From Methanoculleus frigidifontis (GTDB taxonomy: Archaea > Halobacteriota > Methanomicrobia > Methanomicrobiales > Methanoculleaceae), in assembly GCF_030464345.1 (NCBI RefSeq), contig NZ_VCYH01000011.1, forward strand, positions 1-64,000: DNA of 64,000 nucleotides, written 5' to 3'. Below are positions 1 to 64,000 of the stretch, in pieces; positions within the stretch are counted from its first letter, which is position 1, and each line of letters begins with the position of its first letter. The translations under genes and the position numbers were made by a program. The notes below the pieces were generated by a model. That model ran no database searches. It saw nothing but the letters and a program-made list of their open reading frames with translations, and was not told the origin of the DNA.

Positions 1-2
1 CG

Positions 3-1076
3 AGCGGTAGCTCTCGAGAAAATCCAAAAGAACCCCTAAAGGCAAGAGTTCAGGAAGAAAGCGGCTCAGCAGTGGCGGAACGAAAGAGCAAATCCTTGAT
101 GGAAGAGAGGGTTAATCGCAATTCTCTCAAGGATATCCTGAAGGCGAGTTACGGCGTCATCGGGATCATCGGGGTCATCGTCCCCTGGATCGGCGGTTAC
201 GCCATCACCCTGCTCTTCGGGTTCGACCTCGCGAGCGCGATCTTCGTCGGGACGGCGCTCACGGCCACCAGTATCGCCATCACGGCAAACGTCCTCAAGG
301 AGATCGGCATGCTCCAGACCGAGGCTGCGAAAGCGATCATCGGCGTTGCGATCATAGACGACGTCCTCTCCCTGGTTGCGCTCTCGATCACCGGCGACCT
401 CGTGGGGGGGAACATCTCGGCGGTCTCGATCGGGATCGTGCTTGCCAAAGCGTTCGGGTTCATCATCATCGGGGGCGCCATCGGGCTCTTCGGCGTGAGC
501 CGGCTCATCGAGCGGATGGACGCAACCGACCTTGCGAGGAAGTATCCCGAGTTCGTCTTCATCTTCGCGATGATGATCGCCTTCCTCTACGCGATGTTCG
601 CCGACCTGATGGGGCTCTCCGGGATCGTCGGTGCGTTCATCGCCGGCGTCGCCTTCGAGGGCGTCGGCCTGCGGAACAGCAAAGACGTCAAGGAGGGCGC
701 CGAGTACCTTCAGATCATCTTCGCGTCGATCTTCTTCGTCTCGCTCGGTATCCTTGCGGACTTCACGGCGCTCACCTCCGAGATCCTCGTCTTCCTCGTT
801 GCGCTGACCGTCGTGGCCATCATCACCAAGGTGGTCGGCTGCGGCCTGCCGGCCCGGGCGATGGGGATGTGCCGGGAAGACTCGCTGATCGTCGGGTTCG
901 GGATGGCGCCGCGGGGCGAGGTGGCGATGATCGTCGCGCTGATCGGGCTCGACCAGGGGCTTATCGGCCAGGGGATCTTCGTCGCCATCGTCTTGATGAG
1001 CCTCCTGACCACCGTCATCACCCCGATCGTCTACCGGAACTGGTTCTTCAAGGGCGCGTACTGCACCTACGAGTGA
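3..1076 (+). CDS. Na+(K+)/H+ antiporter, CPA2 family, 5'-partial
   Basis: Integral membrane cation/proton antiporter of the Kef/Nap (CPA2) type. The frame is open from the left edge with no stop before the first GTG at 72, so the true start and the first helices probably lie outside the window. The visible part is a charged Lys/Glu/Arg stretch of about 45 residues, then roughly nine hydrophobic helices. Counted from GTG 72, the family marks are the GTALTATSIAI segment (residues 60-70) and the Asp-Asp pair in IIDDVLSLV (residues 96-97), expected at the ion site. APRGEVAMI lies near the C-terminus. No KTN/TrkA nucleotide-binding domain follows. A T-rich run at about 1091-1102 could end the transcript. 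The ion (Na+ or K+) cannot be told from the sequence. Confidence 0.85.
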   Translation, partial: SGSSRENPKEPLKARVQEESGSAVAERKSKSLMEERVNRNSLKDILKASYGVIGIIGVIVPWIGGYAITLLFGFDLASAIFVGTALTATSIAITANVLKEIGMLQTEAAKAIIGVAIIDDVLSLVALSITGDLVGGNISAVSIGIVLAKAFGFIIIGGAIGLFGVSRLIERMDATDLARKYPEFVFIFAMMIAFLYAMFADLMGLSGIVGAFIAGVAFEGVGLRNSKDVKEGAEYLQIIFASIFFVSLGILADFTALTSEILVFLVALTVVAIITKVVGCGLPARAMGMCREDSLIVGFGMAPRGEVAMIVALIGLDQGLIGQGIFVAIVLMSLLTTVITPIVYRNWFFKGAYCTYE

Positions 1077-1212
1077 ACTGACGGCACCCATCTTCTTTTT
1101 TATTCCTTCAGCACCGGGTGCTGGTTTTCCCGGCTCCCGAACGATACATGTCAGGGATGGAATCCGTACTCACCGGCATCTGCTCCACCGTCGCTCTTCG
1201 TCTCGTTCGGCA

Positions 1213-2454
1213 TCATTTCAGCCATTTGCTTCGCTGAATCTGCACGAGGATGATCAGGGCGAGGATCCCATACCCGAGTACCCAGGCATAGCCTATCCCG
1301 ACGATCCCGAACTGCATCATGAAGGTGTAGCTCAGACCTACCAGCAGTACGAAGGTGAGTCCGCTGATGGCAATCAGCTCCTTGATGTCCTTCTGGATCT
1401 TTTTGATGGAAAGGTAGGTCTGCTGGAACGCGACAAAGAAACTCGATATGACCATCACCTGCAGAAGATCGAGTCCCTCGACGTAGCTCTTTCCGAGCAG
1501 GGAGAGAAAGAATCCGCCGAAGACGTACAGGAGAATGACTGCGGGTGTCAGGGCTGCGAAGATGACCGCGAGCGATTTGACGGTTATCGTCTTCAGCGAC
1601 TCTCCGTGGCTCCCCTCGACGAAATGGGACATCGTCACGGACTGCGGGATGATAAAGAGAACGCTGGTCATCGTGAAGGCGATATAATAGTCGGCCGCCT
1701 GTGTTGCTCCGAGGACATTCAAAACCAGGATGGGCAGGATCTGGGCCGGCAGCAGGGCGAGAAGCCCGGCGACATACGTGCCGGAGGAGTACTGGAACGA
1801 CTCTTGCAGGAACGGCCTGTCGACCCTGGCGGGTCTGATTCCGAGGCGAAAGAGGAAGATGAGCGACACCGTGAACGCGAGCAGGATCGCAAGCCCGTAG
1901 GCTGAAAAGATCCCGAGAGCCGCCCCGAATGCCAATGGGAAGAGAAGGAGAATTCTCGTGCCTCCGAAGAGGTTTCGAAGGAACGTGTACTCCGACTTTC
2001 GCATGGCGAGAAATGAAAGCCCCACGTAATGCGTTGCCGATTCGACGCCGAGGATTCCGAGGAAGATCAGCGGATACAGCCTGACGATCTGCAATTCCGG
2101 TGACCAGATGTCGATGCCCATGATATAGACGACACCGAAGAACAGGGCAAACCCTGTCGATACCGCGATGGTAGTGCTGAGAATTTTATTCTTATCGCCG
2201 CTCGGGAAGAACCGGATGATGGACTGGTCGAGCCCGAACCGGGTGAGCAGGATGAGCAGTCCCGTTGAAGCGAGAAGTGCGGTGGCGACACCGACGTCCT
2301 CCTTCGGGTACAGCCTGGCTGCGACGATCCAGAAGAGGAAGCTGAAGACGGTGCCCATGATGTTGGACGCAAGGATGTAGGCCGAGTTCTTGAAGAGGGG
2401 ATCGGTCAGCAGGAGCCGTACATCGTGGACGCTTCTTGGTATGAATATATTCAT
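1213..2454 (-). CDS. Polysaccharide/oligosaccharide flippase (Wzx/MATE-like)
   Basis: A 413-residue polytopic membrane protein with about 12 hydrophobic segments spread over its whole length. It matches the polysaccharide-export (Wzx/RfbX) branch of the MOP superfamily. These proteins move lipid-linked sugar units across the cytoplasmic membrane for surface glycan or S-layer glycan assembly. The N-terminus NSAYILASNIMGTVFSFLFW, followed by an ARLYPKEDVGVATAL stretch, is typical of the first two helices of the family. It sits alone on the minus strand. The nucleotide-sugar dehydrogenase at 12470-13720 and the secreted beta-helix genes between them suggest a cell-surface carbohydrate region. 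The substrate is unknown. Confidence 0.8.
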   Translation of the reverse strand: MNIFIPRSVHDVRLLLTDPLFKNSAYILASNIMGTVFSFLFWIVAARLYPKEDVGVATALLASTGLLILLTRFGLDQSIIRFFPSGDKNKILSTTIAVSTGFALFFGVVYIMGIDIWSPELQIVRLYPLIFLGILGVESATHYVGLSFLAMRKSEYTFLRNLFGGTRILLLFPLAFGAALGIFSAYGLAILLAFTVSLIFLFRLGIRPARVDRPFLQESFQYSSGTYVAGLLALLPAQILPILVLNVLGATQAADYYIAFTMTSVLFIIPQSVTMSHFVEGSHGESLKTITVKSLAVIFAALTPAVILLYVFGGFFLSLLGKSYVEGLDLLQVMVISSFFVAFQQTYLSIKKIQKDIKELIAISGLTFVLLVGLSYTFMMQFGIVGIGYAWVLGYGILALIILVQIQRSKWLK

Positions 2455-3076
2455 GGCTGTCTCAAACCTCCCCTTCCCTCTCTCAAAGCATGTATCTTAC
2501 CGCTGCCGCACCGCATCCTGCGTGTCCCGTACATTCCCGGAGGTGTCCGGGAAGAACCTCCGGTTGGCGCCACCAAAGCCCGATCCGGAACCGAAAATGA
2601 TGCATGCAGGTGCCTGGGCATCTGGACGGAGCAATTCCGCAGAAAGACAGATTCCTTTCTGATATCTTCCCCATCCGAACCGGCATCCCGGCGTGATTTG
2701 TCTCGTTGTAGTTCCGTTCGACTATATTAATGTTGTGTTGCGGCCTCTGCATGCCCTTCCGATTCGCCGGTCACAGATCTTCCGTTGGCCGGGTGGGGGA
2801 TTCACACCGTACCGGCATGGCTCCGGAACTCCTCCATCCTGCCCGTCTCATCCGTGCTCCCCCATATAGTTTATCTCTCCTCCCGGGCAGGCGGAACGCC
2901 GGTGCCCCAGATTATCGAGGTGTTCCCGGCCCGGGAAATGACAAATGGGCGGGAAATGTGGTTTTTCCGGGCGATAAGAAGCATTAAATACTTTGTCCCG
3001 GTTACTGAATGTTCACCGGGCTTGTACCCGAAGGAGCATACATGGACGGAACGCAACGCGTGAGCGGAGTGATACC
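2455..3076. other. Intergenic region with promoter of the first beta-helix gene
   Basis: About 620 bases between divergently oriented genes. Open frames here are short, overlap on both strands and show no protein family I recognise. A TATA-like stretch, cattaaatac, lies at about 2982-2991. It would place transcription start near 3010-3015, just upstream of the TTG start chosen for the next gene. A short frame with an aaggag site (3031-3036) and ATG at 3042 runs 19 codons and overlaps that TTG. Confidence 0.5.
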
Positions 3077-4744
3077 TTGGAGCAGAGCACCAGAGTGATA
3101 CTCGTGATCGCTGCAGCACTCCTGATTCTTGGTCTGGTCATGGCGCCGTTCTTTGCGGGGCCGGCCGACGACGGCGATGATACCGATGCCGTGTTCGTGG
3201 CTGCGAGCGACAGCAGTGCAGCAGCGAAAGCCCAGGCCCGGTATGTCTGTGACGGGGTCGACGATCACGTGGAGATCCGGCAGGCGCTCGCGGCCCTCTC
3301 CGGGAGCGGCGGAACCGTCCGGCTTGCGAAAGGGACCTACACCTGTGCCGGGAACCTCGAACCGGGAGCGAATACCGTGCTCGAAGGAGCAGGGCCGGAG
3401 GAGACGACGCTCGAGTTCCCGAAAACCGGCGGCCTGCGAGCGTACAGGCCCTCGGTCACGTTCAAAGGTTTCACCGTCACGGGCGTTGCCGACCTGCTCA
3501 TCACCGAGAGCCATGCCCGCGTCACCGACGTGACGATGACGGTGGACAACTCGCGGGTCGGGGCCTTCTACGTCTGGGCGGCGAACACGGTCATCGAGGA
3601 TATCGTCTTTGAGAACTGCAGGGCAATCGACTGCGGCCGCTACGGGTTCCTGAACAGCGGCGAGGGTTCGCCGCGGCTGGTGAAGGACATCAAGTACGTG
3701 GGCTGCGCAGCGATCAACTGCGGCAGGGACAGTTACGTCTCTACGGGTCCGTGGGTGACGGGTTTTGATATCGTCGAGAAGAACGATATCGACGGTGCCG
3801 AGGTGATCGGCTGCTATGCCGAGGGCAACCAGGAGAGCGGGTTCCACCTGGAGGGCTTCTCGTACTTAAGCATCAAGAACGTCCGGTTCCAGGACTGCGT
3901 CAGCGTGAACAACGCCCAGAAGGGCAAAGATGAGGCCACGTTCGGTGGCGGGTATACCGTCTCGAAGGGGGTCACTTTCGAGAACTGCACCTCGGAGAAC
4001 AACAAGCATGGGTTCCTGATCAACGGCGGCTCCAGTGTGCGGGGCCACGACGTGTCGTATCTCCGGTGCACCGACACCGGTTCCGACTACGGGTTCACCG
4101 TCGATCACGGATCGGGTTTTGTTCTTGAGGACTGTGAGGCGCTCGGGTCGAAGCTCCGCTCCCTGACCATCGACCGGTCGCATGACATTCTGGTAGAGGC
4201 GTTTACCAGTAGACCGGCGGCGGACGGAGCCGGAACTGCACCCGCCGGCAGCGGTGCCGACGACCGGCACGAGGTGCTGATCCAGGACTCGTTCGGTGTC
4301 GTCCTGAGCGGGGATATCACAACGTCCCGGCCGCACGGTCTGAGTGTCGCCGGAACCGAGGCCCGAAACATCACGGTTCAGGACACGTGCATCCTCTCCG
4401 ACGGATCGCGGGGCAGCATCTTTGGTGTGTACGTAAGCGGTGATGTCGCCGATGCCGGCACCATCCTGGTCAGGAACAGCAAAATCGCCGCCCTGGCGGA
4501 AAATTCGCCTCTGAAGGCAGGGATAGAAAACCTGGCTTCACAAGCGGTGCTTGTGGAGAATGTCCTGGTGACCGGGGCGGGAGAGCCGTTCGTCAACTGC
4601 GATGTTCTGGCCGAGGCAGAGGTTCCGTCGCCGACGCCGACCCGGCAGCCCGGACCTGACACACTCGTGGCAATGATCGGTCTTGGCGTGGCAGTCATCG
4701 GTCTTGCCGTGGCAATCTTCCTCCTCTGGCGGCGGAGGAGATAA
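3077..4744 (+). CDS. Secreted right-handed beta-helix protein, paralogue 1, C-terminally anchored
   Basis: About 555 residues. TTG 3077 is chosen because GGAGTGA ends four bases upstream and the next residues form a signal/anchor helix (RVILVIAAALLILGLVMAPF). The mature part begins with an AASDSSAAAKAQARYVCDG segment, then short Gly/Asn/Cys-rich PbH1-type coils (for example DNSRVGAFYVWAAN and CGRYGFLNSGEG). This fold is shared with pectate lyases, alginate epimerases and NosD. A Pro/Thr linker leads to a second transmembrane helix and a terminal RRRR, so this copy is probably membrane-anchored facing outwards. The three genes downstream are its paralogues; its C-terminal third differs from theirs. 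No catalytic residues can be assigned. An adhesive, matrix or polysaccharide-modifying role is inference. Confidence 0.8.
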   Translation: MEQSTRVILVIAAALLILGLVMAPFFAGPADDGDDTDAVFVAASDSSAAAKAQARYVCDGVDDHVEIRQALAALSGSGGTVRLAKGTYTCAGNLEPGANTVLEGAGPEETTLEFPKTGGLRAYRPSVTFKGFTVTGVADLLITESHARVTDVTMTVDNSRVGAFYVWAANTVIEDIVFENCRAIDCGRYGFLNSGEGSPRLVKDIKYVGCAAINCGRDSYVSTGPWVTGFDIVEKNDIDGAEVIGCYAEGNQESGFHLEGFSYLSIKNVRFQDCVSVNNAQKGKDEATFGGGYTVSKGVTFENCTSENNKHGFLINGGSSVRGHDVSYLRCTDTGSDYGFTVDHGSGFVLEDCEALGSKLRSLTIDRSHDILVEAFTSRPAADGAGTAPAGSGADDRHEVLIQDSFGVVLSGDITTSRPHGLSVAGTEARNITVQDTCILSDGSRGSIFGVYVSGDVADAGTILVRNSKIAALAENSPLKAGIENLASQAVLVENVLVTGAGEPFVNCDVLAEAEVPSPTPTRQPGPDTLVAMIGLGVAVIGLAVAIFLLWRRRR

Positions 4745-5172
4745 CCCACCGTCCTTTTTTTGGGAGATCCGATCCTGCTGCAGTGATCTCTCCGGGGTCT
4801 TCCGGGTGCGGGACGGCGAACCCTAACCTCCGGTGCCAATACCTCTTCACTGGAGCGTCTGTCCGCAGGATAGGTGCGGCGCACGTGGTTGCAGCCCGGA
4901 TACGGTGCTCTGCGTGTGTATCATAGAGGATCATGCCGCACAGCGGAAGGCGATTGGCGCGAATATTTAATGAGTTCGGTTTTAATCACCGAGGTGGTAC
5001 ATAAACCTTGTGCAAAAAAATATCGCTAATATAATAATGCAAAAATAAAAATCGGTTTGTGAGGATTACTACATTTAGATATTAAGGATTTTTATAAAAC
5101 TTTTTTTATGGGCAAAATACTTATATCACTGTTCAGAGATGCAGATCTACCTCCATGTGAGGAGTGAACAGC
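4745..5172. other. AT-rich spacer with promoter of beta-helix paralogue 2
   Basis: A T7 run at about 4755-4761 may terminate the upstream gene. From about 4960 the sequence becomes strikingly AT-rich, unlike the GC-rich surroundings. The best TATA-like box is TACTTATAT at 5118-5126, about 47-55 bases before the ATG. No coding frame is supported on either strand. Confidence 0.55.
5118..5167 (+). promoter_or_regulatory. TATA-like box and ribosome site of beta-helix paralogue 2
   Basis: TACTTATAT (5118-5126) is followed by a GAGGAGTGA ribosome site at 5159-5167, five bases before ATG 5173. The same TACTTATA box precedes paralogue 4 at 9327-9334, which hints at shared expression. This is read by eye, without transcript data. 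Confidence 0.5.
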
Positions 5173-6603
5173 ATGACAGAGTCGCGAAACGTGAAACGAT
5201 TGGTTGCAGTGCTCCTGGTGTTCTGCCTGATCCCGGTGTTTGTACCGGCAGGGGCGGCAGCAGAGTCCACCACGCTCGTCGTGGCTGCAAGTGACAGCAG
5301 TGAAGAAGCGAAAGCTCAGGCTACCTATATCTGCGATGGTTCAGACGATCACGTGGAGATCCAGCAGGCTCTCGACGCCCTGCCTGCTGGTGGGATTGCC
5401 CTTCTGATGGAGGGTACGTACAACTGTGCCGGCAACATCCAGCCCGGTGACTCCAGAATCCTGCAGGGTTCCGATGAGAACACGACGGTCTTGAGTTACC
5501 CCGGCTCCGGCGGGCTCCGGGTCCGTGCACCGTCCGTGACCTTTGCCGACTTCACGGTCACCGGAAAAGCCGACATGATCATTGAGGACGATCATACCCG
5601 GGTTCGCAACGTGACGATGACGGTTGACAACTCGCGGATCGCCGCCTTCTACGTCTGGGCAGCGAACGACGTCGTCGAGGACACCGTCTTCGAGAACTGC
5701 AGGGCGATCGACTGCGGCCGCTACGGGTTCCTGAACAGCGGCGAGGGTTCGCCGCGGCTGGTGAAGGACATCGCGTACATCAACTGCACGGCGATCAACT
5801 GCGGCAAGGACAGTTACGTCTCTACGGGTCCGTGGGTGACCGGGTTTGATATCGTCGAGAAGAACGATATCGACGGCGCCGAGGTGATCGGCTGCTACGC
5901 CGAGGGCAACCAGGAGAGCGGGTTCCACCTGGAGGGCTTCTCGTACTTAAACATCCAGAACGTCCGGTTCCAGGACTGCATCAGCGTGAACAACGCCCAG
6001 AAGGGCAAGGATGCGTGCATGTTCGGCGCCGGGTTCACCGTCCCGAAGGGAGTGACCCTCGAGAACTGTACGTCCGTGAACAACAAGCACGGCTACCTGG
6101 TCAGCGGCGGCAGCGTCAGCAAGGGGTTTTCCAACACCTTCACGAACTGCACCGATGAAGGATCCGACTATGGGTTTACCATCCGCCACGGCTACGACAT
6201 CACCATGACCGACTGTGTCTCGAAGGATGCCGCCCGCCAGGGTCTCGTCCTCTCGAAGGCCTGGAACATCAAGGCAGAGGACTTCCGCCTGATCGGCGCT
6301 GCAGGCTATCCGCTCCATGAAGGCTCCTCGGAGCAGACTGCGGTGAAGATCGCCGGAACACGGTCGTCCGACGACCAGTTCGCCTACAACATGTGGGACG
6401 GGGCGGTCACCGACAGCACCCTCGATATCCATGCCGAGGGCTGCGGAACCGACACCGTCGTCTTCCTTGAGGACGCCCAGCGGGTCACCCTCACGGGGAG
6501 TACGGACTCTGCGGGTGCAAACCCGGTGAAGGTCGCCGGTGGAACCGCAGTCGACACTGCAGGCTTCACCACTGGTGCCGAAGTGTCCGCTCCCTCCGCA
6601 TAA
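5173..6603 (+). CDS. Secreted right-handed beta-helix protein, paralogue 2
   Basis: About 476 residues. ATG 5173 is preferred over the in-frame GTG at 5164 because the GAGGAGTGA site would overlap the GTG. The N-terminus is a signal peptide: basic NVKRL, then a hydrophobic core ending in AGAAAES. The exported part starts with VVAASDSSEEAKAQATYICDG and continues as short beta-helix coils. Its centre is almost identical to paralogue 1, including residue runs around STGPWVTGFDIVEKNDIDGA and EGNQESGFHLEGFSYL. It ends without a linker or membrane anchor, so it is probably released or held through partners. No enzymatic motif can be named. A T7 run follows the stop at about 6631-6637. Confidence 0.8.
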   Translation: MTESRNVKRLVAVLLVFCLIPVFVPAGAAAESTTLVVAASDSSEEAKAQATYICDGSDDHVEIQQALDALPAGGIALLMEGTYNCAGNIQPGDSRILQGSDENTTVLSYPGSGGLRVRAPSVTFADFTVTGKADMIIEDDHTRVRNVTMTVDNSRIAAFYVWAANDVVEDTVFENCRAIDCGRYGFLNSGEGSPRLVKDIAYINCTAINCGKDSYVSTGPWVTGFDIVEKNDIDGAEVIGCYAEGNQESGFHLEGFSYLNIQNVRFQDCISVNNAQKGKDACMFGAGFTVPKGVTLENCTSVNNKHGYLVSGGSVSKGFSNTFTNCTDEGSDYGFTIRHGYDITMTDCVSKDAARQGLVLSKAWNIKAEDFRLIGAAGYPLHEGSSEQTAVKIAGTRSSDDQFAYNMWDGAVTDSTLDIHAEGCGTDTVVFLEDAQRVTLTGSTDSAGANPVKVAGGTAVDTAGFTTGAEVSAPSA

Positions 6604-7359
6604 GGGACGCCCGAAAGGCTCCCCTATCCTTTTTTTGTATACCGTAAATCCCGTGCAGGGTGATTTCCGGCGATGCCGGGTTGTGCTCCGGAAGGGAAGA
6701 GAGATCCATTTCGGACGTCCTGATCGGGAGCACGTCCCAAAAAGTGCCTGGGGATCGAAGATCCGCCCGGGCCGCAGCACCCTTTCCGGATCTACCTGCT
6801 GAGAAGAGCGGCATCGGATGGCATGCCTGCGAACACGGTCGCCCCTGGGCTATATTGCATTGGGGAGTCCGGGAGGGGATCTCTTCCTCCTGCCGGAGAG
6901 TGTTGCGAAGTGCCACCCTTTCGGAGACTCCGACCGAATTGACGTTCATGCTTTTGGGGATCCTGGGGATCCGTGAGGGACATCTGCATGGAGGTACAGT
7001 CAGGGGAGGTGGCATCCCCCTCCTCCTGACGCGGTTGCCCTTGCGGTTTCCCGGATCGGGGACGGCCACGGAGGCACAAAACCTGCCGGTCACCTGCACG
7101 AAGCGTGTCGGGTGTTTCTCAACGGTACGCCACGATACCGCTCCACTGTCGATAGCGGATCGTTTTTCTGTTATCCGGAGTATGCCCTATTTAAACCCAT
7201 CGTCCGGGCAGTCCTTCCTTGAAGCTCCCCTTTTCCTGGGGAAATATATCTCCAATCTCTGATTTGTCTTCAATGCAATAATATCTCCTCGTTAATTTTA
7301 AACAGATATTTATAATATTATTATTATATGAAGGAAGGTCACCCTTCGGAGGTGAAATC
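6604..7359. other. Long intergenic region between beta-helix paralogues 2 and 3
   Basis: About 750 bases, the longest gap in the array. Two overlapping open frames of up to 200 codons, one per strand, show no recognisable domain and no upstream ribosome site, so I treat them as chance. A hairpin candidate pairs GTCAGGGGAGG (6999-7009) with the complementary run ending at 7030, with a small bulge. From about 7260 the sequence turns AT-rich, with TATA-like motifs at about 7308-7325, and this part serves as the promoter of paralogue 3. Confidence 0.5.
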
Positions 7360-7362
7360 CTG
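7348..7362 (+). promoter_or_regulatory. Strong ribosome site that points to a CTG start
   Basis: GGAGGTGA (7348-7355) is the best ribosome site before paralogue 3. The only codon at normal spacing in the correct frame is CTG 7360, after a four-base gap. The first in-frame GTG (7387) and ATG (7396) are 31 and 40 bases away. A small frame, ATG 7328 to TGA 7361-7363 (MKEGHPSEVKS), overlaps the CTG and could couple translation. Confidence 0.5.
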
Positions 7363-8925
7363 AAATACAGACGAACCATACAACACGTGATAAGCATGGG
7401 TCTGATGCTGTGCATGGTAGCGGCCACGATGCCGGCCGGTGCAGCTGCAGAACCGGATGCCACGCCTATCGAAGACCTTCGCCTGACCGATGAACAGGTC
7501 TGGGAGCATGTGAACAACCTGCGTACCGACAGCTCCGGATGGGCCGCCGCGGAGGCGGGTACCATGACGCTTGTCGTGGCCGCATACGATGCCGATGACG
7601 CTGCAAAGGCTCAGGCAGAGTACGTCTGTGATGGAGTCAACGACCACGCGGAGATCCAGGCCGCTCTCAAGGCGCTGCCTGCCGGCGGAACCGTCCTTCT
7701 GACGCCGGGCACGTTCAACGTCGCCGGCAACCTGCAGCCCGGTGCGTACACCACGCTGAAGGGCTCGGGTGACGACGCCACGACCCTGAAGTTTGCGGGC
7801 GTTGGCGGGCCGCGGGTCCGGTCGCCGTACGTGACCTTCGCCGACTTCACGATCGTCGGCACCGCGGATCTGCTCGTTGCCGAAGATCATGCCCGCGTCC
7901 ACAATGTGACCATGACCGTCGACAACTCCCGGGTCGGCGCCTTCTACGTCTGGGCGGCCAACAAGGTCGTCGAAGACGTTGAGTTCGTGAACTGCAGGGC
8001 GATCGACTGCGGCCGCTACGGCTTTTTGAACAGCGGCGAGGGCGATCCGAACCTGATCACGAACGTCCGGTACGTGAACTGCGAGGCGATCAACTGCGGC
8101 AGGGACAGTTACGTCTCCACGGGGCCGTGGGTGACCGGGTTTGATATCGTCGAGAAGAACAACATCGACGGTGCCTGGATCATCGGCTGCTATGCCGAGG
8201 GCAACCAGGAGAGCGGGTTCCACCTGGAGGGCTTCTCGTACTTAAGCATCAAGAACGTGTTCTTCAAGGACTGCGTCAGCATCAACAATGCCGCGAAAGG
8301 CAAGGACAAGTGCATGTTCGGTGCCGGGTTCACGACCCCCAAGGGCTGCACCCTCGAGAACTGCTACTCGTACAACAACAAGCACGGGTTCCTCGTCAGC
8401 GGCGGGAGTATCAGCAAGTGCTATGATATCACCATGAAGAACTGCACCGACGATGCCTCCTGGTACGGGTTTATGTTCCGCCATGGTTATGACAGTACGT
8501 TCGTCGACTGCGTCTCGAACGATGCCGAGCGCCAGGGGATCGTCCTCTCCAAGGCCTGGAACCTGAACGTGGACAACTTCACCCTGAACGGTGCTGCAGG
8601 CTACCCGCTTCATGCCGGTTCCCCGACCGTCACGGCGGCCAAGTTTGCCGGAACCAAGACCGCTGACGATCCCTTCGCCGGCGGGATGTGGCACGGCCCG
8701 GTCACCGACAGCGTGATCGACATCAACGCCCAGAACTGCGGCTCGGAGACCGTTCTCTGCCTGGAGAATGCGCAACGGGTCACTGTCACCGGGACGATCG
8801 ATTCGAGCAGTCCTGATGCGGTGAAGGTCATCGGCGGGTCGGACGTCGACACAAGCGGTGTCGCCACCCTGAACGGGGCTGCTGAACCGCAGCCGACCCC
8901 GATCGTCATTCCGCTGATCGACTGA
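7360..8925 (+). CDS. Secreted right-handed beta-helix protein, paralogue 3
   Basis: About 521 residues from CTG 7360. That start gives a normal signal peptide: basic KYRR, a hydrophobic core, and AGAAAE at the cleavage region. Starting at GTG 7387 would remove the basic part. After the signal comes IEDLRLTDEQVWEHVNNLR, a short helical segment also present in paralogue 4 but absent from 1 and 2. The DADDAAKAQAEYVCDGVNDH entry motif and the beta-helix coils follow. The centre keeps the block conserved across the array; the C-terminus (WNLNVDNFTLNGAAGYPLHAG onwards) is closest to paralogues 2 and 4. There is no anchor. Role unknown: a surface or matrix component, or a polysaccharide-active enzyme. 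Confidence 0.8.
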   Translation: MKYRRTIQHVISMGLMLCMVAATMPAGAAAEPDATPIEDLRLTDEQVWEHVNNLRTDSSGWAAAEAGTMTLVVAAYDADDAAKAQAEYVCDGVNDHAEIQAALKALPAGGTVLLTPGTFNVAGNLQPGAYTTLKGSGDDATTLKFAGVGGPRVRSPYVTFADFTIVGTADLLVAEDHARVHNVTMTVDNSRVGAFYVWAANKVVEDVEFVNCRAIDCGRYGFLNSGEGDPNLITNVRYVNCEAINCGRDSYVSTGPWVTGFDIVEKNNIDGAWIIGCYAEGNQESGFHLEGFSYLSIKNVFFKDCVSINNAAKGKDKCMFGAGFTTPKGCTLENCYSYNNKHGFLVSGGSISKCYDITMKNCTDDASWYGFMFRHGYDSTFVDCVSNDAERQGIVLSKAWNLNVDNFTLNGAAGYPLHAGSPTVTAAKFAGTKTADDPFAGGMWHGPVTDSVIDINAQNCGSETVLCLENAQRVTVTGTIDSSSPDAVKVIGGSDVDTSGVATLNGAAEPQPTPIVIPLID

Positions 8926-9379
8926 CCGTGCATGGCGCAGAAAAACCTTCACATTTCTTTTATTCTTTTCGCGAGACCAGCTATTCTCCGGTCTTTGCAC
9001 CCGTCCGGCTTTCGCGCCGGTGCGGCACGTCCCGGATCTTCTGCTTCTGCCGCCCCCGGTGATGCGTGGGGTTTGCCGGTCCCGGGACGATCCGGCGATC
9101 GGGTTATCGCCTCGCAGAGTGCCTGAAATTTCTGTCGGGTTGGAGAGATCCCTGGAAATCATCGGGGTGAGGCCGCGGTGATGCGGTGCAGTTCACTCTA
9201 TTTCATATATAAATAACTATCGTATTTACCTCTGTTTCTGATCTTGCCCGGTTGGTTAAACTGACGATAATTATCGCCTCTTTAGAAAATATGTTCTTTT
9301 ATAAAAATCCGTTATATTTGAGAAACTACTTATAGGATTCTCATCAGATAATGCATTATCTCCAGAAAGGAGGTGAGTA
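8926..9379. other. Spacer with promoter of beta-helix paralogue 4
   Basis: A T-rich stretch after the stop (about 8952-8968) may be a terminator. The middle part is GC-rich without a supported gene. From about 9200 it is AT-rich and ends in the box TACTTATA (9327-9334) and the ribosome site AAGGAGGTGA (9366-9375), three bases before ATG 9380. Confidence 0.55.
9327..9375 (+). promoter_or_regulatory. TATA-like box and ribosome site of beta-helix paralogue 4
   Basis: TACTTATA (9327-9334) matches the box before paralogue 2, and AAGGAGGTGA (9366-9375) lies three bases before ATG 9380. Read by eye. Confidence 0.5.
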
Positions 9380-12325
9380 ATGGGAGATCTGTTTACAGTA
9401 AAACGAGTGATTTCAGTAATCCTGATGCTATGCTTTGTATCGGTATGTATACCGAGCAGCACCGCAGCGGTGTCATCAACGACTGTTCAGGACCTTCGCC
9501 TTACCGAGGCCGAAGTTCAGGCAACCGTGATGGAGCTGCGGACCGCCACCGGTTCAAACTGGGCCGAGTCCGGCGGGAGCACCGCAACAGTGATCGTAGC
9601 AGCAAGTGACAGCAGTGCAGCAGCAAAAGCCCAAGCCCGGTATGTCTGCGACGGTTCGAATGACCACGTAGAGATCCAGGCAGCTCTCAGTGCTCTCCCT
9701 GCCAGCGGTGGAACGGTTCTCCTGAAAGCGGGAACCTACAACTGCGCCGGCAACCTGCAGCCCGGTGCGTACAAGACGCTGAAAGGTGAGGGAGAAGGGG
9801 CGACCGTTCTGAAGTTCCCCGGCGTTGGCGGACTGCGCATCCGTGCACAGTACGTAACCTTCGCCGACTTCAAGGTCACCGGAAAAGCCGACATGCTCAT
9901 CGAAAGCAATCACGCCCGTGTTCGCAACGTGACCATGACGGTGGACAACTCCCGGATCGGCGTCTTCTACGTCTGGGCGGCCAACAAGGTTGTCGAGGAC
10001 GTTGAGTTCGTGAACTGCAAGGCTATCGACTGCGGCCGCTACGGGTTTTTGAACAGTGGCGAGGGAAACCCGAACCTGATCAAGAACGTCCGGTACATCA
10101 ACTGTGAGGCCATCAACTGTGGACGCTACAGCTCCGTCTCCACGGGGCCGTGGGTGACCGGGTTTGACATCGTCGAGAAGAACAACATCGACGGTGCCTG
10201 GATCGTCGGCTGCTATGCAGAAGGCAACCAGGAGAGCGGGTTCCACCTCGAGGGCTTCTCGTACCTGAGCATCAAGAACGTCCACTTCAAGGACTGCGTC
10301 AGCATCAACAACGCCCAGAAGGGCAAGGACAGATGCATGTTCGGCGCCGGGTTCACCGTCCCGAAGGGCTGCACGCTTGAGAACTGCTACTCGTACAACA
10401 ACAAGCACGGGTATCTGGTCAGCGGCGGCAGCGTCAGCAAGTGCTATGATGATACCTTCATCAATTGCCGGGACGATGCCTCGTGGTACGGGTTTGTAGT
10501 CCGGCACGGCTACGACATCTCCATGACCGGCTGTATCTCGAACGATGCCGCCCGGCAGGGGATCGTCCTCTCCAAGGCCTGGGACATCACGGTCAACGAC
10601 TTCTACCTGAACGGTGCCGCAGGCTACCCGCTCCATAGCGGTTCCTCGACCGTCACGGCAGCCAAGTTTGCAGCGACGACGTCGTCCGACGATCCGTTCG
10701 CCTACAGCATGTGGAAAGGGCCGCTGACCGACAGCAGCATCGATATCCACGCCCAGAACTGCAAGCCGTCGACCGTCCTCTGCTTTGAGAACGCCCAGCG
10801 CGTCAAGGTGACCGGTACGATCACAACGACCAGCACGAGCCCGATCCGGGTTATCGGCGGTTCCGCCGTCGACACGAGCGGTGTTGTCTTCGGCCCCGAC
10901 GTGGTTTCGCCGTCACCTGCCCCGACCCCGGCTCCGGTCGAGAACCCGGAGTACCTCTGGTACGAGGCTGAAGCGGTCGGCGTGACCGCACCGATGACGG
11001 CAGCCGCCGATGCGGCCGCATCCAACGGGAACTACATCTGGGTCCCGCAGGGAACCGGACACGCGGTAGAGCCCCCGGCGACCGAGGGCACCGCGACCTA
11101 CCCGATCAGCGTCTCTGAGGCGGGTACCTACGCCGTCTACGCCCGGTGCATCGCTCCGGACAGTGCGAGCGACTCGTTCTGGGTCTCCGTGGACGGAGCA
11201 GCAGGCTTCAAGTTCGCCCCGGTCACCAGTGAGGACTGGCAGTGGACGAAGGTCGGTACCTACTCCTTCGCCGCCGGTGAGCACACGCTCGACATGATGT
11301 GGCGCGAGGACGGCACGAAGCTCGACAAGATCTTCGTCACAAACGACCTCGCCTACCTGCCGACCGGCACGGGCGGCGAGGCGACCGGACCGGTCGTCAT
11401 ACCGACTCCGACGCCTACCCCGACGCCTACTCCGACGCCGACGCCCGCCAGTCCCCAGACCTGGATTGAGATGGAGTCTGCAGACCTCGTAAGCCCGATG
11501 GTCGCCGCATCGGATGCAGCAGCCTCCGGCGGCGCGTACGTCTGGACGCCCCAGGGCACCGGCAACCGGGCAACGCCCCCGGCCGACGGGGCGGCGACCG
11601 TGACGTTCACGGTTCCTGCCTCGGGCACCTATGCCATCTACGGCCGGACGATCGCTCCTGACAGCACGGCAGACTCGTTCTGGGTCTCCATCGACGGCGC
11701 TGCCGCATTCAAGTGGGAGCCCGGCAACAGTCAGGACTGGATCTGGAACAAAGTCGGGTCGTATCCCCTCTCCGCCGGCGAGCACACCCTGAAGGTGATG
11801 CTGCGTGAGGACGGAACCAGGATCGACAAGGTCGTTGTCAGCAGCGATCCCGCCTTCGTTCCTGAGGGCAGCGGCGACGGCACCCCGATCGTCGTCCCGG
11901 TTCAGCAGGATATCGTGATCGAGGCAGAGGGCGGAAGCCTGGCAGCCCCGATGCAGGCGCTCAATGACGTGGCTGCGTCCGGCGGGAAGTACATCGTTGT
12001 CCCGATGGGCAGCGGTGCACAGGCAACTCCTCCGGCGACGGGCACCGCGACCTACACCTTCGACGTGCCCGCAACCGGTGAGTACGCCCTGCACGGACGG
12101 ACAATCGCTCCGGACAGCACGACGGACTCGTTCTGGGTCTCGCTCGACGGTGCTGCCGCATTCAAGTGGGAGCCCGGCAACAGCAAGGCCTGGACCTGGA
12201 ACAAAGTGGGTCAGTACCCGCTTGCTGCAGGCAAGCACACGCTGAAAGTGATGTGGAGAGAAGACGGTACCAAACTGGACAAACTCCTCCTCACCGGCGA
12301 CCTTGCCGCTGTGCCGACGGCATAA
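9380..12325 (+). CDS. Secreted beta-helix protein, paralogue 4, with three C-terminal carbohydrate-binding-like repeats
   Basis: 981 residues. A signal peptide (about 1-30) is followed by VQDLRLTEAEVQATVMELR, as in paralogue 3, then the beta-helix region (about 70-510) carrying the shared central block. After a Pro-rich linker come three repeats of about 140 residues, near 524-663, 691-826 and 838-981. Each has an EAE/EME/EAEG start, a VPQGTG-like loop, an AGTYAVYARCIAPDS-type strand, a DSFWVS.DGAA segment and a final MWREDGTKLDK. This pattern resembles CBM6/CBM35-type sugar-binding modules. A (PT)n linker at about 672-690 separates repeats 1 and 2, encoded by a hexanucleotide-like repeat at 11401-11446. 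The array suggests tight binding to an extracellular glycan; the partner is not known. Confidence 0.8.
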   Translation: MGDLFTVKRVISVILMLCFVSVCIPSSTAAVSSTTVQDLRLTEAEVQATVMELRTATGSNWAESGGSTATVIVAASDSSAAAKAQARYVCDGSNDHVEIQAALSALPASGGTVLLKAGTYNCAGNLQPGAYKTLKGEGEGATVLKFPGVGGLRIRAQYVTFADFKVTGKADMLIESNHARVRNVTMTVDNSRIGVFYVWAANKVVEDVEFVNCKAIDCGRYGFLNSGEGNPNLIKNVRYINCEAINCGRYSSVSTGPWVTGFDIVEKNNIDGAWIVGCYAEGNQESGFHLEGFSYLSIKNVHFKDCVSINNAQKGKDRCMFGAGFTVPKGCTLENCYSYNNKHGYLVSGGSVSKCYDDTFINCRDDASWYGFVVRHGYDISMTGCISNDAARQGIVLSKAWDITVNDFYLNGAAGYPLHSGSSTVTAAKFAATTSSDDPFAYSMWKGPLTDSSIDIHAQNCKPSTVLCFENAQRVKVTGTITTTSTSPIRVIGGSAVDTSGVVFGPDVVSPSPAPTPAPVENPEYLWYEAEAVGVTAPMTAAADAAASNGNYIWVPQGTGHAVEPPATEGTATYPISVSEAGTYAVYARCIAPDSASDSFWVSVDGAAGFKFAPVTSEDWQWTKVGTYSFAAGEHTLDMMWREDGTKLDKIFVTNDLAYLPTGTGGEATGPVVIPTPTPTPTPTPTPTPASPQTWIEMESADLVSPMVAASDAAASGGAYVWTPQGTGNRATPPADGAATVTFTVPASGTYAIYGRTIAPDSTADSFWVSIDGAAAFKWEPGNSQDWIWNKVGSYPLSAGEHTLKVMLREDGTRIDKVVVSSDPAFVPEGSGDGTPIVVPVQQDIVIEAEGGSLAAPMQALNDVAASGGKYIVVPMGSGAQATPPATGTATYTFDVPATGEYALHGRTIAPDSTTDSFWVSLDGAAAFKWEPGNSKAWTWNKVGQYPLAAGKHTLKVMWREDGTKLDKLLLTGDLAAVPTA

Positions 12326-12373
12326 CGGCACGGTAGCGTGTACTACCCGCTGGCACCCTCTCTTTGGGAACAG

Positions 12374-12448
12374 AGGCGGACCCGGGAAATCCCGGGTTCG
12401 CCTGACAGGGTCCGGGATGCGGAAGAGAACCCCGCATCCCCGTTTTTA
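12374..12448. terminator. Two-hairpin terminator between convergent genes
   Basis: The first stem is AGGCGGACCCGGG (12374-12386) against CCCGGGTTCGCCT (12391-12403), with loop AAAT and one G-U pair. The second is GGGATGCGG (12414-12422) against CCGCATCCC (12432-12440), followed by a T5 run. It lies between the 3' ends of beta-helix paralogue 4 and the sugar dehydrogenase and could serve both strands. Confidence 0.65.
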
Positions 12449-12469
12449 TACCGCTCTGCCGCTGGCAGG

Positions 12470-13720
12470 CTACAGCGTTCTGTAATAGAATCCGTCCTTT
12501 TCAGGAGCCTTCCCGGCAAAGATGCCCCGGATGTCGACCAGCACTTTGCTTGAGTTCATGAAACTCCCGATCTCTGCAAGGGACATATCCCTGAACTGGT
12601 CGTGTGCAACCGCGATAATGACGGCGTCCATCGGCACCGTGATCTCCTCAAGCGCCTGTACGCCGAAGGTCTCGATCGCGTTTGCAGGAAGCAGCGGGTC
12701 ATAGCCGTAGAGCTCGACGCCGAACTCGCTCAGGTGCCGGACGATCTCCGTAACCGGGCTTTCACGGGTGTCGGGCACGTTCTCCTTGTAGGTGAGTCCC
12801 ATGATCAGGACATTCGAGCCCTTGATAACCCTGCCCTGTTCGTTCAGCCCTTTGACGACCATGTCCGCCACGTGGCGCGGGATGTGATCGTTGATGGCTC
12901 TCCCGGCGAGGATGACCTGCGGGTGGTAGCCGAGCTCCTTCGCCCGGTAGACGAGGTAGTAGGGGTCGACCGGGATGCAGTGGCCGCCGACGAGCCCCGG
13001 GGTATACTGGTGGAAGTTCCACTTCGTGCCTGCAGCCTTCAGGACGGCGGCCGTGTCAATCCTCATCCGGTGAAAGATGATGGAGAGTTCGTTCATCAGG
13101 GCGATGTTCAGGTCACGCTGGATATTCTCGATAACTTTGGCGGCTTCGGCGGTTTTGATGTCGGGTGCGACGTACACGGTCGTTACGAGCCCGTAGAGGG
13201 CTGCAAGGTCTTCTGCCGTCGCTGCATCGTAGCCCGATACTATCTTGGTGATCCGATCCAGGGTATGGTCGCTGTCGCTCGGGTTGATCCGTTCCGGGGA
13301 ATACCCGATGGTAAAATCGACACCGCAGACACCGCCCGACTCACGCTCCAGGATCGGCCTGACGACGTCCTCGGTCACCCCCGGGTAGACGGTCGATTCG
13401 AGGACGACGCATGCGCCCGGCTTGAGGTTCTTTCCGACCGTCTCGGAGGCGGAGATGACGTAGCGCAGGTCCGGTTCCTTCGACCGGGTGACCGGCGTCG
13501 GGACACAGATCAGGACAAAATCCGCGTCGGCAATTCGGGCGGGATCGGAGGTTGCCTGCACGCTGTTCGCGTCCCTGGCCGCAATGGCGGATACCTTCCG
13601 TGCATCGATATCGAAACCGATCGTCGTCAGGTGCCGGGCGAAGCTGTCGGCAAGCGGAAGGCCGACATACCCAAGCCCGGCGATACAGACTGTTTTACTC
13701 TTTATCTGTTTGGAATCCAC
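12470..13720 (-). CDS. UDP-N-acetyl-D-mannosamine-type nucleotide-sugar dehydrogenase (WecC family)
   Basis: 416 residues. NAD-dependent, four-electron oxidation of a UDP-sugar to the uronic acid. The N-terminal Rossmann fingerprint GLGYVGLPLA holds Gly15, Gly17 and Gly20. The catalytic cysteine is in GGHCIPVDPYYL, about residue 248, and GLTYKENVPDTRESP marks the C-terminal nucleotide-sugar domain. Length and motifs fit UDP-ManNAc 6-dehydrogenase (WecC/WbpO) better than UDP-glucose dehydrogenase, but the exact sugar is inference. The product would feed surface glycan synthesis, in keeping with the flippase at 1213-2454 and the carbohydrate-binding modules of the adjacent secreted protein. It is transcribed towards the beta-helix array and shares its terminator region. 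Confidence 0.85.
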   Translation of the reverse strand: MDSKQIKSKTVCIAGLGYVGLPLADSFARHLTTIGFDIDARKVSAIAARDANSVQATSDPARIADADFVLICVPTPVTRSKEPDLRYVISASETVGKNLKPGACVVLESTVYPGVTEDVVRPILERESGGVCGVDFTIGYSPERINPSDSDHTLDRITKIVSGYDAATAEDLAALYGLVTTVYVAPDIKTAEAAKVIENIQRDLNIALMNELSIIFHRMRIDTAAVLKAAGTKWNFHQYTPGLVGGHCIPVDPYYLVYRAKELGYHPQVILAGRAINDHIPRHVADMVVKGLNEQGRVIKGSNVLIMGLTYKENVPDTRESPVTEIVRHLSEFGVELYGYDPLLPANAIETFGVQALEEITVPMDAVIIAVAHDQFRDMSLAEIGSFMNSSKVLVDIRGIFAGKAPEKDGFYYRTL

Positions 13721-14004
13721 GGTACTCGTCTCCCATCATCACTGCTGCCGGGCTCTGCGGGCGTGCGTCTCTCCTTCTTCGGTGGCGGATGGGCCAGCGG
13801 AGCCGCTGGTCCCGGCGCGGGGAATATGCTCTGATGAAGCGTACGCCGCTACTTAAACCTTTCTGCAGGTGCAGCGAACGGATCCGCCCTCCCGAAGGTG
13901 GTTTCGGAATCGTTCGTCTTCGGCGGCGCCTTGCGGTGACTGCATAGGGTTGCACACAGGCGTGTGGAAACAGTATCCTGCGAGACGAGAAAGACATTCC
14001 CGTT

Positions 14005-14271
14005 TCACGTTCCCAGGATGACGAGGAGTTTGTTCACCACGATGATGCCGAAGATGACAAGGCCGGCAGCGAGTGTTGCTCTGAGGTACTGGACAGACTG
14101 ATGCTGCCGAAACGAGGTGCTGCCGAGAAGTTCAAGGGCGAATACGAGTCCGATCAGCCCGATCTCGTAGGCAAGCACAACGCCTGGATACAGGTACAGC
14201 AGTCCCAGCAGAACGGCGGCCAGCGCGAGTGCAAGGAGGCCGAGGGCGATTCTCTTCAGCCACGTTCCCAT
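14005..14271 (-). CDS. Small membrane protein, unknown function
   Basis: About 88 residues from ATG 14271. It has three hydrophobic helices separated by short loops, with a charged segment (RQHQSVQYLR) before the last. An in-frame ATG at 14295 is possible. However, an atatttataa box lies at about 14297-14306, directly before it, which fits leaderless transcription starting at the inner ATG (MGTWLKR). I recognise no family. The next gene upstream on the same strand is another membrane protein. Confidence 0.55.
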   Translation of the reverse strand: MGTWLKRIALGLLALALAAVLLGLLYLYPGVVLAYEIGLIGLVFALELLGSTSFRQHQSVQYLRATLAAGLVIFGIIVVNKLLVILGT

Positions 14272-14377
14272 CTGCTGGGAATGGCCGGTTCTCATTTATA
14301 AATATGTCGCCTGTGCCGGTATGGCGCACGGGGCATCTCGGCGGCGGGAAAAAGGGACTGGGTGAAATAGAGATCCA

Positions 14378-15028
14378 TTATACCGGCCGTGCGTCCACGT
14401 TGCGCGGGAGGAGTTCGTCGATCAGGAACGACGGGATCTGCGTTGAGGTTCGAACCATCAGGTAGAAGTCCGCCCGGTCACCCACCATTCCACGGTACAC
14501 GCCGTCGATCTTGAAGTCAAACTCCAGTATCTGCATCCCGAGCGTGCTGATGACGGCATGCATTGCAGAGATCTCGTGCTCTTCCCCGATCGGAAGTTCG
14601 GTCGGTTGTTTGTTGACCGAGAGCGTCACTTTATCTGCCTGGGGGATCGCGAGGATCTCGACGTTCCCCAGTTTGACGACCTCCGAGTTCGGGAAGAGGA
14701 CGTCGTAGGTGACGGTGTAAGGGTATGCTGCCGCGGAGTTCGACGGTGTCGTCACGATGGTGAGCGTTGCCATTGCGGCGACCACGAGCACGGCGATGAC
14801 GACCAGAACGCCGACGGCAATCTTCAGCCCTCTGCGCTTCTTCTCTGGTTTCGCCGCACCGGTTGTCGGAGGGGCAGGTGCGGCTGGTTCAACGGTCTCG
14901 GCCATCGGCTTCTGCGGCTCTTCCGGTGGCGTCTCCTGTGGTCCGCCGGTGCCGGATGAGGAGGAGAGATCCTCCGTCTGCTCTTCCGGCACCGGTGAGC
15001 TGCTCGCTGTCTCTGGTTCTTCTGGCAT
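14378..15028 (-). CDS. Single-pass membrane protein with acidic Pro-rich cytoplasmic tail
   Basis: About 216 residues. ATG 15028 is chosen because a ttaaata-like box (about 15062-15068) lies some 35 bases upstream; the longer frame to 15136 has no signal. Residues 1-60 are low-complexity Pro, Glu, Ser and Thr. Then come a basic cluster (KKRR), one transmembrane helix (about 68-90) and an external domain of about 125 residues. That domain carries alternating beta-type segments (YTVTYDVLFPNSEVVKLGNV, ILEFDFKIDGVYRGMVGDR). Topology is predicted by the positive-inside rule. I do not recognise the domain; a LEA14-like or cell-surface accessory role would be a guess. Confidence 0.6.
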   Translation of the reverse strand: MPEEPETASSSPVPEEQTEDLSSSSGTGGPQETPPEEPQKPMAETVEPAAPAPPTTGAAKPEKKRRGLKIAVGVLVVIAVLVVAAMATLTIVTTPSNSAAAYPYTVTYDVLFPNSEVVKLGNVEILAIPQADKVTLSVNKQPTELPIGEEHEISAMHAVISTLGMQILEFDFKIDGVYRGMVGDRADFYLMVRTSTQIPSFLIDELLPRNVDARPV

Positions 15029-15185
15029 AAGAAGGTTCCCACTTTGAAAGGAGGCATTTGAACTATTTAACAATATTGTGAGGATACTTCTGCCCTTCTT
15101 CGGTGGGGAAGCGGTCTGTCCCGACCCGGACTCCACTGCAAAACCCTCATTATACCTGGTGACAGACTAATGAAGGAGGATGTGA

Positions 15186-16067
15186 ATGACCGCGATCCCG
15201 AAAGAAGAATATCTGCTAAAATGTACATCCGCCTGTGCAGGGTGCAGTTCTTCCCTCTGCCTGCGATATATTACAAAAGCGGCGGGGCCCGATACGGTTC
15301 TGGTGGTTCCCGCCTGCTGTACCAGTGTCATCCAGGGAATGTACCCGAACACGGCGATGGACATACCCGTGTACAACATCGCATTTGCGGCTGCAGCGGC
15401 CTGTGCATCCGGGCTGAGCAACGCATTCCGGGCGCTTCGGCGGGAGACCAACGTCATCGTCTACGCCGGTGACGGCGGCACGGTGGATATCGGTATCCAG
15501 GCTCTTTCCGGAGCGTTCGAGCGCGGCACCGATTTTCTCTATATCTGCTACGACAACGAGGCGTACGGTAACACCGGGATGCAGCGGTCCGGCGCAACGC
15601 CGCTCGGTGCGCGGACGACCACGACGCCCGGCGGAAAGCCGACGACGAAGAAAGACCTCGACCGGATCGTCGAGGCGCACGATCCGCCGTACATGGCGAC
15701 CGCCTGCAGTGCATATCCGCTCGACCTCTTCAAGAAAGTGAAGAAGGCGCTCTCGATCCGGGGGCCGAAGTTCATCCATATTCTTGCACCCTGCCCGCCC
15801 GGGTGGCGCTACTCGGCAGAAAAGACCATCGAGATGGGGAAACTGGCGGTCAAGACCGGCACATGGGTGCTCTACGAGCGTGAATACGGAAACCTCACGA
15901 TCAACGGCCCCTCAAAGGCCGCGATCAGAAAGCCGGCCCCGCTTGAGGACTATATCAAAGGGCAGGGCAGGTTCAAGGGTGTCACACCCGCGATGCTCGA
16001 ACAGATGCGTCAGCAGATGCAGGCGAACATCACCCGGCTTGTCCGCGAGGAGGAAGGCATATGCTGA
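15186..16067 (+). CDS. porB: Pyruvate:ferredoxin oxidoreductase, beta subunit
   Basis: 293 residues. Thiamine diphosphate-binding subunit of pyruvate synthase, which in methanogens makes pyruvate from acetyl-CoA, CO2 and reduced ferredoxin. The TPP fingerprint starts at GDGGTVDIG (about residue 95) and ends at CYDNEAYGNTG. Cysteines near the N-terminus (C13, C17, C20, C25) and one in a C-terminal SCPPGW-like segment (APCPPGWRY) would hold the 4Fe-4S cluster. Start ATG 15186 follows a good AAGGAGG site. The next gene overlaps by seven bases. This is the first gene of a compact porBACD operon. Confidence 0.93.
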   Translation: MTAIPKEEYLLKCTSACAGCSSSLCLRYITKAAGPDTVLVVPACCTSVIQGMYPNTAMDIPVYNIAFAAAAACASGLSNAFRALRRETNVIVYAGDGGTVDIGIQALSGAFERGTDFLYICYDNEAYGNTGMQRSGATPLGARTTTTPGGKPTTKKDLDRIVEAHDPPYMATACSAYPLDLFKKVKKALSIRGPKFIHILAPCPPGWRYSAEKTIEMGKLAVKTGTWVLYEREYGNLTINGPSKAAIRKPAPLEDYIKGQGRFKGVTPAMLEQMRQQMQANITRLVREEEGIC

Positions 16068-17173
16068 CGATTGCAACCGGAAACAAGGCTGTAGCAGCGG
16101 CGGTGAAGGCCGCGAAGCCCGGGGTCATCGCCGCCTACCCGATCACCCCGCAGACGGAGATTGTGGAGCAGATCGCCGAGTACGTCACTGCCGGCGCTCT
16201 TGCGAGCGAGTACATTCCGGTGGAGAGCGAGCACTCCGCGATGGCGGCCTGCATCGGCGCGAGCGCAGCGGGTGTCCGCACCTTCACGGCGACGAGCTCG
16301 CACGGCCTTCTTTACATGCACGAGATGGTGCACTGGGCGGCCGGAGCCCGCCTGCCGATCGTCATGGCGAACGTCAACCGTGCGCTCGGGCCCGGGTGGA
16401 ACGTCTGGGCGGAGCATACGGACGCCTTTTCCCAGCGGGATACCGGGTGGCTGCAGGTCTTCGTGAGCACCGTCCAGGAGGCCTACGACGCGACGCTGAT
16501 GGCGTTCCGGATTGCCGAGCACGAAAATGTCCTGCTCCCGGTCATGGTCAACCTCGACGGGTTCACCCTGAGCCACATCACCCAGTCGCTCGAGGCCTTC
16601 GATCCCGGGGACTTCATCCCGCCGGTGCGCATTCCCCACGCGATCGACGTGGAGAATCCCTGTGTCTACGGGCCGCTGACCGGGCCTGCCGACTACTTCA
16701 GGTTCCGCTGGGACATTGAGCGCTCCATGCGTGACTCCGTCGGCGTCATCGCCGACGTCGAGCGGGAGTTTGCAGAACGGTTCGGCCGGAGCTACGGCCC
16801 CACCGAGGACTACCGGTGCGAGGATGCGGAGGTCGTCGTCGTCGCCATGGGCACGCTCGGCAAAGAGGCCGAGGTCGCCGTCGACCTGCTGCGCCAGGAG
16901 GGCGTGGCTGCCGGTTCCATGCGCCTGCGCTGGTTCCGCCCCTTCCCGAAACTCGACCTCGCCGGACGCGACGTCGTCGTCATCGACCGTGACTACTCCT
17001 TCGGTTTCGGCGGTGTGGTCGCGCACTCCATCCGCTCGACGACCGGTGCCGAGCCGTACAGCGTGATCGCGGGTCTCGGCGGCCAGGAGGTAACGCATGA
17101 GGATATTGCCGGGTTCGTGAAGACGCGACAGTCCGGCAAGGAGTTCTGGTTCGGGGTGAACGACCGTGTATGA
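16061..17173 (+). CDS. porA: Pyruvate:ferredoxin oxidoreductase, alpha subunit
   Basis: 370 residues. It forms the active site with PorB. The family opening GNKAVAAAVKAAKPGVIAAY is followed by PITPQTEIVE, the YPITP motif that contacts the substrate and TPP. The C-terminal domain (about 250-370) has the transketolase-C-like VVVAMGTLGKEAEVAVDLL segment. It overlaps porB by seven bases and porC by eight, so translation is probably coupled. The enzyme is cytoplasmic and links acetyl-CoA from CO2 fixation or acetate assimilation to biosynthesis. The ferredoxin partner is not encoded here. Confidence 0.93.
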   Translation: MLTIATGNKAVAAAVKAAKPGVIAAYPITPQTEIVEQIAEYVTAGALASEYIPVESEHSAMAACIGASAAGVRTFTATSSHGLLYMHEMVHWAAGARLPIVMANVNRALGPGWNVWAEHTDAFSQRDTGWLQVFVSTVQEAYDATLMAFRIAEHENVLLPVMVNLDGFTLSHITQSLEAFDPGDFIPPVRIPHAIDVENPCVYGPLTGPADYFRFRWDIERSMRDSVGVIADVEREFAERFGRSYGPTEDYRCEDAEVVVVAMGTLGKEAEVAVDLLRQEGVAAGSMRLRWFRPFPKLDLAGRDVVVIDRDYSFGFGGVVAHSIRSTTGAEPYSVIAGLGGQEVTHEDIAGFVKTRQSGKEFWFGVNDRV

Positions 17174-17693
17174 GATACGCATCCATTCCCGCGGCGGGCA
17201 GGGAGGCGTCACGGCCGCACGGCTGCTGGCCCTTGCGGCGTTCCGCGACGGCAAGCATGCGACCGCCTGCCCCTTCTACGGTGCGGAGCGCCGGGGCGCA
17301 CCGGTCGTCTCCTTCGTCAGGATCGACGATCAGCCCATCCGGGTCTACTCCCAGATCCAGAAGCCCGATCTGGTGATCGTCCTCGACACCAGTATCATGG
17401 ACGTGGTCGACGTCTTCCAGGGTCTCAGAGAGGACGGCGCGGTGCTGCTGAACAGCTCGCACGATCTCGACGGGAGCGATCTTACCGCCTACCATGTCGA
17501 CCTGACCGGGATCGCCCTCGCCCTCGACCTGGTCGTGGCCGGGAGCCCGATCCTCAACACGCCGGTGCTCGGCGCCCTCGCGAAGCTGGGCATCGTCTCG
17601 CTCCCGTCGGTGAAGGAAGCGATCAGCGAGACGTTTGCGGACGAGCGGAACGTACAGGCTGCGGAAAAGGCATACCAGGAGATGACCGTATGA
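17166..17693 (+). CDS. porC: Pyruvate:ferredoxin oxidoreductase, gamma subunit
   Basis: 175 residues, starting at GTG 17166 inside the end of porA. The N-terminal HSRGGQGGVTAARLLA motif is typical of the gamma (POR/KOR gamma) domain, which is separate in archaea and fused in bacterial enzymes. The segment FYGAERRGAPVVSFVRI is also characteristic. It ends in an ATGA overlap with porD. Gene names vary between porC and porG for this subunit. Confidence 0.92.
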   Translation: MYEIRIHSRGGQGGVTAARLLALAAFRDGKHATACPFYGAERRGAPVVSFVRIDDQPIRVYSQIQKPDLVIVLDTSIMDVVDVFQGLREDGAVLLNSSHDLDGSDLTAYHVDLTGIALALDLVVAGSPILNTPVLGALAKLGIVSLPSVKEAISETFADERNVQAAEKAYQEMTV

Positions 17694-17935
17694 GAGAGAG
17701 GCTTGCACTCAGCAGACCGACCGAAGCGTCGTCGGGCAAGACCGGGTCGTGGCGGACGTTCCGCCCCGTGGTTGACCGGGAGAAATGCAACGCGTGCGGG
17801 CTCTGCGCGCAGTTCTGTCCGGACAGCGTCATCGATGAGGACCTCGTCATCGATATCGAGTTCTGCAAAGGCTGCGGGATCTGCGCGGCCGAATGCCCGA
17901 AGGAAGCAATAACAATGGTACGGGAAGACCGTTAG
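17690..17935 (+). CDS. porD: Pyruvate:ferredoxin oxidoreductase, delta subunit (2[4Fe-4S])
   Basis: 81 residues. A ferredoxin-like electron-transfer subunit with two clusters: CNACGLCAQFCP and CKGCGICAAECP, each in the CxxCxxCxxxCP arrangement. The first 30 residues (RPTEASSGKTGSWRTFRP) match the usual delta-subunit lead before the first cluster. ATG overlaps the porC stop by four bases. The stop overlaps the end of the convergent zinc-ribbon gene by three bases, so no terminator separates the two strands. Confidence 0.92.
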   Translation: MRERLALSRPTEASSGKTGSWRTFRPVVDREKCNACGLCAQFCPDSVIDEDLVIDIEFCKGCGICAAECPKEAITMVREDR

Positions 17936-18312
17936 TCTTCCGCCTCTTCTTTTTCTTCGATCGGGCACTGGGCGATATACTGGAGATTATACTTATAGAA
18001 GTGCGTATAGCCGCAGTTCCTGCACCGGGTCGTGAAGTGGTTGCACCCGATGATCAGGTCGTGCGGCCCGGTCACGCCGCAGCGTTTGCAGGGCGCTTCT
18101 GTCTCAAGTTCCCAGACATCGTAGCAGCCGATGGGAGTGTATGCTCCCTCTTTTCCGATCTCCTGAATCCGGGGGAGAAAGATGCGTGCGGCGCCGCAAT
18201 GCGAACAGATTACCTGAGCCTGCGCCGAAACCGCTTTGATGATCTGATCCGCCACCTCGCCGCAGTTGTAGCAGTTTGTCCGGTGCCTGGTGAAGATGAA
18301 CCGCTCGGTCAT
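17932..18312 (-). CDS. Zinc-ribbon protein, unknown function
   Basis: About 126 residues from ATG 18312. A tattaaat box lies about 28 bases upstream (near 18336-18345) and there is no ribosome site, so the mRNA is probably leaderless; the longer frame reaching 18831 has no support. It has four cysteine pairs: CYNCG (about 14-18), CSHCG (36-40), CKRCG (75-79) and CRNCG (97-101), enough for two zinc sites. The end is acidic (EEKEEAED). The cysteine spacing suggests a nucleic-acid-binding or scaffold role, but no family can be named. Confidence 0.7.
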   Translation of the reverse strand: MTERFIFTRHRTNCYNCGEVADQIIKAVSAQAQVICSHCGAARIFLPRIQEIGKEGAYTPIGCYDVWELETEAPCKRCGVTGPHDLIIGCNHFTTRCRNCGYTHFYKYNLQYIAQCPIEEKEEAED

Positions 18313-18477
18313 ATAGGGTAGTACCGGACTTGCGCGATTTAATACATTCCCTGTTTCCCGCGGCCGGGGTACGCGAAATCCTCCCGGGTGCAGCGGCTCC
18401 GGGGGTGTTTTCCGTGTCGACTGGACAATCTTTAAGTATGTGGCAGCCATCTCTGGTGCGTTCTGTGAGGGAGTGGT

Positions 18478-18780
18478 ATGGCGAGGGTGAACGTATCTCC
18501 AAGTGTCTGTGCATATTCGGATGAAAACTTTGAGAATCTCCATATCGAGGTTGAACTTCCCGGTGTCGACAAAAAAGATGTCTCCTTTCGGATGCAGGAG
18601 GACAGTTTCACGGTCGATGCATCGCGCGAGAACATCCGGTACGTCGGCACCTATGCGATCTATTGCCCCGTCGATCCGGATAAGGCGAAGGCAACCTTCA
18701 GAAACGGCCTCCTGGCCGTGGACGTCCCGTACAAAGAGGAGGTTCCCGAAGAGGCCCGGCAGATCCCCATCTCCGAATGA
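18478..18780 (+). CDS. Hsp20/alpha-crystallin-like small heat-shock protein
   Basis: 100 residues, essentially a lone alpha-crystallin domain. It has the [21 protein letters not shown] start, the middle beta strands, and the [13 protein letters not shown] segment that corresponds to the conserved A-x-x-x-n-G-v-L motif (here with G-L-L). The C-terminal I-x-I/V motif that drives oligomer assembly is present as IPIS. It lacks the long N-terminal arm of typical sHsps (usually 140 or more residues), so it may form small assemblies. The start has GAGTGG just upstream. Confidence 0.75.
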
Positions 18781-18896
18781 TAGAGCCGGGTCTTCATTCT
18801 CTTTTTTGTCTCCTTCGCGTGCCGGGGGCATTCATACTTCTCCGGTATGGGCAGTATCTTTATTACCCTGTATATGGAGTTCAGGGTGTGAGGCGT

Positions 18897-21053
18897 ATGG
18901 ATCCGGCACGTGGAAACCCCGAAGAAACTGGAGCACGCAACCAGGCAGCCGAGCCGAACCGGCTTGTCCGGGAGAAGAGCCCATACCTGCTCCAGCATGC
19001 GTATAACCCGGTGGACTGGTATCCCTGGAGCGAAGAGGCGTTTGCAAAAGCGCAGGCCGAAAACAAACCGATATTCCTCTCCATCGGGTATTCGACGTGC
19101 CACTGGTGCCATGTGATGGCGCACGAGTCGTTCGAAGACCCCCAGATTGCAAAGCTCCTCAATGACGTCTTTGTCTGCATCAAGGTCGACCGGGAGGAAC
19201 GCCCCGACCTCGACCAGGTGTACATGACCGCAGCACACCTGCTGACCGGGAGGGGTGGCTGGCCGCTCACCATCATCATGACGCCCGACAAAAAGCCGTT
19301 CCTTGCCGCAAGCTACATCCCGAAGGAGAGTCGGTACGGGATGACCGGCCTGCTCGACCTGATCCCGCGGATCCACAAAGCCTGGGTCTCACAGCGGGAG
19401 GCTCTCGAAGAGGCCGGGGATCAGGTGCTCGAGAACATCAGGCGTGCGGCGAGTACCGCCGAGAGGGAGGAGCTCGGTGTACAGACGCTTGAAAAGGCCT
19501 ACAATACGCTGCTCCAGAGTTTCGACGGTCTTCACGGCGGCTTCGGAAGCTCCCCGAAGTTCCCTACACCGCACAACCTCTCTTTCCTCCTGCGCTACGG
19601 GAAGCGTGCCGATGCGGAGCCGGTATACGCCATGGTTGCAAAGACCCTCCACGTGATGCGGCAGGGCGGCATCTACGATCATATCGGGTTCGGGTTCCAT
19701 CGCTACTCGACCGATGCGGAGTGGTTCGTGCCGCACTTCGAGAAGATGCTCTATGACCAGGCTCTGCTCGTCGTGGCGTACGTCGAGGCGTACCTGGCGC
19801 TCGGAGACGAAGCGTTCCGGCGGACGGCGGAGGAGACCATCACCTATGTCCTGCGAGATATGACCGACCCCGCCGGCGGATTCTATGCCGCCGAGGATGC
19901 GGACAGCGAGGGTGTCGAGGGGAAGTTCTATCTCTGGACGAAGGACGAGATCCGCGACGTGCTCGGGGAGGAGGACGGCGGCCGGTTTTCTGCGGTATTC
20001 GATGTAAAAGAGGTTGGGAACTTCAGGGTTGAGGCGACGGGCGAGAAGACGGGAAGTAATATCCTGCGGATGCGAAGAAGCCCTGCTGCCCGGGCGGCGG
20101 ACCTCGGAATGTCGGAGGATGAACTCCGCCGTTTCGTCGAGTCGGCACGGCGGAAACTCTTTGCAGCGCGAGAGAAGCGTGTCCGTCCCCACAAGGACGA
20201 CAAGATCCTGACCGACTGGAACGGGCTGATGATCGCAGCACTTGCAAAAGCTGCCAGGGCGTTCGGTTCAGTGGAGTACCGGGAGGCCGCCGAGAGGGCT
20301 GCATCGTTTCTTCTCTCCCGGCTGCGCCGTCCCGACGGGCGCCTCCTCCACCGCTACCGGGACGGCGAGGCGGGGATTACGGCGACCGCGGACGATTATG
20401 CGTTCCTGATCTGGGGGCTCTGGGAACTCTACGAGACCACGTTCGACGTCGGGTATCTCACGACTGCTCTTCTGCTCCAGAACGATATGCTTGCGCACTA
20501 CCAGGACGCCGAGAACGGTGGATTTTACACGACCGCCGCCGACGAGATCGATCTCCCGGTGAGGCAGAAGGAGGTCTACGACGGAGCAGTGCCGTCGGCA
20601 AACAGCGTCGCCGTCACAAACCTGCTGGTTCTCGGGAGGATGACGGCGCACCTGGAGTTTGAAGAGGCTGCGTACCGGGCTTTGCAGGTGTTTTCGGGGA
20701 CGATCAGTTCGATGCCGGCGGCGTATACGTTCTTCCTGACGGCGGTCGATTTCATCGCAGGCCCGAACTATGAGGTGATCATCACCGGCGTGCCGGGCGC
20801 CGGTGATACGGATGCGATGATCGGTGCAATCCGCTCCCGGTTCATTCCGAATGCGGTCATCCTCTTCCGGCCGGCAGGCGGGGAGCCGCCCCCGATCGCC
20901 TCCGTCGCGCCGTTTGCACAGGACGCCGTGCCGCTTGAGGGGCGGGCGACCGCGTATGTCTGCATAAACTACGCCTGCGACATCCCGACGACCGATGCAG
21001 ATGAGATGCTGGACCTCCTCACGCTCCCAAAGCCTCCGGAGCCGTTTGTCTGA
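18897..21053 (+). CDS. DUF255 thioredoxin-fold protein (YyaL/SPATA20 family)
   Basis: About 718 residues. The N-terminal thioredoxin-like domain holds [20 protein letters not shown] and the redox-type motif STCHWCHVM (CxxC near residue 70). The rest is a long alpha/alpha-toroid resembling six-hairpin glycosidases and epimerases, with [14 protein letters not shown] and [13 protein letters not shown] segments typical of the family. The biochemical role is not firmly known; redox chaperone or sugar-modifying activity have both been suggested. ATG 18897 is chosen over ATG 18777. The latter overlaps the Hsp20 stop as ATGA, but its extra 40 residues span a T-run and a promoter-like tattaccctgtatatgg. 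Confidence 0.85.
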
Positions 21054-21105
21054 CCGGTACCGGGCGTGGGGCAAGGTTCATAAGCATCTATGCGGAGGAC
21101 GGCGC

Positions 21106-21636
21106 ATGATGGTGAACGGGATCGATATGGAGAAGGTAGCGGCTACGGTGAGCAGACTTGAGGCGGACCCGCGCAAAGGCCGCCTGACGCTGAAGGGTAT
21201 CACGGATTGGAACGGCGGGGCGCATTCGACCGGCATCTTCCGTAATTTTGTCATTGCCGCCGACGAGTCCGGGGGTGTCGGCGGGACGAATCGGGGGCCA
21301 GGGCCGTCCGAGCTCGTTCTGGCGGCGCTCGGCGCCTGCATCACGGTCGCCATTGCTTACAGTGCTGCGGAAGAGGGGATCGATCTTCGGTCGGTGGAGC
21401 TGGACGTCGAGGGCGATATCGATCTTGCAGGGTTCTTCAGACGGGATCTCTCCACCGATGCCGGACCCGGCTTTTCGGCGGTCCGGGTGACCGCCCGGGT
21501 CGACGCCGACGCAGAGCCGGAGAGGATCGCGGCGATCGTCCAGCGGGGTCAGGAACGATCGGCGGTACTGGATACGCTTTCTCACCCGGTTCCGGTCATG
21601 GTCAGGCTCGAGCAGGAAGTACCTGCGGATCGGTGA
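21106..21636 (+). CDS. OsmC family protein
   Basis: About 176 residues, starting at ATG 21106 after GCGGAGGAC. OsmC/Ohr proteins reduce organic hydroperoxides through two cysteines, but several subfamilies lack one. Here the core GPGPSELVLAALGACITVAIAY contains the conserved central Cys in ALGAC. The second one, normally about 60 residues later in a helix, is not evident (LDTLSHPVPV occupies the usual region). Peroxidase activity is therefore uncertain. The gene lies 50 bases behind the DUF255 gene on the same strand. Confidence 0.8.
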   Translation: MMVNGIDMEKVAATVSRLEADPRKGRLTLKGITDWNGGAHSTGIFRNFVIAADESGGVGGTNRGPGPSELVLAALGACITVAIAYSAAEEGIDLRSVELDVEGDIDLAGFFRRDLSTDAGPGFSAVRVTARVDADAEPERIAAIVQRGQERSAVLDTLSHPVPVMVRLEQEVPADR

Positions 21637-21671
21637 TACGTGCTCTGGTTTTCGGGTCCTGGAGATGACCG

Positions 21672-23036
21672 TCAGTCCCGGGTGAGCGAGTATCCCGCAC
21701 CCTCCCAACCGTGCGTTCCGCCGAGCAGGTTCGTGACGTTCTCGTAGCCGTTCTTCTGGAGGATGCTGGCCGCAAGGCTTCCCTTGTACCCCACGTCGCA
21801 GTGGGCGACGATGTGTTTGTCCCGCGGCACCCGCCCGAGGTTCTGGTCGAGGTTCCCGACGTAGATGTGGTGCGACCCCGGGATGTATCCGTCCCTTTCG
21901 CGGTGGGTGATGTCCCGCACGTCCAGAATGAAGACTGACGGATCGGTGAGATGTTCTGCAAGATCGCGAGGCGACCAGATGCCGGCGGTCTCGAGCTCCC
22001 TGCCCTGCCGGAACCATGCCGCAAACCCGCCTGCCAGATATCCGGTGATGGTGTCGTAGCCGAGGCGGACGAAGTGGCGGATCACCGGGTCGAGGTCGAG
22101 GTTGAAGTCGTCGATGAGAACGATCGGATCGTCGTACTTCAGGAGATAGCCGATGAACGCAGGCAGCCCCTCCCGCCAGATGTTGATGCTGCCGGGAACG
22201 TGGCCGCCGGCGAAACTTGTCGGCGACCGGATATCGAGGATCTGTGCGTTCTGCATCTCCCGGATCGCTTTGGGCGACAGCGCCGCAAGGTGCGGGATGG
22301 TGTAGATGAGCGGCGGGCCGTGCAGGTTCAGGTCTTCCATCTTCCGGAAGTAGGGCGGCACATAGAGGTGCTCATGCTTTTTGTACTCGACGAAATCCGC
22401 CTTCGACCACTGCAGGAGCGGCGTGTGCTCTTTTTCGTAGCCGATGGTGGTATACTCCCGGTCGCTGATATCGCCGCCGCAGACCGATCCTGCCCCGTGT
22501 GCCGGGCAGACGATCACGTCGTCTCCGAGCGGGAGGATCTTGTCGTGGAGGCTGTCGTAGAGCATCCCGCTCATCTTCTCCCGCATCTCGTCTCCGGCAA
22601 GGTCGGTCCGCCCCACATCGCCGGCGAAGAGCGCATCCCCGGTGAAGACCATCAGGGGATCGTCCGAGACGGCGGTGTCCGAGAGGACGTAGGAGAGACT
22701 CTCCTTCGTGTGCCCCGGAGTCTCGAGCACCCGGAGCCTGAGCGTTCCGATGGAGAAGGTGTCCCCCTCCCCGGCGGCGTTTCCGTAGCCGAAATCGATC
22801 GCTGCGCCGTGGTAGATCTCCGCTCCCGTGGGGCGGGCAAGTTCCCGGGAGCCGACGACGTAGTCTTCGTTCCTGTGCGTCTCGAAGATCCGGGTGATCG
22901 TCATGTTCCGGCTTTCTGCAATCTTCGTATAGATCCGGCAGTCGCGTCTCGGGTCGATGACGGCAGCCTCACTCCCCGAGCCGATCATATACGAATTGTG
23001 GGCGAGAAGATCGGATTTTACCTTTTCAAACAGCAT
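21672..23036 (-). CDS. Metallo-beta-lactamase fold protein with two rhodanese domains
   Basis: About 454 residues; ATG 23036 follows GAGGTTGA. Residues 1-240 are an MBL fold of the persulfide-dioxygenase/glyoxalase II type. ETPGHTKESLSY, GDALFAGDVGR and VCPAHGAGS carry the later metal ligands, but the first motif is THRNEDY instead of THxHxDH. Two rhodanese domains follow. The first (about 265-350) has no cysteine in its loop (LIDDFNLDLD). The second (about 360-454) has one in AHCDVGYKGS, the expected persulfide carrier. A role in sulfane-sulfur handling is likely from the family, but the altered metal site makes the reaction uncertain. Confidence 0.82.
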   Translation of the reverse strand: MLFEKVKSDLLAHNSYMIGSGSEAAVIDPRRDCRIYTKIAESRNMTITRIFETHRNEDYVVGSRELARPTGAEIYHGAAIDFGYGNAAGEGDTFSIGTLRLRVLETPGHTKESLSYVLSDTAVSDDPLMVFTGDALFAGDVGRTDLAGDEMREKMSGMLYDSLHDKILPLGDDVIVCPAHGAGSVCGGDISDREYTTIGYEKEHTPLLQWSKADFVEYKKHEHLYVPPYFRKMEDLNLHGPPLIYTIPHLAALSPKAIREMQNAQILDIRSPTSFAGGHVPGSINIWREGLPAFIGYLLKYDDPIVLIDDFNLDLDPVIRHFVRLGYDTITGYLAGGFAAWFRQGRELETAGIWSPRDLAEHLTDPSVFILDVRDITHRERDGYIPGSHHIYVGNLDQNLGRVPRDKHIVAHCDVGYKGSLAASILQKNGYENVTNLLGGTHGWEGAGYSLTRD

Positions 23037-23108
23037 AGACTCAACCTCGCCGCCGCTCACTGCTACGGCGAATCAGGGGTGCTGAAGGATGATATATAAA
23101 TTGATCCC

Positions 23109-25244
23109 TCAGCGTGCACTCTTCTCTATTGGTGCTCGCTCCTCCGCTGGCTCCCGCCACATGCACTTCTCTTCGGGAGGCGGGTATTGCCTGCCACCGT
23201 CGGGATGAGCTCCCCGGGCGGCGAATATGCTGCCGACGGCCTTGAACGCGTCCTCGAGCTCCGAGAAGTTCGGGATGCTGCAGCTCCGCAGGATCCGCAG
23301 GCCGCTCTTCATGCTGTCGCCGCCGAGAACGCATCCCACGACCATCTTGCTTGTGTGGCGTGAAAACCGGACGATCTCGTTGGCGAGGTGTGTCGGGTTC
23401 GTGAGCATCGTCGGAACCGCGATGACGAATGCGACGTCCCAGAAGTCCTGGTGCTGGATCATGATGTCGAAGACCGCCGCGAACCGGTCGACGCCGGTAT
23501 CTCCGAGGAGATCCATCGGGTTTGCACGGCTCCAGCACTTCGGCAAAAAAGCGTCGAGCTTCGCCCGCACCTCCTCCGGCAGGTCGACCATGGTCAGCCC
23601 GTACTTCTCGGCGTAGTCCGAGGCGAGGACACCGAACCCGCCTGCGCTGGTGATCGCGATCGCCCGTTTCCCTGCGGGATACCCTTCCGAGGCGAGGAGC
23701 TCTGCAAGCTGGAACGCCTCGCGGAGATCGGTCGCCGGGATCACGCCCGCCTGCCGGAACGCCGCCATGTAGACGTCGTGGCTGCCAGCCAGCGATCCGG
23801 TATGCGACGAAGCAGCCTGTTTTCCCTTCTGCGACGATCCGGACTTGATGACGATGACCGGTTTCTTCTCCGCGACCTCCCTGACGTCCTTCATGAACGA
23901 ACGCCCGTTTTTGATCTCTTCGATGTACAGGGTGATCGCCCGCGTCACGGGATGCTCCTCCACGAACCGGAGGAAGTGCTCGAACCCGAGGTCCGCCTGG
24001 TTGCCGACGCTGAAGACCGCCGAAAACCCGAGGTCTTCGGGCAGGCTCCAGTCGACGATGGTGGTGATGATGGCGCCGCTCTGGGATATGAAAGCGATGT
24101 GCCCGGGTTTCGGAGAGACCGGGTCGAACGTTGCGTTGATGCCCTGGTGAGGCAGCATGATCCCGAGGCAGTTCGGGCCGATGACCCGTGTCCCGTAGCG
24201 TTTGGCGGTCTTCACGACCTCCTCTTCAAGCCGCTTTCCCTCCTCGCCGGCCTCGCGGAACCCCGCAGTGACGATGACGGCGAGTTTCACACCTTTCTTG
24301 CCGCACTCCTCCATGGTGGCGGGCACGTAGCGGGCGGGGACGGCGATGACGGCGCAGTCCACGGGCTCGGGAACGTCGGTTATCGAGGGATAGGCATCGC
24401 GCCCGAAGAGTTCCGTCCGGTTTGGGTTGATGGGGTAGAGCCGTCCCGGAAACTCGAGGAGGTTTCTAAAGACGGCGTAGCCGACCTTTCTCGGGTTCGA
24501 TGAAGCACCGATGACGGCGATGGACTGGGGGAAGAAGATCTCTTCGGGCGCTTCGACCCGGGGCGGGATCCGTTCGGGGCCAATCGCGCCGTCCATGATG
24601 ATCCGGGCGTCGACGACATGGGCGCCTTTTTCGTAGAGAATGACCGGGTTTAAGTCGAACTCGCGCATCTCCGCTCGTTCCAGAAAAGTCTGGCTCATGC
24701 TGGTGAGGATGTCGACGAGCGCTTCCTCGTCTCTCGGCTCTTCACCGCGGTAGCCCTGAATGAGACGGTAGCCTTCGATCTCCCGGATCATCTCCCGCGC
24801 ATCCTCGCGCGAGATCGGAAGCACACGGATCGAGACGTCGCGGAGGAGCTCGACGAGCTTGCCGCCGAGGCCGAAGGTGATGATCTTCCCGAAGGCCGGG
24901 TCGGTCTTCCCGCCGATCAGCACCTCAAGGCCAGGGGGCATCTGTTTCTCGACGACGATCCCGGTGATCTCTGCCTCAGGTACCCGGGAGGTGCTCTTCT
25001 CCATGATGTCCCGGAACGCCGCTTCCGCCCGTTTCGGTGTCTCGATGTGGGTTATCACGCCCCCGACATCGCTCTTATGAATGATCTGCGGGGAGATGAC
25101 CTTCATAACGACCGGGGTGCCTATGGATTCGGCGGCCACTGCGGCATCTTTGGCGTTCGTCACCAGACGGTGCGGCGGTACCGGAATACCGCGTTCGTCC
25201 AGCAGGTCGTATCCTTCAGTTTCACTCAACATCTTTTCCGCCAT
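23109..25244 (-). CDS. ADP-forming acyl-CoA synthetase, beta-alpha fusion
   Basis: About 711 residues. Converts an acyl-CoA (commonly acetyl-CoA) with ADP and phosphate to acid, CoA and ATP, or the reverse. The N-terminal ATP-grasp domain (about 1-225) has PVVMKVISPQIIHKSDVGGV. The CoA-binding domain follows (IAVIGASSNPRKVG), then ligase domains with the phospho-histidine in SSHTGSLAGS. ATP-grasp is placed first, the reverse of the acs/pat-like alpha-beta order. ATG 25244 is chosen because ctaataatag (about 25326) provides a promoter and GCGAGGGATACT precedes the start; the frame upstream runs into the repeat element. The substrate may be acetate, propionate or an aryl acid. Confidence 0.88.
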   Translation of the reverse strand: MAEKMLSETEGYDLLDERGIPVPPHRLVTNAKDAAVAAESIGTPVVMKVISPQIIHKSDVGGVITHIETPKRAEAAFRDIMEKSTSRVPEAEITGIVVEKQMPPGLEVLIGGKTDPAFGKIITFGLGGKLVELLRDVSIRVLPISREDAREMIREIEGYRLIQGYRGEEPRDEEALVDILTSMSQTFLERAEMREFDLNPVILYEKGAHVVDARIIMDGAIGPERIPPRVEAPEEIFFPQSIAVIGASSNPRKVGYAVFRNLLEFPGRLYPINPNRTELFGRDAYPSITDVPEPVDCAVIAVPARYVPATMEECGKKGVKLAVIVTAGFREAGEEGKRLEEEVVKTAKRYGTRVIGPNCLGIMLPHQGINATFDPVSPKPGHIAFISQSGAIITTIVDWSLPEDLGFSAVFSVGNQADLGFEHFLRFVEEHPVTRAITLYIEEIKNGRSFMKDVREVAEKKPVIVIKSGSSQKGKQAASSHTGSLAGSHDVYMAAFRQAGVIPATDLREAFQLAELLASEGYPAGKRAIAITSAGGFGVLASDYAEKYGLTMVDLPEEVRAKLDAFLPKCWSRANPMDLLGDTGVDRFAAVFDIMIQHQDFWDVAFVIAVPTMLTNPTHLANEIVRFSRHTSKMVVGCVLGGDSMKSGLRILRSCSIPNFSELEDAFKAVGSIFAARGAHPDGGRQYPPPEEKCMWREPAEERAPIEKSAR

Positions 25245-25444
25245 AGTATCCCTCGCAAAGACACGGTTCTGCGGTAGTGCCGCATGGCCGATGGTGCTGA
25301 CACGAGAGCATGAACGATTGTCACTAATAATAGTTTCCGCCACCGGAGTGCCCGGATTGTACCGCCGTTCCGTCGTTTTTTCGGACGGCGGAGGTGCGCC
25401 TGCAGAGCCGGGAGGAGTCGCAGAGAAGCCGGCCGGCGGGGATG

Positions 25445-25916
25445 GGTAGTACCCTACGAAACAACTGATACTCCCTTTGTTGAGATCGCATCCGGGTGTT
25501 CCCGATTGACTGCAACCCGGGGCACGGCGTTCCATTGGGTATCGCCATGACTGCCCCCGCCCCTGGGGGGCGGGGGAGGAGGCCGGAGGCCGGGCGAGGT
25601 GGGGGGTGAGGTGTGCGGATCTTTGCGTAAGACAGGGGAGGGGGAGACCCCTCCCCGTCAGCCCCACCCCCATGGCGATAGCCACCACGGTCCGCGGCAT
25701 GGGGGCATGCGTGAGAAAAAAGGCCGAACTTTGGGTACAGGCCAGGCCGGCACCAATCCCGTCAGGGAAGAATGACAGCCGGAAGAGAGTTTCACCAAAT
25801 CCCGATAATGGAAATCTTCTCCCCATGGTATTTTTATCATGAATGCCGGTTGGTGGATAGCGTAATCCGGTCGGATTCTCTGAGATCAAGTATCAGGTAT
25901 ATGCTGGAGCACTACC
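25445..25916. mobile_element. MITE-like element, copy A (with G-rich insert)
   Basis: 472 bases, matching 49236-49591 over its whole length apart from about 115 extra bases at 25529-25643. The ends are imperfect inverted repeats: 20 of the first 28 bases from the left end match the complement of the right end, with CTGATACT exact in both. It encodes no transposase. No target duplication is visible here (left flank GGGGATG, right flank TGAAGACG), which suggests age or rearrangement. Confidence 0.75.
25540..25680. repeat. G-rich hairpin block inside copy A
   Basis: The extra segment of copy A contains a perfect stem CCCCCGCCCC/GGGGCGGGGG (25554-25563 and 25667 is not involved; right arm 25567-25576). 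It also holds a long G-rich run (25567-25610) and, at its end, GGGGAGGGG/CCCCTCCCC with a GAGA loop (25635-25643 and 25648-25656). The ten-base arms tatcgccatg (25540-25549) and catggcgata (25671-25680) enclose it. It could be a nested REP-like unit. Confidence 0.55.
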
Positions 25917-26168
25917 TGAAGACGATTCCGATCCGGATGCCGATAGTATATGCCGTTGTCATCCACTGCGGGATTTTCAAAATCCGGGAAAAGTATCCCG
26001 GTAATACGGGGCGACGGCTCCGGGGATTACTACAATTGCCGGATCCCGATCGATTTATTCACACTCAAGAATAATTCCTGCTACGAATTCGGCGTTATAT
26101 CGATACAGTTAATAATTGGTATTACCTTCTACTTGTTTGGTATTACAACTATCCGCAGGAGCTTCCCG

Positions 26169-27314
26169 ATGAAAAAGAGTATGATACTTCCCCTTATGGC
26201 GCTTATGCTGGCACTCGTCCTGGTTGCCGCCGGTTGCACGGGCACGAGCACCACGCCCGAAACGGGTGCGGCAGCGGAGACGATCACCGTCACCGACGGG
26301 TTTTCGCGAGAGATCCAGGTTCCGTCCCCTGTGGAGAGCGTCGTCTGCTCCGGGTCCGGCTGCCTGCGCTACCTCGTCTACCTGCAGGGGCAGGACCTCG
26401 CGGTCGGCGTCGACAGCATCGAGAAGGATGACCGGGCGGTCGATGCACGGGCATATGTCCACGCAAACCCGCAGTTCAAGGACCTGCCCCTGATCGGCGA
26501 GTTCCGGGGCAAGGACGACCCTGAGAAGATCATCGGCATCGGGCCGCAGGTCGTCTTCAAGACCGGGTCGACCGGCACGTCATACGCGACCAGCGCCGAC
26601 GACGCCGAGAAACTCCAGGCCAAGACCGGTATCCCGGTGGTCGCATTCCCGTACGGCTCTCTCAGGAACGACGCCGAGAAGGCTGAGATGTACGAAGGCC
26701 TCCGGGTGATGGGCCAGGTCACCGGGAAGGAGGACCGGGCTGAAGAGGTGATCGCTTACATCGAGGCGACGATGGCCGATCTCGAGAGCCGGACCGCGGA
26801 CATCCCCGAGTCCGAGCGGAAGACCGTCTATGTCGGCGGCGTGAGTTCGGCAGGTGCGCACGGCATCGTCTCCACCGAACCGGCCTACCCGCCGTTCCTC
26901 TGGATCCATGCAGAGAACGTCGCGGCAGGCATGGGCGCGGCGCACGCAGATATCGCCAAAGAAGCCCTCGTCGACTGGGACCCCGACTACATCTTCGTCG
27001 ATATCGGCACCGCGCAGCTCGGTGACGGCAGCGCGATCGGAGAGCTGAAGACCGACCCCGCACTGCAGGGTCTCTCCGCGGTGAAGGAGGGCAATATCTA
27101 CGGTGTCCTGCCCTACAACTACTACAACGTCAACTACGGCTCGGTGCTTGCAGACGCCTACTTCGTCGGCAAGGTCCTCTACCCTGACCGCTTCGCCGAC
27201 ATCGATCCCGCGGAGAAGGCCGACGAGATCTACACCTTCTTCGTCGGAAAGCCGGTCTTCGGCGAGATCAATGACGATTACGGCGGTCTGGCATTTGCAC
27301 GGATTCCCCTGTGA
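26169..27314 (+). CDS. ABC importer substrate-binding lipoprotein (FecB/BtuF type)
   Basis: About 381 residues. The signal peptide is KKSMILPLMALMLALVLVAA followed by Gly and the lipobox Cys of VAAGC, so the mature protein is probably lipid-anchored outside the membrane. After a Thr-rich linker the two-lobed periplasmic-binding fold begins at TVTDGFSREIQVPSPVESVV. This is the usual opening for iron-siderophore and cobalamin binders; VDWDPDYIFVDIGTAQLG is in the second lobe. ATG 26169 follows AGGAG. The gene is 48 bases before the permease. Siderophore, haem or corrinoid are all possible. The cbiZ gene at 48 kb makes a corrinoid attractive, but that is inference. Confidence 0.88.
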   Translation: MKKSMILPLMALMLALVLVAAGCTGTSTTPETGAAAETITVTDGFSREIQVPSPVESVVCSGSGCLRYLVYLQGQDLAVGVDSIEKDDRAVDARAYVHANPQFKDLPLIGEFRGKDDPEKIIGIGPQVVFKTGSTGTSYATSADDAEKLQAKTGIPVVAFPYGSLRNDAEKAEMYEGLRVMGQVTGKEDRAEEVIAYIEATMADLESRTADIPESERKTVYVGGVSSAGAHGIVSTEPAYPPFLWIHAENVAAGMGAAHADIAKEALVDWDPDYIFVDIGTAQLGDGSAIGELKTDPALQGLSAVKEGNIYGVLPYNYYNVNYGSVLADAYFVGKVLYPDRFADIDPAEKADEIYTFFVGKPVFGEINDDYGGLAFARIPL

Positions 27315-27362
27315 GAAGATGAACGATGATTCCGAGAGCAGCATACCGGAGGGCTAAGGGGC

Positions 27363-28487
27363 ATGCACTTCGCTGACGGGACGGTGCCGGAGGACTACCT
27401 TACCTACATCCGCCACAAGCATCTGTGGATACTGGGCGGCCTCTGTGCCCTCTTTGTCCTCTTCATCCTCTCGATATCGGTCGGTGCTGTCGGTATTCCC
27501 GCCTACGATGTGTTTCTCACCCTCGTAAACGGTCTCATCGATCGGATCGACGGGGTGCTGCACCTCGGGATCCCCCACGTCAGCGACACTGTGTCGCATA
27601 AGTGGGATGCGATCGTCTGGAATATCAGGCTCCCCCAGGCGCTCGCGGCGGTCGTCGCCGGTGTCGGGCTCTCCGTCGCCGGTGTCGCGATGCAGTCGAT
27701 CCTGCGAAACCCGCTCGGGTCGCCCTTCACCCTCGGCATATCGAACGCCGGCGCGTTCGGCGCAGCGGTCTCGGTGATCCTCCTCGGCACCGGCACCATG
27801 CAGTCGACGATCGCCGGCGCCGTCACGATCAACAACCCCTACGTGACGACGCTCCTGGCATTCTTCTTCTGCCTTCTGGCGACCGCGGTAATCCTGCTTA
27901 TCTCAAAAGTGCGGGGGGCGTCACCTGAAGTGATGGTGCTTGCCGGCGTGGCGCTCTCTTCGCTCTTCACGGCAGGGACGATGTTTCTCCAGTACTTCGC
28001 GGACGATTCGCAGCTCGCCGCAGTCGTCTTCTGGACGTTCGGCGACGTCGGCCGGGCGACGTGGGAGACGGTCGGGCTCATGGCGGTGATCGTTGCCGCT
28101 GCGACGCTCTTCTTTGCGGTGAACCGCTGGAACTACAACGCCATCGATGCCGGGGACGAGACCGCCAAGGGTCTCGGCGTCAACGTCGAGAGCGTCCGGA
28201 ACATCGGTATGGTTGTCGCGGCGCTGGTCTCCGCGGTGATCGTCTCGTTCCTCGGGGTCATCGGCTTCGTCGGACTTGTCTGCCCGCATATGGTCCGCCG
28301 TATCATCGGAGACGACCAGCGCTTCCTGATTCCCGGTTCCTGCGTCATGGGCGCCGTCCTGCTGCTTGCCGCAGACACCGTCGCACGGCTGATCGTGGCG
28401 CCGTACGTGCTCCCCGTAGCGGTTCTGACCGCGTTTATGGGCGCACCGGTCTTCATCTACCTGCTTCTGCGGGGGTATCGCTCGTGA
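27363..28487 (+). CDS. ABC importer permease, FecCD family
   Basis: 374 residues with about ten transmembrane helices. The family core is clear: IRLPQALAAVVAGVGLSVAG, then QSILRNPLGSPFTLGISNAG near the middle, and GVIGFVGLVCPHMVRRIIG in the coupling region. The N-terminus has about 25 extra residues before the first helix (MHFADGTVPEDYLTYIRHKH). GGAGGG lies a few bases before the ATG. It overlaps the ATPase gene by GTGA, so the three genes form one importer operon: lipoprotein, permease, ATPase. Confidence 0.92.
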   Translation: MHFADGTVPEDYLTYIRHKHLWILGGLCALFVLFILSISVGAVGIPAYDVFLTLVNGLIDRIDGVLHLGIPHVSDTVSHKWDAIVWNIRLPQALAAVVAGVGLSVAGVAMQSILRNPLGSPFTLGISNAGAFGAAVSVILLGTGTMQSTIAGAVTINNPYVTTLLAFFFCLLATAVILLISKVRGASPEVMVLAGVALSSLFTAGTMFLQYFADDSQLAAVVFWTFGDVGRATWETVGLMAVIVAAATLFFAVNRWNYNAIDAGDETAKGLGVNVESVRNIGMVVAALVSAVIVSFLGVIGFVGLVCPHMVRRIIGDDQRFLIPGSCVMGAVLLLAADTVARLIVAPYVLPVAVLTAFMGAPVFIYLLLRGYRS

Positions 28488-29251
28488 TCCTCGAGGTCGA
28501 CGATGTGGCATTCACCTACCGGAGCGCCCCCGTCATCCGGGAGGTCACCTTCGCGCTCCGCCCCCACGAAACCCTGGCCATCCTCGGGCCGAACGGCGTC
28601 GGCAAGACGACGCTTCTGAAGTGCATGAACGCCATCTTAAAGCCGCGCTGCGGCAGCATTCTCGTGGAAGGTACGGATATGCTGCGTGCGGACCGGATGG
28701 AGATAGCCCGGAAGGTGGGGTATGTGTCGCAGAAGTGCGAGGCCGGCAGGCTCACTGCCTTCGATGCCATCCTGCTCGGGCGGCGGCCGCATATCGGGTG
28801 GAATGTCTCTGAGAAGGATTTGAAGATCGTCGAGGCGGCGATCCGGCGGCTGCGCCTCGAAGACCTCTCGCTGCGCTACATCGACGAGATGAGCGGCGGC
28901 GAACTCCAGAAGGTGAACATTGCACGAGCGCTGGTGCAGGAGCCGCGTCTGCTCCTGCTGGACGAGCCCACGAGCAGCCTCGACCTGCGCAACCAGCTCG
29001 ATATTCTCGGGATTGTCCGGCAGGTCGTGGCCGACCACGACGTCTCTGCGGTCATGACGATGCACGACCTCAATCTCGCGCTCCGGTACGCGGACCGGTT
29101 CATCTTCCTCAGGGACGGCATCATCCACGCCGCCGGCGGCATTGAGGTGGTGACCCCTGAGACCATCGAGGCGGTCTACGGGGTGCCGGTGACAGTCGAG
29201 CGCTACAACGGTTTCTCCCTCGTCATTCCGCTGGCCGGGCACGAGGCCTGA
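28484..29251 (+). CDS. ABC importer ATPase (FecE/BtuD type)
   Basis: About 255 residues starting at GTG 28484 (VILEVDDVAFTYRS), four bases inside the permease gene. Walker A is GPNGVGKTT, the signature is SGGELQKVNIARAL, Walker B is LLLLDEPTSSLD, and the switch histidine is in MTMHDLNLALRYADR. All catalytic residues are present. It powers uptake through the adjacent FecCD permease dimer. The stop abuts the stop of the convergent DUF1622 gene. Confidence 0.92.
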   Translation: MILEVDDVAFTYRSAPVIREVTFALRPHETLAILGPNGVGKTTLLKCMNAILKPRCGSILVEGTDMLRADRMEIARKVGYVSQKCEAGRLTAFDAILLGRRPHIGWNVSEKDLKIVEAAIRRLRLEDLSLRYIDEMSGGELQKVNIARALVQEPRLLLLDEPTSSLDLRNQLDILGIVRQVVADHDVSAVMTMHDLNLALRYADRFIFLRDGIIHAAGGIEVVTPETIEAVYGVPVTVERYNGFSLVIPLAGHEA

Positions 29252-29599
29252 TCAGATCTTTTTATCCTCCGGCATCTCCTGCACTTCTTTCCCGAGGAAG
29301 TAACTCACAACGGTTCTGATGGCGACGATGGCGCCGAGGACGGCGAGATCCTGGAACGTCGGTTCGAGGATGGTTTTGAGCACGTCGGCGGCAACGAAGA
29401 ACTCAAGCCCGATCAGGATCCGGGTGGTAAAACCCCACCGGATGTCGTGATAGCTCAGTTTCTGCAGGCCGGACTCGCGTTTCAGGAGCTGGACAATGGC
29501 GATGGCCGCCCCGTAGACGATGAAGAGGGCTCCGAAGATGCCGAGCACCGACTCGACGATCCCGATGGCCTGTTCGAGCACCATTGTTCCGGCGGCCAT
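29252..29599 (-). CDS. DUF1622 family membrane protein
   Basis: About 115 residues from ATG 29599 (MAAGTMVLEQ); ATG 29584 is equally possible, and a ccttatcc box at about 29608-29615 fits a leaderless start near there. Three transmembrane helices. The segment RWGFTTRILIGLEFFVAADVLKTIL followed by VAIRTVVSYFL is the signature of DUF1622, a family of small membrane proteins without known function. The neighbours do not suggest a job. Confidence 0.8.
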   Translation of the reverse strand: MAAGTMVLEQAIGIVESVLGIFGALFIVYGAAIAIVQLLKRESGLQKLSYHDIRWGFTTRILIGLEFFVAADVLKTILEPTFQDLAVLGAIVAIRTVVSYFLGKEVQEMPEDKKI

Positions 29600-29718
29600 A
29601 GGGAGAGCAGATGGATAAGGTTTGTGCACGAGCGCGGCAGGAGTGTCACAGTGCGAAGGCCTAAATGGTATCGGGAGAAAAATCCCGATTACTGTGCCGG
29701 GACGCGAATGGTGATTGT

Positions 29719-30978
29719 ATGAACCGCGAAATGGAAGAGAACGGGCTCCTCAGTTCACCCGTCCGCCGGGTGGCCGTCTACTCGCTGGCGCTCAACATCT
29801 CGCTGGTTTCCATCAAGTATCTGCTCTCGGTGGCCACGGGAAGCCTGGCGCTGCGGGCCGACGCGGTTCATTCGCTCGTCGACGTCTTCGCGTCGATCGC
29901 CCTGATCCTCGGCCTTGTCATATCGACGCGAAAGAGCCCAAAGTTCCCGTACGGCCTCTATAAGATCGAGAACGTCGTCTCGGTGGTCATCGCGCTGCTC
30001 CTCTTCCTGACCGCCTACGAGATCGTGCAGCAGGCGCTCTTTGAGGATACGGCTGCGGTATCCTACGACCTGCCGGTCCTCGTCGTGGTGGCGCTCCTGA
30101 TCCCGGTCCCGTTCCTCTTCGGCCGCTACGAGATGCACGTCGGCCGCCGCTACAACTCCCCGGGCCTCGTCGCCGACGGCAACCAGTTCACCGCTGACGT
30201 TCTCTCGTCGGCGATCGTCTTTCTCGGCCTTGTGGGGAGCGCCTTCGGTCTTCCGCTCGACCGGATTGCCGCCGTCATCGTCGCCGTCTTCATCCTGCGG
30301 GCCGGGTGGGGAATCCTCGTCGACGGAATGCGAGTGCTCCTCGACGCATCGGTCGATCAGAAGACGCTTGAGGAGATCCGGGGGTTCATCCTCGCCGAAC
30401 CGGCCGTCGCCGACGTGCGGCGCATCACCGGCCGCAACTCGGGCAGATACGTCTTTGTCGAGGCGGATGTCGCCTTCAGGATCGACGATCTCGAGCAGGC
30501 GCACCGGATCAGCGAGCGGATCAAGGAGACGATCCGGGATACCATACCCCGTGTCGACCGGGTCGTCCTGCACCTCGAACCGGCATCGGTGACGCATACG
30601 CGGTATGCCGTGGCCCTCGGCGATGAAGAGGGGACGATCAGCCCGCACTTCGGCGAAGCCCCGCTGTTCGCCATCATCGACTTCGACCGCTCTGCCGGGA
30701 AGGTGGACGAGATGCGGCTCATCACCAACCCCTACACGGAGGTTGAGAAGGGAAAGGGTATGCAGACGGCGCGGCGGCTCCTTACGGAGAAACCCGACGT
30801 CGTCGTCACCCGGGAGCGTATGGCCGGGAAGGGGCCGGCGTATCTCTTCGCGGAGGCCGGGGTCGAGGTTCTGCGGACAGAGATCCCGCTACTCAAGGAG
30901 TTCCTGCAGGCCGTCCGGTCGGGAGAGGGAACGGAACCGGATGAAATTTCCGCCGCGGCGAACCACGGGCAGGAGTAG
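29719..30978 (+). CDS. CDF-type cation exporter fused to a NifX-like domain
   Basis: About 419 residues. Residues 1-300 are a cation diffusion facilitator: six helices, with the metal site in LRADAVHSLVDVFAS (an HxxxD motif on helix 2) and VADGNQFTADVLSS (D..xxxxD on helix 5), then a cytoplasmic ferredoxin-like domain ending near LHLEPAS. Residues 305-400 are a dinitrogenase iron-molybdenum cofactor (NifX/NifB-C) domain with ISPHFGEAPLFAIID and KGKGMQTARRL. Family members export Fe2+, Zn2+ or Mn2+; the fused domain suggests an iron or Fe-S link. GGTGAT precedes ATG 29719. Confidence 0.85.
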   Translation: MNREMEENGLLSSPVRRVAVYSLALNISLVSIKYLLSVATGSLALRADAVHSLVDVFASIALILGLVISTRKSPKFPYGLYKIENVVSVVIALLLFLTAYEIVQQALFEDTAAVSYDLPVLVVVALLIPVPFLFGRYEMHVGRRYNSPGLVADGNQFTADVLSSAIVFLGLVGSAFGLPLDRIAAVIVAVFILRAGWGILVDGMRVLLDASVDQKTLEEIRGFILAEPAVADVRRITGRNSGRYVFVEADVAFRIDDLEQAHRISERIKETIRDTIPRVDRVVLHLEPASVTHTRYAVALGDEEGTISPHFGEAPLFAIIDFDRSAGKVDEMRLITNPYTEVEKGKGMQTARRLLTEKPDVVVTRERMAGKGPAYLFAEAGVEVLRTEIPLLKEFLQAVRSGEGTEPDEISAAANHGQE

Positions 30979-30986
30979 TCTCGCGG

Positions 30987-31415
30987 TTACCTTTCGGACG
31001 GGATCTCCTGTTGCAGGCGTTCCTGCGCCTTTCGTACAACCTCCTGCGAATTTCTAAAGGTGATTGCCCGGATCGCCTGCCGGTACGGCAGCCACCGGTA
31101 GTCGATATGTTCGTCGGAGAGCACGACATCGTGCTGCCGTGTCTCTATCAGGTAGTAGATAACCTCCTTGTAGACCGTGTGCCCGCGGCGCCTGAAGAAG
31201 TAGTGCACCCCTTCGCGAAACTCCGGAACGAACCGTGCGTCGGTGATACCGGTCTCCTCTTCAAGTTCCCGCAGTACCGTCTCGACCTCTTTCTCGCTGC
31301 GCCTGCCGTGGCCCTTGACGAGGTCCCAGTGGCCGGCCTCGTACTGCAGGAGCAGATACTCGGTCTCCCGGTTTCTCCGGAAGACGACGGCACCACAGGA
31401 CTTCTCTCTCGGCAC
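30987..31415 (-). CDS. Nudix hydrolase (Ap4A-hydrolase-like)
   Basis: 142 residues, GTG start at 31415 with GGGGTGA six bases upstream inside the UDG stop region. The Nudix box is complete, from GHGRRSE to EEETGI: G x5 E x7 REU x EE x G U. The N-terminal SCGAVVFRRNRETEYLLLQY and the WDLVKGH lead-in resemble diadenosine tetraphosphate hydrolases of the archaeal/eukaryotic type. Housecleaning of dinucleoside polyphosphates is the likely role. It follows the uracil-DNA glycosylase gene by six bases, so the pair is probably co-transcribed. Confidence 0.85.
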   Translation of the reverse strand: MPREKSCGAVVFRRNRETEYLLLQYEAGHWDLVKGHGRRSEKEVETVLRELEEETGITDARFVPEFREGVHYFFRRRGHTVYKEVIYYLIETRQHDVVLSDEHIDYRWLPYRQAIRAITFRNSQEVVRKAQERLQQEIPSER

Positions 31416-31421
31416 CTCCGG

Positions 31422-32024
31422 TCACCCCCCGGCCACGGCAAGCTCCGCCCGGATCGCTGCAAAGTCCTCTTCGAGCCCTGTCCGGTATGCGGGGTTGTAC
31501 AGGGCGGCTGCCGGGTGGAGCGTGGGGATGATGCGGACCGGATGATCGGCGATGGTTGCCTCGTAGACGTTTCCCCTGATATCGGTGATCCGGTCGAACG
31601 CGACCGGGATCCGGGAGAGCAGGTGCCGCGTCGAGTGCCTCCCGAGCGTGACGATGATCTCAGGCCGGACGATCCGGATCTGGTGGTCGAGGTAGGGTGT
31701 GCAGGCCGCGATCTCGTCCTCCCGCGGATCCCGGTTGCCGGGCGGGCGGTGTTTGACGATGTTTGCGATGAAGACGTCAGAACGCGCAAGCCCGATCCCG
31801 GCGAGGAGCGTTTCGAGGAGAGCCCCTGCACGCCCGACGAATGGTCTGCCGGTGAGGTCTTCCTGTCTGCCGGGGGCCTCGCCGATGAACATCAGCCCGG
31901 CGGTGACGCTCCCCTCTCCCGGAACGGCGTGATGCGCCTCCTTCCAGAGCGGGCACTTCCTGCATTCCCGGATCACCGCAGAGAGTGCTTCCATCTGCTC
32001 TCCTCTTCCGGGTGCCTCGTCCAT
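31422..32024 (-). CDS. Uracil-DNA glycosylase, family 4 (Fe-S type)
   Basis: About 200 residues. ATG 32024 is preferred to 32042 because CTGAGGA lies five bases upstream of it. It removes uracil from DNA to start base-excision repair. Motif 1 is GEAPGRQED and motif 2 is HPAAALYNP. Cluster ligands seen are CRKC near the N-terminus and the Cys in EIAACTPYL. The fourth position, usually KCRPPGNR, reads KHRPPGNR, so a histidine replaces one cysteine. It forms an operon with the Nudix hydrolase. Confidence 0.87.
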
Positions 32025-32136
32025 AGAGTTCCTCAGTTTCATTCATTCGGGGAACTATGTTAAGTGTTGTGTTTCTTGTGCCGGCGTTCCCGGGATCGAT
32101 CGCCTCATCACGGATGCGCGTGCATAGGTGGTGAGT

Positions 32137-32706
32137 ATGTTTGTCAAGATCTGTGGCATGACGACTCCCGGGGATGCGACATTCGCCGTCAATTCAGGGG
32201 CGGACGCCGTCGGGATGGTCGTCTGCTCCGAATCGCTCCGGGAGATCCCGCTCGAACGGGCGGCGGAGATCATTGCAGCCGTCGGGTCGCGGGCGGCGAC
32301 GGTCTGCGTCACGCATACGTCGTCGCGTGACGAACTTACGGCAATACTCGCCCTGCAGCCCACCGCGGTCCAGATATCCCACGACTTTTCGTTTCCGGAT
32401 GAGCGGGCTGTCCGCGTCATCCGGGTGCTGGAGCCAGGCGACCCGCCACGGGCCGACTGCGATGCGGTGATCGTGGATGCGAGCCGGGGCACCGGGCGGC
32501 GATACGACGGCGAATACGCCCGGCGGATCGTCCGTGATTCGCCGGTGCCGGTGTATCTCGCCGGAGGGCTGACACCGGAGAACGTCGGGGAGGCGATCCG
32601 TGAGGTGCGGCCGTACGCCGTCGACGTCTGCTCGGGGCTCGAGGCAGCGCCCGGGATAAAGGATCGCCGGAAAGTCGTCTCGTTTCTGCGGGCGTGCCGG
32701 ATTTGA
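32137..32706 (+). CDS. trpF: Phosphoribosylanthranilate isomerase
   Basis: About 189 residues; ATG 32137 with GGTGGTGA just before it. TrpF catalyses the Amadori rearrangement in tryptophan synthesis. Catalytic features are the Cys in VKICGM at the N-terminus and the Asp in the VIVDASRGTG strand. The phosphate-binding segment YLAGGLTPENV and the C-terminal AVDVCSGLE are also characteristic. No other trp gene is in the window, so trpF is separated from a trp operon. It is slightly shorter than most (about 200). Confidence 0.9.
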   Translation: MFVKICGMTTPGDATFAVNSGADAVGMVVCSESLREIPLERAAEIIAAVGSRAATVCVTHTSSRDELTAILALQPTAVQISHDFSFPDERAVRVIRVLEPGDPPRADCDAVIVDASRGTGRRYDGEYARRIVRDSPVPVYLAGGLTPENVGEAIREVRPYAVDVCSGLEAAPGIKDRRKVVSFLRACRI

Positions 32707-32898
32707 AATGGCCGTTTGAACTGGTTTTCCCGTTTTTGGCGAGAATTGCGCCGTAAATGGGTCTGAAGGTATAAATAGCAATGAGCGTGAATATATATGG
32801 TATCGATCGCTCATCCCGAGCGATCCGCATCGTGCCCCTGGAGGCAGGGAGCCCTGCAGAAAGCCCGCTGCAGGACGGAACGGGAGCTGTTGACAATT

Positions 32899-34440
32899 AT
32901 GGACGAGAATGAGAATCTCTGTTTTGAGAGATCAAAGATCGATAAAATAAACGATCTGCGGGAACGCGGCATGACGGTCTATCCGTACTCCTTTGCGAGG
33001 AACGATGCGATCACTGCGATCAAAGACCGGTTCAGCGACGCAGGTCACGAAAAGAGCGACGAGCAGGTCTCCACCGCCGGGAGGCTCTACCTTATACGCC
33101 GCCACGGCAAGACCATCTTTGCGGACATGGGCGATGCGGACGGGAGGATCCAGCTCTATATCCGGAAGAACGATCTCGGAGACGAGAAGTTCGATCTCTT
33201 CAAAGATTACATCGACAACGGCGACATCATCGGGGTGACCGGCCACGTCTTCCGGACGAAGATGGGCGAGCTCACCATCTGGGTGGACGACTTTTCCCTC
33301 CTGACGAAATCGGTCTGCGCTCTGCCCGAGAAGTTCCACGGGCTGAAGAACGTCGAGACGCGCTACCGGCAGCGCTACCTCGACCTCATCATGAACGAGG
33401 AGAGCCGCGAGACGTTTCGAACACGCAGCAGGATCATCTCCCACCTGCGCACGTTCCTCCTCGACCGCGAGTTTCTGGAGTTCGAGACGCCGACGCTCCA
33501 GCCGATCTACGGCGGGGCGAACGCACGGCCGTTCACGACCTACCATAACTTCCTCGAGCAGAAGCTGTATCTCCGGATCGCTCCCGAGCTCTACCTCAAG
33601 CGGCTCGTCGTCGGCGGGTTCGACAAGGTCTTCGAGATCGCCAAGAACTTCCGGAACGAGGACATCGACACCAACCACAACCCCGAGTTCACGATGGTCG
33701 AGATCTACGAGGCATACCGGGACTACTACGATATGATGGATCTCACCGAGGAGATCATCGCCTCGCTCGCCCGCGAGGTCCAGGGCTCGTCCACGATCGA
33801 GTATGAGGGGACGCCTCTCCACTTCGAGCGGCCGTGGCGGCGGATGAGCATGGACGAGGCGGTGCGTGAGTATGCAGGGATATCCGTCTTCGACCGGACG
33901 GTCGAAGAACTTGCAGCATTCGCCCGGGAGCACGGCGTCGAGGAGTACGAGTCGGCCGCGACCCGGGGCGAGTTCCTCGTCCTCTTCTTCGAGCACTTTG
34001 CCGAGAAGCAGCTCATCCAGCCGACGTTCGTCTACGACTTCCCGATCGAAAATTCGCCGCTCGCAAAGAAGCACCGCGAGCACGAGGGGCTCACCGAGCG
34101 GTTCGAGCTCTTCATCTACGGGATGGAGATGGCCAACGGCTTTTCGGAGCTGAACGACCCGGTCGACCAGAAGGCACGGCTTGAACTCCAGGACGCAAAG
34201 CGGCGGCGGGGAGATCTCGAGGCGCAGATGATCGACTACGACTTCATCAACGCGCTCGGTTATGGGATGCCGCCGACCGGGGGCGTCGGTATCGGCATCG
34301 ACCGCCTAGTGATGCTCCTGACCGACAAGAGCTCTATCAAGGAGGTGCTGCTCTTCCCGCAGATGAAGGTGCAGCAGCAGGAGAGCGGCGCGGAAGAGTC
34401 GGAAGAATCCGTCGAGAGCGATGAAGGGAACGCAGCGTAG
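32899..34440 (+). CDS. lysS: Lysyl-tRNA synthetase, class II
   Basis: About 513 residues from ATG 32899. The N-terminal OB-fold anticodon-binding domain (about 50-140) has VSTAGRLYLIRRHGKTIFA. The class II catalytic core follows: ETPTLQPIYGGANARPF, motif 2 in FEIAKNFRNEDIDTNHNPEF, and motif 3 in GVGIGIDRLVMLL. Many methanogens use a class I LysRS, so a class II enzyme of bacterial type here may reflect an old transfer; that is inference. About 190 bases upstream carry AT-rich promoter-like sequence. It overlaps the downstream ywbE-like gene by 20 bases. Confidence 0.93.
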   Translation: MDENENLCFERSKIDKINDLRERGMTVYPYSFARNDAITAIKDRFSDAGHEKSDEQVSTAGRLYLIRRHGKTIFADMGDADGRIQLYIRKNDLGDEKFDLFKDYIDNGDIIGVTGHVFRTKMGELTIWVDDFSLLTKSVCALPEKFHGLKNVETRYRQRYLDLIMNEESRETFRTRSRIISHLRTFLLDREFLEFETPTLQPIYGGANARPFTTYHNFLEQKLYLRIAPELYLKRLVVGGFDKVFEIAKNFRNEDIDTNHNPEFTMVEIYEAYRDYYDMMDLTEEIIASLAREVQGSSTIEYEGTPLHFERPWRRMSMDEAVREYAGISVFDRTVEELAAFAREHGVEEYESAATRGEFLVLFFEHFAEKQLIQPTFVYDFPIENSPLAKKHREHEGLTERFELFIYGMEMANGFSELNDPVDQKARLELQDAKRRRGDLEAQMIDYDFINALGYGMPPTGGVGIGIDRLVMLLTDKSSIKEVLLFPQMKVQQQESGAEESEESVESDEGNAA

Positions 34441-34621
34441 TTCGATCCGGCCGGGCATGACGGTCGAGATCGTCCAGAAGGCGGATCAGCGGACTGGCAG
34501 GCGCACCCGCGGCGTCGTAAAGGAGATCCTCACGAACTCGGCGCAGCACCCCCACGGGATCAAGGTGCGCCTGCAGGACGGCCGGGTCGGGCGCGTGCAG
34601 GCGATCGTCGACGGTGAATAA
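34421..34621 (+). CDS. YwbE family protein
   Basis: 66 residues of the YwbE/DUF2196 family: IRPGMTVEIVQKADQRTGRRTRG, then VRLQDGRVGRVQAIV. The function is unknown; the beta-rich, basic character suggests a small RNA- or translation-linked protein. The ATG is inside the end of lysS (20-base overlap), so the two are translated from one message. Confidence 0.82.
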   Translation: MKGTQRSSIRPGMTVEIVQKADQRTGRRTRGVVKEILTNSAQHPHGIKVRLQDGRVGRVQAIVDGE

Positions 34622-34623
34622 CC

Positions 34624-36504
34624 CTATCCTGTATCCGCCTTCTGCAGCGTGAACCTGATTGCAGTACCCCGCTCCGGTTCTCCGGGAACCCTGTCCTCCA
34701 CCCATATCCTGCCGCCATACCGCTCGACGAGCATCCGGCAGATGTAGAGGCCGAGACCCCGACCGCTCTTCTCTCCTCCCCCTCTGGTAAACCGGCTGAA
34801 GAGTTCTGTCTTCACCGCATCCGGGATGCCGGGGCCGGTATCCTCGACCGATACGACGACCTCGCCGCCGTGTTCCCGGGCGGCGATGGCGACCTCGACC
34901 TCCGGGCCGCCGAATTTTGCGGCGTTGCCGATGAGGTTTGTGAAGATCTCGGAGAGCAGGTCGTCGGCAAGGACGTGGGCACCGGTGCCTGCATACCGGA
35001 TCCGGGTATCGGGGTAATGCTCGATCTCTGCCCGGATGACCGGGTCGAGCGCAACGGGGGCAAGGACGGTCTTCCCCTCGTGGATCTGCCTGATGGTGTT
35101 GACGTTTCTGATGATCTGGGCGTTCTTCTGGAGCGCTCTGTGCAGTTTCTCGGTGTACTCCCGCGGCTCGCCGTCGAGTTCCTCCAGCAGCAGATCGGCG
35201 TAGAGGATGGCCGTGTTCGTCGTGTTGTTGACGTCGTGCGCCATAATGTCCAGGTACAGGTTTGCCTTCTCCGTCGACTCCTGCAGCCGGACCGTCCGCT
35301 CCCGGACCTGCTCTTCGAGCCCCTCGCTGTACTCCCGGATCGTTTCTTCCGACTCTTTCAGCCGGCTGATGGTGGACTTCAGTGTTCCCACCATCCGGTT
35401 GATGCTCTGCTCAAGCACCCGGACTTCCCGCGCCGCCGCGACCCGGACGGTGTGATCGAGGTCGCCGTCTGCGATCACCTCGATATCGTCGACGATCTCC
35501 GCGATCGGCCGGGTGAGCCGGCGGGTCACCGCCAGTATGGCGATGCTGCAGAGGCTGATCGCCAGGAGCGCGATGGCCGACCGGTAGAAGAGCATCTGAT
35601 CGAGCTCGTCCTGAATGAGCGCCGTATTGTAGGTCAGTTCGATGATGAGGCTCGTGTCGGAGGGATACGCGGGATCTTTCAGGTCGATGAAGAGGTAGCG
35701 GGTCAGTTTTCCGTCGCCCTGCACCTCGTAGTCCGAACGGGCGGGCACGATCACCTCCGTCACCAGCCGCTGCGCATCCGGGTTGATCGTTGTGTTCGTC
35801 TCGTCTACGGGATTGCCGAAGACGTCATATGCCTGGATCGATTCGAGGTACGGATTGAGCGCGACCAGGTTCTGCATATTCTCCATAGATCGCACCCGGT
35901 TGCGCTCGTCGGCAAACGCCTCCGGGACGAACCCGAGCTCAAGGAGGTAACGATGGTCCGGCGTCGGCATGTAGGCGAACTTCCGGATCTGCCCGGTCGC
36001 CTGCTCGTAGACGACGCGGTCGGCGGCGAAGGAGTCCCCCTGGCGCAGCTCGGTGATCTCGGCGTAAAATTCAGGGTTGTCCCGAAAGTCGCGTCCCTGG
36101 TCGGGCGGGTAGGTGGTGTACTCGATCACGCCCTCCTCGTTGATGACGTAGAGGTCGATCATCCCGCCCATCCGCTCTTTGATCCCTGCCAGATCCATCG
36201 CTGACGGATCTCCGCCGGTTCGGTTGTACTCCCGGAGAAAGAGATCGAACCCGGTCTCCAGCCTGGCGTTGAGAGCGTCGTCGAAGAGTTTCAGGCCTGC
36301 ATCGGTGTTCTCGACCGAGGTGCGGATGCTCCGCTCCGTAACATTCTGCAGCGTACTCAGATCCGATGTCATCCGATTCTGCTCTTCGACGTAATCGTGG
36401 ACCGAGATGAGTCCTATGGTGGGGATGACGATGAGGAGAATGGCCAGGATAAATATATGGGTGAACGGCCGGTCTTTCGTGTCACCATTGTTGGTTCTCT
36501 TCAT
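34624..36504 (-). CDS. Membrane sensor histidine kinase, paralogue 1
   Basis: 626 residues. TM1 (about 14-34) and TM2 (about 300-322) frame an external sensor of about 265 residues that contains MIDLYVINEEGVIEYTTYPP and IRKFAYMPTPDHRYLLELG, consistent with a Cache-like fold. A HAMP domain follows (RRLTRPIAEIVDDI, DGDLDH), then a coiled coil. The histidine box LDIMAHDVNNT places His near residue 423. The ATPase has N-box NLIGNAAKFGG, G1 DTGPGIP and G2 GRGLGLYICRML. No receiver domain is present. It is the last of three tandem paralogues on this strand, 160 bases behind the second. The ligand is unknown. Confidence 0.88.
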   Translation of the reverse strand: MKRTNNGDTKDRPFTHIFILAILLIVIPTIGLISVHDYVEEQNRMTSDLSTLQNVTERSIRTSVENTDAGLKLFDDALNARLETGFDLFLREYNRTGGDPSAMDLAGIKERMGGMIDLYVINEEGVIEYTTYPPDQGRDFRDNPEFYAEITELRQGDSFAADRVVYEQATGQIRKFAYMPTPDHRYLLELGFVPEAFADERNRVRSMENMQNLVALNPYLESIQAYDVFGNPVDETNTTINPDAQRLVTEVIVPARSDYEVQGDGKLTRYLFIDLKDPAYPSDTSLIIELTYNTALIQDELDQMLFYRSAIALLAISLCSIAILAVTRRLTRPIAEIVDDIEVIADGDLDHTVRVAAAREVRVLEQSINRMVGTLKSTISRLKESEETIREYSEGLEEQVRERTVRLQESTEKANLYLDIMAHDVNNTTNTAILYADLLLEELDGEPREYTEKLHRALQKNAQIIRNVNTIRQIHEGKTVLAPVALDPVIRAEIEHYPDTRIRYAGTGAHVLADDLLSEIFTNLIGNAAKFGGPEVEVAIAAREHGGEVVVSVEDTGPGIPDAVKTELFSRFTRGGGEKSGRGLGLYICRMLVERYGGRIWVEDRVPGEPERGTAIRFTLQKADTG

Positions 36505-36664
36505 GAGCCGGGTATATGCGGGCGCAGAGGCTACGGGCGCTGTCCGGGATCGGTGCGGCGGATATCACTCCGGCAGGAGACCCGCCTGTGGTCGGGATGC
36601 CTCCGGAGATCGGTCACCCGTATCGCATTCTCCGTGCTTAAGACTTCCTCCCATCTCCCTCTGC

Positions 36665-38584
36665 TCAGATACCGCGCTCCGGTGATGAAATGTCGGATTC
36701 TGGTGCCTTCTGCAGGGTGAACCGGAACGCTGCCCCTTTCTCCGGGTGACCGGGCACCCGGTCGTCGATCCAGATCCTGCCGCCGTAGCGCTCGACGAGC
36801 ATCCGGCAGATGTAGAGGCCAAGGCCTTTCCTGGCAGGGCTCTCCTCTCCTGCCCGCGACCCGGTGACGAGACTCTCTTTCTGCCTGTCCGGAACACCCG
36901 GGCCGGTATCCGCGACCGTCACGACGATCTCGTTCCCTTCCTCCTGTACGGTGATGGTGATCCGGGTGTCGGAGCCGCCGTGTCTGACGGCGTTGCCGAT
37001 GAGGTTCGTGAAGATCTCCGGCAGCAGTTCGTCGGCGAGAACCGTGACCGGGCGGGGTTCGTAGCGTATGGCTGCCGTTGGGTGGCCCGCGATCTGCATT
37101 GTGATGGTGCTGTCGAGATCGACCGCTCGCAGCGGTGCAGCCTCGTCCTGCACTTTTCTGATGGTTGCGACGCGGTCGATGATCTCCCGGCTCATCTGGA
37201 GGCGCCGGAGAGCCTTTTCCGCATGTTCGCGCCGCTCTCCCTCGAGGATCTCGGCGAGGAGCGCGGCGTAGCCGACAGTGACGGCGTTGGCGTTGTTGAT
37301 GTCGTGGATGAGGATGTCGAGGTACAGGTTCGCCTCCTGGTTGGAGGACTCGAGCTCGGCCGTCCGCTCCCTGACTTTCTCTTCGAGGTCTTCGCTGTAC
37401 TGCTGTATCTGCTTCTCCGATGCCTCGAGCCGCCTGATATTGTCCTTCAGGCTTGCGACCATCGCCGTGATGCTCCGCTCGAGCCTGGCGAACTCGGCGC
37501 CGCCGGTTGCGCCGACGGCGTGGTCGAGGTCGCCGCGGGCGATGGTATCGACGTCGTTGGCGATCCGGCGCACCGGGCGGGTGATGCGCTGTGCGACGGG
37601 GAAGGCAATCGCTGCGGTCAGGATGATGGCAGCAAGAGCGAGGAGGAGGTGATGCATCCGGGTCCAGTATAACGTCTCCATAAGGGGCAGGGTTGTGTAG
37701 GTCAGCTCGACGACACTGTCCACGGTAATGGCGTAATCCTGATCGCTGCAGTTGATGTGGATATAGCGGGTGAGCGTGCCGTTCTCCGGGTCAACGACCT
37801 CGACGTCGGTGCCGTCCCGGAGCACGGCCGCCACGATCGGCCACGCCGGCGGTTGGTGGATCGCTGCCCCGTCGCGCTCTACTGCGGCCTGCTGCCCGAA
37901 TTCGCAATAGACCCTGATGCCGAGCAGGTCGGGATTCAGGTCGAGCGCTCTGCTGATGACGGAGGTATAGGTGAGATCGCCGGAGTAGGGAGAGTCGTCC
38001 GGGAGCGTCGTGCCGAGCTCGAAGAGGTAGCGGTGGTCCGGCGTCGGCATATAGGCATACTTCATAACCTGCCCGCTGCCGGGCTCTTTCACCATCCGCT
38101 CCGCCGAGAAGGCGTCGCCGAGGCGCAGCGCCGTAAGGGACGCGTAGTACTCGGGGTATATCCTGAAGTCGAGACCGAGATCCTGCTCGTCGGTCGTGTA
38201 CTCGATGATTCCACTCTCGTTGATGATGTAGAGATCCATATCGCCGCCGATCCGCTCCCGGACGGCTGCAAGATCCATTCTTGCCGGGTCTCTGCCGGAA
38301 CGCTCGTACTCCTCCAGGAACGGCCCGAAAGCCTGCCGCATCCTGCGGTCGAGAGAGGTGGCAAAGAGTTTGCGCCCGGTATCGATCAGGTGCATCGCCT
38401 GACCGATGCTCTTCTCGGTCTGCTCCTGCAGGAGGAGGTGCTCCGTCACGAGCTCGTTTTCGACCTCCCAGTTGTCCATCGCCGCGATGAATCCGATGGT
38501 CGGGACGGCGACCAGGATGATCGCAGCCAGCAGGTACCAGGTGAAGGAGAGCCCCTCCCGCCGTTCCGGTTCATCCGGCGTCAT
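36665..38584 (-). CDS. Membrane sensor histidine kinase, paralogue 2
   Basis: About 639 residues; ATG 38584 overlaps the stop of paralogue 3 as ATGA, with GGGAGGT upstream inside that gene. The layout equals paralogue 1. Its phospho-acceptor region reads LDILIHDINNANAV, the HAMP contains RRIANDVDTIARGDLDH, and the ATPase has NLIGNAVRHGGSD, DTGPGVP and KGLGLYICRML. Its sensor region shares MDLYIINESGIIEYTT and YAYMPTPDHRYLFELG with the others, but the second half of the external region (DPDLL to the HINCSDQDY segment) differs, so the signals may differ. Co-transcribed with paralogue 3. Confidence 0.88.
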   Translation of the reverse strand: MTPDEPERREGLSFTWYLLAAIILVAVPTIGFIAAMDNWEVENELVTEHLLLQEQTEKSIGQAMHLIDTGRKLFATSLDRRMRQAFGPFLEEYERSGRDPARMDLAAVRERIGGDMDLYIINESGIIEYTTDEQDLGLDFRIYPEYYASLTALRLGDAFSAERMVKEPGSGQVMKYAYMPTPDHRYLFELGTTLPDDSPYSGDLTYTSVISRALDLNPDLLGIRVYCEFGQQAAVERDGAAIHQPPAWPIVAAVLRDGTDVEVVDPENGTLTRYIHINCSDQDYAITVDSVVELTYTTLPLMETLYWTRMHHLLLALAAIILTAAIAFPVAQRITRPVRRIANDVDTIARGDLDHAVGATGGAEFARLERSITAMVASLKDNIRRLEASEKQIQQYSEDLEEKVRERTAELESSNQEANLYLDILIHDINNANAVTVGYAALLAEILEGERREHAEKALRRLQMSREIIDRVATIRKVQDEAAPLRAVDLDSTITMQIAGHPTAAIRYEPRPVTVLADELLPEIFTNLIGNAVRHGGSDTRITITVQEEGNEIVVTVADTGPGVPDRQKESLVTGSRAGEESPARKGLGLYICRMLVERYGGRIWIDDRVPGHPEKGAAFRFTLQKAPESDISSPERGI

Positions 38585-40458
38585 GCCGCGGGACCTCCCC
38601 GTCTGAGAGTGAACCGGAACGCTGCCCCTTCCTCCGGGCGGCCCGGCACCCGGTCGCCCGCCCATATCCTGCCGCCGTAGCGCTCGACGAGCATTTTGCA
38701 GATGTAGAGGCCAAGGCCGCTGCCGCTCGCTTTGGTCTCCCCCCGGCTGAGCCGGTCAAAGAGCGTCTCTTTCATGCCGTCCGGAATCCCGGGGCCGGTG
38801 TCTTCGACCGTGACCGTGACCGTATCGCCCTGGTCTTCGACGCGGATGGTGATCCGGACGCCGTCACCACCGAATTTGACGGCGTTTCCGAGGAGGTTGG
38901 TGAATATCACACTGATGAGATCGTCGGCGAGGACGCAGGCATCGGTTCCGGCATACCGGATGGCGGCACAGGAATAGTGGCCGATCTCGCTCCGGATAAC
39001 GGGGTCGAGAGCGAGACTCGTCAGGGGGAGGCGGCTCTCCCGGATTTGCCGTATTGTGTTGACGTTTTTGAGTATCTGGGAGCTCTTCTGCAGCCCTTTC
39101 CGGATGTTCTGCACGTATGCCTCCTCCGGTTCCCCGGCGACCTCGGAGAGGAGATGATCGGCGTAGAGGCCTGCGACATTGTTGGCGTTGCCGATATCGT
39201 GGGTCATGATATCGAGATAGAGGTTGACCTTCTCGTTGCTCTTCTGCAGGTCCGCCGTCCGTTCCAGGACCTGTTCCTCGAGGCGCTCGCTATGCTCGCG
39301 TTCCCGCTGCTCCGCTGCCGTGAGACGATCGATATGCGTCTTCAGGGCGGCGACCATCGTATTGATGCTCCGCTCGAGCCTGACAAATTCGGCGCCGCCG
39401 GTTGCGCCGACGGCGTGGTCGAGGTCTCCGCCGGCGATCGTATCGACGTCGTCCGCGATCCTGCGGATAGGCTGTGTAACCCGGTGGGCTGCGATCGCCG
39501 TCAGCCCGACGGCGAAGAGGACTGCGATCACGGCGATGAAGGTATGCGTGAGCAGCAGGCGGTTGAGCTGTGCTGCTGCGAACCGGGTGCTGTAGGCCAT
39601 CTCGACGATCAGGCTCAGGTCCGAGGCGTACTCGGGGCTTGTCAGGTCGACGAAGATGAACCGGATCACGTCCCCCGTCGTCTCGTTGACGGTCTCGAGA
39701 TCCTGCTTCTGCTCGTACGCCTGCAGAACCATGGCGTGGCGGTGTTCTTCGCCCGGCACCGTCACGTTGGTGACCTGCTTTCCGCGCCAGTTGAAGATCC
39801 GGAGGTTCTCGACGTTCGGGTTGAGCGCGATCAGCGCTGCAACGGTATCGCTGTATTTCAGGATCGAGCGGTACTGCTGAAACTCCGACTCCGCAAGGCC
39901 GAGTTCGAGGAGGTAACGCCGGTCGGGTGTGGGCATGTAGGCGTATTTCCGCAGCTCTCCGGTCGACATCTCGTTGACGATCCGGTCCGCTGCGAAGCTG
40001 CCGTTCTGTCGGAGATCGGTGATGTACTCGTAGAAGTAGGGGATGGTGCTGAAGTCGAGTCCGCGGTCGGGTTCGCATGTGGTATACTCAATAACGCCGG
40101 ACTCGTTGATGACGTAGAGGTCCATGATGCCGCCGAGTTCTGCTTTGACGGCTGCAAGGTCCATCTCTGCCGGATCGCTTCCTGCCCGCTCGTACTCGGC
40201 GAGGAACGGCACGAATCCCTCCCGCATCTCCTCGGTCAGGCTGTCGTCGAATGCTTTCAGACCTGCATCGACGAGCGAGATTGAGAGGACTATGCTCCTT
40301 TCGGTCTGTTTCCGGAGTATCTGGCTGTTTTCCACCTGCGTCTGCTCGACGTCGGTGTAGTCAATGAAGGAGATGAACACGATGATCGGGATCAGTATCA
40401 GGAGCATGGCGATGATCAGGTACCGGGTGAAGGAGAGTTGCCGTGCCGCAGGGGTCAT
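38581..40458 (-). CDS. Membrane sensor histidine kinase, paralogue 3
   Basis: About 625 residues with the start taken at ATG 40458 (MTPAARQLSF), preceded by AAGGA and giving the same length as its paralogues; upstream in-frame ATGs at 40470 and 40476 are possible. It has the same order: TM1, Cache-like sensor (IMDLYVINESGVIEYTT), TM2, HAMP (RIADDVDTIAGGDLDH), histidine box LDIMTHDIGNANNV, ATPase with NLLGNAVKFGGDG, DTGPGIPD and GSGLGLYICKML. It is the promoter-proximal gene of the array. No response regulator gene follows; partners must be encoded elsewhere. Confidence 0.87.
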   Translation of the reverse strand: MTPAARQLSFTRYLIIAMLLILIPIIVFISFIDYTDVEQTQVENSQILRKQTERSIVLSISLVDAGLKAFDDSLTEEMREGFVPFLAEYERAGSDPAEMDLAAVKAELGGIMDLYVINESGVIEYTTCEPDRGLDFSTIPYFYEYITDLRQNGSFAADRIVNEMSTGELRKYAYMPTPDRRYLLELGLAESEFQQYRSILKYSDTVAALIALNPNVENLRIFNWRGKQVTNVTVPGEEHRHAMVLQAYEQKQDLETVNETTGDVIRFIFVDLTSPEYASDLSLIVEMAYSTRFAAAQLNRLLLTHTFIAVIAVLFAVGLTAIAAHRVTQPIRRIADDVDTIAGGDLDHAVGATGGAEFVRLERSINTMVAALKTHIDRLTAAEQREREHSERLEEQVLERTADLQKSNEKVNLYLDIMTHDIGNANNVAGLYADHLLSEVAGEPEEAYVQNIRKGLQKSSQILKNVNTIRQIRESRLPLTSLALDPVIRSEIGHYSCAAIRYAGTDACVLADDLISVIFTNLLGNAVKFGGDGVRITIRVEDQGDTVTVTVEDTGPGIPDGMKETLFDRLSRGETKASGSGLGLYICKMLVERYGGRIWAGDRVPGRPEEGAAFRFTLRRGGPAA

Positions 40459-40758
40459 GTGTTCCTTCATCGCCATCTCGCCGATCTTTTCTCTCTGGCT
40501 CCGCCCGGCAGACGGATCGCCGTCTTCCTCGTATTGTTGTATATATTCCTGTTTATTTAGGCTGTGCGGTTTGCCTATTGAGATCACCATTTTCGGGCTG
40601 TGAACGCTCCGGAATTATGACCTGGGGATGCGTGCCTGGTGCTCCCGGAAGTGACGATGGTCCTGCACTGCAGGTTTCGATGCGGGAATCGTTCGGAAAA
40701 ATAAGGGGAGAGAGCCTCTCGAAGGCTCCTCGCAGTTGGTGTAGAGGGTTGGTGGGGT

Positions 40759-42426
<1,668 letters not shown>

Positions 42427-42482
42427 TGCTATCACCGTTTTACGCGGTAAAAATGTAGGTTTGTGGTTCTATATAAACGTTT

Positions 42483-43394
42483 CTAGTCTTGAAGGATATC
42501 GATGAGATCGGATCCTTCTTCAAGAGAGTGGAGGTGTTCTTCGCCGATAATGAGCGTCCTCCCCACCCTTTTCTGTTTTTTATAGTCGGTGATGATGCAG
42601 ATCGCATGCGTCCGTGTGATCTGCGAGATATTTCCGATGAGCGAGGCGCGCTTGACGACCTTCTGTGCCGAACCGTATGCGGCCAGAATGGTGTGCCCTT
42701 CGAAGAGCGCGAGCGCCTGGAAGGGTGCCTGCCGCATGGCATGGAGCTCCATGCCCATTCGTTCGAGGTCGCCGAGGATCTCCGCCCTGACCCGGTCGGC
42801 CTCGCTCTCGGCAGGCGTATGGTACTCAATGATGTCGATGGATTCGACGAGGGGGGCGTTGAAGAGCTCTTCGAGCTTGATGGCAATGTCGAGCGTCGTT
42901 CCCATGCCGCTCTCGTACTTGCTTATCGTCCGCCGGGAGACGCCGAGCACCGATGCCAGGTCGCCGAGGGACATCTGCGAGCGTTCCCGCATCTCGCGGA
43001 TCAGGTCGCCCTTGATCCTGACGTAGAGTCCGCCGGGTGACGCATAGACCATCGGGGAGACCCCCTCGACGAAGTAATCGTAGAGCGTCTCGGGGCTGAG
43101 TGCGAAGAGCCCGTACCGGAGGTAGACGACTCCCCGCTCGAGTTCTGCGTCCCGGGCACGTTCTCCGACGATAAGCGGCGTTGCGCCGATGTAGCGTGCG
43201 ATCTGGTTGAGATCCCAGGCGATGTCGGCACTGACACTGTCGATGTGGGAGACGACTTTGAAGATGAGAAGCGTGTCGCCGCGTTTGGCAATAACGTCGA
43301 AGCTCCGTGGCCGGATATTGCACCGCTCGGATACGTCGTACTCGGCAAGGAGCATGACGCTGATGACCATCTGGGGTAGACGATCCTGTGACAT
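42483..43394 (-). CDS. HTH transcriptional regulator (COG1395 type)
   Basis: 303 residues. The N-terminal part (about 1-125) is an unusual alpha/beta domain ([20 protein letters not shown]) resembling restriction-endonuclease-like or ligand-sensing folds. An XRE-type helix-turn-helix follows at about 128-185: [20 protein letters not shown] with the recognition helix [11 protein letters not shown]. The C-terminus ([13 protein letters not shown] onwards) is a further conserved domain. Family members are archaeal regulators without well-known targets. A tatattttat-like box about 27 bases before the ATG fits a leaderless mRNA. The inverted repeat between it and tiaS is a plausible self-regulatory operator. 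Confidence 0.78.
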
Positions 43395-43422
43395 TCCCGC
43401 AAGAATCGATATAGTGCGGGAA
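43394..43422. promoter_or_regulatory. Inverted-repeat operator candidate between regulator gene and tiaS
   Basis: TTCCCGCA (43394-43401) and TGCGGGAA (43415-43422) are perfect complements with a 13-base spacer holding a TATA-like cgatatag. The left arm touches the regulator start codon and the right arm lies 19 bases before the tiaS ATG. A dimeric HTH protein bound here could block both promoters. Confidence 0.5.
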
Positions 43423-43441
43423 CAATATAAAATATAGGGTT

Positions 43442-44674
43442 ATGCGGATCGGGGTCGATGACACGGATTCTCCTGCAGGGATGTGCACGACATACCTCGG
43501 GGCAGCCCTGATCCGGCGTCTCCATAGCGCCGGGATCTCTGTCGGGGAAGCACGGCTGATCCGCCTGAACCCGAACGTGGTCTATAAAACCCGGGGCAAT
43601 GCGGCCGTCTGTATCGAGGCGGAGGGCGACCCGGACCGTGCGTTCGCCGAGGCATGCCGGTGCGTCGAGGACCTGGCGGACTTTGCAGGCGCAGAGACCA
43701 ACCCCGGGGTCGTGGTCTGCGAGACACCCCCGCCGCCCGACTTTTATTATGCTGCGCTCCGGGACTTCTGCGAGATCGATGATGCACGGGAGATGCTTGA
43801 AGCGATCGGTGCCCGCTACCGGGGGTACAAGAACGGCCGGGGGCTGATCGGAGCGGCGGCGGCGGTCTCGAGCGAGCTCCCTGACCGCACCTGCGAGCTC
43901 CTCGCCTACCGCCGGCCCGAGCGGTGGGAGACAGCCCGCGAGGTCGATCCGGTGAGCATCTTCCGCGCCGAAGAGGCGACGTGGCCGCATACCTGGGACT
44001 CGGTCGACCGGGAAAACGACGTCGTCGTCTGCGTGCCCCATACCCCCGACCCGGTGCTCTTCGGCATCCGCGGCGAGAGCCCGGAATGGGTCGGAAAGGC
44101 GCGGGGCTGCATCTCCTCCGAGGAGCCGCTCTGCGAGCAGGTCTACGTCACCAACCAGGGGACCGACGCCCACCTGATCCCGGGGGCAATCGGCAACCTG
44201 CTGGAAGGCCGCTCGTATATTCTCGCAGGCCGCGTCGCCGCCGTGCCTGCAACGGGCGTCGGCGGCCACGTCTCGGTCGCTCTCGAGGATGCGGGACAGA
44301 CGCTGCGATGCATGGCCTATGAACCCACCAAGCAGTTTCGGGATGTCATCCGGCGGCTGATCCCCGGGGATGCGGTGGTCGCCGTCGGCAGTTACAAAGG
44401 CGGGAGCCTGAACCTCGAGAAGATCTGCATCCGCACCCTCGCCGAAAGGGTCGATCTGCGCCCTCCGATCTGCACGGCCTGCGGCAAACGGATGACCAGT
44501 GCCGGATCGCAGAAGGGATACAAGTGCAGGCGGTGCGGTGCGCGTGCGGCGGAGCCGGAGACGGTAGATCGGCAGCGCACCATCCGGCCGGGCTGGTACG
44601 AAGTGCCGCCGACGGCACGCCGCCACCTTGCAAAACCACTGGTGCGGGGCGTTCCCGATCTTCCCCGGGTCTGA
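43442..44674 (+). CDS. tiaS: tRNA(Ile2) 2-agmatinylcytidine synthetase
   Basis: 410 residues. TiaS modifies C34 of tRNA(Ile)-CAU with agmatine so that it reads AUA only; this is an archaeal hallmark. The N-terminus RIGVDDTDSPAGMCTTYLG is the family signature (DDTDS region, ATP/kinase-like TCKD). The middle holds the FLD-like segment (KNGRGLIGAAAAV). An OB fold covers about 255-330, and a C-terminal zinc ribbon is CTACGKRM...CRRCG. There is no ribosome site and ATG 43442 lies about 28 bases behind cgatatag, so the mRNA is probably leaderless. Confidence 0.93.
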   Translation: MRIGVDDTDSPAGMCTTYLGAALIRRLHSAGISVGEARLIRLNPNVVYKTRGNAAVCIEAEGDPDRAFAEACRCVEDLADFAGAETNPGVVVCETPPPPDFYYAALRDFCEIDDAREMLEAIGARYRGYKNGRGLIGAAAAVSSELPDRTCELLAYRRPERWETAREVDPVSIFRAEEATWPHTWDSVDRENDVVVCVPHTPDPVLFGIRGESPEWVGKARGCISSEEPLCEQVYVTNQGTDAHLIPGAIGNLLEGRSYILAGRVAAVPATGVGGHVSVALEDAGQTLRCMAYEPTKQFRDVIRRLIPGDAVVAVGSYKGGSLNLEKICIRTLAERVDLRPPICTACGKRMTSAGSQKGYKCRRCGARAAEPETVDRQRTIRPGWYEVPPTARRHLAKPLVRGVPDLPRV

Positions 44675-45137
44675 TTGGATTTTTTGCTCCGTGCTGTGAT
44701 GGAGTTCCTCCTCTGTCGGCCCTGCCCGGGAGAGCCTGCCGGGGACGTTAAGCTGAAAAAGGTACCTTATTTAACTTATTCATATTTTAATCTGAATTGG
44801 CTAATGAGGTATGGTGATCCCGGAACGGGTGTATGTGACGGATCGGTCGGGGTGCTCTATCGCCGGCGCGAGACGGATCGGAACCCAGGATCGACGATCT
44901 CCCGGGCGTGCTGCCCGAACGGGTGCAGAGGAGGCTTCTGGATGCCCTCCGGAAGCTCTTCCGGTGCCAGCCTCCTCTGCACCCGCTGCAAAAGAGATGG
45001 TTCGTTCCAAACTCGATATTCCCGGTGCGGTGTAGACGGGATCGCCCCGTGCCGGGTGCCAACATCCCCTGTTGACACCCTTTTTTTTATGCCCTGACCG
45101 CTCTATTCCTGTGGTATCCCGAAAAGAATAGGGTTCC
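44675..45137. other. Orphan transcription-unit candidate with strong RNA structure
   Basis: A T6 run at about 44679-44685 may end tiaS. The AT-rich box catattttaa (44781-44790) lies about 26 bases before ATG 44811. The following 220 bases are GC-rich with long open frames in several registers and no dominant one, then T8 at about 45081-45088. I cannot decide between a structured RNA, a short protein (ATG 44811 to 45035, MVIPERVYVTDRSG start) and a decayed gene. Confidence 0.4.
44920..44985. repeat. Perfect 17-bp inverted repeat with inner hairpin
   Basis: cgggtgcagaggaggct (44920-44936) is the exact complement of agcctcctctgcacccg (44969-44985). A second stem, ccggaa/ttccgg (44949-44954 and 44959-44964) with loop gctc, sits inside. 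This is the longest perfect stem I found in the window apart from terminators. Confidence 0.7.
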
Positions 45138-45674
45138 TCACGGTTGGCGGCCGCTCCGGAGTGCACATTCGTAGACCTTCGTCCCCTCTTCCGCCCCGTC
45201 TCCGGCGAGCAAAAACCCGTTCTTCTCGAGAACCCGTATCGATGCCGCCCGATGGGGGTAGGTGTGGGCGATGATCCGCCTGCCCGGGTATTCGCGCAGC
45301 ATCCGGGCGACGAGCCCCCGGACTGCCTCCGTGGCATACCCGCATCCCTGGTGCTCCCGGGCGACGGAGTAGCCGATCTCGAGCGTTCCGTCGTCATGCA
45401 CCAGGTATCCGCCGTTTCCGACGAGCTTTCGCGGTATTGTCTCACCCTCTCGCGCCACCCAGTAGTAGGTCTCGACGCGGGGGATCGCTTCGCTGAGTCG
45501 CTCGATAAACTCCTCGAGAACTTCAGGCGTCACCTCGTCCGGCGGCCAGGATGTCGGAATCCGGGCATTGAGTGTAATGCCCAGCGACTGGCGGTCAAAG
45601 CGATCACAGGTCAGGAGCTCGACCGTTGCCGGTACGAGATCCATTCGTTCGGTCTGTATGCATATAGGTTTCAT
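45138..45674 (-). CDS. GNAT N-acetyltransferase (RimJ/RimL type)
   Basis: 178 residues. The acetyl-CoA site is spread over LEIGYSVAREHQGCGYATEAVRG (usual Q/R-x-x-G-x-G/A pattern, here QGCGYA) and ASIRVLEKNGFLLAGDG at the C-terminus. This is the RimJ/RimL-like Acetyltransf_3 family, which modifies protein N-termini or small amines. The substrate cannot be inferred from the neighbours. Its 3' end faces the structured locus at 44.8 kb. Confidence 0.85.
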   Translation of the reverse strand: MKPICIQTERMDLVPATVELLTCDRFDRQSLGITLNARIPTSWPPDEVTPEVLEEFIERLSEAIPRVETYYWVAREGETIPRKLVGNGGYLVHDDGTLEIGYSVAREHQGCGYATEAVRGLVARMLREYPGRRIIAHTYPHRAASIRVLEKNGFLLAGDGAEEGTKVYECALRSGRQP

Positions 45675-45951
45675 GCGTGATCAACACGTACCAGTAGTCA
45701 TATGGCAGGCGTGCGCCCGCAGCGAGGCGATCCGGTTCGTGAGGGGGAAATTCTCCTTAACGGTTCAGACGCCGTCGAACCTCTCTTCTCCGGCCGCATG
45801 CGGGCATGGTGGTCGGGAGCGAAGGTTCAACCATGGCATCACCGAAGAAAGATCTCCGCGCCTGTAATAAATACCCGCCGCTCTCCGGGAGGCGGTGTTA
45901 TCGTTTATTGTATATGAACGCCAACCTTCCAGTGAACTGGTGCGACTCATC

Positions 45952-46887
45952 ATGACAGTACACTGCGGGGATGCGGTAAAGCAGGCAGCGGTTCGCCCCG
46001 GGATGACGGTCGGCGAACTCCTGGAGCAGCTCGGGCGTGCCGGCGCCTATAATGCCGGTTCGCTCTGGACTGCGGCGAATATCTACGAACGAATGCTCCG
46101 GGACGAGGAGGCCACCCGGTTCTTCGGGCTTGCGGGTGCGATGGTCCCGGCGGGGATGGGCGGCATCGTCGCCGACCTGATCCGGCGGGGGCATGTCGAT
46201 GTCCTGGTCTCGACCGGCGCCAACCTCACCCACGACATCATCGAGGCGATCGGATGCCACCACTATCACGGTACCGCCGCCTGCTCCGACGTCGAACTGC
46301 GGGATGAGGATATCAACCGGATCTACGACGTCTTCCTGCCGAATGAGGCGTTTGTACGCTTTGAGGAGTTTCTCCAGGGGGTCTACGGAGACCTTGCAGA
46401 GGGGAGCGTGATCTCGATCAGCGGTCTTCTGCGCATGATCGGCGAACGCCTCGACACCGGTATCCTCGCGGCCGCTGCGGAGAAGGAGGTTCCGATCTAC
46501 TGTCCGGCGGTCCAGGACTCGATGATCGGGCTGCAGTACTGGCTGTTTTCCCAGACGCACCGCGTGGTCGTGGACGCCTTCGCCGATATGCCCGCACTCC
46601 TCGATCGCTGTTTTACCGCGGAGCGTGCCGGGGCGGTGCTCGTCGGCGGCGGTGTCCCGAAGAACTACATCCTGCAGAGCATGCTCATGACCGAGAAGGG
46701 ATTTGAGTATGCCGTCCAGTTGACCGGGGATAGGCCGGACCTCGGCGGGCTCTCCGGGGCGACGCTCGACGAAGCCCGATCCTGGGGCAAGATCACCGGC
46801 GAGGCGACGGCGGCGACGGTCTACGGCGATGCGACCATCAACCTTCCGCTGCTCGTCGCTGCGGTGCTCGAGAGGCTGGAAGCATGA
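45952..46887 (+). CDS. dys: Deoxyhypusine synthase
   Basis: About 311 residues. Transfers the aminobutyl group of spermidine (or an archaeal polyamine) to the lysine of aIF5A. NAD-fold motifs include DVLVSTGANLTHDIIEAIG and VLVGGGVPKNY; the catalytic lysine is in GATLDEARSWGKI near the C-terminus. ATG 45952 is preferred over 45895 because it begins the domain directly (MTVHCGDAV, then VRPGMTVGELL). A GGTGCGA lies upstream. pyrF follows with a four-base overlap. About 275 bases upstream, to the divergent GNAT gene, show no gene. Confidence 0.92.
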   Translation: MTVHCGDAVKQAAVRPGMTVGELLEQLGRAGAYNAGSLWTAANIYERMLRDEEATRFFGLAGAMVPAGMGGIVADLIRRGHVDVLVSTGANLTHDIIEAIGCHHYHGTAACSDVELRDEDINRIYDVFLPNEAFVRFEEFLQGVYGDLAEGSVISISGLLRMIGERLDTGILAAAAEKEVPIYCPAVQDSMIGLQYWLFSQTHRVVVDAFADMPALLDRCFTAERAGAVLVGGGVPKNYILQSMLMTEKGFEYAVQLTGDRPDLGGLSGATLDEARSWGKITGEATAATVYGDATINLPLLVAAVLERLEA

Positions 46888-47519
46888 CCGAACTGATCCT
46901 TTCCCTGGACGTCCTCGACCGGAAGCGCGCAGTCGAGATTGCGGAGGCCGCAAGCCCCTGCATCGATGCCGTCAAGATCGGGTATCCGCTGGTGCTCGCC
47001 GCCGGTCTCGGGATCGCCCGCGACCTTGGCGGCCTCGGCCTTCCGCTGATCGCAGACTTCAAGGTGGCGGATATTCCGAACACCAACCGGTTGATCTGCG
47101 AGCAGGTCTTTGCGGCCGGGTTTGATGCGGTCATCGCTCACGGGTTCACCGGGACGGATGCGGCACGGGCGTGTGTCGCCGCAGCCCATGACTCCGGGGG
47201 AGCATGCTACGTCGTCGTCGAGATGAGCCACCCCGGAGCGACTGAGTTCTTCCACGGCGGGACCGCCGAACGGCTCGCGAACCTTGCGGTCGACTGCCGG
47301 GCCGACGGCATCATCGCGCCTGCGACCCGGCCCGACCGGATATCCGTCCTCCGCGAGATCGTCGGTTCGAAGGCTATCTATTCGCCCGGTGTCGGCGCAC
47401 AGGGAGGCGATCCCGAGATTGTGGCGCGGCTCGTCGACGGCATCATCGTAGGGCGCAGCATCTATGAGGCACCCGACCCTGCCGTAGCGGCACGCGAGTT
47501 CGCCCGCATCCGCCGATGA
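46884..47519 (+). CDS. pyrF: Orotidine 5'-phosphate decarboxylase
   Basis: 211 residues, last step of UMP synthesis. The substrate-binding LSLDVLDRKRAVEIA and KIGYPLVLAAG and the catalytic D-x-K-x-x-D motif (ADFKVADIPNTN) are present. The phosphate loop PGVGAQGGDP and a final IIVGRSIYEAPDP are also seen. It belongs to the short archaeal group (about 210 residues). The ATG overlaps the stop of deoxyhypusine synthase. Confidence 0.93.
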   Translation: MTELILSLDVLDRKRAVEIAEAASPCIDAVKIGYPLVLAAGLGIARDLGGLGLPLIADFKVADIPNTNRLICEQVFAAGFDAVIAHGFTGTDAARACVAAAHDSGGACYVVVEMSHPGATEFFHGGTAERLANLAVDCRADGIIAPATRPDRISVLREIVGSKAIYSPGVGAQGGDPEIVARLVDGIIVGRSIYEAPDPAVAAREFARIRR

Positions 47520-47650
47520 TGAGAATTCCGTTCCGATCCCGCCTGCCGTTAGCGGCGGTGGGAGACGACGAACCCTATGAGTTGCCTGAGGCGGATGCAG
47601 GCCCCGGCCGCATCTGAAAGATTAAATAAGCAGTCTGACAAGGTGATAGT

Positions 47651-48013
47651 ATGAACTGGAATGCCGAGCAGCGTGCACTGGCCGAGAAATATCAGCGGCT
47701 TGATGATATTCCCGTCGGAGAGCGGAGATACAAGTGCCATTCCTGCCACTATGTTGTGGCTGAGACACCGTGCCCGCACTGCGGCGAGACACACCTTGAG
47801 ATCATGTGCCCGCTCGATCACTGCTCATGCCCCCACACCGTCATTGAGCGGATCGAGTACTGTCCGCTCTGCGGCCAGGCGGTCTGCCCCGAGTGCGGAA
47901 GCCACGACGTGGTGCAGATCAGCAGGGTGACCGGGTATATGCAGGACGTTGCAGGCTGGAATGCGGGCAAGCAGCAGGAACTGAAGGACAGAGTCCGTTA
48001 CTCCGCAGTATGA
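47651..48013 (+). CDS. Small zinc protein resembling the C-terminus of anaerobic RNR (NrdD)
   Basis: 120 residues. Cysteine pairs are CHSC, CPHCG, CPLDHCSC, CPLCG and CPECG. The last part, CPECGSHDVVQISRVTGY followed by WNAGKQQELKDRVRY, looks like the zinc site and glycyl-radical segment at the C-terminus of class III ribonucleotide reductase, where RVxGY carries the radical glycine. The catalytic barrel of NrdD is absent, so it cannot be a reductase alone. It overlaps cbiZ by four bases (ATGA). A TATA-like attaaataag (about 47622-47631) lies about 25 bases before the start. Confidence 0.72.
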   Translation: MNWNAEQRALAEKYQRLDDIPVGERRYKCHSCHYVVAETPCPHCGETHLEIMCPLDHCSCPHTVIERIEYCPLCGQAVCPECGSHDVVQISRVTGYMQDVAGWNAGKQQELKDRVRYSAV

Positions 48014-48888
48014 GATATTTTCTCCGGGACGGCACCCTTTTTCTCCGCGGTACCTTCAGAGCCGCGAGCACCGGTGTCCGCGGCGGCCTTGCGGATATCA
48101 CGACGATCTACAATCACACTGTGCCGCAGAACTTCGATCATGAGGAGCTCTCCCGCTACATGGACGGGATCGCTGTACAGCGCGGGTTCTCGAACGAGTA
48201 TTTCGGACTGCTGACCGCGGTTGCGATGCAAAATCTCTGCATTCTCCAGTACGACTTTGTCACGGTCTTTGTCACTGCCGGTGTGACCAATCCGAATCCG
48301 GATCCGCCGCATACGATCAACGTCATCGTCTTCTCCCGTGAGGGCATGGCCGATTCTGCGCTCCTCGAGACGATCGTCACGGTGACGGAGGCGAAGGCGC
48401 AGGCGCTCCGGGACATGGGGTACGCGTTCACCGGCACGACGACCGATGCGGTGATCGCCGCGTGCGAGGGTCAGCCCGTGCAGCATACGTTTGCCGGGAC
48501 GCTGACCGAGGTCGGCCGGCGTGTCTACGCTGCAGTGCACTTCGGCGTTCAGGAGGCGCTGAAGCGCCAGGAGGGCGTGGTTCACCGCAAAGAACCTTCG
48601 TTCTTCATCTTCAGCAGATACGGCGGGGAGCGCTGGGTGGAGTGGATTGCAGAGGGGTGTCCGTACTACCCGTGCCATTTTGCCGGGCAGCGGTGCGATT
48701 TCTGCTACTGCCCCTACTACCCATGCGGCGACGAAGATCTCGGAGACTGGGTGGAGAGTTCGAACGGCGGCCCGGTCTGGGCGTGTACGCGCTGCACGCT
48801 CCTGCACGTCCCGGAAGTGGCAGAGTATGTAAAAAGAAATCCTGAAGCGTCACTTGCCGAGGTGAAGCGCTTCAGGGATACGCTGTAA
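48010..48888 (+). CDS. cbiZ: Adenosylcobinamide amidohydrolase with C-terminal Cys-rich domain
   Basis: About 292 residues. CbiZ cleaves adenosylcobinamide to adenosylcobyric acid, the archaeal salvage route for scavenged corrinoids. The N-terminal part (about 1-200) has the STGVRGGLADITTIYNHTVP signature and YFGLLTAVAMQNL. Residues about 210-292 form a cysteine-rich small domain (CPYYPC, CDFCYCPYYPCGD, CTRC), often attached to CbiZ, probably a metal-binding module. ATGA overlap with the NrdD-tail-like gene. With the FecB/FecCD/ATPase importer at 26-29 kb the cell is equipped for corrinoid uptake; the link is inference. Confidence 0.9.
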   Translation: MRYFLRDGTLFLRGTFRAASTGVRGGLADITTIYNHTVPQNFDHEELSRYMDGIAVQRGFSNEYFGLLTAVAMQNLCILQYDFVTVFVTAGVTNPNPDPPHTINVIVFSREGMADSALLETIVTVTEAKAQALRDMGYAFTGTTTDAVIAACEGQPVQHTFAGTLTEVGRRVYAAVHFGVQEALKRQEGVVHRKEPSFFIFSRYGGERWVEWIAEGCPYYPCHFAGQRCDFCYCPYYPCGDEDLGDWVESSNGGPVWACTRCTLLHVPEVAEYVKRNPEASLAEVKRFRDTL

Positions 48889-48892
48889 AAAC

Positions 48893-49087
48893 TTACTTTT
48901 CAGGGATTCCAAGCGCGGAGAGCATCTCGTCGAGCGGGATGCCGTGAGCCTGTGCCGCTTCCCGGACCGTCTCGTTGTTTGCGATGGCGCATCCGAGGCA
49001 GCCCATGCCGAACCGGAAGAGTACCTGAGCGGATTCGGGCTTTTCGCGCAGGAGTTCTGCAATTGTACTGTCTGCGTTCAACGTCAT
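48893..49087 (-). CDS. DUF1858 domain protein
   Basis: 64 residues, nearly the whole domain: STIAELLREKPESAQVLFR then FGMGCLGCAIANNETVREAA. The CxxC (about 30-33) is typical of the small redox-type DUF1858 family, often found near hybrid-cluster or Fe-S proteins. The precise role is unknown. The stop is only five bases from the convergent cbiZ stop. Confidence 0.85.
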   Translation of the reverse strand: MTLNADSTIAELLREKPESAQVLFRFGMGCLGCAIANNETVREAAQAHGIPLDEMLSALGIPEK

Positions 49088-49227
49088 GCCACTGATCTTG
49101 GCTTTCCCTGTATATATACTTGGAGTGAATCGTGCTCTGCCTGACGGAGAATGCGCTGGAGACGCCCGGCGGCGTTCTCTGCCGACGTTATGCCGTAACC
49201 CCGTTCATCCCCGGCCGCGATCGTTCG

Positions 49228-49599
49228 GTTCATCTGGTAGTGCCCTACGAAACAACTGATACTACCTTTGTCGAGATCGCATCCGGGTGTTCCCGATTGG
49301 TTGTAACCCGGGGCACGGCAGATCCCTCCCCGTCAGCCCCACCTCCATGGCGATAGCCACCACGGTCTGCGGCATGAGGGCATGCGTGACAAAAAGGCCG
49401 AACTTTGGGTACAGGCCAGGCCGGCACCAATCCCGTCAGGGAAGAATGACAGCCGGAATAGGGCTTCACCAGAGCCCGATAATGGAAATCTTCTCCCTAT
49501 GTTCTTTTTTGTCATGTACGCCGGTTGGTGCGCAATGTAATTCGGTCGGGTTCTCTGAGATCAAGTATCAGGTATATGCTGGAGCACTACCGTTCATTT
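49228..49599. repeat. Probable 8-bp target-site duplication around copy B
   Basis: GTTCATCT (49228-49235) directly precedes the element and GTTCATTT (49592-49599) directly follows it: eight bases with one mismatch. This is the usual footprint of transposition. Confidence 0.6.
49236..49591. mobile_element. MITE-like element, copy B
   Basis: 356 bases. The left end GGTAGTGC...CTGATACT and the right end (complement GGTAGTGC...CTGATACT) agree at 21 of 28 positions. The body is nearly identical to copy A (25445-25916) without its G-rich insert. It is too small for a transposase; frames inside are not conserved in start or stop between the copies. It must be moved by a transposase encoded elsewhere. 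Confidence 0.78.
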
Positions 49600-49659
49600 T
49601 CGCACCGCGCAACGATGGTTAATACATAATCAGTGCGAAGAGATCACCGGAGATGTAGT

Positions 49660-50895
49660 ATGACATTGTCAGAAGTAACAGAGAGAATCTCCCAGAAGAT
49701 AGAAGCAAACGGTGTCTCTGCCGACCGGCAGAAGATTGAGTCCAAACTCCGGCGCCTCGTGGAGGAGTTCGGCGTCAACGTCGCCGAGGCGGAGCGGACG
49801 GTCATGAGCGACCTTGCCCGTGAGCATAATATACCGCTGACGGGCAGCGGTGGCGGTTCTTCGTCCGAAGAGCGCCGGATCCGTGATCTTGCCCCCGAGG
49901 AGTGGGTAACGATCGAGGGCAAGATCGTTGCACTGAGCCCGTCACCCTCTCCATCCATCGCCCAGACCGGCATCATCGCCGACTCGTCGGGCGCCATCCG
50001 GTTCGTCGCCTGGAGCCGCGGCAACCCGCCTGTGATGGAGTACGGGCAGTGGTACCGGATCGAGTCCGCCGTCGTGGACGAGTACCGGGGTGCGCCGAAC
50101 CTGAAGATCCACTCCGGCACGACCATCTCGACGGTGGAGAGCGACACGCCGCTGATCCCGTCGATCACCCCGGTTGCCGAGCTCAAAACGGGTGTCGGCA
50201 GCGTCCGTGCAAAGGTTGTGCAGAACTGGGACGTCACGCACGACCGGATGCTGCAGGTCGGCATTCTCGGTGACGAGACCGGGACGATCAAGTTCGTCAT
50301 CTGGAAGGAAGACGGCAAAGAGAAACTCGAACTCGATACCGTCTATAACATCTACTATGCCGTCGTCGACGAGTACAACGGCAGGCTCTCCCTCACCCTG
50401 AACACCGCGATGTACATCGCGGACGAGGGCGACATCGAGGTCGGCAGGAACGAGACCGAAGCGTCCGGCGCAATCGTCCACGTCGCACCCGGCTCGGGAC
50501 TGATCAAGCGCTGCCCGGTTGAAGGGTGCAGCCGCACGCTCTCGCGGCAGAACTACTGTCCCGTGCACGAGATCCAGCCGGACTTCCGCTACGACCTCCG
50601 TCTGAAGGCCGTCGTCGACGACGGTCTGCGTGCCCGGAACGTCCTGATGCAGCGTGACCTGGTTGAAGCCCTTACCGGCCTTTCGCTCGACGATGCGGTC
50701 GAGATCGCGGAGAGCAGCCCTCTCGGTATGGACGACGTCTTCGACCGCGTGAAGAATGCCGTCCTCGGCCGTTACTATACCTGTAGCGGCGGCGAGATCG
50801 ATGGCCGGCTCCTGGTGAACCGGTGCAGCCCGGTGACGTTCGACTCTGCAGAGCTTGCTGCGCTGCTGAACCGTGCGGGAGGTGAGGCAGCATGA
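49660..50895 (+). CDS. Replication protein A (single-stranded DNA-binding)
   Basis: About 411 residues from ATG 49660, with GGAGATG upstream. The N-terminal helical part (about 1-65) is followed by OB folds: VTIEGKIVALSPSP to IRFVAWSRGNPP, and SVRAKVVQNWDV to IKFVIWKEDGKE. A zinc finger CPVEGCSRTLSRQNYCPVH lies at about 288-306, then a third OB-like region. This is the euryarchaeal RPA (RPA41/RPA3-like) layout. It acts in replication and repair. The following gene overlaps by four bases and encodes its usual partner. Confidence 0.9.
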   Translation: MTLSEVTERISQKIEANGVSADRQKIESKLRRLVEEFGVNVAEAERTVMSDLAREHNIPLTGSGGGSSSEERRIRDLAPEEWVTIEGKIVALSPSPSPSIAQTGIIADSSGAIRFVAWSRGNPPVMEYGQWYRIESAVVDEYRGAPNLKIHSGTTISTVESDTPLIPSITPVAELKTGVGSVRAKVVQNWDVTHDRMLQVGILGDETGTIKFVIWKEDGKEKLELDTVYNIYYAVVDEYNGRLSLTLNTAMYIADEGDIEVGRNETEASGAIVHVAPGSGLIKRCPVEGCSRTLSRQNYCPVHEIQPDFRYDLRLKAVVDDGLRARNVLMQRDLVEALTGLSLDDAVEIAESSPLGMDDVFDRVKNAVLGRYYTCSGGEIDGRLLVNRCSPVTFDSAELAALLNRAGGEAA

Positions 50896-51461
50896 ACCGC
50901 CGGCAGATATCCTACGAACGTGAGCCTGCACGCAGGGTCTTTGCATCGGAGTTTCGTGAAACCCGCGTCCAGTTCAAGGCGAGCGACGACGAGAAGAGCC
51001 CGAACTACGCCCTGCTGCCGAGCGGCGTCCGGGCAAACCGCATCCTCGTCGTCGGAACGCTCACCGAGAAGCAGCGCCAGGGTGACCAGAACATCTTCTA
51101 CCGCGGCCGGATCATCGACCCGACGGGCACGTTCTTCATCATGGCAGGGTCGTATCAGCCCGAGGCGATGCAGCAGATCGCCAAGATCGAGGTGCCGGCG
51201 TTCGTCGCCGTGATCGGGAAACCGAATATCTACCAGACGCCCGAAGGTGCCTACCTCGTCTCTATCAATGCCGAGTCGATATCAACCGTCGACCGGGAGA
51301 CCCGCGACATCTGGGTGCTCGACACCGCCCGCGAGACGCTCGACCGCCTCGACGCGATCGGGACGACCGACGATTCACGGAAAGCACAGGAAGAGTACGG
51401 CATAAAGCCTGAGATCTACCGGAAGATGGTCTACGACGCCCTTACGCAGGTGCAGCTCTAA
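50892..51461 (+). CDS. RPA-associated protein
   Basis: 189 residues. Archaeal RPA genes are regularly followed by this COG3390 protein, which binds RPA. It has an OB-like core: ANRILVVGTLTEKQRQGDQN, FYRGRIIDPTGTFFIMAGSYQP, VPAFVAVIGKPNIYQTPEG. The C-terminal helices end in KPEIYRKMVYDALTQVQL. Overlap with RPA (ATGA) indicates coupled translation and a complex. Confidence 0.88.
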   Translation: MNRRQISYEREPARRVFASEFRETRVQFKASDDEKSPNYALLPSGVRANRILVVGTLTEKQRQGDQNIFYRGRIIDPTGTFFIMAGSYQPEAMQQIAKIEVPAFVAVIGKPNIYQTPEGAYLVSINAESISTVDRETRDIWVLDTARETLDRLDAIGTTDDSRKAQEEYGIKPEIYRKMVYDALTQVQL

Positions 51462-51556
51462 AAGACCTGTCTTCTCTTTTTTGTGTGGTATATCGCACGA
51501 CCGCGCCTTTTCCGGCAGCCGTGAAAAAGTATATGGGGATACCCTGCAGTCGCCGC

Positions 51557-52207
51557 TCACTCGTTTTCCGAGGGGGTTTCGGTTCTGGTTCCTTTCCACT
51601 CACCCTTGAGTTCCGGATACTCCGAGAGAATTTTGCTGACGGTGCTCCTGCTGACGTCGAACATCCTGCAGATCTGGCTGATGCTCGTGCCGGTCCGTCT
51701 GACGGTGAGCAGTGCCTCAATCTGCCCCTCATTCAGCGCCTTCGGCCTTCCTATGGTTTTCCTTCCCTTCTTGACAGTCTTTTTTGCTCCCGACGGGGTA
51801 GGTTTCCCTGCTGCATCCCGGTACTGGCTCATGAAGTCGAGGAAGTTGGCGATGAGTTCCTGCCGCTGCTCCGGATCGTCCACCGCGCCGAAGATGTCCT
51901 TTGTCGCACAGTGGACGACGTAGTCGTCGTCAATCAGGCTTTTGAGCGCTGCAAGGCTGTGTTCGGGATTTTTTGCAAGTTCGCAGAGATTGTGCAGGAT
52001 GATATGCTGCATGCCGTATGCATCGCAGTATTCCATCATCTCCCGGAACGACTCGCGCTTCTCCGGGGGCACTCCGCTCATCCGGTGGTCGTGGTAGATG
52101 TTGATGATGTTAAATCGGTATTTACAGTAGTTCTCGACTTCGCTCTTCTGAACCTCAAAATCCCCCTTTCTTTTTGTATTCAGATACACGACTGCATCTT
52201 TTTTCAT
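51557..52207 (-). CDS. Serine-recombinase-like protein with degenerate catalytic site and resolvase HTH
   Basis: 216 residues. Residues 1-125 have the resolvase N-domain layout: VVYLNTKRKGDFEVQKSEVE, DHRMSGVPPEKRESFREMMEY, IILHNLCELAKNPEH. The catalytic Ser/Arg motif (normally YxRxS) reads YLNTK, and the LxRLxR motif reads LCELAK, so recombination is unlikely. A basic linker (KKTVKKGRKTIGRPKALNEGQ) leads to an intact helix-turn-helix (SISQICRMFDVSRSTVSKIL). It is probably a DNA-binding regulator derived from a recombinase. ATG 52207 has TATA-like sequence about 20-30 bases upstream. Confidence 0.75.
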   Translation of the reverse strand: MKKDAVVYLNTKRKGDFEVQKSEVENYCKYRFNIINIYHDHRMSGVPPEKRESFREMMEYCDAYGMQHIILHNLCELAKNPEHSLAALKSLIDDDYVVHCATKDIFGAVDDPEQRQELIANFLDFMSQYRDAAGKPTPSGAKKTVKKGRKTIGRPKALNEGQIEALLTVRRTGTSISQICRMFDVSRSTVSKILSEYPELKGEWKGTRTETPSENE

Positions 52208-52341
52208 TCATCAATTGATACTATAGGCTACTATATATGGTTTTTGAAGTTGTATGCCGGATCTCTCTCCGGGAGGCTCTTCCCGGGATATCGGGCACTA
52301 GCCGGGACGATCCGGGAGATAAAAGGTATGGGTGTCGGGAA

Positions 52342-53007
52342 TTAGCGTGAACTCCATTTTTCCACAACGTCTTTGCCTTCGATGAAGACGAGCCCGTGTT
52401 TTCTGGCATACGCCCGGGCATCCTCTTTCGAGAGTGCAAGGCCGGTCTCGTCGTCGAGCATCTCGCAGACGGTGACCGCCGGTGTGATCCCGGCAAGGTC
52501 CGCGAGAGCGACGGAGAGTTCGGTCTGCCCGCACCGCTCGTCGAGCAGCCGCTTTGCAGCCCGCAGGAGCGGCATATGGCCGGGTGTCCGGAAGTGAGCC
52601 CCGAAATTATGCCCGCCGCCGTTGAGCGAGCGTTGCACCTGCTCGGCAACGGCAGTGATCGTGAGTGACCGGTCACGGTCGGTGATGCCGGTGAACGTCT
52701 CCCGGTGGTTGACCCAGAGGGAGAAGGACGAATGGTTCTTCGGGTCGTAGGGGATGTCCCCGTCCTGCTCCACGAGGCTGCTTGTGCTCAGGATGTCGCG
52801 GGCGAACGGAAGGCCGAGCCGTTCCGCCGCTTCCGGATGCACCGCCGTGCATATCAGTCCGCCTGCATCTTTTCGCATCTGCCGCACGTGAGCGGGCGTG
52901 ACCGCATCCGCCCTGATCGTCAGGTCCGTCTCACCTTCCCGGTCGTCAAAGTCGTAGAGCAGAATAAATTCGCCGTTTGCCAGTGCACGTAATGCTTCTT
53001 CAATCAT
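52342..53007 (-). CDS. ribB: 3,4-Dihydroxy-2-butanone 4-phosphate synthase
   Basis: 221 residues, standalone RibB making the four-carbon unit of riboflavin from ribulose 5-phosphate. The conserved acidic loop is LYDFDDREGETDLTIRAD (Asp/Glu for Mg2+), then STSSL and the FTGITDRDRSLT strand. HFRTPGHMPLL and GQTELSVALADLAG complete the site. It follows the riboflavin kinase gene with an eight-base overlap, so the two are one operon. Confidence 0.92.
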   Translation of the reverse strand: MIEEALRALANGEFILLYDFDDREGETDLTIRADAVTPAHVRQMRKDAGGLICTAVHPEAAERLGLPFARDILSTSSLVEQDGDIPYDPKNHSSFSLWVNHRETFTGITDRDRSLTITAVAEQVQRSLNGGGHNFGAHFRTPGHMPLLRAAKRLLDERCGQTELSVALADLAGITPAVTVCEMLDDETGLALSKEDARAYARKHGLVFIEGKDVVEKWSSR

Positions 53008-53668
53008 GGGCTACCTCCACCTCGACGGTATCGTTATCGGTGAGATTCAGGGCTTTGCGAAGCTCGCACCCTGCGATAACTTCGATGATATCCTCGGGGT
53101 AATGGGTTCTGGTCGGAACAACGATCGCGCAGGGGTGCCCGCCTATCCGGCATGGGATGGCCCGGGCAGCTCCGAACGTCCTGTTGTCTGCAGTAAATCC
53201 TTCAATATCTATCCAGTCGTGTGTATCGAGTTCTTTTCGGATCTGGATGCTCAGCGGGTTGAGTTTGATATTCAGCGTGCCGGGGTAGGGTGTAAATCCG
53301 AGACTCCCGGCAAACTGGTCCCGGTAATGGGGGATGCTCATGTAGTAGCGCCCTTCTCCAAGGCCGCTGATCACGGTGCCGGTGAGAATTGAGCGTTCTT
53401 TCTTCTGACTGAATATCCTGCTGTATTCGGCATACTCCCGCTGGAGTTCGGCCTCCCCCTGCGGCGTAACCGCGACGTACTGGCCGTCGGCCCGCATCGA
53501 GCGGACGATAAGGTTCTGACGTTCCAGGGAGATCAGGCGGCGCGAAGCTGTCTGCGGACTGATGTCCAGTGATTTGCCGAATGTCTGGGAGGAAAGCCAT
53601 ACGGATCCCGCGCACCCGCCAAGGAGAGCAATTGCTTTGAGGCACTGCAGATCTTCTGCCACGACCAT
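53000..53668 (-). CDS. CTP-dependent riboflavin kinase with N-terminal winged helix
   Basis: 222 residues. Residues 1-85 form a winged helix-turn-helix (GKSLDISPQTASRRLISLER), and about 95-222 are the archaeal CTP-dependent kinase (GTVISGLGEGRYYMSIPHY, PYPGTLNIKLN). This fused form is RbkR-like, both FMN-making enzyme and repressor of riboflavin genes in other archaea. Here it would regulate its own operon with ribB; the operator is not identified. A catatatagt box about 25 bases upstream of ATG suggests leaderless transcription. Confidence 0.88.
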   Translation of the reverse strand: MVVAEDLQCLKAIALLGGCAGSVWLSSQTFGKSLDISPQTASRRLISLERQNLIVRSMRADGQYVAVTPQGEAELQREYAEYSRIFSQKKERSILTGTVISGLGEGRYYMSIPHYRDQFAGSLGFTPYPGTLNIKLNPLSIQIRKELDTHDWIDIEGFTADNRTFGAARAIPCRIGGHPCAIVVPTRTHYPEDIIEVIAGCELRKALNLTDNDTVEVEVAHD

Positions 53669-53799
53669 ATATCAGAATTGAGAAGCATACTATATATGGG
53701 TTGTTATCTGTCAGCATCCTGCAATCTCAACCGTGGCGTTCGTGAAATGTCGATGTGGAATACGCTAATTTTTTAAGTATCGGTGCCGACATAGGAGGC

Positions 53800-54510
53800 A
53801 TGAAATCCGGACTGCGTCATCAGCTTGCCGAGAAAATGGCGGGTGAGATTACGCTTTCGGACTCTCCCGGAAAGGCTTTGAAGAAATGGCGGATGAGTTT
53901 CGGTATTCCCCAGGGGGTACTGGCAGAACGCCTCGAGGTCTCCCCTTCCGTCATCAGCGACTACGAAAGCGGGCGGCGGAAAAGTCCGGGGACTGCCATT
54001 GTCGGAAAGATCGTCGATACCATCCTTGCTATCGACGAGGACAACGGCGGAAAATACATCAACAAATTCTCAAAAATTCTGTACAGCGAATTTGACGAAG
54101 ACGTCATCTACGACATCCACGAGTATGCATCGCCGGTCGCTCTCGAAGACTTCGCCCGGGTGACACGCTGCACCCTGCTCTGCGGTTCGCCTGACCAGGT
54201 GATCTACGGGTATACGGTCATCAACAGCCTGAACGCGATCATGCAGCTCTCAGCCAGTGAGTTCAACCGTATCTACGGCTGGAGCACGGAGCGAGCCCTG
54301 ATCTTCACCGACGTCTCCAACGGAAAATCCCCGATGGTGGCGATCCGGGTGACACCGTTCAAACCCCGCTGTGTCGTCCTGCAGGGGATCGAACCCGAAC
54401 AGATGCATCCGCTGATCCCGAGGCTGGCGGAGCGGGACCGGATAACGGTGCTGTGCACGCAGCTGGATGTCGAGACGATCATCAGTTCCTTACGAGGAGA
54501 GTTATGGTAG
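53800..54510 (+). CDS. XRE-type HTH transcriptional regulator (COG1709)
   Basis: About 236 residues; ATG 53800 after AGGAGGC. The helix-turn-helix is near residues 30-75: [20 protein letters not shown] with the recognition helix [17 protein letters not shown]. The C-terminal 150 residues ([20 protein letters not shown]) form a conserved archaeal ligand-like domain. Its stop overlaps the HMG-CoA synthase start by seven bases. The same coupling is a strong hint that it responds to, or controls, the mevalonate genes, but no target is shown. Confidence 0.82.
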
Positions 54511-55556
54511 GCATTTATTCCTATGGTGTCTATATCCCGCGGTTTCGGATAAAGATCCCCGAGATCGCCCGGGTATGGGGCGCCAACGCGGATGATTTAA
54601 CGAAAGGGCTCGGTGTCTTTGAAAAGTCCGTCCCCGATCTGGATGAGGACACCGCCACGATCGCCGTTGAAGCCGCGCGGTCGGCGATGCGGCGGCGCAG
54701 CGTCGATCCCGAGAAGATCGGTGCGATCTATGTGGGGAGCGAGTCGCACCCCTACGCAGTCAAGCCTACCGCATGTACCGTCGGCGAGGCGATCGGTGCG
54801 ACGCCGCACATGACCGCCGCCGACTATGAGTTTGCGTGCAAGGCCGGGACGGCGGGCATTCAGACCTGCATGGGTCTTGCGAAGAGCGGCATGGTCCCGT
54901 ACGGCATCGCCGTCGGTGCCGACGTGGCGCAGGGCGCCCCCGGCGATGCGCTCGAGTATACCGCGGCGGCGGGAGGGGCTGCGTTCGTGATCGGAAATGA
55001 CGACCCGATAGCGGTCATCAACCACACCTGCTCGTTCACCACCGATACGCCCGACTTCTGGCGGCGCGAAGGCCAGAACTTCCCCCGGCACGGCGGCCGG
55101 TTCACCGGCGACCCCGGGTACTTCAAGCACGTTCAGGGCGCGGCACGGATGATGCTCGAACAGATGGGCAAAACGCCCTCCGACTACGATTATGCGGTCT
55201 TCCACCAGCCGAACGCCAAGTTCCCCCAGCGGGTCGCAAAGATGCTCGGCTTTTCGGCAGACCAGATCCGCCCCGGACTCGTCGTTCCCCGGCTCGGCAA
55301 CACCTACAGCGGGTCGTCCATGGTCGGCCTCGCCGCGACGCTTGACGTCGCAGAGCCGGGGAGCCGGATCTTCGTCACGTCGTTCGGGTCGGGCGCCGGG
55401 AGCGACGCCTTCGACATCGAGGTGACCGATGCCATCGCATCGGGCGCATTCGACCGCTCTGCGGCCCCCACCGTGGAGCAGCTGCTGGCGAACCCCATCT
55501 ACGTGGACTATGCACTGTACGCCAAACACAAAGGAAAGATCGTGATGCAGCGATGA
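54504..55556 (+). CDS. Hydroxymethylglutaryl-CoA synthase
   Basis: About 350 residues; ATG 54504 with GAGGAGA. Condenses acetyl-CoA with acetoacetyl-CoA for isoprenoid lipids. The N-terminus [14 protein letters not shown] is the archaeal family start, the catalytic Cys is in [14 protein letters not shown] (near residue 110), and [10 protein letters not shown] carries the histidine. In archaea this enzyme sits with the thiolase and a DUF35 protein in one complex that channels the intermediate; all three genes are adjacent here with small overlaps. Confidence 0.93.
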
Positions 55557-56716
55557 GAGACGTAGCAGTAATCGGAATCGGGTGTACGCAGTTCGGCGAG
55601 CACTGGAGCACCTCGTTCCGGAACCTCTTTGTCGAGGCCGGTGCTCTGGCGCTCGAGGATGCCGGGGTTACCGGGGAGCAGATCGATGCGCTCTATGTGG
55701 GCAACATGAGCGCCGGCCGTTTCGTTGAACAGGAGCATATCGGGGCGCTCATCGCCGACTACGCCGGCCTTGCCAGCAACCACATCCCCTCGACCCGCGT
55801 GGAGGCGGCCTGCGCATCCGGCGGACTCGCGTTCCGGCAGGCGGTGATCTCGGTTGCAAGCGGCATGGAGGATATCGTGGTGGCGGCAGGCGTCGAGAAG
55901 ATGACCGACGTCGGCACGGGAGCGAGCGTGGACACCCTGGCCGGCGCCGCCGACCGCGAGTGGGAAGGGTTTGCCGGCGCGACGTTCCCGGGCCTCTACG
56001 CGATGATCGCCAACGACTACATGCACCGCTACTCCCTCACCCGGGAGCAGCTGGCGCAGGTGGCGGTGAAGAACCACGCCAACGGCGCCAAGAACCCTAT
56101 CGCGCAGTTCCGGCAGCAGATCACGGTCGACACCGTGCTGAAGTCGTCGCTGGTCGCCGATCCGCTCCGCCTCTTCGACTGTTCGCCGATCACCGACGGT
56201 GCGGCGGCAGTCGTCGTGGTGCCGCTCGAGCGCGCCCGCGAGTTTACGGACACTCCCGTGCGGGTGCTGGCGAGCGCCCAGGCGAGCGATACCATCGCGC
56301 TCCACGACCGGCGTGAGATCTCCACCCTGGACGCGACCGTCGCCGCCGGCCGGCGTGCGTTCCAGCAGGCGGGCATCGAGCACCGGGACATCGACATGCT
56401 CGAGGTGCACGACTGCTTCACCATCGCTGAGATCTGCGCCATCGAGGACCTCGGGTTCTGTGCCAAGGGCGAAGCCGGAAAACTCACGGAGGAGGGTGTC
56501 ACCGCTCTTCACGGCGACATTCCGGTCAACACCAGCGGCGGCCTGAAGGCCTGCGGCCACCCGGTCGGTGCGACCGGTATCAAGCAGATCTACGAGATCG
56601 TGAAGCAGATCCGCGGCGAGGCGACGGGACGGCAGGTCGATGCGGAGATCGGCATGGCCCACAACGTCGGCGGCACCGGTGCGACGGTCGCCGTACACAT
56701 CCTTGGAGGGTGCTAA
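55553..56716 (+). CDS. Acetoacetyl-CoA thiolase (acetyl-CoA C-acetyltransferase)
   Basis: 387 residues. The nucleophilic Cys is in [16 protein letters not shown] (near residue 87). The C-terminal [17 protein letters not shown] carries the second catalytic cysteine and the conserved histidine region. The sequence is of the archaeal SCP2-like thiolase type. It overlaps the HMG-CoA synthase stop by four bases and the DUF35 gene follows after one base, so all three are translated together. Confidence 0.92.
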
Positions 56717-56717
56717 T

Positions 56718-57110
56718 ATGTCGGTATCACGATTCTGGAGAAAGATTCCGCAGCGCTACAACCTCATCGGGACGCAGTGCACCACCTGCGGGCGGTACTT
56801 CTTCCCGCCCCGGTCGTTCTGCCCCGAATGCCGGCGCGACGGCGAGATCGTCGACTACCAGTTCAAGGGTGACGGCGAGATCGTCACCTACACGGTCATC
56901 CGTTCGGCGAGCGACCAGTTCGAGAACACGACCCCGTACGTCCTTGCCATCGTCAGGCTCGACGAAGGGGCGGACCTCACCGCCCAGGTCGTCTGCACGC
57001 CGGAGGAGGCGCGGATCGGGATGCGCGTCCGGAGCGTCTTCCGCAGGATCGCGGCCGACGGCGAGAGTGGCGTCATCCACTACGGCACGAAGTTCGTGCC
57101 GGCAGAATAA
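56718..57110 (+). CDS. DUF35 zinc-ribbon/OB-fold protein, thiolase-HMGS scaffold
   Basis: 130 residues after GGAGGGTG. A rubredoxin-like zinc ribbon (CTTCGRYFFPPRSFCPEC, about 21-38) is followed by an OB fold (GDGEIVTYTVIR, LDEGADLTAQVV). In the known archaeal thiolase/HMG-CoA synthase complex the DUF35 protein bridges the two enzymes so that CoA and the intermediate can move between sites. Position and coupling support the same role here. Confidence 0.9.
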   Translation: MSVSRFWRKIPQRYNLIGTQCTTCGRYFFPPRSFCPECRRDGEIVDYQFKGDGEIVTYTVIRSASDQFENTTPYVLAIVRLDEGADLTAQVVCTPEEARIGMRVRSVFRRIAADGESGVIHYGTKFVPAE

Positions 57111-57117
57111 CTGTCTC

Positions 57118-58041
57118 CTATTTTTCCACGCGGATATCGTAGACCGCGTGCCACCTGCCCGGTGAATACGTCCTGACTTCCCGCTCCGTCACCTCGCCGG
57201 CCGGCAGGCCGTCGAGCAGCGGCAGATATTCGCCTTCCCGCTCCTGCAGCGCGTAGAGGTGGATCCATCCGCCGTCTCTGCAGAGAGAGAAAGCCGTGTC
57301 CAGGAACTCCCGTGCCGCGAGGGGGAGGTTCATGACGATCCGGTCGATAGAAGGCATCCCGATGCGGGAGAGGTGGGCCGCGTCCGCGAGGATCGGCACC
57401 ACATTCCGGGTGCGGTTCAGGGCGATGTTGTGGATCATCAGGTGGACGGCCGCCGGGTTGATGTCGGCGGCAAAGACGACCTGCGCCCGCGGCGCCAGGG
57501 TGATCGCAAACGGACCCACCCCTGCAAACATATCGAGCACGCACTCTCCCTCGCTCATCAGGGAGAGGATCCGCTGCCGCTCGGTCGCGAGGCGTGCCGA
57601 GAAGTAGGCGAGGCCGAGATCGACGTCGAACCGGAGGCCGTACTCGGTGTACCGGGTCTTCGTGGTGGTGGTGCCTGCAAGGACGGTGAACCGGCGGGTG
57701 CGGTATTCGCCCTCGACGGCGCTCTCGGGAAAGAGAACGGTGTGCAGCGAAGGCCGGGAGGCAAGGAGCCGCTCCGCTCCGGCCGGGTCGTCCTCCTGCA
57801 TGATCGCGATCCCACCCACGAGCTCGTGCCGCGGGAGCATGAGACGCTCCGGGAACTGTTCAAATGCACACCGGCGGGCTCCCTCGCAGGGCTCCGTGAC
57901 CGGCAGGAGGACGCGCCCGCCCTCTGCCCGCGGCTTGAGGCGCCGGTCGAGCAGCCCTGATGCGGCCAGGCGCCGCCGCATCGCCTCGGCATCGGATTTC
58001 GGTACGGCGAGACACCATTGCGTCGTTGTGATGCGAACCAC
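57118..58041 (-). CDS. tRNA (guanine37-N1)-methyltransferase, Trm5 family
   Basis: 307 residues with GTG start at 58041 (GAGGG upstream). The Class I methyltransferase site is in VLDMFAGVGPFAITL, with the acidic NPAAVHLM ribose contact and the catalytic-loop NLP in RIVMNLPLAAREF. The N-terminal part (TTTKTRYTEYGLRFDVDLG) is as in Trm5 proteins. It makes m1G37, needed to prevent frameshifting. Trm5a or Trm5b subtypes cannot be separated here. Confidence 0.86.
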   Translation of the reverse strand: MVRITTTQWCLAVPKSDAEAMRRRLAASGLLDRRLKPRAEGGRVLLPVTEPCEGARRCAFEQFPERLMLPRHELVGGIAIMQEDDPAGAERLLASRPSLHTVLFPESAVEGEYRTRRFTVLAGTTTTKTRYTEYGLRFDVDLGLAYFSARLATERQRILSLMSEGECVLDMFAGVGPFAITLAPRAQVVFAADINPAAVHLMIHNIALNRTRNVVPILADAAHLSRIGMPSIDRIVMNLPLAAREFLDTAFSLCRDGGWIHLYALQEREGEYLPLLDGLPAGEVTEREVRTYSPGRWHAVYDIRVEK

Positions 58042-58075
58042 CAGCCCTCATTATGTATGAACCCTAATGGTATTC

Positions 58076-59284
58076 ATGGATGATTATATCGAGCGGATCA
58101 GAAGCGGCTCGCTGAAACTCTACGCCCTTGAAAAAGAGCTCGACGCCCGGGAGGCCGTCCGGGTGCGGCGTGCGTTCATCGAGGAGGAGACGGGCGCGAA
58201 CCTCGATACGATCGGCTCTTTCTCGATGGATATCGATCAGGCGGTCAGAAAGAACATCGAGAACATGATCGGCGCGGTGCAGGTGCCGGTCGGCGTGGCA
58301 GGGCCGCTTGCCGTGAAGGGTGAGTATGCCCGCCCCTCCTGCTACCTCCCCCTGGCGACCACCGAGGGTGCGCTGGTGGCGTCGGTGAACCGGGGGTGCG
58401 CTCTGATCACCCGGGCGGGCGGAGCCGACGTGCGGGTTCTGCGCGACGGTATGACCCGGGCACCGGTCTTCGCCGCCCGCGACATCGTTCACGCCCGGGA
58501 GATCGTCACCTGGGTGGAAGAGCACATGACCGAGATCCGCGAGGCCGCCGAGAGCACCACCTCCCACGGGAAACTCTTTGAGATCGTCCCCTACGTCGCC
58601 GGGACGAACGTCTTCCTGCGGATGGAGTTCGACACCAAGGACGCCATGGGGATGAACATGGTGACGATTGCAGGAGCGAAGGTCGGGGATCTCATCGAGC
58701 GGGAGACGGGCGCCCGGCTCGTCGCCCTCTCCGGGAACATGTGCACCGATAAAAAACCGGCTGCGATCAACCTGATCCGGGGGCGCGGCAGAACAGTCGT
58801 GGCCGGCGTGAAGCTCAGCGATGACCTCATCGCCGATCTTCTCAAGACCGATGCCGAGACGCTCGCGCTCGTCAACTACCGGAAAAATATGGTGGGGTCC
58901 GCGCTCGCCGGCTCCCTCGGGTTCAACGCCCACGCCGCCAACGTCATTGCGGCGATCTTCATCGCCTGCGGCCAGGATGCGGCGCATGTCGTCGAGGGGA
59001 GCACCTGTATGACGACGGTCGAGAAGGTGGACGGCGGGGCGTATGTTGCGGTAACACTCCCGTCGCTCCCGGTCGGCACGGTCGGCGGCGGCACCGGTCT
59101 TGCGACCCAGCGTGAGTGCCTCGATCTCCTGGGCGTCCACGGCGGCGGCACGCCGCCCGGCACCAACGCCCGGGCGCTCGCCGAGATTGTGGCTGCCGGT
59201 GTTCTGGCCGGCGAACTCTCTCTGCTCGGTGCGCTCGCGGCGCAGCACCTCGCCCGGGCTCACCAGCAGCTCGGGCGCGGCTAG
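58076..59284 (+). CDS. hmgA: 3-Hydroxy-3-methylglutaryl-CoA reductase
   Basis: About 402 residues (class I, NADPH-type). Converts HMG-CoA to mevalonate. Motifs: ENMIGAVQVPVGVAGPL, the substrate Glu in TTEGALVASVNRG, the lysine in GNMCTDKKPAAIN, the Asp in CGQDAAHVVEGS, and GTVGGGTGLATQ. The catalytic histidine is in LAAQHLARAHQQL. ATG 58076 lies about 25 bases behind ttatgtatga (58051-58060) and lacks a ribosome site, so it is probably leaderless; ATG 58067 is possible. It is not in the operon of its upstream pathway genes but only one kb away. Confidence 0.93.
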   Translation: MDDYIERIRSGSLKLYALEKELDAREAVRVRRAFIEEETGANLDTIGSFSMDIDQAVRKNIENMIGAVQVPVGVAGPLAVKGEYARPSCYLPLATTEGALVASVNRGCALITRAGGADVRVLRDGMTRAPVFAARDIVHAREIVTWVEEHMTEIREAAESTTSHGKLFEIVPYVAGTNVFLRMEFDTKDAMGMNMVTIAGAKVGDLIERETGARLVALSGNMCTDKKPAAINLIRGRGRTVVAGVKLSDDLIADLLKTDAETLALVNYRKNMVGSALAGSLGFNAHAANVIAAIFIACGQDAAHVVEGSTCMTTVEKVDGGAYVAVTLPSLPVGTVGGGTGLATQRECLDLLGVHGGGTPPGTNARALAEIVAAGVLAGELSLLGALAAQHLARAHQQLGRG

Positions 59285-59295
59285 ACCCCGTCTTT

Positions 59296-59760
59296 TTAAA
59301 ACCGGAACCACTTCATCATCACGACGGCGTCCTCGTCGTTTGCGTAGTAGCAGGCGACGACGAAGACCTCCTGGTAGCCCATGCGGTGGTAGAACCGCTG
59401 CGCCCCCGTGTTGCCGACCCGAACCTCCAGCTGCACGCCGGCAGCCCCGCCGAGCGCGAACTGCTGTTCGAGCCTCCGTACGAGCCGTGCGCCGACGCCC
59501 CTGCCCCGGCACTCGGGAGCGACGGCGAGGTTCATGATATGGCCGTAGACCTCTTCCCCCGTATCCTCAAGCCCGCCGGCGACGAACCCGACGATCCGGC
59601 CGTTATTCCGGGCGACGAAGAATTCTCCGGGATAGGTTGCCAGCGCTTCGACCAGTGTCTCCTCATTCCAGGGGTCAGGAAACGCCTTTCTCTCGATATC
59701 AGCTATCTCGGGAATGTCTGCTGGTTCGGCTTTGTGAATGGTGCTTTCCGGTGTTGCCAT
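59296..59760 (-). CDS. rimI: Ribosomal-protein/N-terminal alanine acetyltransferase (RimI/ArdA-like)
   Basis: 154 residues, GNAT fold. AVAPECRGRGVGARLVRRL is the acetyl-CoA loop (Q/RxxGxG/A), and LEVRVGNTGAQRFYHRMGYQEV is the typical RimI C-terminus. The N-terminal AFPDPWNEETL fits. In archaea this enzyme acetylates protein N-termini rather than only S18. It faces hmgA with convergent ends 11 bases apart. Confidence 0.85.
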   Translation of the reverse strand: MATPESTIHKAEPADIPEIADIERKAFPDPWNEETLVEALATYPGEFFVARNNGRIVGFVAGGLEDTGEEVYGHIMNLAVAPECRGRGVGARLVRRLEQQFALGGAAGVQLEVRVGNTGAQRFYHRMGYQEVFVVACYYANDEDAVVMMKWFRF

Positions 59761-59861
59761 ACGTATTGCAGATCCCCCCCTCGCGGATTGTGCCGGTCTA
59801 TACCCGATCTAATATAGTGTCAGGGCACAAAATACTAGGCACAGAACGAGTGGCGGTTTTC

Positions 59862-61121
59862 ATGGTTCACATCTATCGATTTGCGGCAGTTCGCCCTGAA
59901 CAGAAGTACTCCGATCGTATCCCGTCGGTCCCCTACGACGTGGTGACGGTCGACGAGGCGCGGGCGTGCATCGAACAGAATCCTCTCAGCTTTCTGCGTA
60001 TCAGCAGGCCGGATGCCGAGCTGCCTGGCATCCCGGCGGACGACGACCGGGTCTATGAGCGGGCGGCCGATATCTTCGACCGGATGATGGCGGACGGCCT
60101 CTTCGTGCGCGACCCTGAGCCGGGCATGTACGTCTACCGGGCCGTGCAGGAGGGCGAGGAGTTTCTTGGCCTGGTCTGCTGTGTCTCGACCGATGACTAT
60201 GAGAACCGGCGCATCCGGCGTCACGAGCTGACGCGGTATGACAAAGAAGAAGACCGGACCCGGCATATCGATGCGGTCAATGCCAATACGGGACTTGTAT
60301 TTCTGCTGTACCGCGACACCGGCGAGATCTACCCGGCGATCGCATCGTTGGCGGCATCCGCCGAGCCGGACGGCAGCTCGATGACCGACCAGGGGGTGCT
60401 TCACCAGGTATTCCGGATCAGCGACGAAGCCTCTCTCGCACGCATCGAAGACCTCTTCTCCGGCGTTTCGGAGCTCTACATCGCCGACGGCCATCACCGG
60501 GCAAAGTCGGCCGTCAACGTTGCCGGGCGGAGGGCTGCGGAAGGACGGTTCACGGACGAGACCGGGCGGTTTATGGTCGTGCTCTTTGCACATAACCGCG
60601 TCGATATCCACGGATACAGCCGTCTCGTCACCGACCTCGCCGGGCGGGCGCCGGCGGAGTTCCTCAAAGAACTTGCCGAAGAGTGGACTGTTGCCCCATA
60701 CGGTGCAGTCGATGCGTCCGCATACCAGATCCCCCCGAAGGCGGCCGGCGTGGTGCAGATGCACGTCGTCCACATGTACCTGGACGGGACCTGGTACGAG
60801 CTCACCCGGCCGGTCGAGCATCCAGAAGACCTGATCGGCTCACTCGACGTGAGCGTTCTGCAGAAAGATGTTATGGAAAGGATTCTCGGGATCACCGATC
60901 CGCGGGGCGACTCCCGCCTCCACTACATGGGAGGGGCAAAGCCGCTCTCTGGCCTGGAGCGGCTGGTGGACGGCGGTGAGTTTGTTCTTGCCTTCGCCAT
61001 GCAGCCGGTGAAGATCGAGACCGTCCTCTCCATCGCCGACCGGGACGGCGTCATGCCGCCGAAGTCCACCTGGTTTGAGCCAAAGCTCGTAAGCGGGCTC
61101 GTCATCCACACGCTTGAGTGA
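59862..61121 (+). CDS. DUF1015 family protein
   Basis: About 419 residues from ATG 59862 (MVHIYRFAAVRPEQKYSDRI). Family marks are PSVPYDVVTVDEAR near the start, NPLSFLRISRPD, and the central ADGHHRAKSA motif, which resembles the DGHHR of ParB-like ATPase/kinases such as archaeal SerK. Function in the family is not settled; a phosphorylation reaction is possible. The DTGEIYPAIASL and DVSVLQKDVMERILGI segments are conserved. TATA-like ctaatatag at about 59808-59816 lies some 45-50 bases upstream. Confidence 0.8.
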   Translation: MVHIYRFAAVRPEQKYSDRIPSVPYDVVTVDEARACIEQNPLSFLRISRPDAELPGIPADDDRVYERAADIFDRMMADGLFVRDPEPGMYVYRAVQEGEEFLGLVCCVSTDDYENRRIRRHELTRYDKEEDRTRHIDAVNANTGLVFLLYRDTGEIYPAIASLAASAEPDGSSMTDQGVLHQVFRISDEASLARIEDLFSGVSELYIADGHHRAKSAVNVAGRRAAEGRFTDETGRFMVVLFAHNRVDIHGYSRLVTDLAGRAPAEFLKELAEEWTVAPYGAVDASAYQIPPKAAGVVQMHVVHMYLDGTWYELTRPVEHPEDLIGSLDVSVLQKDVMERILGITDPRGDSRLHYMGGAKPLSGLERLVDGGEFVLAFAMQPVKIETVLSIADRDGVMPPKSTWFEPKLVSGLVIHTLE

Positions 61122-61187
61122 TACGTCACTCTCACGAACTTTTTTTGCAGAGACCCGGGGCACCGGGACGAAAAAAGAGATCTGTCT

Positions 61188-61838
61188 CTACCAGCCGCGG
61201 GAGTAGTGCCCGGAGCAGGTGAAACAGACGTGCTCACCGTTCTCCAGCCGGATCCGGGATTCAGCCGTCATCTCTCCGCACCGCGCGCAGGGGACCGAGC
61301 GGAATATCCGGGCTCGCTCCGGGATATCGGCCTCGACCTGCCGGATTGTGAAGAGCTGCTCCTCGGACATCGCCATGATTGTATCCGAGATTGCCTGCAT
61401 TCGTTTCCAGAACTCGGCTCTTTCCTCGTCGGTTGCTTCTCCCCCCATCACCCGGGGGCGGAGCCGGGCGAGAGCGGGATCGAGTTCGTCGGCGGAGAAG
61501 GATGGGTTCGTGACGATTCTGATCGCCTCGCCGGTCCTCCTGTTGATGAAGGTGTATGCGTGTTTCCCGAGGTCGCGGAAGATCAGGTTGCCCTTGCCTG
61601 CCGTGCACCCGGTGACGACCTGGATCGCGTCGACGCCGCATGCGTCGGTCTCGACGATGGTCACCAGCTCCTCATCGACGGAACGGTCCGAGCAGAGCCG
61701 TTGCATGGCAATCCCGGCAGCACGATAGCCGAGTGTCAGGCCGGGGCAGACATGGCCGTGGAACCGCACGGCTTCGGCAAATGGTTTGATCGCAGGGGCT
61801 GGTGTGTCGTCATGCCGATCGGGTGATGGAGAACACAT
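61188..61838 (-). CDS. FmdE-type protein (formylmethanofuran dehydrogenase subunit E family)
   Basis: 216 residues. The FmdE domain (about 18-150) has FHGHVCPGLTLGYRA and DACGVDAIQVVTGCTAGKGNL, with the His and Cys residues that may bind metal. A C-terminal zinc ribbon (CARCGEMT...CFTCS) follows. FmdE relatives copurify with, but are not always part of, the tungsten/molybdenum formylmethanofuran dehydrogenase of methanogenesis. No fmd/fwd genes are adjacent, so its role may be redox or metal handling elsewhere. Confidence 0.87.
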   Translation of the reverse strand: MCSPSPDRHDDTPAPAIKPFAEAVRFHGHVCPGLTLGYRAAGIAMQRLCSDRSVDEELVTIVETDACGVDAIQVVTGCTAGKGNLIFRDLGKHAYTFINRRTGEAIRIVTNPSFSADELDPALARLRPRVMGGEATDEERAEFWKRMQAISDTIMAMSEEQLFTIRQVEADIPERARIFRSVPCARCGEMTAESRIRLENGEHVCFTCSGHYSRGW

Positions 61839-62119
61839 TCTGATAAACCTCTCTGGATATGGTCTTACTGTACTTGTATTATACGTTTACGAAATTTTAC
61901 GTCATGTTCTGAAGGTATGACTCTGCACCCTCGTGCCGGACAGGAGAGCGTCTCTGCCGAAGGGTGTTGAATATTTCCTCGATTCCCGGATGTATTCCCG
62001 ATCGTTCGCCTCTCCTCTCAAACTCGGTGAATATCGTTTCTTTTCCAAATTTAACCGAATCTGGCCGTAATCCAATGCTATAGTTATTTATACCTCCTCA
62101 GTCAATCAACTGAACTGAG

Positions 62120-62704
62120 ATGAGTGCCCCGAGAGCCGTTCTATTGTGTATGCTAATTCTCGCTATTGCGTGCTGCATCTGCGGATGTACCGACTCTCAG
62201 ACAACGGACGGTATGCCCGCGGGTGCCGAGGGGGGTATCACCGAGATCGCGTACGGCTACACGGAACCGAAGGTGGCGCTCGACGATGCACGTGCCATGC
62301 TCGAGGTGTGGCTGGACGAGCAGCAGATCAACGCTTCCGATATCCGCATATACCGGGTTGAGGGCATCAGCGTCGATCCGGGCGGCATGGCCAGGAGCTG
62401 GGTCTTCGGCACCTGCAGGGCGGGCGAACCTCTCTGGCTCATGTACGACCGGCAGGACGTAGCGGTTCTCTCACTGAACAGTTCGCTTCCTGCAGATGAG
62501 ATCGTCTTCGAATCTATCGTACCGCCCGAGGACCTGTATGACCGGAACCGCGCAGAGATCCGGGATGTCCTGGAACGCCACGGCACCGACGTCACCGATC
62601 TTGCGCTGGCCGGCGGGAGGTACGTCCTGACGGTCCGCTCCGGTGCCGGCATCGAGACGGTGCGGTTCCGGGCGGAGACCGGGGAGGTGGTATCATCGCA
62701 GTGA
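62120..62704 (+). CDS. Predicted lipoprotein, first gene of an envelope operon
   Basis: 194 residues. A short signal (AVLLCMLILAIACCICGC) ends in a lipobox-like Cys, so a lipid-anchored protein is likely. The mature part has EVWLDEQQINASDIRIYRVE and a PepSY-like C-terminus (GGRYVLTVRSGAGIETVRF, then RAETGEVV). I do not recognise a family. ATG 62120 has a TATA-like ttatttata (62081-62089) upstream. The next gene overlaps by four bases. Confidence 0.65.
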   Translation: MSAPRAVLLCMLILAIACCICGCTDSQTTDGMPAGAEGGITEIAYGYTEPKVALDDARAMLEVWLDEQQINASDIRIYRVEGISVDPGGMARSWVFGTCRAGEPLWLMYDRQDVAVLSLNSSLPADEIVFESIVPPEDLYDRNRAEIRDVLERHGTDVTDLALAGGRYVLTVRSGAGIETVRFRAETGEVVSSQ

Positions 62705-63714
62705 CCGGTGACGAAGGCCTGATGTCGCTCGATTTTCTGGCCGGGTTTACGATCTTTATGATCTCCCTGATCATTGTGGTCAGCCTCATCCCCGGGCTGC
62801 TGGCCGGTGTTGCGAGCAGCAGCATCGATTACGATGCCGTGGCCTACCGGACGGCCGTCATCCTGGTCGAAGACCCGGGCTGGCCGGATTCGCCGAATGC
62901 CTGGGAGCATTACGGCACTGCGCACAAAGACCTGGTCGAGCGGCTCGGTCTTGCCGTCTCGAAAGACGCTCCCAATATTCTTCTTCCCGCCAAGATCGAT
63001 CGTCTCTTCGATACGACGTTCTTCACCTACCCGGACGACTACCGCTCCCGCGTATTCTTCACCGACTATCCCTACTCGTTCAATATCTCGCTGGTGCAGC
63101 CCGGGGAGGATACCCGGTACCTCGGCGAGCCCCTGCCGCAGGGGCAGTACGGCTATATCCGCAGGGTCGTTAAGATAAAAGAGCCGGCCGTCGCCGAGAT
63201 CAATGCCGGCTCGTACATCGCCGGTGTGGATCAGACGTTTACCGTGACCCTGAACTACACCGAGCTGCTCGATGCGGCGGTCGACCCCGCGTACCGGATC
63301 GACCCGCGGACGGAACCGATATCGATCAACATTACGAACTTCGCGGGGTGTCTGGTCAACCCGTATGTGTTCGCTACGCTCGACAACATCACCTTCTCGG
63401 TCAACGGGGTGACGCTGCCGGCGACCACGGACGAGTACACGATGATAAAGGACGAGAGTTATCAGTTCTTCATCGACGGCACCCCGGCGGACCTGACGCC
63501 CGGCGCACCGGTCGGCAGCGCGCTCAACCTGACGCTGAAGCCGGCATGGCTGAAGAACTTCCCGGTCAATAAGGGAGATCGAAATCTCCTCACCATCACG
63601 TATCGGTTTGCAGACGACCCGGCGCAGACACAGATCCAGGGTGATTACTCCTTCGACTACACGACCGCCGCCCCGCAGCTCGATGTGGCCGCTCTGGAGG
63701 TGGCGGTATGGTGA
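62701..63714 (+). CDS. Pilin-like or pseudopilin-like surface protein
   Basis: 337 residues, starting at GTG 62701 (TGDEGLMSLDFLAGF). One N-terminal hydrophobic helix (about 10-38) is preceded by charged DEGLM, like archaeal type IV pilin or accessory proteins. The remainder is a long beta-rich external domain (DQTFTVTLNYTELLDAAVD, PISINITNFAGCLVNPY). GGAGGTG is about nine bases upstream. Coupled with the lipoprotein gene and the next pilin-like gene. Exact family uncertain. Confidence 0.65.
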   Translation: MTGDEGLMSLDFLAGFTIFMISLIIVVSLIPGLLAGVASSSIDYDAVAYRTAVILVEDPGWPDSPNAWEHYGTAHKDLVERLGLAVSKDAPNILLPAKIDRLFDTTFFTYPDDYRSRVFFTDYPYSFNISLVQPGEDTRYLGEPLPQGQYGYIRRVVKIKEPAVAEINAGSYIAGVDQTFTVTLNYTELLDAAVDPAYRIDPRTEPISINITNFAGCLVNPYVFATLDNITFSVNGVTLPATTDEYTMIKDESYQFFIDGTPADLTPGAPVGSALNLTLKPAWLKNFPVNKGDRNLLTITYRFADDPAQTQIQGDYSFDYTTAAPQLDVAALEVAVW

Positions 63715-64000
63715 ACGATTCCGGGCAGCTCTACTCGATGGAGGGGGTTGCGGCAGGCCTCATCATGATCGTCACCGCCTACTTCGTCCTGAATACGACC
63801 AGCATCTACACGCCGGGGGATGCGCACATCATCGATATGCAGCTCGAGCAGCTCGCAAACGACGCCCTCGCCATGATGGATACGCCGGCGGCGGACGGGG
63901 ACGACAGCGCCTTGAAGACATTTGTTGCAAGCAATGACAGCAGCGGCTTTCGCGATGAGTTCCTCGACTACTGCGGGCTTCGGGCGGGGGGGACGGATAC
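63708..64000 (+). CDS. Second pilin-like surface protein, 3'-partial
   Basis: The frame is open to the right edge (97 codons visible). It begins VNDSGQLYSMEGVAAGLIMIV after GGAGGTGG and overlaps the previous stop. The hydrophobic helix (about 13-32) follows a polar lead containing Gly-Gln-Leu-Tyr-Ser-Met-Glu, the pattern of archaeal prepilin-like genes; IIDMQLEQLANDALAMMD follows. The family usually comes in sets of several small genes, so the cluster probably continues beyond the window. Confidence 0.65.
   Translation, partial: MVNDSGQLYSMEGVAAGLIMIVTAYFVLNTTSIYTPGDAHIIDMQLEQLANDALAMMDTPAADGDDSALKTFVASNDSSGFRDEFLDYCGLRAGGTD

Follow-up and report, generated by a model that had tools for sequence, protein, structure and literature searches.

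The question raised by this locus is why four adjacent genes for secreted beta-helix proteins should be nearly constant in their centres and divergent at their ends. The window, meaning the whole stretch of 64,000 nt that was analyzed, carries all four on the forward strand. The gene g1 (3077-4744, 555 aa, with an uncertain TTG start) was annotated as encoding a secreted beta-helix protein that is anchored in the membrane at its C-terminus; g2 (5164-6603, 479 aa) and g3 (7387-8925, 512 aa) as bare secreted beta-helix proteins; and g4 (9380-12325, 981 aa) as a secreted beta-helix followed by three C-terminal carbohydrate-binding-like repeats. The Pfam family Beta_helix (PF13229) was matched above cut-off by all four proteins, and their matches to NosD (PF05048) stayed under the NosD cut-off. 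By genome-wide search these were the sole family members in the 3.17 Mb genome, and across a sample of 295 genomes from the phylum the family was nearly confined to Methanomicrobiales. The same gene quartet, flanked by the same two neighbours, was found in a sister species (G001). The window begins at a contig end, and the left context of the array is therefore cut.

The constant centre runs from the motif DNSR to HLEGFSYL and was placed by register and conversion tests at 3545-3862 in g1, 7921-8238 in g3 and 9944-10261 in g4, with the g2 copy at 5626-5943 (all forward strand); in-register 300-nt copies start at 3512, 5593, 7888 and 9911. Amino-acid identity among g1-g4 was 77-90% inside this block and 36-69% outside it, as the sequence-only reading of four tandem paralogues with a near-constant centre and divergent ends had described. 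Identity at silent sites was also elevated in the block. Where g1 and g2 have identical residues, the same codon was used at 103 of 111 positions in the block and at 66 of 132 outside it (p=5e-14).

In comparison with G001, orthologues were closer than paralogues across each gene, the central part excepted. In the g1/g2 quartet with this species, 0 sites in aligned codons 271-360 supported the orthologue grouping and 13 supported the paralogue grouping; outside these codons the counts were 173 and 16, respectively (Fisher, 7e-13). In IQ-TREE topology tests the orthologue tree was rejected for codons 271-360 (p-AU 0.0015). The tree of g1/g2 conversion was rejected for codons 121-210 and 361-480 (p-AU <1e-5); codons 211-240 favoured a g2/g4 exchange, and codons 241-270 gave no decision. 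Trees built from inside the block clustered paralogues by species. Topology and site patterns therefore indicate a mosaic of exchanges that took place after the species split, clearest in the lineage of the window. Within a bounded tract, paralogues of one genome are closer to each other than to their orthologues, silent sites included, and the block is homogenized by gene conversion. The earlier suggestion of gene conversion with divergent ends is thus borne out by topology tests, site counts and silent-site codon use, and by recurrence elsewhere.

Arrays outside the window genus show the same effect. Methanoculleus has its own three-gene array, in a clade separate from the eight genes of the window genus. 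At third codon positions orthologue identity in this array is flat along the gene, and paralogue identity climbs in the same block until it equals that of orthologues; a conversion effect between paralogues 1 and 2 was seen in 44 of 55 species pairs, and in one Methanoculleus genome (L044) there is a 184-nt exact tract. G043 belongs to a different family of the order and has a tandem pair that agrees at 729 of 730 nt over a tract reaching from the cap to slightly beyond the block, with ends 35-60% identical; assembly collapse may be an alternative source of this tract. Conversion of the same block is present in the separate arrays of Methanoculleus and of a third family. No excess conversion emerged when G044/G039, G049/G054, G059, the L079-L081 pairs and a second Methanoculleus array were searched for it, and because of these arrays conversion is described as recurrent, not universal. 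The locus is a clear case in nature of gene conversion restricted to a single region of a protein, with separate lineages converting that same region, and the forces setting the limits of conversion become testable. The second Methanoculleus array (L073, L074, L075), present in some genomes of the genus, consists of two beta-helix genes with their own adjacent flippase copy, 50% identical to that of the window.

Recent tandem duplication followed by uneven purifying selection, without gene conversion, would keep the centre constant as the catalytic part, and many of the invariant residues of the family do sit in the block. Identity between genera, however, is 41-54% for the block and 59-61% for the N-terminal cap, while g1-g4 share 77-90% in the block and 68-69% in the cap: the cap is the better conserved between genera yet the less conserved within the window. 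Constraint alone fails because the block does not exceed the cap in conservation between genera, and as the cause of the constant centre it was ruled out by this comparison together with codon choice and third positions. A history without conversion also leaves out of account that homogenization extends to third codon positions and to the codons chosen at identical residues, that paralogue identity in Methanoculleus peaks in the block while third-position identity between orthologues is flat, that block-internal trees put paralogues together by species, and that G043 contains the long identical tract; we regard it as very improbable.

Residues 28-479 of g2 were predicted to form a right-handed parallel beta-helix (pLDDT 94). 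Foldseek searches with this model gave the A-modules of AlgE6 and AlgE4 as top hits (E 2.6e-8), followed by PL6 lyases (E 1e-7), GH87, Pel9A and phage tailspikes or adhesins, with moderate TM-scores (0.2-0.6). AlgE likewise ranked first among solved relatives in a sequence profile search; the profile alignment to AlgE4, used for mapping catalytic residues, is trustworthy in the N-terminal cap only. Among 89 family members E205, E230 and N250 are invariant, H228 is conserved in 98% and K253 in 93% (E205, H228, E230 and K253 are numbered along window positions 5245-6603). E205, H228 and E230 fall inside the homogenized block, at 5857-5859, 5926-5928 and 5932-5934 in the g2 copy. H-x-E and K253 are conserved, and RHG is present in only 23 of the 89 members. 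PL6 lyases use a calcium-ligand E-x-E together with a catalytic Lys and Arg; this pattern was not seen in the sequences of the family. On the predicted structure, a lyase or epimerase function is plausible.

The epimerases of Azotobacter are clustered, secreted, modular beta-helix paralogues (PMC4444821), and this AlgE cluster is comparable enough with the array that the initial statement of no described system with this layout was too strong. Both have several clustered secreted paralogues, with a right-handed beta-helix as the catalytic module in AlgE, and both have C-terminal glycan-binding modules of variable number; by sequence profile and by fold, AlgE provides the nearest solved relatives of the array proteins. 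The two differ in that the DPHD motif described for AlgE/AlgG mannuronan C-5 epimerases (PMC4444821), or its DPHE form, is missing from all members of the array family (0/89). They differ also in their modules: where AlgE has calcium-binding R-modules, the array proteins have CBM-like repeats, CARDB plus dockerin, or membrane anchors, and no R-modules were detected by Pfam in g1-g4 or the relatives scanned. The array is, moreover, archaeal, has a flippase neighbour and undergoes block-limited gene conversion. Membership of the array family in AlgE/AlgG was rejected on the absence of the motif; the array resembles the AlgE family in layout and fold and does not belong to it. With PL6 (chondroitinase B, alginate lyases), whose substrates are uronate polymers, the array proteins share the beta-helix fold, but identity is ~10% and the array family conserves H-x-E, N and K instead. 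Beta_helix, NosD and Pect-lyase_RHGA_epim (PF12708) are fold-level Pfam families with no stated function, and a search of the literature on archaeal or Methanoculleus beta-helix arrays returned nothing relevant.

The ends differ as described, with a C-terminal membrane segment in g1, bare proteins from g2 and g3, and a repeat tail in g4. The membrane segment of g1 is accompanied by RRRR. Its G001 orthologue has a PGF-CTERM tag (27.4 bits, against a curated cut-off of 24.5), g1 of the window has a PGP variant below the PGF-CTERM cut-off, and archaeosortase A (ArtA) is present in both genomes. The g4 tail (10937-12322, forward strand) comprises three ~140-aa repeats with linkers between them, one proline/threonine-rich, and was matched to Golvesin_C / GH115_C and as CBM35/CBM6-like. 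The structure model of one tail repeat is of low confidence (pLDDT 55), and its CBM35/CBM6 matches, which for that reason are only supportive, include binders of glucuronic or unsaturated galacturonic acid. In the Methanoculleus array one protein is bare, one has an N-terminal membrane segment and one ends in two CARDB domains and a dockerin; in G044 and G039 one protein has a C-terminal membrane segment and one has CBM6 and CBM35. A similar layout of bare, anchored and long forms thus recurs across arrays. The dockerin that terminates the long Methanoculleus paralogue (L060:10965-13607 and relatives) is of type I. Cohesin domains were present in G011, G016, G017, G000 and G001 and not in others; a docking partner for the dockerin is inconsistent because cohesins occur in only some of them.

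A gene for a polysaccharide flippase (PF01943; 1213-2454, reverse strand) lies on one side of the array and is a conserved array neighbour in Methanoculleus. Homologues of this flippase numbered 15 in 18 genomes, 14 of them adjoining a beta-helix array, in accord with the functional link that the sequence-only reading had drawn. The lone homologue with no beta-helix neighbour is at G010:C1:2370023-2371225. In other genera, different flippases and glycosyltransferases were found near the arrays. On the other side is a nucleotide-sugar dehydrogenase (12470-13720, reverse strand), nearest to the TviB / UDP-ManNAc dehydrogenase types and a conserved neighbour only in the same genus. Its close orthologues in the relatives compared are sporadic and mostly not adjacent to arrays; the corresponding link to a UDP-sugar dehydrogenase therefore fails across relatives, and this gene is unsupported as a fixed partner of the array. 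If its class is read from sequence as of the TviB / UDP-ManNAc type, the enzyme would furnish an N-acetylated uronic acid.

The explanation that we prefer, and to which we give about an even chance, is that the four proteins are secreted versions of a single glycan-modifying activity, sent to different addresses, whose catalytic half is held uniform by gene conversion. A surface glycan, once flipped over the membrane, would most likely be modified by the secreted beta-helix proteins, probably at uronic-acid residues and through a reaction of the epimerase or lyase type. All copies would have one putative catalytic half in common and differ in address: g1 would be anchored at the surface, g2 and g3 would diffuse freely, and the repeats of g4 would hold the protein on the polymer. 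Recurrent conversion, confined to the central coils with invariant polar residues, would hold that half uniform and leave the ends to drift. We infer enzyme status because AlgE, PL6 and other glycan-active helices are the nearest relatives and because E205, E230, N250, H228 and K253 are invariant or nearly so. The hint of a uronate comes from the dehydrogenase type and the CBM35-like g4 tail (a low-confidence model), and the glycan context from the flippase beside the array in 14 of 15 cases and, in other genera, from glycosyltransferases and different flippases close to the arrays. The absent DPHD motif, the unseen PL6 pattern, the restriction of the reliable AlgE4 alignment to the N-terminal cap, the moderate TM-scores, the non-conserved dehydrogenase and the arrays with no excess conversion were counted against it. 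Computation establishes the predicted fold, the conversion and its bounds, the modular ends and the link to the flippase, while the activity, its substrate and the location of each copy are putative.

The proteins could instead be structural surface proteins or adhesins that bind glycan or each other within the cell coat with no catalysis, conversion preserving a surface that the copies use in common for binding or packing. Surface proteins with beta-helices are common, this genome encodes other large beta-helix proteins, and the CBM, CARDB or dockerin modules of the tailed forms are typical of surface architecture. Such a role sits poorly with the invariant and near-invariant residues, which resemble a groove for chemistry, and with nearest solved folds that are glycan epimerases, lyases and glycosidases, phage adhesins also being among the hits; we consider it unlikely, yet by some distance the stronger of the two functional alternatives. 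The other would make the proteins glycoside hydrolases or lyases working outside the cell to cleave polysaccharide that is foreign or shed, the cell's own glycan not being tailored, and draws on the fold matches to GH87, PL6 and Pel9A and on dockerin and CBM tails reminiscent of degradative systems. The host, however, is related to hydrogenotrophic methanogens, for which no polysaccharide use is known, and the genes adjoin a flippase and glycosyltransferases, as in biosynthesis loci; this alternative appears improbable. Returning to the copies of one glycan-modifying activity, a wider proposal can be made tentatively, and with rather more doubt than the preferred explanation itself: that they represent a new family of archaeal beta-helix enzymes which modify glycans at the polymer level and have catalytic residues of their own. 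They would be deployed as matched, differently addressed sets, and recurrent conversion restricted to the catalytic half would keep their chemistry uniform as the localization parts diversify, a process that would have taken place separately in at least three genera within a single order. The arrays point to an undescribed set of secreted proteins, putatively active in glycan modification, in Methanomicrobiales and among them in Methanoculleus, a biogas genus with poorly known surface polysaccharides.

Several further features were observed. Very large beta-helix proteins (frames of 2003, 2464 and 1015 aa) are encoded at G000:C12:7706-10795 and G000:C1:584940-591352 and were not matched by an array protein. 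The gap between g2 and g3 (6604-7386) is unusually long at 783 nt and contains a 200-aa open frame at 6660-7262. A truncated Na+/H+ exchanger lies at the contig end of the window, and the membrane protein encoded next to the flippase of G001 has its orthologue in the window genome on another contig (L078, G000:C14:43243-45207); together these mark either a rearrangement or an assembly gap. Three genes of a 2-oxoacid:ferredoxin oxidoreductase (TPP_enzyme_C, POR_N and POR) occupy 15186-17693 of the window, and at least the first two are similarly placed in G001, past the dehydrogenase.
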